Below are positions 1 to 24,451 of a stretch of DNA of 24,451 bases, piece by piece. Numbering within the stretch: the first letter of the stretch is position 1; each line of letters begins with the position of its first letter. The notes below the pieces were generated by a model. It did not search any database and was not told where the DNA came from. It saw nothing but the letters and a program-made list of their open reading frames with translations. The DNA is from a virus, in IMG/VR virus record IMGVR_UViG_3300023083_000102, positions 1-24,451 of that record; one strand, given 5' to 3'. Made by a program: the position numbers and the translations under genes.

Positions 1-141
1 AGAGGGAGGGGAATAGTGAATGTATTAAGTTACAGTTGTGAAATTGTAGCCATTTAGCTTGAGGCATTGATTTTAGTTAGCGCCCTTTATAAAGCGTATC
101 ATAACCAATAAATATGCAGGAATGTGAGTCTGATGGTTGAG
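1..141. other. non-coding end of window
   Basis: No convincing reading frame on either strand and no recognisable RNA gene. The stretch lies just beyond the stop of the acyltransferase gene, so it may hold a transcript end or the edge of the phage, but I see no clear terminator hairpin or att-like repeat in it. Confidence 0.4.
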
Positions 142-1152
142 TTAATTATTTTTTATCAGATTTTTAAAGCAAAGTCTAATTGGAATATCGAACCAATATG
201 TTATTATGGTAGATAGAATAAATGTACTAAGAAGTCCTATGATTATCGAATAATTTAATCCAATTATAGGTGTTAGAAAGTCCTTTAGTGCAACACCAAC
301 CATGCTATGAATTAAATATATAGGGTATGATATGTTTCCTAGAAAAGAAAAAAAAGCAATTTTATAAAACTTTTTTTTCCTTCCAATGAGAACTAAGAAC
401 ATTATGATAAATATAGCATAGATTAAGGTATGCTCGACTGTATTTAAATAACTATTAATCATTACGCTTTCAGTATGGGAGATTGCTGTGACTAATATGG
501 TGAAAAGCAATATTGTTAGACGCCTTAAATTAACTCCAGACTGGTAAGAGACATAAAAAATTATTCCAGCAGAGAATGAATGTAAATGGCTAACCAATGG
601 AATTAGAGATCTGAGAATTATAAATAAGCGTGCAAATTGAGGATTTTCATTTTTACAGAAGAAATAAGCACCATTAAGTATAGCTGTCATTATTAATCCA
701 ATAACTATTATTGTTTCTATACTCCTTAATTTTTTAAATTTCCAAATTACGGCTATTGCGAAATAAAACATTAATTCTACATATAAAGTCCAATATACGC
801 CATTTAAATAAGTTGTCTTAAATAGCGGTTGCATCATTGTTAAATTGCCCAAAAGAAATTTGAAATCTATAGGTAATAAATGCTTTTCCAATATTGGTAT
901 AGTGATAAATGCAATTATTATCGAAAGCCAATAAGATGGGAAAAGCCTAATAAACCGAGAGATAAAGAACGTTTTAATACTATTAGCATTTATAATTGAC
1001 ATGAAAATAACAAAACCGCTTATTATGAAAAATAAATCCACGCCTGTACATCCATAACGGAATAAATTAAAATGAAATAGACAAACGGAAATTGCGGCCA
1101 GGCCTCTTAAAGCGTCAAGCTCATAAAATCTATTAGACTTATGTATAATCAT
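142..1152 (-). CDS. membrane acyltransferase (acyltransferase 3 / OafA-like)
   Basis: A protein of about 336 residues with many hydrophobic segments spread along its length. Near the N-terminus it has the family signature RFYELDALRG followed by a histidine in VCLFHF, then GVDLFFIISGF. This is the usual opening of acyltransferase-3 proteins, which move acetyl or other acyl groups onto lipopolysaccharide, capsule or exopolysaccharide in the inner membrane; the arginine and histidine are the residues expected to matter. Length fits the family core without the extra SGNH domain. I chose the ATG at 1152; a TTG nine bases upstream is also open. The gene follows the fibre genes with a gap of about 60 bases and is clearly more AT-rich than the capsid genes, which suggests a separate origin. 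In a phage the likely role is lysogenic conversion, meaning a change to the surface receptor. Family call firm, substrate unknown. Confidence 0.85.
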   Translation of the reverse strand: MIIHKSNRFYELDALRGLAAISVCLFHFNLFRYGCTGVDLFFIISGFVIFMSIINANSIKTFFISRFIRLFPSYWLSIIIAFITIPILEKHLLPIDFKFLLGNLTMMQPLFKTTYLNGVYWTLYVELMFYFAIAVIWKFKKLRSIETIIVIGLIMTAILNGAYFFCKNENPQFARLFIILRSLIPLVSHLHSFSAGIIFYVSYQSGVNLRRLTILLFTILVTAISHTESVMINSYLNTVEHTLIYAIFIIMFLVLIGRKKKFYKIAFFSFLGNISYPIYLIHSMVGVALKDFLTPIIGLNYSIIIGLLSTFILSTIITYWFDIPIRLCFKNLIKNN

Positions 1153-1213
1153 TAACTGCAAGTATAATGCATCTGTTTAATAGTTTGAATCAAATTTATT
1201 ATATAGACTTATA

Positions 1214-2956
1214 TTATGGGTTAGTTAAAGTGTATCCGTTTGTATTTAAAGTAGATGTACCATTTAATACATATGAGTTAATTACACTTACATTTCCTAA
1301 CAATTTTTTACTCCCACTTCCTGTTAATGTTAAATTCCTATATGTATTAGGGGCAATATCTTGCGGTCCTTCCAATGCGTATAAGAATGTATTTGGAGAA
1401 GCATTACAATCTAATGCTCCGATTTGCATAGGTGATTGAGTGTTTTTATATGTGAATGAACTATTTAAACCACCAGGTTGGACACTGAATTTTGACATAC
1501 TATTATCTCCATTTAGTATTCCAGTCGTGCCATAATTATTTGAGCTAATTAAAGTAACAGTAATCGCTCCCGATATTAAGATGTCAGCAGCTAACATAAG
1601 ACTACCGCCGCCGTTTTTAATAGACTGGTTATTGGTAGAGAATTTAAGGGTAGATCCTGAAGCTATAACGAAGTTTAAAAACCCTCTGATATCAATATCA
1701 ATTCCATTTCTAAATTCAATTAGACAAGGATAGTTGAATTGGAATATAAAATTGGATCCAAGTGCCAAGTATTTACCGGTAAAAATGGTTTCTCCATTAG
1801 AATGGTTTTTTATTATACCACCGCCAATAGCAGTTTGATTAAATGCACCAGTTACGATAAAATTGTAAGAAGAAAGTTCTAATGTTCCACCAGCTGTTGT
1901 CAGTGTAGTTAACGTTGTATCTCCACTTAGTTTTTTTGTTCCACTACCCTTAATAACCAAGCTTGAGTAAGCTGTATATGGCAACGTGTAATCCCCATTA
2001 TAGGTATATCCAATTGTTGACATTCCTCCATAATTAGGTATAAAGTTGCCTGTGCTCATCGGTTCTGTTGTAGTGCCTTGATGAAATATACCGCTAATTC
2101 TTAATGTTGAATTAGATGTTTCTCCATTTATACTTCCATTAACAACAAAGGGGGTGTTTGAGGTTACTGTAACTATCGAGTTACCCATAATAAGTATGTT
2201 ATTATAGTTTTCATAGCCAGAAGTACCGCCACCTCCATTAAAAGTCAATTGAATATTAGGCCCGTTTAAATAGATATTTCCAGTTCCTAAATTGAATATT
2301 ACTCCCCTGTAGTCAACTAGTATACCTGTGTTGAACTCTATATCGGCATTTATTGTATTGTTGAAAATTGCCGGTGAAGATATATTTATAGACATAAGCA
2401 GCCCTACAAAAGTAATTTTTCCGGCTTGGGTAAGTTTATAAAGCGTAGGGTTACCTCCGCTGTTACCGCCATTTAAGGTGGTTGTGCCGGTAACTGTTAA
2501 TTCTCCATGAATATACTTGTTGCCTCCGCCGGATATAGTTAAGTTGTAATAAGGGAGGTACATAATATCCTGATCACCAAATCGTGCATATTCTATTGTG
2601 CTTGCGCCTGGTAAGAAGTTATCAATAAAGTTATTAACCCCTGATAGTTTTATAAAACTGGGTGTTGCTGATTGGTCAATAGTACCTGTAGCTTGCAGAT
2701 CACCCGTTATAGTCAAGGTAACGTTACTTAGCTTTAAAATGCCTTTTACATATACGTTTTTTACAGTGGCGTTAATATTAGCGGTTACTGTATGATAGAT
2801 GTATACAGTATCTCCGGCTTGTGGGGAATTGTTTCTTTTACGGCCATTGCTTAGCCAGATGGCGGGGTTGTTCCAGTTGCCGTCTGCTATGGAATACCAC
2901 ACATTTGCCTTTCGCAAGGTTGTAACATGTATGGGGGAGGTGGATAAGCTTATCAT
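1214..2956 (-). CDS. beta-rich repeat fibre or adhesin-like virion protein
   Basis: 580 residues, rich in Gly, Asn, Thr and Ser, without a signal peptide. Residues about 20-75 (W20, GNWNNPAIW, then AGDTVYI and alternating hydrophobic strands) resemble the start of a G8-like or right-handed beta-helix domain. A motif of the form Y-x-(N/S)-L-x-(I/L)-x-G-(S/G)-G-x-K-x-(I/L)-x-G recurs at about 137-151, 330-346 and 539-555, which suggests a stacked beta-solenoid. The ATG lies one base after the stop of the upstream gene, so the two are translationally coupled. The place at the distal end of the structural genes, after a collagen-like protein, fits a receptor-binding fibre or spike. No catalytic motif was recognised, so depolymerase activity is not claimed. 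Base composition is lower in GC than in the capsid genes. Confidence 0.6.
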   Translation of the reverse strand: MISLSTSPIHVTTLRKANVWYSIADGNWNNPAIWLSNGRKRNNSPQAGDTVYIYHTVTANINATVKNVYVKGILKLSNVTLTITGDLQATGTIDQSATPSFIKLSGVNNFIDNFLPGASTIEYARFGDQDIMYLPYYNLTISGGGNKYIHGELTVTGTTTLNGGNSGGNPTLYKLTQAGKITFVGLLMSINISSPAIFNNTINADIEFNTGILVDYRGVIFNLGTGNIYLNGPNIQLTFNGGGGTSGYENYNNILIMGNSIVTVTSNTPFVVNGSINGETSNSTLRISGIFHQGTTTEPMSTGNFIPNYGGMSTIGYTYNGDYTLPYTAYSSLVIKGSGTKKLSGDTTLTTLTTAGGTLELSSYNFIVTGAFNQTAIGGGIIKNHSNGETIFTGKYLALGSNFIFQFNYPCLIEFRNGIDIDIRGFLNFVIASGSTLKFSTNNQSIKNGGGSLMLAADILISGAITVTLISSNNYGTTGILNGDNSMSKFSVQPGGLNSSFTYKNTQSPMQIGALDCNASPNTFLYALEGPQDIAPNTYRNLTLTGSGSKKLLGNVSVINSYVLNGTSTLNTNGYTLTNP

Positions 2957-2957
2957 T

Positions 2958-3389
2958 TTAGAAACTCCTTAGTTTTGCTGATACGTACACATCGGCAGTT
3001 AAAGCGGCTTTATTTCTAACATAAATAGAGATACCGGGCTCCAGGGTGATTACACGGTTACCTGCGAGATCCAGATCAAACAGTATAGGAGAGAGACCAG
3101 CCAGTGATGCCAATGCAGTTGTGCCATTATTGCCCGAGTTGGCCGGGACTGCGATTTGTACACGGTTAAAATAATCGGTAGTGTTTGAGCCTGTTGCGCA
3201 AATAATAATATCAAAGTTACGTGCAGTTGTTTCCAGGCTTCTGAAAAGAACATCTAACACAATACTTGAATTGGTTGCGCCGGTAACAATTAGCATATCG
3301 CTATTAATGGGAAGCCCCGATGCCAGTTTTACTGCAGGATAAGTGCCGGTTAGCGTAGCAAAGGACGTTGTGTTTGAGCTGCTGTTCAT
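2958..3389 (-). CDS. small virion or fibre-associated protein, unknown
   Basis: 143 residues, rich in Thr, Ser, Ala and Asn, with alternating hydrophobic positions (for example NRVITLEPGISIYVRNKAAL), as in small beta-sandwich fibre or decoration proteins. No family recognised. Its ATG overlaps the stop of the collagen-like gene by four bases (ATGA) and its stop is one base from the next ATG, so it is locked between two fibre-type genes and is probably made with them. It could be a fibre tip, a trimerisation partner or a head fibre base. Not an enzyme by any visible motif. Confidence 0.55.
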   Translation of the reverse strand: MNSSSNTTSFATLTGTYPAVKLASGLPINSDMLIVTGATNSSIVLDVLFRSLETTARNFDIIICATGSNTTDYFNRVQIAVPANSGNNGTTALASLAGLSPILFDLDLAGNRVITLEPGISIYVRNKAALTADVYVSAKLRSF

Positions 3390-4375
3390 AATATAGATTG
3401 ATAAAAGTTATAAGAAAAGTTACCGGCTGATACAGCCGGGTTTATCCATTGCGTATCGTAATTTGTTGGGGAGGTTTTTACCAGCATTTGCCCTGTTGCC
3501 CCGCCTGTGGGTACCCCTTGTCCGGGAGAGCCTTGTGGCCCTGTGGCTCCGGTTGTGCCCTGGGTACCAGAAGCTCCGGTATTTCCGGTAGGCCCGATAG
3601 GGCCTTGCTCGCCTGTTGGCCCTTGTGTCCCTGCAACTCCAGTAGCCCCTGCTGGCCCTTGTGGTCCTGCTATACCTTGCGGCCCTTGCGCGCCGTCGGC
3701 ACCTGCCGACCCTGTGGGGCCGGTTGCGCCTTGTGCGCCGTCAGGGCCTACTATCGATATTCCTGCTCCCCAAACGCCGGCGGTTTTTGGGCCGAAAAGC
3801 CTGAGCGTATTGGTATTGATGTAAAAGTCGCCATTGTTGCCGTCGGTGGTGTTGGATGGGTTTGTTACGCCGCTTAAAATTGTTTTGCCGTTTAAGCCTA
3901 CCGGGCCAATATTTCCTTTTTCGCCCCTTGGCCCTTGCGGGCCGGTTTGCATGGAGAATGCCTGATTCCAATTTCCTGTAATCTTTTGGTAAAAGATCCC
4001 CGTTAGCGTATCAATATAGCTATCAGCATTTTTACCTGTGGCTGTACCGGGCAGGCCGGCTCCGTAGAGTAAAGTTCCGTCGGCAGCGTTGGTTTCGGGT
4101 AGTGTGTAAACAATGGCCCAGGTGCCGGTAAGTTTCTGTGCAAATTGGCCGGTTGTGGTTTTAACAAATACATCGCCATTTTTACCCGCTGTGTTTTGAG
4201 GCATCTGCGTTCCAAAGGTTAGAGATGCGCCGGCTGTGAGGTTTGCGTTAAGGTAATCTAAAAGCTGACTAACAGAGAACTGATAATCAATGCCATTATT
4301 TACCAGCAGTGATACATCGGCAGCGCTGAGGCCTGGCGCTATGGGGAGTTCGGTTATTTTTTTGTCTGTTGCCAT
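3386..4375 (-). CDS. collagen-like tail fibre protein
   Basis: 329 residues. The N-terminus (KKITELPIAPGL) is of a type common in phage fibre and virion-attachment proteins. Three copies of a unit of the form G-(K/N)-N-(G/A)-D-x-(F/Y)-x-x-x-(T/N)-T-G-x-(F/Y)-x-x-K-x-(T/A)-G-x-W occur at about 62-90, 113-140 and 178-204, probably small beta domains. Gly-X-Y collagen repeats run at about 145-162 and 210-288, rich in GPQG, GATG and GPTG triplets, and would form a trimeric rod. The C-terminal LVKTSPTNYDTQW motif is frequent at fibre ends. The ATG overlaps the stop of the connector gene by one base (TAATG). The GC-rich repeat tract creates long Pro- and Ala-rich open frames on the other strand that are not genes. 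Confidence 0.8.
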   Translation of the reverse strand: MATDKKITELPIAPGLSAADVSLLVNNGIDYQFSVSQLLDYLNANLTAGASLTFGTQMPQNTAGKNGDVFVKTTTGQFAQKLTGTWAIVYTLPETNAADGTLLYGAGLPGTATGKNADSYIDTLTGIFYQKITGNWNQAFSMQTGPQGPRGEKGNIGPVGLNGKTILSGVTNPSNTTDGNNGDFYINTNTLRLFGPKTAGVWGAGISIVGPDGAQGATGPTGSAGADGAQGPQGIAGPQGPAGATGVAGTQGPTGEQGPIGPTGNTGASGTQGTTGATGPQGSPGQGVPTGGATGQMLVKTSPTNYDTQWINPAVSAGNFSYNFYQSIL

Positions 4376-5025
4376 TAGTATAAATAATCGGTTATAAATT
4401 GTTCGGTACTGATGTTATCAGCCGGGAAGTTAAAGTCTGTCCTGTCTACCGCGCGGATACGTGGCCCGGCTTGCCTGCTGGCTTTGTTCTTGCGGTTATA
4501 ATGCCATGCCGGGAAAGCTTCGTTGTGATCCAGCAGAAATCTTTCGGCTTCATTGCAGTATGCATTTGCTGTACTTCGTTGTTGCTGAACCAGTTTTACA
4601 ATGTCTTTGGCGGGCAGGGCATCTGCGTTATCATAACGTTTGGTAACCGGGCCGGTAGCAGTATAGTGCACGGCATCAGCCTCAATAAAGCGGGCAAAGG
4701 CAAAGTAGGAAAGAACGGGCTGCAGGCCCTGGTAAAGTACCACGTATCCGTGTTCGTCCAGGTATTCGCTGCCGTTGAGCAGGTCTTTGTAATGCTGCGG
4801 TGCGTCATCTTTAAGAACGCCGTCGGTATCCAGGTTTTTGATCAGATCATAGTATAAAGCATAACCCAAAAAAGGTTTCAGATCAAGTTCCTGTGCTTTT
4901 TGGATAAAAATTTTTATCCGATCGGGTTTAACATTTGCAGCAATATCTTCAAAACGTTTTAAGGTTTCGGGGGTAATAAGAGCGCCCCTGCCCCCTGAAG
5001 GGAGCGTTTGTGAGTCGGTTGACAT
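4375..5025 (-). CDS. head-tail connector-like protein (DUF6712-like)
   Basis: About 216 residues from the ATG at 5025 (MSTDSQTLPS). The frame stays open upstream to 5121, but that part would overlap the portal gene and be read through a GC-rich repeat, so the later start is preferred. The body has LITPETLKRFEDIAANV, then KAQELDLKPFLGYALYYDL, then YVVLYQGLQPVLSYFAFARFIE and VTKRYDN. That is the pattern I know from Bacteroidota phage proteins placed after the portal (DUF6712-like), believed to be head-tail adaptors of the gp6 type. It sits directly after the portal and before the fibre genes. The peptide TLPSGGRGA near the N-terminus is encoded by one arm of the repeat pair at 4991-5066. Role inferred from pattern and position. 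Confidence 0.6.
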   Translation of the reverse strand: MSTDSQTLPSGGRGALITPETLKRFEDIAANVKPDRIKIFIQKAQELDLKPFLGYALYYDLIKNLDTDGVLKDDAPQHYKDLLNGSEYLDEHGYVVLYQGLQPVLSYFAFARFIEADAVHYTATGPVTKRYDNADALPAKDIVKLVQQQRSTANAYCNEAERFLLDHNEAFPAWHYNRKNKASRQAGPRIRAVDRTDFNFPADNISTEQFITDYLY

Positions 5026-5066
5026 ATTAATTTTATAAATAAGGGTTAAAAACTCCCCCTTCAGGG
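4991..5066. repeat. paired inverted GC-rich repeat (REPIN-like) no. 1
   Basis: Two copies of a CCCCCTGAAGGG-type palindrome, 4991-5004 and 5053-5066, in opposite orientation with a spacer of 48 bases. The arm at 5053-5066 lies a few bases past the portal stop codon; the other arm is read as the start of the connector protein. It is the same family as the repeats near 6358, 8664 and 10672. Confidence 0.65.
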
Positions 5067-5068
5067 TT

Positions 5069-6349
5069 TTAGGAGGCTTTGCACATTGCTTCTGCCTCGG
5101 CCTGTTTAAAACCGTAAGCATGTACCAATGCTGCTATTTTATTGAGATTGGGGATTGTTGATTGCAACAATTGGTTAATTGCTGCGCCGGCTTTTATACC
5201 GATGGTGTCATCCGCTACGTTTGCAGGCACCGGGATAATGTTCCAGTTGCCGGCCGGGTTAATATTGGTGTAATAATTATCAAAGATCTCCTGCAGTGTT
5301 TCGCTTAGCTCCAGCCTGTCGGGCGAGGTGTTGTCGTTAAATTCGCGGATGGCCTGTTTTTTTTCGCCGCCGTTGCTTAAGCCCGATGACTTTTCGGCGT
5401 TGATGAGTTCCTTAGGCACTGAAAAACCTTTGATGATGCGGGCCTCTACAGAGCGCTCGGTGCTTTCAAAAAGCTTATCGTTATTCTGGATGGCGTATGG
5501 CTGAAACTCTGGTTTGGCACTTTCATCTTCATATTCTATAACGATGATCTTCTGTGCGCTTTTGGCTCCCTGGAATGTACCCAGGTCTTTTTCTAACTGC
5601 GACGGCGTATTAACTCCGCTGCCACTATCGGTACTGTTATCTGCTTCTTCGCGGCGCGATTGCATAAACAGCATGGTGGATGGCAGGAAACCGGTAGTTA
5701 CCTCGCGGTTGTTAAAGATTTTGATACCGGCTTCGGTTTCAAAATCCTCCCAAACAGAATCTGCTTCAATCAGCGGATAATCATCCACTTCGGGGTTAAA
5801 GTAAAATAACTGTCCTTTGTATTTATCCCATCCGCCGGCTACCTGTACCTGCTGCTTAATCGTTTCTTCACCAGGGTTGTATTTATTCAGGAAAGTGATC
5901 TTGCTGCGCATGATGTTTTTCCAGGTTTTGCGGCCCCAATCGTTATAGATAGCAAATTTGCCGGCAGTTTCCGTGTTGTCGGTATCGCCCATGCGGATGT
6001 CCTCGAACTTTACATAGTTTACCGAAGTTATTTTGCAATTGGCGTTGTAGTTTACATGGATGCCGAATCCGCTGAACAGGGCTTTATCTGTAGCAATGGC
6101 TTTTAAAAGTTTGGCTAATGTGAGCCCTTTGCTGTTTATTACTTGTTTGCCCAGCGCAGCTTCTTCAAAGCCATTGCCGCCTATAAACTTGGCCCTCTTG
6201 TTCCAGCAATCTTTGGCGGTTGGCGATTGTGCCACCAGTTCCAGCATGCGTTGCGGGTAGGCGTTATCCATATCGTAGTTAAGAATGCCGAAGGTTTGAT
6301 TGGGCCTTACCAAGATCCGCCGGTCAATTTGTGGTAAGTAGGTTTTCAT
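5069..6349 (-). CDS. putative portal protein
   Basis: 426 residues. The start (RRILVRPNQTFGILNYDMDN, then YPQRMLELVAQSPTAKDCWNKRAKFIGGNGF) is of the type seen in Bacteroidota phage portal proteins: an N-terminal alpha/beta part followed by a long middle region with charged helices. Around residues 320-360 IIKGFSVPKELI, SSGLSNGG and REFNDNTSPDR match the portal wing/stem pattern in which a helix precedes the stem. Portals form the twelve-fold ring at one capsid vertex through which the terminase loads DNA. Its ATG overlaps the preceding stop by four bases (ATGA). It is followed by the connector gene, which supports the call. Unlike in most phages, it lies about 16 kb downstream of the large terminase. 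The call rests on pattern and neighbours, not on a search. Confidence 0.6.
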   Translation of the reverse strand: MKTYLPQIDRRILVRPNQTFGILNYDMDNAYPQRMLELVAQSPTAKDCWNKRAKFIGGNGFEEAALGKQVINSKGLTLAKLLKAIATDKALFSGFGIHVNYNANCKITSVNYVKFEDIRMGDTDNTETAGKFAIYNDWGRKTWKNIMRSKITFLNKYNPGEETIKQQVQVAGGWDKYKGQLFYFNPEVDDYPLIEADSVWEDFETEAGIKIFNNREVTTGFLPSTMLFMQSRREEADNSTDSGSGVNTPSQLEKDLGTFQGAKSAQKIIVIEYEDESAKPEFQPYAIQNNDKLFESTERSVEARIIKGFSVPKELINAEKSSGLSNGGEKKQAIREFNDNTSPDRLELSETLQEIFDNYYTNINPAGNWNIIPVPANVADDTIGIKAGAAINQLLQSTIPNLNKIAALVHAYGFKQAEAEAMCKAS

Positions 6350-6615
6350 TTTGCAGCCTCCCTGCCCCCTAAAGAGGGAGTTATTTTTTCAGTTGTTATT
6401 TTTCTTACCCTTTTCTCTTTTGCTTTAGGCTTTTCGCTTTCTGTTTCTTCAGAAACTTCCGCTTCGGGGGGCAGAGGGGCAAACAGGCCGGCTATGTGCG
6501 GGTATTTTTCCAAATACCATTCGGCTTCCTGGTCGGTAAGGTTGTCGTTATTATGAACGGCCGCCGAGCCCGGGACGAATTGATGGTTACCTGGTTTCAG
6601 GATGTATTTTTTCAT
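6346..6615 (-). CDS. small hypothetical protein before the portal gene
   Basis: About 89 residues from the ATG at 6615 (MKKYILKPGNHQFVPGSAAVHNN). An open frame continues to 6681, but it runs through an inverted-repeat tract and gives a Met- and Asn-rich leader unlike a protein, so the later start is chosen. The N-terminal half (LTDQEAEWYLEKYPHIAGLF) looks folded. The C-terminal half is charged and of low complexity (Glu, Lys, Pro), and its last residues (TPSLGGREAAK) are encoded by a GC-rich palindrome. Such short Lys/Glu-tailed proteins often lie near capsid genes in this phage group. No function known. Four-base overlap with the portal gene. Confidence 0.55.
   Translation of the reverse strand: MKKYILKPGNHQFVPGSAAVHNNDNLTDQEAEWYLEKYPHIAGLFAPLPPEAEVSEETESEKPKAKEKRVRKITTEKITPSLGGREAAK
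6358..6480. repeat. paired inverted GC-rich repeat (REPIN-like) no. 2
   Basis: Arm one at 6358-6380 contains CCCTGCCCCCTAAAGAGGGAG; read on the minus strand it has the form CTCCCTCTTTAGGGGGC. Arm two at about 6456-6480 (TTCCGCTTCGGGGGGCAGAG) has the same form on the plus strand. Both arms lie inside the reading frame of the small protein before the portal and encode its last residues and the LPPEAE segment. The second arm is degenerate, so the pairing is less sure than for the repeats at 4991 and 10672. Confidence 0.45.
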
Positions 6616-6623
6616 GCAGTTTA

Positions 6624-6713
6624 GTTGATGGTTCATGGATTTGTAGTTCATGCACATTAGGGTAGATGGTTCATAGTACATTGCTCAAATGCCACAAACT
6701 ATGAACCATCAAC
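6624..6713. repeat. AT-rich inverted repeats between two genes
   Basis: GTTGATGGTTCAT at 6624-6636 and GATGGTTCATAGT at 6665-6677 are each perfectly complementary over 13 bases to the tract at 6698-6713 (ACTATGAACCATC and ATGAACCATCAAC, overlapping). So two hairpins compete for one right arm. The element lies between the tube-like gene and the small protein gene and pushes an open frame upstream of the latter. It may act as an RNA hairpin in the late transcript or be an inert repeat. Confidence 0.7.
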
Positions 6714-6723
6714 TTTTAACTAA

Positions 6724-7311
6724 CTATGCTACCAGGGTTTCCAACGCGGCAATGGTGCTTGCATAAGTGGCGCTGCCGCCGCCCGTTGGTGCAACTGATA
6801 CAGCACGCGGCGGGTATGGCTCCTTCAGTTTATCCGGGTTGGTTAATTTGATTTTGTAACCACCATCTAAAGCTTCGTCGGTCGCGTTGCGTTCTGCTTC
6901 GGTTACGATCATGCCGTTTACGGCACCAAATAGTTCGATGGCAGAATCGCTGTCTTTATAATTATTTACCACAATGGCTTTTACGCGGCCATAACCCATT
7001 GCCATTAATTGTGCTTTAACATCTACCGATAAGCCGGCTATGTTAAAGTCGATCTCCTCGGTATAACGCGGGCCAACCTGTGTTTTGGCCAGTTTGCTTG
7101 TGGTGTTAAAACTGTTGTTGGTGCCCTCAAATTTGTAAACCTTGGCACTGCCTACTGCTGTAAGGCCGGTTATAATAAGCGGATTTGTGGTATCATAAGT
7201 TAAGGCAATATCATCTTGGTTGAAGATATACACTACATCTTCAATACCGGATGTGATAGGTTCGCTGGCGGCAAGGCTAAAGCCTGCGTTTATTTTGTTG
7301 TAGATTGACAT
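6724..7311 (-). CDS. putative major tail tube protein
   Basis: 195 residues, mixed beta pattern with no membrane segment. VYIFNQDDIALTY, KVYKFEGTNNSFNTTSKL, RYTEEIDFNIAGL, MGYGRVKAIVVNNY and IELFGAVNGMIVTEAER succeed each other as strands. This fits the double-sheet fold of tail tube proteins, and the C-terminal tail is Pro/Gly/Ala-rich. Genes of this size between capsid and connector genes are often tube proteins in Bacteroidota phages. A capsid decoration or neck protein is an alternative, because the tape measure gene lies upstream rather than downstream here. ATG at 7311, with 130 bases of repeat-bearing spacer before it. Confidence 0.4.
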   Translation of the reverse strand: MSIYNKINAGFSLAASEPITSGIEDVVYIFNQDDIALTYDTTNPLIITGLTAVGSAKVYKFEGTNNSFNTTSKLAKTQVGPRYTEEIDFNIAGLSVDVKAQLMAMGYGRVKAIVVNNYKDSDSAIELFGAVNGMIVTEAERNATDEALDGGYKIKLTNPDKLKEPYPPRAVSVAPTGGGSATYASTIAALETLVA

Positions 7312-7361
7312 GGAGTTGATTGATTATGTTAGATGGGTTGAATTAATAAATTGGTATCAAG

Positions 7362-7433
7362 TAGTTAGTATCAAGTATCAAGATCTGATCGGGTGACAAA
7401 AGGGGAATTGGTCTTGCTACTTGATACTAACTA
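7362..7433. repeat. perfect 16-bp inverted repeat between capsid and tube-like genes
   Basis: TAGTTAGTATCAAGTA at 7362-7377 and its exact reverse complement at 7418-7433, with a 40-base loop. Part of the unit repeats directly (GTATCAAG, TATCAAGTAG, GTATCAAGAT). It lies just downstream of the capsid stop (7445), so it could form the 3' hairpin of the capsid message or attenuate reading into the next gene. It has no U-tract typical of an intrinsic terminator. Confidence 0.75.
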
Positions 7434-7444
7434 TTTGCTACTGT

Positions 7445-8653
7445 TTATGCGCTTAAATAGAAAAGCTCGTTAGCGAATTTGAAGTTTACGGCGGCTTTCA
7501 TGCGGGCCTTCATGCGTACCACGTTATCGTTGGTATAAGGCTTCATGTAAACGGTTGAGAGTTCTGATGCATCGCCTAAAAGATCTACACCAAGAAACAG
7601 GTTAGATGACCTTGCACCCAGGATAGTGTTTGCCTGCCAGTGGTTCATTAACTGCAGCGGTACACCCAGGTAATCCATTTTCTTAGGATCGGTAAAGGCA
7701 TTCAGAACGTTTACCGCTTTATCTGCCTGTGCCTGTGCGTAAGCATAACCTACATGAAGAGGGATCTGTAAGTTGAAATCTTCCTGACTGCGATCGGCAG
7801 GATCCAATTGTGCGTAGATGCCGGTTAACACGCTTAATACGTTGCTTGCGTTAATGTAGCTTACGGTTGCAGCTGTTGAGGTACCGCCGAAGGTAGCTGG
7901 TTTGCGGGTGTTCACTTCGTTGTAGTTGCGCACCAGCTTAAAGGTAGTAGCGCTAAGCACCTGTATAAAGTACGATTGCCCCTGCACATCTATGCCGCCG
8001 CTGCTGTTGGTGGTATCTTTACTGGCACCGGTTACAGCGGTAATGGTAACTACGTCGCCATCTTTCAGCGTTGCTGTATCAGATACCGTAACTACGCCTA
8101 AAGCGCTGATGGCTGTTGCCGCCATTGAAGTTGCCGGTTTGCCTAAACCTACTTTGTAAACGCCGTTTGCTGCTGCAATAGTTGGCAATAAGCCGGTGAA
8201 CGGTGCGGTAAAGGCGGCTTCTTTTGTGGCACCTTTACCCAGCCAGTACAAACGCTCGTTGGCAATTTGTATTTTGGTGAGATAGCGTTGTACCATAAAA
8301 TCGCTCAGGTCTACCATGCCTTCGTAATCCTGGAAAGCTCCGGGTTTAAGCTGCTGGGTTTCCCATGATTGCACCAGTTTATCCCATTGTTCCTGTTTCA
8401 TAAATTCGTACACTACGGGGTCCAGGTAGCTTTCGTGCTGGGCGGTGGTAGTGCCCTGGTCGGTAAACATGCCGCTTGGGTCCTGCAATACCACATCATC
8501 ATCTACATCGAGGATGATCTTGCGCGATTTTACGTCGTTAATAACGGTTAGCAACCCGCGTTTTACGGAGTCGGCCTCCAGGAGCGTGCTTGCCATAAAT
8601 CCAGCCAGCGCTTCGCCGGCATAGGTGTTGTTGGTAAATGTAAATTGAGCCAT
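7445..8653 (-). CDS. major capsid protein (HK97-fold type) with inserted beta domain
   Basis: 402 residues. The N-terminal part (NTYAGEALAGFMASTLL, then VKRGLLTVINDVKSRKIIL) and the C-terminal part (IPLHVGYAYAQAQADK, VPLQLMNHWQANTILGARSSNLFLG, MKAAVNFKFANELFYL) have the look of Bacteroidota phage major capsid proteins, the C-terminal segment being the axial-domain strands. It directly follows the protease/scaffold gene, which is the normal place. Residues about 180-268 interrupt the core with a Thr/Ser-rich beta segment (LKDGDVVTITAVTGA, then SYFIQVLSATTFKLV) resembling small beta domains that phages insert into capsid or tube proteins. The ATG at 8653 is followed by MAQFTFTNN. No self-cleavage site is obvious. 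Confidence 0.75.
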   Translation of the reverse strand: MAQFTFTNNTYAGEALAGFMASTLLEADSVKRGLLTVINDVKSRKIILDVDDDVVLQDPSGMFTDQGTTTAQHESYLDPVVYEFMKQEQWDKLVQSWETQQLKPGAFQDYEGMVDLSDFMVQRYLTKIQIANERLYWLGKGATKEAAFTAPFTGLLPTIAAANGVYKVGLGKPATSMAATAISALGVVTVSDTATLKDGDVVTITAVTGASKDTTNSSGGIDVQGQSYFIQVLSATTFKLVRNYNEVNTRKPATFGGTSTAATVSYINASNVLSVLTGIYAQLDPADRSQEDFNLQIPLHVGYAYAQAQADKAVNVLNAFTDPKKMDYLGVPLQLMNHWQANTILGARSSNLFLGVDLLGDASELSTVYMKPYTNDNVVRMKARMKAAVNFKFANELFYLSA

Positions 8654-8663
8654 TCTTTATTTT

Positions 8664-8768
8664 GCCCCCCAGCCCCCTAAAGGGGGAGCTTTTTGATTAG
8701 TTAGGTTATATATAGGGATGTTGTATGATAAGGGTTAGGCAGATATTTCAATTTCCCTTCGGGAGATT
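8664..8768. repeat. paired GC-rich repeat (REPIN-like) no. 3
   Basis: A strong palindrome, AGCCCCCTAAAGGGGGAGCT, at 8671-8690, preceded by GCCCCCC. A degenerate arm in the opposite orientation (TTTCCCTTCGGGAG) at about 8752-8765 reaches the stop of the protease gene. Together they fill most of the protease-capsid gap. The strong hairpin sits about 20 bases upstream of the capsid start on the minus strand and might affect processing or stability of the capsid message. Confidence 0.55.
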
Positions 8769-9357
8769 ATCGGGCCACAGCTTTTTTTACCGCGTTTTGG
8801 GCCAGCGGGCTTTGCGGTGCAAAGAAGGGTTGAGTTTCGGTTTTTGCTTTGCTGCTGCGTTTAGATCCTTCGGGTGTGAAGTCGCTTTTTATCTCGTTCT
8901 TAACTTCCTCGCGTGTTTTTTTGAGGCGATTGTTAGCGTCTTCCAGTGCGGCTTTGGCTTCGTTTAGCAACGCGTTTTGTGCATGCAGGCGCGCTTTTAC
9001 TTCCAGTAAACGATTTTGTACATCTGCAGGTCTCTTTGGCGATTTAAATTTGCCGGCAATAACGCTTTCGTCGTCTTCATCTGTGACTTCATCCGCGTCG
9101 ATGGAAGACACCTTTTGCACTTTACCGTCTTTAATGGCTAATTGTTGCCCTTCGGATGTGGTGTAACTGTCGGTAATGGCTGGCATGCTTAAGTCTTCAT
9201 CCTGGTAAACGTCGCAGCCTTCGCTTAACTCGCCGGTGTGGTGCAGGGCCCCTTTGTCGGTAATGGTTTGTTTGTTCACCACTTTTTTAAAGAAGTTCAT
9301 GATCTTGTCTAAAACCGAGGTGGTCCGTTCAATCAGTTCTCTGTTGTCTGTGTTCAT
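8767..9357 (-). CDS. possible nested scaffold protein (in-frame internal start)
   Basis: The in-frame ATG at 9357 is codon 200 of the protease gene and begins MNTDNRELIERTT, exactly where the protease domain has ended. It is preceded by an A-rich stretch (CAACAAAACAAAT on the coding strand), the kind of leader that often stands in for a Shine-Dalgarno site in Bacteroidota. The product would be 196 residues: coiled coil, acidic, basic C-terminus (NAVKKAVAR). The arrangement parallels lambda C/Nu3, where a scaffold is made from the 3' part of the protease gene. Inferred from position only; no separate product is proven. Confidence 0.3.
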   Translation of the reverse strand: MNTDNRELIERTTSVLDKIMNFFKKVVNKQTITDKGALHHTGELSEGCDVYQDEDLSMPAITDSYTTSEGQQLAIKDGKVQKVSSIDADEVTDEDDESVIAGKFKSPKRPADVQNRLLEVKARLHAQNALLNEAKAALEDANNRLKKTREEVKNEIKSDFTPEGSKRSSKAKTETQPFFAPQSPLAQNAVKKAVAR

Positions 9358-9954
9358 ATTTGTTTTGTTGTTTAAGATTTTGTTGATGCAGCGCTGGTAA
9401 ACCGCAGGTGCTGTTTCGGTATATTTTTTTATGAGGGCGCTGTTGACGATGGTATCGGTATAATCCTCAATTGCGTCTATAAAACCAAGGTTGAGGGCCT
9501 GGTCGGCAGTCATCCAGGTGACGGAGTTGATCAAACTATTAACGGTAACCCCGTCTAACCCGGATTTATCTATGTAGATCTGCGCCAGGCGCGATTGTAC
9601 TACGTTCAACATCTGCACATCTTTTAAAAGCTCATCGGCATTGCCGCCGCTGCCAACCATTGGTTTGTGAATCATCAGCAGGGCGTATTTACTCATCACT
9701 ATTTTGTCGCCCGCCATGGCTACTACCGATGCAGCCGACGCGGCCAGCGCATCTATATAAGTGGTTATGTTGCCGGGGTACTTCTTCAGCAGATCGTATA
9801 TGGCAATGGCATCAAACGCGCTGCCGCCAACCGAACTGATATGTACCTCAACATCTGCGCCGGCCGCTGCATCTAATTGTGATTTAATGTAAGTGGACGA
9901 CAGGCTCCCGGAGCCTATGCAATCCGTTTCGGTATCGTATAGGTATAATTTCAT
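8767..9954 (-). CDS. ClpP-type prohead protease fused to scaffold-like domain
   Basis: 395 residues. Residues 1-165 form a ClpP-fold serine protease: EVHISSVGGSAFDAIAIYDLL, the nucleophile region ALAASAASVVAMAG (Ser73), ALLMIHKP (His96), then TWMTADQALNLGFIDAI. The residue that should align with ClpP Asp171, just before TW, appears to be Val145, so the acidic member of the triad may be missing or supplied by another residue. Residues 200-395 are hydrophilic, with acidic stretches and a coiled coil (LLEVKARLHAQNALLNEAKAAL), as in scaffolding or delta domains removed during capsid maturation. Directly upstream of the capsid gene. Met200 could start a separate scaffold product. Protease family call firm, triad detail from eye alignment only. 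Confidence 0.85.
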   Translation of the reverse strand: MKLYLYDTETDCIGSGSLSSTYIKSQLDAAAGADVEVHISSVGGSAFDAIAIYDLLKKYPGNITTYIDALAASAASVVAMAGDKIVMSKYALLMIHKPMVGSGGNADELLKDVQMLNVVQSRLAQIYIDKSGLDGVTVNSLINSVTWMTADQALNLGFIDAIEDYTDTIVNSALIKKYTETAPAVYQRCINKILNNKTNMNTDNRELIERTTSVLDKIMNFFKKVVNKQTITDKGALHHTGELSEGCDVYQDEDLSMPAITDSYTTSEGQQLAIKDGKVQKVSSIDADEVTDEDDESVIAGKFKSPKRPADVQNRLLEVKARLHAQNALLNEAKAALEDANNRLKKTREEVKNEIKSDFTPEGSKRSSKAKTETQPFFAPQSPLAQNAVKKAVAR

Positions 9955-10102
9955 TGTGAGTTGATAATGGTGTATTGTGAGCGGGTTTTTAGCCCTGGAT
10001 ATATATCCTATTAGTGCAAAACTTAACTTATGACAGGTGCACGTTTAGTTGACCGGAGGATCTTTTCAATCTAATAATCATTAAATCGTGATTGTGTTTT
10101 GA

Positions 10103-10116
10103 ATGCCGTTTGGCAT
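10103..10116. promoter_or_regulatory. palindrome ATGCC-N4-GGCAT
   Basis: ATGCCGTTTGGCAT. The same site with a single difference (ATGCCATTTGGCAT) is at 13294-13307 before the tape measure gene. Two copies upstream of two late genes suggest a protein-binding site. Confidence 0.45.
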
Positions 10117-10151
10117 AATTCAAAGGTCGTGATAATTCTTTTTTGTGTTGG

Positions 10152-10167
10152 TGACAGTAGCTTGTCA
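10152..10167. promoter_or_regulatory. operator-like site TGACA-N6-TGTCA, copy 1
   Basis: TGACAGTAGCTTGTCA within a longer match to copy 2 at 10290-10305; the shared consensus is TGGTGACAGYRGYTTGTCAG. Half-sites are five bases on each side of a six-base spacer, as for a dimeric regulator. Confidence 0.45.
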
Positions 10168-10289
10168 GTAATATGAAATTATCTTTGAACTTTGATTTCT
10201 AGGATTTGCCGGTAGACTTGATAGTTGCGAATAACTTAATTATAGCGATCGAACTATACAAATATCGGGGTTATTATGCTGGCTGATGG

Positions 10290-10305
10290 TGACAGCGGTT
10301 TGTCA
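10290..10305. promoter_or_regulatory. operator-like site TGACA-N6-TGTCA, copy 2
   Basis: TGACAGCGGTTTGTCA, 138 bases from copy 1 in the same orientation, with matching flanking bases (TGG before, GT after). Confidence 0.45.
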
Positions 10306-10328
10306 GTTGGGGTTTTTTTGTCTGAACT

Positions 10329-10396
10329 CGAATTTAAAGAATTTTTGGAATGAGCAGAATTAGTATTCTCATTATTATGTATAATTCTTTAATTCG
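10329..10396. terminator. imperfect hairpin after the small HTH-like gene
   Basis: CGAATTTAAAGAATT at 10329-10343 pairs with AATTCTTTAATTCG at 10383-10396 except for one bulged base, and a smaller hairpin (AGAAT-TAGT-ATTCT) lies in the loop. It lies 30 bases past the stop of the 77-residue gene on the minus strand. It could end that transcript, but it is AT-rich and has no clean T-tract, so it may instead be part of the regulatory segment. Confidence 0.3.
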
Positions 10397-10425
10397 AATA
10401 ATTAAGGTTCAGGTTTTCGCACTCG

Positions 10426-10659
10426 TTAAATTTCCGAGAAACAATTAAGTGCGCGCCAGATGGTGCGCTCGTCTTTACCGAATTTTACTTCGGCTTCCAG
10501 CACTGCCTGGTTTTTGGTGAGCTGGCGCATTTGCATCTGGGCGGTTACCCATAGATAGATCTCGCGGTAAGTAAATACTTTGGTAGTGATAAAACCGGCC
10601 TTATACATGGCCGTAAATACGCCGTCATTAAACAGCGTGTTGGCAAGTTGAATATTCAT
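10426..10659 (-). CDS. small hypothetical protein, helix-turn-helix-like
   Basis: 77 residues and highly helical. The C-terminal half, LTKNQAVLEAEVKFGKDERTIWRALNCF, has the spacing of a helix-turn-helix: a helix with Ala/Glu, a Gly turn, then a recognition-like helix ending in WRALN. The N-terminal half (FNDGVFTAMYKAGFITTKVFTYREIYLWV) looks like packed helices. It lies after the tape measure gene and before the 470-bp regulatory segment with paired operator-like sites, so a late regulator is an attractive but unproven idea; a small structural protein is the alternative. ATG at 10659; the upstream gap is a GC-rich repeat pair. Confidence 0.55.
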   Translation of the reverse strand: MNIQLANTLFNDGVFTAMYKAGFITTKVFTYREIYLWVTAQMQMRQLTKNQAVLEAEVKFGKDERTIWRALNCFSEI

Positions 10660-10671
10660 GAGCCCCTCCCG

Positions 10672-10754
10672 TCCCCTAAAAGGGGATGCTATTTGTTAGT
10701 TAATGGTTTGGTTAATTAGATATTAAATTAGTTTCCCCTTTAGGGGTAGGGGCC
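10672..10754. repeat. paired inverted GC-rich repeat (REPIN-like) no. 4
   Basis: TCCCCTAAAAGGGGA at 10672-10686 and CCCCTTTAGGGGTAGGGGCC at 10735-10754 are opposite-facing copies of the family, 48 bases apart. The spacer length equals that of pair no. 1. The right arm ends two bases before the tape measure stop codon at 10757-10759. The pair fills the whole gap between two late genes. Confidence 0.65.
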
Positions 10755-10756
10755 TA

Positions 10757-13279
10757 CTATAAATTTACCCTGTTTATTGTTTGGGCAAGTATGTTCTGTT
10801 GATTGTTTACGTCTTTAACGTCCACGTAAATAGGGGGGAAGTTGTTGATCATCTGGTAGGCCAGGGTGTTGGCCATATCCTTAATGTCGTTTACCGGTTG
10901 GTTGTAGTAGCGGTTGGCGTTACCGCCATCGGTAAATATGCCGCCTATGGCATAGCCCCTGCTGGTGTTGGGTACCGAGAAATCCCGGCCGCCGTGGGCA
11001 ACGTTTATGGCACTTACCAGGTTGCGCGCCCATGGGTTGCGCATAGCCTCAGATACTACTACGGCTTCGCCGCTGCGCAGATAAGCGTTGGTGTTATCGG
11101 TACGGCTGTAGCCGGGCAGTACAGCACCCTTACCATCGGATAGATACTGCCCACCGGAAGCAAAACCGGGTTTTTGTTTAATAATTGTAGCGATAGACGA
11201 AGCCCCCTGCGCGGCCATAAAGGCTGCCTGTGCTATACCTAATGCCTGGCCAATAAAAGGAATACCCGAATATGCTTTTAAGGATTCCAGCACAGCTTGT
11301 TTGGTGCTGATTATTGTATCAGCAATTGAAGTTGCCTTTTTTGCAAGGAAAGCTGCTTTGTATATAGCCGAATCTTTTTTGCTATTGGCTAATACTGCGT
11401 TTATATATTTATCGCCGGCATGTATTTTGGAGCTTATCAACTGCGTTTCTAAATCAAGCTTCTGCTTATCGTACTTCCTTTTTATCCCGGTTGTGTCTTT
11501 GTGTTGTTTTTCCGCCGCTGTAATTGCAGTTTGATACTCCGTGTTTAAAGTTGTGATTTGCTGCTGAAGAGATGGGTTTACGTTTGTTTCGTCTGTTTTA
11601 CTGTTATTGAATGTCGCGTTATTTACTTCGCCGCCTTCCTTTACGTTTGTTTCGGTAACAGAAGGGCCATTCTTTATCTCAGTGATTTTTTTATTTAACT
11701 GTGTTTCGTAACTTATACGCACATCGCCCGCTTTTTTGTAAACTTCGTTTTGTTTATCAATAGATTCTTGCAGCGCTTGTATTTGTTCTGTCGTAGCTTT
11801 TCCCTGAAGATCCGCTAACTGTTTTTGTTCTTCTATAATACGCTGTTGTAATTCCTCCTGTTCTTTGTCAAAATCTTCCAGCTTTTGTTTTTTGTTTTCT
11901 TCTGCCTGCAAAAGTTCTTTTTGCTTTGCATCTTCTGTGCTATCAATTACAATTTGCGCGAGTTTGTGCTGAAACTGGTCAAGTTTATCCAGATCATCTT
12001 TCCGAAAAGTATCTACAATCTTTTTTAATGCCTCCTGGTGGTCTTTTTCTATTTCTTCACGTTGTTTGGATGATAATTTTTTTCCGGACTTTAATCTCTC
12101 ATCATAGTAATCATTGATACTTTTAACCTGGTTGTTGTATTCGTTAAAGATAACTACCGACTCGTGGGCTATCTGTGTCACCTCATCATTTTTAGAACCT
12201 TTTTTGTTTTTATTATTGTTTTGAGATTCATCAGGAATGATTTGTTTGCCCCCGGTTAGCGTTGAAACACCATTGCCAGGTTTTTCTGTTAATTTACTTA
12301 TTTCATCGGCAAATTTATTGTTCTGTTTATTTAGGATGTCTTTATCGGTATTATAATTATATATTATTTTGTCACTTGCAGCGCGAAGTTTTTTTTGTAT
12401 ATCTATATTATCCTGGAGTTGCATAACCATTCTGTCGTTGGGTAAAGGCTTATACCAACCTTCTTGATTAAGATACCCACTTTTTACCTCCTCGGCCTTT
12501 TTCTCTGATGCGATTATCTGCAAGTTCTTTTTTCTTTCTTCGGCAATTTTTAAATCGTTTTCAATATTTCGGCTTGCGTTGGCTGTGATCTTATTTTTGT
12601 AAGCTTCTGCATAGGCTGCATCTAATATCTGGGTTTTAAGGTTTTTATAGGCATCGGCGGCTTTGCCTGTTTTAAACGCTTCATCATCTAAATTCTTAAA
12701 GGTGGCAGGCCATTGCTCACGAAGTAGAACCATAGCTTTTCTTCGTTCTTCGAGAGAAAGATTTTGATTTTGTGATGCCCGAAAGAGCATGTTTAAAGCA
12801 GTAATTTCGCCTTGGGCAGATTGTGCTCCCCTTATCCTTGCTTCTGTAACGGAACCTGCAATTATTGCCTGTTCTTTCATGGCCTTGCCAAATGCAGTTA
12901 ACCTTGTTTCACCTTTAAAGAGATCGCTCACCCAATCTATAATTGCTTCCCCATAAGTAGCCAGCAAAGTTACACCTATAGAAATAACAGTGTTCCAAGA
13001 TAGCATGGATGAGGCCAGTTGTTTAAAAATATTTACTGGTTTGCCACCAGTTGCAGCCAGTTCTTTATTTTGTTTATTAAGCTCGGCCATTGCTTGCACT
13101 ACTTCCGGAAGTTTTTCACCAATGCCCTGTAACCCGGCTTTTATGCCATCTGCAAAAGATGGCAGTTTTCCATTTAACCCGTTTATTGATTTTTGAAGTT
13201 CATTTAATGCCTCTGTGTATTTTTTCGCTTTTTCAATATCATCTGTGTTGATAGGAGCGTTGTTTGTTAGATTACTCAT
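10757..13279 (-). CDS. tail tape measure protein
   Basis: 840 residues, the largest protein here. It has an N-terminal helical part, a hydrophobic stretch at about 85-115 (LSWNTVISIGVTLLATYGEAIIDWV), long Lys/Glu/Gln-rich coiled coils through about 350-590, and a second Ala-rich hydrophobic zone at about 655-710 (IPFIGQALGIAQAAFMAAQGASS). It ends in a Gly-rich domain (FASGGQYLSDGKGAVLPGYS, LRSGEAVVVSEAM, YAIGGIFTDGG) typical of Bacteroidota tape measure proteins. Such proteins fill the tail lumen, set tail length and help DNA entry; by the usual 0.15 nm per residue, 840 residues would mean a tail of about 120 nm at most. The length and coiled coils point to a siphovirus. The start at 13279 follows a palindrome by 14 bases. 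Confidence 0.85.
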   Translation of the reverse strand: MSNLTNNAPINTDDIEKAKKYTEALNELQKSINGLNGKLPSFADGIKAGLQGIGEKLPEVVQAMAELNKQNKELAATGGKPVNIFKQLASSMLSWNTVISIGVTLLATYGEAIIDWVSDLFKGETRLTAFGKAMKEQAIIAGSVTEARIRGAQSAQGEITALNMLFRASQNQNLSLEERRKAMVLLREQWPATFKNLDDEAFKTGKAADAYKNLKTQILDAAYAEAYKNKITANASRNIENDLKIAEERKKNLQIIASEKKAEEVKSGYLNQEGWYKPLPNDRMVMQLQDNIDIQKKLRAASDKIIYNYNTDKDILNKQNNKFADEISKLTEKPGNGVSTLTGGKQIIPDESQNNNKNKKGSKNDEVTQIAHESVVIFNEYNNQVKSINDYYDERLKSGKKLSSKQREEIEKDHQEALKKIVDTFRKDDLDKLDQFQHKLAQIVIDSTEDAKQKELLQAEENKKQKLEDFDKEQEELQQRIIEEQKQLADLQGKATTEQIQALQESIDKQNEVYKKAGDVRISYETQLNKKITEIKNGPSVTETNVKEGGEVNNATFNNSKTDETNVNPSLQQQITTLNTEYQTAITAAEKQHKDTTGIKRKYDKQKLDLETQLISSKIHAGDKYINAVLANSKKDSAIYKAAFLAKKATSIADTIISTKQAVLESLKAYSGIPFIGQALGIAQAAFMAAQGASSIATIIKQKPGFASGGQYLSDGKGAVLPGYSRTDNTNAYLRSGEAVVVSEAMRNPWARNLVSAINVAHGGRDFSVPNTSRGYAIGGIFTDGGNANRYYNQPVNDIKDMANTLAYQMINNFPPIYVDVKDVNNQQNILAQTINRVNL

Positions 13280-13293
13280 TTTTTATGTTTTAA

Positions 13294-13307
13294 ATGCCAT
13301 TTGGCAT
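13294..13307. promoter_or_regulatory. palindrome ATGCC-N4-GGCAT before the tape measure gene
   Basis: ATGCCATTTGGCAT, fully symmetric apart from the centre, 14 bases before the tape measure ATG. Near-identical partner at 10103-10116. Confidence 0.45.
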
Positions 13308-13343
13308 ATTTATATTAAGAATGTATTGCAGTTAAATATTCTG

Positions 13344-13859
13344 TTAATATTTATTAAATTGATTTTCAGTAAAGGTTAGAATAGCTAAAACGTAGTATTT
13401 ATCGTCAATGTATTCAAATCCGGCTGGGAGTTTTGGCTTAGGGAGGTGCGTAACCAAGGTCTTATCAGGCTCTACAGCATACAGCTTTATTATTACATTT
13501 GATATTTTACCATTCTCAGTCGTTGTATCAGCAAAAAACTTACGTTCTATAAAATGGCCAAAATATGTTGATTTTTTACTTCTGTAAGTGCTTGTTTTCA
13601 TGCCCATGTCTGATGCCAGAGATCCTATTTCTGAGGTAGTTTTGGATTTGATTATCCTATAGAATGGACGGATTGCGGTATCGGGAGAGTATTGGGTATA
13701 GTTATCGGCATAAACTTTATCGCCGCTACTGAACGGTTTTGCTTTCATGTCGGCATAATAAGCTTCTATGTAGGATTGGTTATAAAAAAATACAACCATT
13801 GCAATTAAAACGAGGGATCCCAGGATGTTGAATATGATTTTTTTCTTAGATAGTACCAT
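13344..13859 (-). CDS. single-span membrane protein, unknown (accessory island)
   Basis: 171 residues: a short basic N-terminus (MVLSKKKIIF), one hydrophobic span at about 8-26 (NILGSLVLIAMVVFFY), then about 145 residues probably outside the cytoplasmic membrane. It resembles the 207-residue protein at 14503-15126. Both have a Tyr-rich segment just after the span, a central STY/STF segment, and a C-terminal motif of the form P-x-L-P-x-G-(F/Y)-x-Y-x-D (KLPAGFEYIDD here, NLPVGYVYADS there). Family unknown. Placed between virion genes and AT-rich, it is more likely cargo than a structural part; superinfection exclusion or immunity would fit a small membrane-anchored protein but is only a guess. 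Confidence 0.6.
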   Translation of the reverse strand: MVLSKKKIIFNILGSLVLIAMVVFFYNQSYIEAYYADMKAKPFSSGDKVYADNYTQYSPDTAIRPFYRIIKSKTTSEIGSLASDMGMKTSTYRSKKSTYFGHFIERKFFADTTTENGKISNVIIKLYAVEPDKTLVTHLPKPKLPAGFEYIDDKYYVLAILTFTENQFNKY

Positions 13860-13966
13860 ATGTTTTATAAAATTATTGTGTAAGCAGATTGTTATTCAAA
13901 GTAAAAAAGAATTTGTAAATATTTATCTTAACACGTGCTAAAGCGCGCATTTTTGTAGATAGAGAT

Positions 13967-14065
13967 TTAAAGATAAAAGCTTTGCGAAAAAGCATTATGT
14001 AAAACAGAACATGTAAAATAATAATTCATTTGGATTGGGTTTTGCTAAAATTATTGGTAAATATA
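13967..14065 (-). pseudogene. remnant of a leader plus gene start
   Basis: The repeated leader (14041-14065) is followed, 21 bases past its 11-base core (TTATTGGTAAA on the plus strand), by an ATG at 14029. The start codon has the same spacing and similar first codons as the gene at 16356 (ATGAA, then TTATTTTAC). The frame stops after 20 codons at 13967. This looks like a third copy of the exported-protein gene that has decayed, leaving its promoter region. Confidence 0.4.
14041..14065 (-). promoter_or_regulatory. repeated leader, copy A (orphan)
   Basis: TTTGCTAAAATTATTGG and the following TAAATATA on the plus strand match copies B (15136-15160) and C (16369-16392). On the minus strand this gives TATATTTACCAATAA, whose TATATTTA is close to the Bacteroidota -7 element (TAnnTTTG). 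Similarity to copy B continues for about 50 bases upstream (TTTTTTGATAA, ATTTGCTTATC). Confidence 0.5.
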
Positions 14066-14166
14066 TATTTTTTTTGATAAATAAAGGGACTTATTTTATA
14101 ATTTGCTTATCGTTATACATGTGCAATTGGTAGTACTTGTAAATAATTCTGTAGATAGAGGACGAA

Positions 14167-14313
14167 ATGCTTATTATACAACTTAAAACTTTTAAAGAAA
14201 AATTCTTTGACATCGGTCTTGGTATCACATCGAAAGACCCAGGGCATTTTATTTTTTATTATGGAGAACCCGATGAAGAAAAAAAGTGGAAATTGGTTTT
14301 CAGGATTCAATGA
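14167..14313 (+). CDS. short plus-strand reading frame, unknown
   Basis: 48 residues starting MLIIQLKTFKEKFF and ending KKWKLVFRIQ, with AGAGGACGAA just before the ATG, which resembles a ribosome-binding site. The composition is protein-like (mixed charge, aromatic residues), and it lies on the opposite strand to the virion genes in a 640-base gap. It may be a small gene or the 3' end of a longer one whose 5' part is lost; the frame is closed by a TAG twelve bases before the ATG. No family known. Confidence 0.3.
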   Translation: MLIIQLKTFKEKFFDIGLGITSKDPGHFIFYYGEPDEEKKWKLVFRIQ

Positions 14314-14380
14314 TTAGTATAATAAAGCCTCACAAGAAACTCCTGAAACCAAGAATACTTTGTAAACTTCTATCTGTAGA

Positions 14381-14401
14381 CAAATAATTTTAAATTATTT
14401 G
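14381..14401. terminator. perfect AT palindrome
   Basis: CAAATAATTT-T-AAATTATTTG, ten complementary bases on each side of one central base, about 100 bases past the stop of the 207-residue gene on the minus strand. The GC content is very low, so a terminator role is uncertain. The rest of 14314-14502 shows nothing convincing except a 25-codon frame near 14470. Confidence 0.3.
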
Positions 14402-14502
14402 TGTGAATAAGAATATTGTTTGGTAATTGAAGTAGATACTGTTTTATAGATTTCGCGAAAGAAATTATACATATAAACTTTAACCTCGGTAAATGGATGT
14501 GA

Positions 14503-15126
14503 CTATTTATGTATTACCGGAGAGTTTGGGCTTGCAAAAAACGGATCTATATACACTAAACTATCTGCATAAACATAGCCAACAGGTAAGTTGGGCATAA
14601 CATCATATTTGAGATATTTATTATCTGGTTTTGTAACATAATAGGTAGCCATATGTGTTTCAGAACTACTATAGTTTACAGGTAGTATCTTGGTATCCAG
14701 GTATCTTCCGAGGGTGAAATGTTTATTTGTTTCCATATCCTTTATATTATAAAAAGTACTTGTGTTTTTTAAATATGGCTTAAATGAGTTGTCTTCAGCA
14801 ATTCTTAAAGCAGTTATTTTATCCTCTTCAGTATAAAGCAATTTATTTTCAATTTCGTTTTCCCTAATAGGCCTTATCAAACGCATTACTAATATACCAT
14901 CACCAGTGCCTTTATTAACAATAGCATCAGAAAGATAAACAACAGAATAAGGCGCAAAACGATCAGTTTTAAAAACATAGATGTAAGCGGCATAAAAACC
15001 CAATATATTAAAATAATAAAAGAAACCAACTGTAACTGCAACAGCGGCGGTTCCTAAAAATAGTATAATTTTTCTTTTTCTCGTGTTACTTACTTTTGGT
15101 TTGTTAAGTGATTGTTCTGGGTGCAT
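14503..15126 (-). CDS. single-span membrane protein, unknown (accessory island)
   Basis: 207 residues: an N-terminal basic region (NTRKRKIIL), one hydrophobic span at about 20-42 (FLGTAAVAVTVGFFYYF), and an exported domain with YSVVYLSDAIVNKG, STFYNIKDMETNKHF and NLPVGYVYADSLVYIDP. It seems a distant paralog of the protein at 13344-13859. The ATG at 15126 lies 19 bases after the core of a promoter-like leader almost identical to that of the gene at 16356, so it is probably transcribed on its own as well as from the late message. Function unknown. AT-rich compared with the neighbouring virion genes, consistent with acquired cargo. Confidence 0.6.
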   Translation of the reverse strand: MHPEQSLNKPKVSNTRKRKIILFLGTAAVAVTVGFFYYFNILGFYAAYIYVFKTDRFAPYSVVYLSDAIVNKGTGDGILVMRLIRPIRENEIENKLLYTEEDKITALRIAEDNSFKPYLKNTSTFYNIKDMETNKHFTLGRYLDTKILPVNYSSSETHMATYYVTKPDNKYLKYDVMPNLPVGYVYADSLVYIDPFFASPNSPVIHK

Positions 15127-15135
15127 GGCTTTAGG

Positions 15136-15160
15136 TTTGCTAATTTTATTGGTAAATATA
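15136..15160 (-). promoter_or_regulatory. repeated leader, copy B, before the 207-residue gene
   Basis: 24 bases identical to copy C (15137-15160 against 16369-16392). On the minus strand it reads TATATTTACCAATAAAATTA. The core is 19 bases from the ATG at 15126. Likely promoter region of that gene. Confidence 0.55.
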
Positions 15161-15217
15161 ATTGTATTTTTTGATAATAAAAGAACTTGTTCTATTATTT
15201 GCTTATCAGTAATAGAA

Positions 15218-15245
15218 ATGTTAAGTAAAATATATTACTTAACAT
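15218..15245. repeat. perfect 11-bp hairpin in divergent region
   Basis: ATGTTAAGTAA at 15218-15228 and TTACTTAACAT at 15235-15245, six-base loop. It lies between the leader of the minus-strand gene at 15126 and a plus-strand gene remnant, so it could be an operator shared by both or a hairpin. No further copy noticed. Confidence 0.5.
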
Positions 15246-15301
15246 AGTTTTATCTGTAGTTATGAGCCATCTTACCAGTTTATGTTTACTATGTTATTTG
15301 G

Positions 15302-15776
15302 AATATTATTATTTATAAAAGAGATGCTCATCTGGAAGCTTTTACTAAATATGCATATAATAGTTTAAAAACGTACAGGATTGGGAATTTCAGGTTGACG
15401 AAATTAACGATAACAGTTACTATGCTACTTCTATTGCCCAACCATTTTTTGATTTAGATATCCCGGTATATAATTTGCTCCTTGTAGCCACAATTACAAT
15501 AGTGTGGATTCAATTGCTATTACTAACCGCGTCGACTTTGGTTACACAACACCTAAAAAAACCTAAGAATGCTGAGATAATAAAGCAAATTGGTATAATG
15601 AAAGGCCTCCAAAAAGGAGATGTTGTATTAGTATCAGGAGCGTTACTCTATGTTAATAACAAAGGGAAGTTGATTTTTCTTCTTTTTATCAGGACTCTCA
15701 GCCGTGGAATTTTGATTTATTAATATCTGAAATCAAAGGAAACACAAGTAGATTTATATTAAGTGTTTTTTTATAA
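15302..15776 (+). pseudogene. decayed plus-strand gene, unknown
   Basis: Protein-like segments follow each other on the plus strand in changing frames without an intact start: YKRDAHLEAFTKYAYNSLK (from about 15314), VQDWEFQVDEINDNSYYATS and PFFDLDIPVYN (from 15373), GLQKGDVVLVSGALLYVNN (about 15604-15660), then FYQDSQPWNFDLLISEIKGN to a stop at 15774-15776. At least two frame changes are needed, so this is best read as a broken gene rather than the 82-codon open frame inside it. LQKGDVVLVSG resembles LQKGDEVFVTG in the convergent gene at 15779-16356, hinting at an OB-like fold in both. It ends two bases from that gene's stop. Confidence 0.45.
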
Positions 15777-15778
15777 AC

Positions 15779-16356
15779 TCACTGTATTAGCAATTTTTTG
15801 ATAGCTGATATCTTCAAATCAAATTTTAAATTATCAAAGGGGGTAACTGACGATAATTCACTACCATAAGGTTCGATATTTATACCACCAGAAAGGTTTT
15901 TCTCTATTTCACCGGTTACAAAAACTTCATCTCCTTTTTGCAGAACTTTTAGTGCATCCTTAATTTTGTTTGGCTTAACATCAATAAGGGATACCAGTAT
16001 CGGAAAGGCATATTCCGGATATTTTTCTTCCTTCCAGTTACTGCCGGGTATTATTAGGTCTACCTTTATATAATCGGTTGGGTAAGAGTTAACCTCAATG
16101 TTGTGTACTATTGCTACCCAACCGTCTATCTTACGGTTGTTTAATACAAATTTGGCAACTTCCTTTTGTTCTTTTTCTAAAAATTCAGTTTTTGTTATTT
16201 CATTCAGTTGCGTAGCGTATACAGAATCTGCCTGGTTTAATCTCTTAATAAATTCTACCTCGCTCTTTGGCATTTTTTTAACAGTGTACCTGATGTCGTT
16301 TGGCTGGTTGCAGCTAATAAAACTATAACTGGAATAAGGTAAAATAATTTTTTCAT
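15779..16356 (-). CDS. exported protein of unknown function, split by an A7 slippery run
   Basis: The main frame (16273-15779, 164 residues from MPKSEVEFIKRL) lacks a signal. Just upstream, in the other frame, the ATG at 16356 opens a typical signal peptide, MKKLFYLIPVIVLLAATSQ, which runs to TLLKK and stops at 16255. The two frames meet at A_AAA_AAA (16279-16273), a canonical -1 slippery heptamer; a one-base slip there joins them into about 192 residues. Either programmed slippage, homopolymer phase variation or a recent frameshift explains this. The mature part has alternating strands and LQKGDEVFVTGEI, OB-like. It is preceded by leader copy C with a 21-base spacing to the ATG, which supports 16356 as the real start. 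Function unknown. Confidence 0.55.
16273..16279 (-). other. A_AAA_AAA slippery heptamer
   Basis: Seven A on the coding strand, in phase for -1 slippage from the signal-peptide frame into the frame of the mature protein. Confidence 0.5.
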
Positions 16357-16368
16357 TCGGTTTTAGGA

Positions 16369-16392
16369 TTGCTAATTTTATTGGTAAATATA
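16369..16392 (-). promoter_or_regulatory. repeated leader, copy C, before the exported-protein gene
   Basis: Identical over 24 bases to copy B, with similar flanks (TTTTAGG before it on the plus strand). On the minus strand it gives TATATTTACC, and TTTTG lies 18 bases before TATATTTA, close to a Bacteroidota -33/-7 promoter. Confidence 0.55.
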
Positions 16393-16466
16393 TATAAATG
16401 TTTTTAAAGACAAAATATTAATTATTATTTGGTTGATAGCATTAAATCGCTTTTTGTAACAAAGCT

Positions 16467-16499
16467 GGTGTTGTTCATATCAAATAATAAAACAACACC
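16467..16499. promoter_or_regulatory. hairpin just before a short plus-strand gene
   Basis: GGTGTTGTT at 16467-16475 and AACAACACC at 16491-16499 with a 15-base loop, ending three bases before the ATG at 16503. It would lie in the leader of that message and could cover its ribosome-binding region. Confidence 0.45.
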
Positions 16500-16502
16500 G
16501 CT

Positions 16503-16679
16503 ATGGTAATTTTAAAATCTGACTATTTCACCAGCCACGAACGCCTTATCCTCTTTATCAACGAGAACAAGATAAAGCGTGAAGATATATTGGTAATAAC
16601 ACAGGCCCCCAGTATGTACACTATCTTTTTCTACGGCGATGATGCGGTAAAAGAAATAACACACGGGCTATTTTCTTAA
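16503..16679 (+). CDS. small hypothetical protein, 58 residues
   Basis: Starts MVILKSDYFTSHERLILFIN and ends DAVKEITHGLFS; a compact alpha/beta pattern (NKIKREDILVITQAPSMYTIFFYGDD). It resembles short Bacteroidota proteins of about 60 residues with an (E/H)-x-L-x-x-F-(I/V)-N-x-x-x-I-x-x-(E/K)-D-I-L pattern that I have seen in many genomes without a known function. It is on the strand opposite to the virion genes and ends 10 bases from the stop of the 680-residue gene, so it is convergent with it. Complete codon structure and a hairpin leader argue for a real gene. Role unknown. Confidence 0.6.
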   Translation: MVILKSDYFTSHERLILFINENKIKREDILVITQAPSMYTIFFYGDDAVKEITHGLFS

Positions 16680-16689
16680 GGCTCGGATG

Positions 16690-18732
16690 TTATCCCAGCT
16701 TCACCAGCTCAATTTTCACCGGCTGGCCTTTGCGCCAGTTGTCTATTTTGTTAATGTAGTAATAAGCGCTGTCCTGCTCCAGATAAACCGGGATCAGCAG
16801 ATCAAGCTCCAGCACATCGCGCGGGCTTAGCATAAAATAACGCTCTACCTTTTTGGTTTGCTGCAGTATTTTTTCCAGCTCCGGGTAGTAGGTTTTGCGC
16901 AGATCGTCCCACAGTAAACTTTCGGCACCATCTGGCTTATAAAAATAGGGTACCGATATGGTATCATTTACCACAATGTTTGTTATACCATCGGTAAAGG
17001 TTACCTGTTTGCTTTGGTTAAGCAGGTTTAGCTTCTGGTCTATCAATAGCCGGGGCTGTGTACCCGTAGTAAAATCAATAGCTGTAATGTCATCGGTAGT
17101 ATCCACCTTTAAAATTTGCGCTATGGTGCCGCCAACGTACGGGCGGTTAAGGGTAGGTGCAAACTGGCTCTCGAAAAGATCGGTTGTAGGCGGTAATGTT
17201 TTATCTTTAACATTTATCTGCGCATTGCCGAGGCTTTTTGGAAGAATAGCTTCATCTTCCCGGTATTTCATATAGTTTACCTGGGCGTAGCCACCCAGTT
17301 GAAAACTGATAGCCTTGCCCTGGTCCAGGCATTTTTTAGTCCAGTTTTTGGCAACGGGGATATTATCAACTATATCCCTGAAGGAGGCAAAGGTTACAGT
17401 TCGGTTGGTATTATCAGTTTGGCAAATAATACCAAAGCGCTGCAGGGTATCTTTAAGCAAATCTTTTTGGGTGATATCCGGGAAGATGCGCTCGCATTGC
17501 ACCTGCTGCTTATACAGTACATTGATGTTACTTGAAGTAATGATGAGCGAACTACCGCTATATAGGGTAATACTGGCATGCGTGTTACCAAAAAACTCGT
17601 AACCTATGCTTATTTCGTCGCCATCTACCAGTTCTATATCTGCCGACAGGCTGCGCGGTTCAAAATTATGCCAGCCATAAATATTACCGCCTGATGTACC
17701 CTCTACACGGTCTTGTGTATCCCATACCGAAAAATCGTAAGTTAACTCGGCCATGCTTACCGTACCATAAGCTGTTTTAACCATAATGCGTATCACTACA
17801 TAAGCCGGGTAGCCGGTTACCCGACCATGCAGCTTAAACATGTCAAAACGCACAACCACATTTACCGTACTTATTTGTTTAGACCGGTAGGTTGTGCCAT
17901 TAAACTGTTGATGTGGATCTGACGTAATATTGTTAAATTGAAGCGTCCCATTACCATCGGAAACTGTAAGGTGGTTAATAACACTTGTTGTAGCAGCAAA
18001 TGCGGTTAGTCCGTATTCATCGGGCTTGTTTTGGGTATCGCCGCCATGTTCAAAATTATCGTTAGCAAACTGAACGATGAGTTTATCATACAACGGCTGC
18101 TTTAGCAGAAATGAGTTTGGATCTATCCTGTACCCCGCAGTTTTCACAAATAATTCAATAGCAGTTTTTAAGAAAAAGCCGGGGCGAATGTAGCGTACAT
18201 CTATCTGGGGCGCGTTACTAAAGTCGGGGGCAATTTTTCCATAATCTACCACCGGCCAAATCCATCCTTCGATTTTGGTTTGCGATTGTACAACGGTTTC
18301 TACATTCCAGGTATGGTCATAAGGGCCGAAGGCATCAAACAGGCCGATAGGGGTGGTGGCATCACCCATATCGTAGATCTTGGCATCGATGCTATCAAAA
18401 AAATCTACGTTACCGCTAAGCACTGTAATTGAGGCGCCGTCGTGCTCTACACCGTTTAAAACGGCAATGCCATTGGGCACAATCTCCAGCCCATCCTGTA
18501 CAATTTTTGCCTGGTAGTTATCATAGGGCAGGCAGGTTGTAAAAGCTACATCATCCGGAAAGCCCAATATCTGGCGGTTACGTTGTGTTAGGGGCAGCTT
18601 AAACTGGTTGCTGGTATTACCCTGCTGATTTTTTACCTCGGCCAGGTTATTTATCTGGAAAGTGAGGGCGATGGGGCTGTCGTCGGCCAGGTCAACGTAT
18701 TCATCGTTTATAAATAATTGAATAGTGGTCAT
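16690..18732 (-). CDS. large virion protein, probable tail tip or baseplate component
   Basis: 680 residues without signal peptide or membrane span. The opening (MTTIQLFINDEYVDLADDSPIAL, then NQFKLPLTQRNRQILGFPDDV) is the pattern of a large tail protein common in Bacteroidota prophages: a short strand-rich head naming a coordinate or attachment domain, then FDSIDAKIYDMGD and a long beta region. The C-terminal DVLELDLLIPVYLEQDSAYYYINKIDNWRKG is also typical, resembling gp27-type or distal-tail hub modules. Coupled to the upstream 687-residue gene (three bases apart), so the two probably act in the same substructure. Exact role unproved; it lies upstream of the tape measure gene and is split from it by the accessory island. 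Confidence 0.55.
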   Translation of the reverse strand: MTTIQLFINDEYVDLADDSPIALTFQINNLAEVKNQQGNTSNQFKLPLTQRNRQILGFPDDVAFTTCLPYDNYQAKIVQDGLEIVPNGIAVLNGVEHDGASITVLSGNVDFFDSIDAKIYDMGDATTPIGLFDAFGPYDHTWNVETVVQSQTKIEGWIWPVVDYGKIAPDFSNAPQIDVRYIRPGFFLKTAIELFVKTAGYRIDPNSFLLKQPLYDKLIVQFANDNFEHGGDTQNKPDEYGLTAFAATTSVINHLTVSDGNGTLQFNNITSDPHQQFNGTTYRSKQISTVNVVVRFDMFKLHGRVTGYPAYVVIRIMVKTAYGTVSMAELTYDFSVWDTQDRVEGTSGGNIYGWHNFEPRSLSADIELVDGDEISIGYEFFGNTHASITLYSGSSLIITSSNINVLYKQQVQCERIFPDITQKDLLKDTLQRFGIICQTDNTNRTVTFASFRDIVDNIPVAKNWTKKCLDQGKAISFQLGGYAQVNYMKYREDEAILPKSLGNAQINVKDKTLPPTTDLFESQFAPTLNRPYVGGTIAQILKVDTTDDITAIDFTTGTQPRLLIDQKLNLLNQSKQVTFTDGITNIVVNDTISVPYFYKPDGAESLLWDDLRKTYYPELEKILQQTKKVERYFMLSPRDVLELDLLIPVYLEQDSAYYYINKIDNWRKGQPVKIELVKLG

Positions 18733-18735
18733 GCT

Positions 18736-20799
18736 TTATTGCGTTTGAATGTTAATAGCCGGCAGGTTAAATGTTAAGCTGAACGGAGCGTAGCCGTTAC
18801 GGGTTTCATACTCGCTATAGGTTGCTGTATTAATAATAATGGTTTGCCATTTAACCGGGTTTTTGTTCACCAGCATTTGCACTTTGGGCGAGTACTTGAT
18901 GGATTGCAGCCCTTTAATATCCGCCACGGACAGATCCTCGGCTACAACTTTAATTTTTTGCCCCGCTGTTTTGCTTATTACTTCTTCAATACTATCCTGA
19001 TGTTCCCAGTCATTAACATAGTTCTTTATGATCACGGCGTTTTGCACATCTAAGCTTATTTCCTGGTTGTAAATAAAGCGATAGTAATTCCAGCTGCCGC
19101 TTAATCCTATCCAACGGAGATAAACCCATTGATCGTCTATAGCATCGTCTACCCGTATAGTTTGCGTTTGGGTAACGGTATGAACGGTGTTCCCATCGGC
19201 ATATTTAAGGGCGATATCTATAAAGTAAACATCTTCAGTAAAAGATGTATCTATAAGCAGGCGGTTTAAGCCTAATTGCGCAGGAATGGGGATGGTACCG
19301 GTACTTTGCCTTGCGATAATGAATTTGTTACCATCCTGATTGAGCAGCCAGGATCCGTCTTCATTTAATAAGCTAACTGTTTGCAAACCGCCTGACATGG
19401 GAGTGCGGTTAATATCCAGTAAAGTAAACTCGCAGTACAGCTCGCGCCCCAGCAGATCTTCGCTATAAATAAACCCGATATCAAAGGGGTAGCCATTGCT
19501 GTATGCAGGTTCTGCAAAATCGGTAACCCACCTGGCTTTTTCGAGGCCTCCGGCAAGGTTGCTGAAGGGTACAAATGCTACCAGGTTACCGCCATAACGT
19601 TCGCCCAATTGTTTGGCAGCGTATAAAATGTAATAGGTATGGTTGATGTTAACAAAGTCTGAAGTTTTGGTAACACCGTTTTCGTCCCACTCTTCGGCAT
19701 AGGCTATTTGATAACTTGCGCTGAGGTTATCGTCCCTGAAATTGCTTTGGGTGTAGGTGCTTTCATCTTTAGCACGCAGTAAACTTTGCAGGAAATTAGA
19801 TAAATCGGCCTTGATCAATCCCGTACCATCGGGGCGATTTGTTGATTTTATGGTATTTTGCAGGCCGGTTAATTTATCAGTATAATTAATACGTGTAATC
19901 ATTTTATAATAGGGGCGCAGCTGGTTTATATTGATATAGCCTGCTGCATTGCCTGCAAAACCAGTACGGATAATTAATGTATTATCTGGTGTTGTTTTTT
20001 CCACCTCGTAGATCCCTTTGTACATGCCCGCATTTACGTAAACTTTATCACCAGCTTTTAAAACCGGCACTGAAGTTTGCTGATTAATGAGTGGTGCATC
20101 TACTTTTAATATGGCGTATTGCTTTTCTGTATCTTCTGTTACTGCGGATACATTAAAATCTTTACGCTGATAGGTAAAAACAATGGGGTTGAATGCAGCA
20201 TTCCAGCGGGAGATATTGCCATCGGATAAGGTTAACGATGGATCGGCAGATAACAGATTGGTTAAAATGGGAATCTTAACGGTAAATTCTGCCTGACAGC
20301 TATTGCTATCATGTGCATTAACCGTTATTAAACCGCCGCTTAAACCTGTAAATACAGGTGATGATTGCGGTGCATCAGCATCTATAAAGTACTCGATGCT
20401 TCCATAGCTGCTGCTGGCTATCACAGTTATTTGCGCATCTTTTGCACCGGGTGCTGATTCTGCTTTATCAACCTTAACGCGGCTGATGAGCAGGTCGCAT
20501 TCGTTTGCAGGCAAATCGGGGGCTGTTACTGCACCGGTACCAGTGATGGAGAATGACGTAAAGTACCCGGTATCCGGGTCGCTTAAAAGCCCGGCATAAA
20601 TAGCTGCTGATTGGCCGGCAATGGTTATTGTATAATTTGCAACCTCACCATTAAGGTTTCGTAGATAACTAACCGCAACGTTGTTTCCGTTGGTAAGCTG
20701 GCCTGTGTTAGCATCTGTTAGTTTTATAAAAATTTTACCATACACTTGGTTGCCTATGGTATAGGTGTTTGTAGTATCAATATTTGCAATTAAAGACAT
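18736..20799 (-). CDS. large beta-rich virion protein, unknown
   Basis: 687 residues, rich in Thr, Asn, Ile and Asp, with beta-sandwich-like segments throughout. Residues about 1-180 look like two Ig-like units (KIFIKLTDANTGQLTNGNNV, then AQITVIASSSYGSIEYFID). The middle has KAGDKVYVNAGMYKGIYEV, followed by FLQSLLRAKDESTYTQS and YILYAAKQLGERYGG. The C-terminal SIKYSPKVQMLVNKNPVKW precedes a strand-rich end. No catalytic motif. It is paired with the next gene by a three-base gap. In Bacteroidota prophages, large proteins of this look accompany the tail-tip protein and may shape the tail tip or bind host surface. Structural role probable, exact function unknown. Confidence 0.5.
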   Translation of the reverse strand: MSLIANIDTTNTYTIGNQVYGKIFIKLTDANTGQLTNGNNVAVSYLRNLNGEVANYTITIAGQSAAIYAGLLSDPDTGYFTSFSITGTGAVTAPDLPANECDLLISRVKVDKAESAPGAKDAQITVIASSSYGSIEYFIDADAPQSSPVFTGLSGGLITVNAHDSNSCQAEFTVKIPILTNLLSADPSLTLSDGNISRWNAAFNPIVFTYQRKDFNVSAVTEDTEKQYAILKVDAPLINQQTSVPVLKAGDKVYVNAGMYKGIYEVEKTTPDNTLIIRTGFAGNAAGYININQLRPYYKMITRINYTDKLTGLQNTIKSTNRPDGTGLIKADLSNFLQSLLRAKDESTYTQSNFRDDNLSASYQIAYAEEWDENGVTKTSDFVNINHTYYILYAAKQLGERYGGNLVAFVPFSNLAGGLEKARWVTDFAEPAYSNGYPFDIGFIYSEDLLGRELYCEFTLLDINRTPMSGGLQTVSLLNEDGSWLLNQDGNKFIIARQSTGTIPIPAQLGLNRLLIDTSFTEDVYFIDIALKYADGNTVHTVTQTQTIRVDDAIDDQWVYLRWIGLSGSWNYYRFIYNQEISLDVQNAVIIKNYVNDWEHQDSIEEVISKTAGQKIKVVAEDLSVADIKGLQSIKYSPKVQMLVNKNPVKWQTIIINTATYSEYETRNGYAPFSLTFNLPAINIQTQ

Positions 20800-20868
20800 A
20801 TTGTTTTGTTTTAGCCTGATTAGGCAATGGAGTAAATATTATTTGGCTTAACCTTAGTGCCCATAGGT

Positions 20869-21309
20869 TTACAGTATCTCACTATACATACTATTTAGCG
20901 TAATGGTTAAACCTACACCGGTGGTGTTTACATCAAACTTGTTATAAACGGGCTGACATTTGGCTTTTTCGCCCGCTTTAATGCGGAAGTAACGCCCTTC
21001 GCCATCACGGTATTTTGCTGCCTTTACAATAAATTCATTTGCCATGCGTAGTGCCTGTTGTACGTAGGTTTCGTTTTCGGCAGTATATTGGCCAAATTCT
21101 GTTTTGTACAAAAACTCCAGGTAGAGTGTAAATACATTATTTACCGAGCCATTAATATGTGGCGATACCACAATGGGCTGCAGGGGGTATAACATTACAC
21201 AGGGAAATTCGGCATTGTCTGCCAATGTGTTCAATTCTGTTTCGGTGCCATATAAAAATGCAGGCGCCGCGCTAAGCGTTTGTGCTATCGCTTCAATTTC
21301 ATTTCTCAT
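20869..21309 (-). CDS. small tail or head completion-like protein
   Basis: 146 residues starting MRNEIEAIAQTL, with TETELNTLADNAEFPCVMLYPLQP, VFTLYLEFLYKTEF, ALRMANEFIVKAAKY and a C-terminal TGVGLTITLNS strand. Alternating strands around two helices, and the FPCVMLYP segment, match small Bacteroidota phage proteins that I think act as tail terminators or neck components. It sits between the chaperone-like gene and the two large virion genes. Function inferred from size, pattern and place only. The 70-base gap upstream contains CCTGATG/CATCAGG half-repeats without a clear role. Confidence 0.4.
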   Translation of the reverse strand: MRNEIEAIAQTLSAAPAFLYGTETELNTLADNAEFPCVMLYPLQPIVVSPHINGSVNNVFTLYLEFLYKTEFGQYTAENETYVQQALRMANEFIVKAAKYRDGEGRYFRIKAGEKAKCQPVYNKFDVNTTGVGLTITLNSMYSEIL

Positions 21310-21379
21310 GATGTTTTAATTTTATCCTGCCTGATGATGAGTTTAAGAGGCGGGAGGTTTTAGTTTTATAGGTTGCCCA

Positions 21380-21649
21380 TCAGGAGGCCGAGGGGCTTAT
21401 TATTTCACTGTACCTTTTTTGATATTCTGCTTCGGTTTTATTTAGCAGCAGTTTGGTAAGAATGCGTTCGTATGGCATTGCCAGTATAGCATTCCATTTG
21501 GTGATATCCCCGCCGGCGAGCGAGTTTACGGTATTAATATATTTAAACTTTTCAAAAGCTTGTATACCGGCCCGTTTTTCCAAAGCTGTAGCAACCGATG
21601 CCAAAAGCCTGTTTTCGGTTTCGATAAGTTTGGATAGTTCATAAAAAAA
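21380..21649 (-). CDS. -1 frame extension of the tail chaperone gene
   Basis: After slippage at TTTTTTT the -1 frame reads YELSKLIETENRLLASVATA and continues to AEYQKRYSEIISPSAS, 87 residues, giving a fusion of about 282 residues. The segment GGDITKWNAILAMPYERILT has the pattern of the T part of such chaperones (Gly-Gly-Asp, Lys-Trp, Met-Pro-Tyr). The frame has only a TTG at 21682 as a possible independent start and no clear ribosome-binding site, so expression by frameshift is the better reading. Confidence 0.6.
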   Translation of the reverse strand, partial: FFYELSKLIETENRLLASVATALEKRAGIQAFEKFKYINTVNSLAGGDITKWNAILAMPYERILTKLLLNKTEAEYQKRYSEIISPSAS

Positions 21650-22227
21650 TGTTTGGCTATGGGCAGTGCCTCCGTTACCCAAAGTTTTTTAATGGTTTCG
21701 GCAAAGGCCGCCGCGGCATATTCATCGTAATTTAAACCAGTTGTCCGGCAGTATAAATAGTAGCCCAATACCTTGCAGCATGCGTTTAAGGATGGATTAA
21801 AATATTCTTTCCAATTCTCTTCGCCATACTTTTCTATATGTTGTGCTATCTCGTCGGCAATTACGTCACGTGCGGCCATAAATGCCCCGGCAGGTTCTAC
21901 AGAAAGGTTATGTATTACATCAACTTTAACAGGCTTGCCATCAACCGGGATGGTAATGCTTTTAGGGATCTCGTCACTATTATACAGGTATTTTATTTGA
22001 TGGGATAAGCTAAGTACCGCATCGGCAAAGGTCATAAAATCATTTGCGTTACGTACGCTTTGTAGATCTGTTGCGGCCACACCAGATAATATACTGATGG
22101 CATCCAGATCGCCCAGGTCAGGCGTATCCTGTAATTGCATCATTTGCCCGAGGGTAACTTCGCTTAATTGCGAGGGAATACTTACCCGCAAATTGCCGGT
22201 AATTGTTTTAAGTGTTCTTTCTATCAT
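21526..22227 (-). CDS. tail assembly chaperone-like protein (zero-frame product)
   Basis: 233 residues in the zero frame. The N-terminal part, VSIPSQLSEVTLGQMMQLQD, then ISILSGVAATDL, is the type of opening seen in tail chaperones of Bacteroidota phages; EKYGEENWKEYFNPSLNACCKVLGYYLY and AAFAETIKKLW follow. After codon 195 the frame continues as a basic tail of 38 residues to the stop at 21526. At codons 194-195 it contains a slippery heptamer at which a second frame takes over, as in lambda gpG/gpGT, where the short form and the frameshifted form assemble around the tape measure protein. Unusually, the tape measure gene is about 8 kb further on. Role by pattern and frameshift architecture. 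Confidence 0.55.
   Translation of the reverse strand: MIERTLKTITGNLRVSIPSQLSEVTLGQMMQLQDTPDLGDLDAISILSGVAATDLQSVRNANDFMTFADAVLSLSHQIKYLYNSDEIPKSITIPVDGKPVKVDVIHNLSVEPAGAFMAARDVIADEIAQHIEKYGEENWKEYFNPSLNACCKVLGYYLYCRTTGLNYDEYAAAAFAETIKKLWVTEALPIAKHFFMNYPNLSKPKTGFWHRLLQLWKNGPVYKLLKSLNILIP
21643..21649 (-). other. T_TTT_TTT slippery heptamer (-1 frameshift site)
   Basis: In the zero frame the codons are CAT TTT TTT ATG; the last T of CAT plus two TTT codons form X_XXY_YYZ. A -1 slip leads directly into the overlapping frame that ends at 21380. Confidence 0.6.
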
Positions 22228-22247
22228 ATTTATTCGGAGTTTATTTA

Positions 22248-23462
22248 TTATGCTATACCTATCAGAAAATCAAAAGTTCCTGCCTGCGACGGTGCCTGGG
22301 CAGGCAGTCTGCTTTTTAAGGTTTTAGGTTTGTTTATATTCAGTTTATTTAGCGCTACATACCGCAGCGGGTCTATCAGGTGGTTGTAAACATCAACAGG
22401 CCGATTAATGGTTTTTCCGCTGCGGTCGGTTTTCCAGCGGTACCTTTCCAGTTCTTTGCGCAGGTTTACGCTGTTGCGCGTTACGTTTATTTGGTATCGT
22501 TTTAAGATATCTATAGAGTTTACCACGCTGTCGGCACCTTTTTTAGCGCCTGAGATATACCAGCCCTGTCGCTTAAGCTCCTCAATAGATTTTGGTTCGG
22601 CGCTGTCGGCAATTATTTCGGTGGTTTTGCTTATCCCAACGCTGTTTAATTTCTTTGAAATATCGGTGTTAGTGAGCCCTGTTTCATAAATAAGCTCTTC
22701 CACCCACAGTTCGCCGTTTTGTTTGTAAACCAGCAGGCAGCCGGTTTCGTCATTCGTGAATCCAAAATCTAAACCCGCTGCCAATAGTTTTGCATCTGCA
22801 GGGATGGCATCGCATATATACCAGTTGCTAAACACCAATCCGGTTATTCTGCCGGTGAGGCCACGGGCATATACTTTCCAAAGTTCATAATCTTCGGTTT
22901 TCATTGCCTCAATTTTATTTCGCAAGCCTTCGTTTATAAAAGGATTGTGGCGGTGGTCTGATATCAATAGCTGCACATCTGGCTTTCCTATCAGTTTTTC
23001 ATGGGCCCAGAAACCACTGTTAGGATTGTAATCGATATAAATACGCTTTTTGGTACGAAGGGCTAGTTCTGTATAAACTGCCCATTCAATACCGTTGGCT
23101 TCGTTGATGAAAAGATAGTCGCGTTTCCCGGATTTTGCATCCTGGGCGTTACTATAGCTTTTAAATTCGATAATGCTACCGTTTTTAAATTCAAATATCC
23201 TATCGGTTTTATTGTAGTTTTTGATCGCTTTTTTTAACTCAGGCCAGTCGTTATAAATAGCAAGGGCATCGCGCAACGCCCCCGATTTTAGATTGGGGAT
23301 GTCCTGACCAACAACTGTAATAATCTGTTTTTCGGCTTCGCAGGCAAGGCAGAACAACACCAGTTCAATGGCAAACGTTTTGCCCGAACTGGTACCACCC
23401 TGGTTTATTACAATGTAGGCCGGGCTGTTATAATTATTATGAAAGAGGATAGAAGTATTCAT
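22248..23462 (-). CDS. terminase large subunit
   Basis: 404 residues, the usual length. The ATPase part has Walker A GGTSSGKT at 22-29, Walker B DYLFIN with Glu121 at 115-121, and YIDYNP at 142-147 as the coupling region. The nuclease part, of RNase H fold, has Asp232 in AGLDFGFT, Asp286 in IIADSAEP and Asp364 in HLIDPLRY. It is the motor that cuts and packs DNA into the prohead through the portal; it resembles the PBSX/Terminase_3 type. The ATG at 23462 follows a core TTTACCAATAA motif shared with the accessory-island leaders, 23 bases upstream, and the small subunit is separated by a cargo gene on the other strand, so the large subunit may have its own promoter. Confidence 0.93.
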   Translation of the reverse strand: MNTSILFHNNYNSPAYIVINQGGTSSGKTFAIELVLFCLACEAEKQIITVVGQDIPNLKSGALRDALAIYNDWPELKKAIKNYNKTDRIFEFKNGSIIEFKSYSNAQDAKSGKRDYLFINEANGIEWAVYTELALRTKKRIYIDYNPNSGFWAHEKLIGKPDVQLLISDHRHNPFINEGLRNKIEAMKTEDYELWKVYARGLTGRITGLVFSNWYICDAIPADAKLLAAGLDFGFTNDETGCLLVYKQNGELWVEELIYETGLTNTDISKKLNSVGISKTTEIIADSAEPKSIEELKRQGWYISGAKKGADSVVNSIDILKRYQINVTRNSVNLRKELERYRWKTDRSGKTINRPVDVYNHLIDPLRYVALNKLNINKPKTLKSRLPAQAPSQAGTFDFLIGIA

Positions 23463-23485
23463 CTTATTGAAAATAAGGGCATCAA

Positions 23486-23496
23486 TTATTGGTAAA
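23486..23496 (-). promoter_or_regulatory. core of the repeated leader before the large terminase
   Basis: TTATTGGTAAA on the plus strand, identical to the core of copies A, B and C, 23 bases before the terminase ATG on the minus strand. The flanks do not match, so it may be only the functional core or chance. It lies in the 66-base divergent region shared with the lipoprotein gene. Confidence 0.35.
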
Positions 23497-23528
23497 AAAT
23501 GGTATGTTTATGGAAACCTTATTGCACA

Positions 23529-23972
23529 ATGAAATCAATTTGCTACGCATGCCTTATCGTATTATTAATCAGTTCTTTCGGATGTAAAAAAGATATGGGC
23601 AAAAACCCATATACAACTGATGTCATCGCCGGGAAATGGTTTATGAAAAAGCAGATACTAAAACAATATGAACTTGATGTTTTAATTGTTGATAAAACAA
23701 TTACATCATTTGATAATATTTACATGCAATTTAATGCAGATGGTACAGGTATTTATAACGAAGGTAGTGCCAACCTCACCTTTAAATGGAATATTTTAAA
23801 TGAGGTGCTTACAGTTACGAAAAAGTTATCTGATGAACAGGTACTGGTATCACCATATCACATTGAGACATTAACCACAGGAGAACTTGTTATGACGTAC
23901 GATCATGCTTACAAGGATCCCCGGAATGCAAATACATACCGTGATGTATCTCAAGAGTTTTATACTAGGTAA
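23529..23972 (+). CDS. small lipoprotein, lipocalin-like (cargo gene)
   Basis: 147 residues from the ATG at 23529 (a start 30 bases earlier is open but would spoil the signal). Signal peptide MKSICYACLIVLLISSFGC with Cys19 as the lipidated residue, then KKDMGKNPY. The mature part has the pattern of lipocalin-like domains of Bacteroidota lipoproteins: IAGKWFMKKQILKQYE, NIYMQFNADGTGIYNEG, LTFKWNILNEVLTV, GELVMTYDH. It lies on the opposite strand between the terminase genes, divergent from the large one and ending 20 bases from the end of the small one. Its expression therefore does not depend on the late message, and late transcription would run antisense to it. Probably lysogen-expressed cargo anchored in the envelope. 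Confidence 0.75.
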   Translation: MKSICYACLIVLLISSFGCKKDMGKNPYTTDVIAGKWFMKKQILKQYELDVLIVDKTITSFDNIYMQFNADGTGIYNEGSANLTFKWNILNEVLTVTKKLSDEQVLVSPYHIETLTTGELVMTYDHAYKDPRNANTYRDVSQEFYTR

Positions 23973-23992
23973 TAGATATTTAAAAATTCAGG

Positions 23993-24451
23993 TTACAATA
24001 TTACATCCTTTTCATTATTGGCAAGTTGCAGGCCGGTATGTATTATCTCTATCCGTAACTTTGTAGAAGTTTCGTCTAACTGGGCTGGGTGGGGCTGTTT
24101 TTCATTCCAACCAAGGCTTTTCAGCGCAAAAATAGCTCCTGTGGGCGCTTGCTGGTGAAGCCTGCGTTCGTACTCGGCCTCAATTCTTAACCTGGCGCGT
24201 TTTACTGCCCAACCAAATTCGCCATTGTATTCATAATCGTCAAAGTCCTGCCGGCTGTTAAAGCCAAGTTTTAATATCAATTCGCTAATGAGTGCTGCCT
24301 CTGGCTGGCGCATCCATTCTTTCTCTAAAGTGGTTTCTCCGGTTTTACTGTTTTTTGCCACATTGGGCACCATTTTATAATCACCTTGTATATACTCAAA
24401 ATATTCATCAGTAAGTGCTATGATTTCATCTGCTGTAGATAGTTTTTGCAT
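23993..24451 (-). CDS. terminase small subunit
   Basis: 152 residues as seen; the ATG is the last codon of the window, so the gene could begin further upstream. STADEIIALTDEYFEYIQGDYK and QPEAALISELILKLGFNSRQDF are followed by GEFGWAVKRARLRIEAEYERRL and TGAIFALKSLGWNEKQ. This is the pattern of P22 gp3-like small terminases common in Bacteroidota prophages, where the ALKSLGW or ALKNFGW motif precedes a short tail. It recognises the packaging site and guides the large subunit. The next gene on its strand is the large subunit, about 530 bases away because of the cargo gene. Confidence 0.85.
   Translation of the reverse strand: MQKLSTADEIIALTDEYFEYIQGDYKMVPNVAKNSKTGETTLEKEWMRQPEAALISELILKLGFNSRQDFDDYEYNGEFGWAVKRARLRIEAEYERRLHQQAPTGAIFALKSLGWNEKQPHPAQLDETSTKLRIEIIHTGLQLANNEKDVIL

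Follow-up and report, generated by a model that had tools for sequence, protein, structure and literature searches.

We infer that a gene on the minus strand of a 24,451-base IMG/VR virus record (the window, meaning this whole stretch of DNA) very probably encodes two tail chaperones of the lambda gpG/gpGT type by a ribosomal −1 shift at a T_TTT_TTT heptamer. Comparison of related sequences very strongly supports a programmed frame transition at this site, because the heptamer and its phase are conserved, the second part lacks a conserved start, the −1 frame has a coding signature and the conservation is deep. The gene appears to belong to a siphophage-like prophage of Mucilaginibacter-type soil bacteria (Bacteroidota). 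Chaperone pairs of this kind are already known (lambda gpG/gpGT; PMC5009743, PMC4493119), while the family is new and unannotated; neither the family nor its homopolymer site, dual-coded tail or gene position was found as a variant in the literature searched.

Layout of the gene and its slip site

The features of the gene are as follows.

21526–22227, minus strand: zero-frame gene, G-like product of 233 aa including a 38-aa tail (ATG at 22227, stop at 21528–21526)
21643–22227, minus strand: part common to both products, 195 aa, ending in FF
21643–21649, minus strand: slippery heptamer T_TTT_TTT, CAT TTT TTT at zero-frame codons 193–195, conserved in phase
21380–21643, minus strand: T-like domain read as an extension in the −1 frame, 87 aa and a stop (21382–21380)
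21529–21642, minus strand: zero-frame tail of 38 codons, overlapping the −1 domain in dual coding, with zero-frame purifying selection at codons 2–21
21643–21681, minus strand: codons 183–195, strongest synonymous constraint of the shared part
21669–21673, minus strand: GGAGG, SD-like candidate stimulator, 19 nt upstream of the heptamer

The heptamer region reads CAT TTT TTT ATG in the zero frame and TTT TTT TAT GAA in the −1 frame. An earlier, sequence-only reading of the window had placed two overlapping frames at T_TTT_TTT in the right phase. This was borne out, with the heptamer at 21649–21643 and the −1 frame open for 87 codons past the slip. The GGD...KW...MPY segment that it had noticed in the −1 frame was likewise recovered, within a predicted fusion of 195 + 87 = 282 aa. 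Its comparison of the architecture with lambda gpG/gpGT, with a shared part of 195 residues, is supported by the combination of a short product and a −1 fusion to a second domain.

Most ribosomes would read straight through the site to give the 233-aa short protein, composed of the G domain and the basic 38-aa tail. In a minority of expression events, reading would move into the −1 frame at T_TTT_TTT; the most likely mechanism is tandem slippage of two tRNA-Phe, in which the TTT_TTT pairing moves onto the overlapping TTT TTT. The product of the shift would be the 282-aa fusion, in which a helical T domain of about 87 aa replaces the tail. In E. coli, U_UU.Y ranks second among the classes of −1 tetramers (PMC4066793). 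Changing the T run to CACTTCTTC would be expected to abolish the −1 shift. The heptamer alone is weak evidence, since T7 runs are not rare in the window (27 found versus 31 expected in shuffles). As judged from the sequence comparisons, the feature that rises above chance is its conservation and not its presence.

Conservation and coding in both frames

Searching with the zero-frame protein identified seven relatives with 60–75% identity. The heptamer was found at the identical nucleotide of the gene, followed by a −1 frame of 86–90 codons, in all six of these that could be read; the seventh (L008, 5001–5698) has a one-base indel upstream within the shared part and an intact T7, and is either a broken copy or a sequencing error. 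Profile searches of GTDB genomes and IMG/VR yielded 80 loci, mainly Mucilaginibacter prophages and partly overlapping with the first seven. TTTTTTT was present at codons 193–195 in 79 of these 80 sequences, window included, and 78 carried both the heptamer and a full −1 frame. The two exceptions look decayed: in L016 the site and all that follows are missing, and in L037 the −1 frame is truncated. Since one earlier search pattern touched the heptamer region, the search was repeated with the −1 domain only. The heptamer in phase and an open zero frame upstream were detected in 80/80 loci; many contigs were the same as in the first sample, but their retrieval was independent of the heptamer. Alignment of related prophages, which had been proposed earlier as a check, thus found heptamer and phase kept in both samples and also in the P12024S family described below.

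Codon usage at the site was equally uniform. Codons 194–195 are TTT TTT in 63/63 nonredundant sequences, and codon 193 is CAT in 60 and TAT in three, never CAC or TAC. Elsewhere in the gene TTC accounts for 110 of 477 Phe codons, CAC for 114 of 335 His codons and TAC for 214 of 453 Tyr codons.

Conservation of the −1 domain exceeds that of the shared part, and 23 of its columns are invariant, their wobble bases being free. Protein-level conservation already includes the −1 codons that immediately follow the slip, and third positions are free further on. An AlphaFold model of this domain had a pLDDT of 53, too poor for a structure search. The second frame had been described as lacking a good start, and the relatives agree: in the window, the −1 ORF has a single start ahead of the slip, TTG 21682, which is not kept in relatives, and in most members the stretch from the last −1 stop to the slip contains no ATG, GTG or TTG. 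In L022, L025, L050, L075 and others this stop and the slip are one codon apart, which leaves no room for a start ahead of the slip.

These observations bear on two simpler origins of the overlapping frames. Homopolymers commonly suffer indels and read errors, and the two ORFs might be remnants of a single gene that a one-base indel disrupted within the T run, or the result of a homopolymer sequencing error. Nevertheless, about 100 nonredundant genomes and contigs share the T run with its phase unchanged and both frames open, and selection acts on both frames, which leaves this explanation with next to no probability; an indel or sequencing error was ruled out by the conservation. Separate translation of the second part, either as an independent gene from a start of its own or by reinitiation, is also extremely improbable. 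The TTG of the window does lie 11 codons before the junction, and gp39 of Nonlabens phage P12024S is annotated as a separate 55-aa gene, but an independent second gene was rejected because starts are missing and −1 stops lie nearby in other members, and conservation of the −1 frame sets in immediately past the slip, ahead of any downstream start that members share.

The zero frame beyond the heptamer had been read as only a short basic tail. The tail is indeed basic, with a mean net charge of +7, but "only" did not hold: the tail is conserved and, by its substitution pattern, is selected as protein, with about 20 codons being dual-coding. In 63/63 sequences it is free of stops for 20 codons or more, against 5.5 predicted by resampling synonymous codons of the −1 protein. 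In 54/63 it ends after 35 or 38 codons, the stops sitting in the wobble positions of conserved INTVN codons. At tail codons 2–21 the −1 wobble base has an entropy of 0.90 bit, versus 1.27–1.32 further on. Between nearest pairs, −1-silent changes per base were halved and zero-frame-silent changes doubled in the overlap relative to the non-overlapping part (substitution counts 166:123 versus 686:121, Fisher p about 2e-20, a nominal value as pairs share ancestry). Pairwise identity of tail residues 2–19 was 0.56 versus 0.28 under resampling. Beyond about tail codon 21 the zero frame showed no signal of protein selection, only missing stops. The dual-coded tail would make the short chaperone more than a truncated fusion, and it bears on the differences between G and GT.

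A TBLASTN search of the gene against named phages gave no match, and the diverged relatives in P12024S and in Elizabethkingia phage TCUEAP1 were reached only through structure and the −1 domain. In P12024S, the terminase is immediately followed by gp38, whose 175 aa equal the length of I6R9M9 and which carries a T9 run at its FF. A −1 frame of 81 aa opens after the slip, and gp39 is the annotated end of that frame. The two, annotated as hypothetical genes (JQ823122, 23136–23830), almost certainly form a single gene that is frameshifted at T9. Relatives of gp38 are carried by 63 viral contigs, and about 35 distinct members share the layout at T9–T10. The distinct relatives examined have T9–T10 in phase at FFYHLG, except one cut by a contig end; in four, another heptamer was listed first, and T9 was seen in the three that were re-read. 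One search pattern for these relatives included FFYH, which biases FF there but not the codon choice. Profile comparison of the window family with the P12024S family (phrog_32199) matched the G parts (92.2%, E 6e-7) and the T parts (92.0%, E 6.5e-7). The two families thus have homologous halves, the same place after the terminase and the same slip phase; they differ in that P12024S has T9 rather than T7, lacks GGAGG and is annotated as two genes. The frameshift device would seem to be old, because these diverged Bacteroidota phages have both halves joined at a T9–T10 run.

The zero-frame tail of the P12024S family is 16–84 codons long, far beyond the resampling expectation in most members. In L168 and L172–L226, viral contigs related to gp38, the tail overlaps the −1 domain by 55–84 codons, an unusually long stretch of dual coding.

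The C-terminal part of TCUEAP1 gp3 gave a profile match to the T domain (96%). The protein holds the same place after the terminase large subunit, and its T-like domain is homologous. In contrast with the window, this domain (MN732896, 2164–2706) is fused in frame to a different, shorter and unmatched N-terminal part, with no shift site. This in-frame homolog counts against the explanation by a chaperone frameshift. Searching viral contigs with gp3 gave no match.

Signals around the slip site

Many −1 sites have a downstream RNA structure. RNAalifold, whose model leaves out pseudoknots, gave no conserved structure downstream of the heptamer, and single-sequence energies were near those of shuffled sequences. 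A downstream stem-loop or pseudoknot stimulator was rejected on these results, within the reach of a program that does not model pseudoknots. A weak GGGU/GCCC hairpin is predicted upstream.

The last 13 shared codons (183–195), which carry the strongest synonymous constraint of the shared part, include GGGTAACGGAGGCRCTGCCCATAGCCAAACA before the T run. SD stimulators of frameshifting usually lie 10–14 nt from the slip site, and the GGAGG here is further away, at 19 nt. It is present in 81/82 members with T7–T8 versus 1/14 members with T9 or more. This association involves only 3–4 changes on the tree and is not significant once relatedness is counted, and the sequences are no more than suggestive that a longer T run goes with loss of GGAGG.

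A functional SD would be surprising here, and testable, because the ribosomes of Bacteroidia sequester their anti-SD (PMC9976891). The pattern of the 16S 3′ end was not found in the four genomes searched, from which the rRNA may be missing. It is conceivable, if rather unlikely, that GGAGG is a true stimulator pairing with the normally hidden anti-SD, and that the chaperone ratio depends on ribosome state, for instance on the loss of bS21. On the same proposal a longer T run would replace GGAGG in other lineages, and the zero-frame tail would be a separate functional module, the overlap encoding two selected C-termini. The element would allow an internal SD to be tested on ribosomes that sequester the anti-SD.

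Gene neighborhood and the probable chaperone role

Three neighbors of the frameshift gene are needed to place it.

22248–23462, minus strand: terminase large subunit, directly upstream (PHROG/Pfam terminase)
20869–21309, minus strand: gene directly downstream, 146 aa, position matching P12024S gp41 (138 aa), no Pfam or PHROG family match
10757–13279, minus strand: tape measure protein, 840 aa (phrog_1506, 1.6e-10)

In the order of transcription, an ORF at the place of the small terminase is followed by the large terminase, the frameshift gene, the 146-aa gene, two genes of about 680 aa, cargo-like genes, the tape measure gene and a head protease. By order and look only, the major capsid protein, tail tube and portal probably come after the protease. 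G/GT chaperone genes belong to the tail module and usually precede the tape measure gene immediately. The sequence-only reading had put the gene about 8 kb from the tape measure gene instead of next to it. The distance was confirmed (8.1 kb, with the tape measure gene downstream), but it does not amount to a displacement: the gap is about 5–10 kb in nearly all relatives where both genes were located, and in P12024S, where the tape measure gene also lies downstream, it is 6.4 kb. The two adjoin only in L075, where 34 nt separate the end of the tape measure gene from the frameshift gene downstream of it.

A role as a tail assembly chaperone pair of the lambda gpG/gpGT type is likely from architecture and context, because the short product is a G-like helical protein, the fusion adds a second domain of about 85 aa, the gene sits in a tail/terminase module and the tape measure gene adjoins it in L075. 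By analogy with lambda, many copies of the short protein would coat the tape measure protein and a few fusions would recruit the major tail protein. In the G/GT class, the two products are made in a balanced ratio and are missing from virions. A −1 shift where G meets T is a widely conserved trait of long-tailed phages (review PMC5009743). The likeness to lambda gpG/gpGT and to the equivalents in HK97 and TP901-1 lies in the short product, the −1 fusion at a slippery heptamer, the location of this heptamer at the 3′ end of the first frame and the tail region (PMC5009743; TP901-1, PMC4493119). TP901-1 uses GGGAAAG, whereas the site here is a T homopolymer. Unlike lambda, the window family has a G part of 195 aa and a selected 38-aa zero-frame tail (up to 84 aa in relatives), lies beside the terminase 5–10 kb from the tape measure gene and has no detectable sequence-family match.

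The AlphaFold model of the short protein had a mean pLDDT of 82, mostly 85–90 over residues 1–190. Pfam and PHROG searches with either part returned no family with a chaperone name, and a Foldseek search of the model against the PDB matched no solved structure. Its significant BFVD matches were uncharacterised phage proteins, including Nonlabens phage P12024S I6R9M9.

Two further readings would keep both products and change either what they do or how they arise. The programmed transition might serve another morphogenesis factor, such as a head or packaging accessory expressed beside the terminase. The gene does adjoin the terminase, and known chaperones are unmatched by sequence or solved structure. 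Against this, two products with a C-terminal −1 extension are the hallmark of G/GT, the tape measure gene adjoins in L075 and the isolated phage P12024S has the same module, so that another role is distinctly unlikely. Alternatively, RNA polymerase might add or omit U residues on the T7–T11 run, with ribosomes reading the altered mRNA unshifted to the same two products. Such transcriptional slippage would account for a site made up of T alone in all members and in the P12024S family, with no case of T_TTT_TTC or of a different type of heptamer; runs of 7–11 T occur, and the downstream stimulatory structure was not found while a weak hairpin is predicted upstream. Nevertheless, most members have only seven T, and the synonymous constraint upstream includes the SD-like GGAGG. 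Even where the run is nine long, the first T (third position of CAT/TAT) is retained, which tandem tRNA slippage requires and polymerase slippage does not. Ribosomal slippage is therefore favored by the sequences, although not decisively, and the polymerase route is considered unlikely.

The probable tail chaperone frameshift, being deeply conserved and unannotated, offers a way to find the gene in poorly annotated Bacteroidota viral contigs. Other genes of these genomes were recorded in passing. Three cargo-like ORFs (171, 207 and 164 aa) lie upstream of the tape measure gene at 13344–16273 of the window, two of them starting with membrane-segment-like sequence, and a probable tail fiber gene contains collagen-like G-X-Y repeats at 3386–4375. 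In L087, a block of glycosyltransferase-/methyltransferase-like ORFs (7327–10953) comes directly after the gene that follows the chaperone gene.
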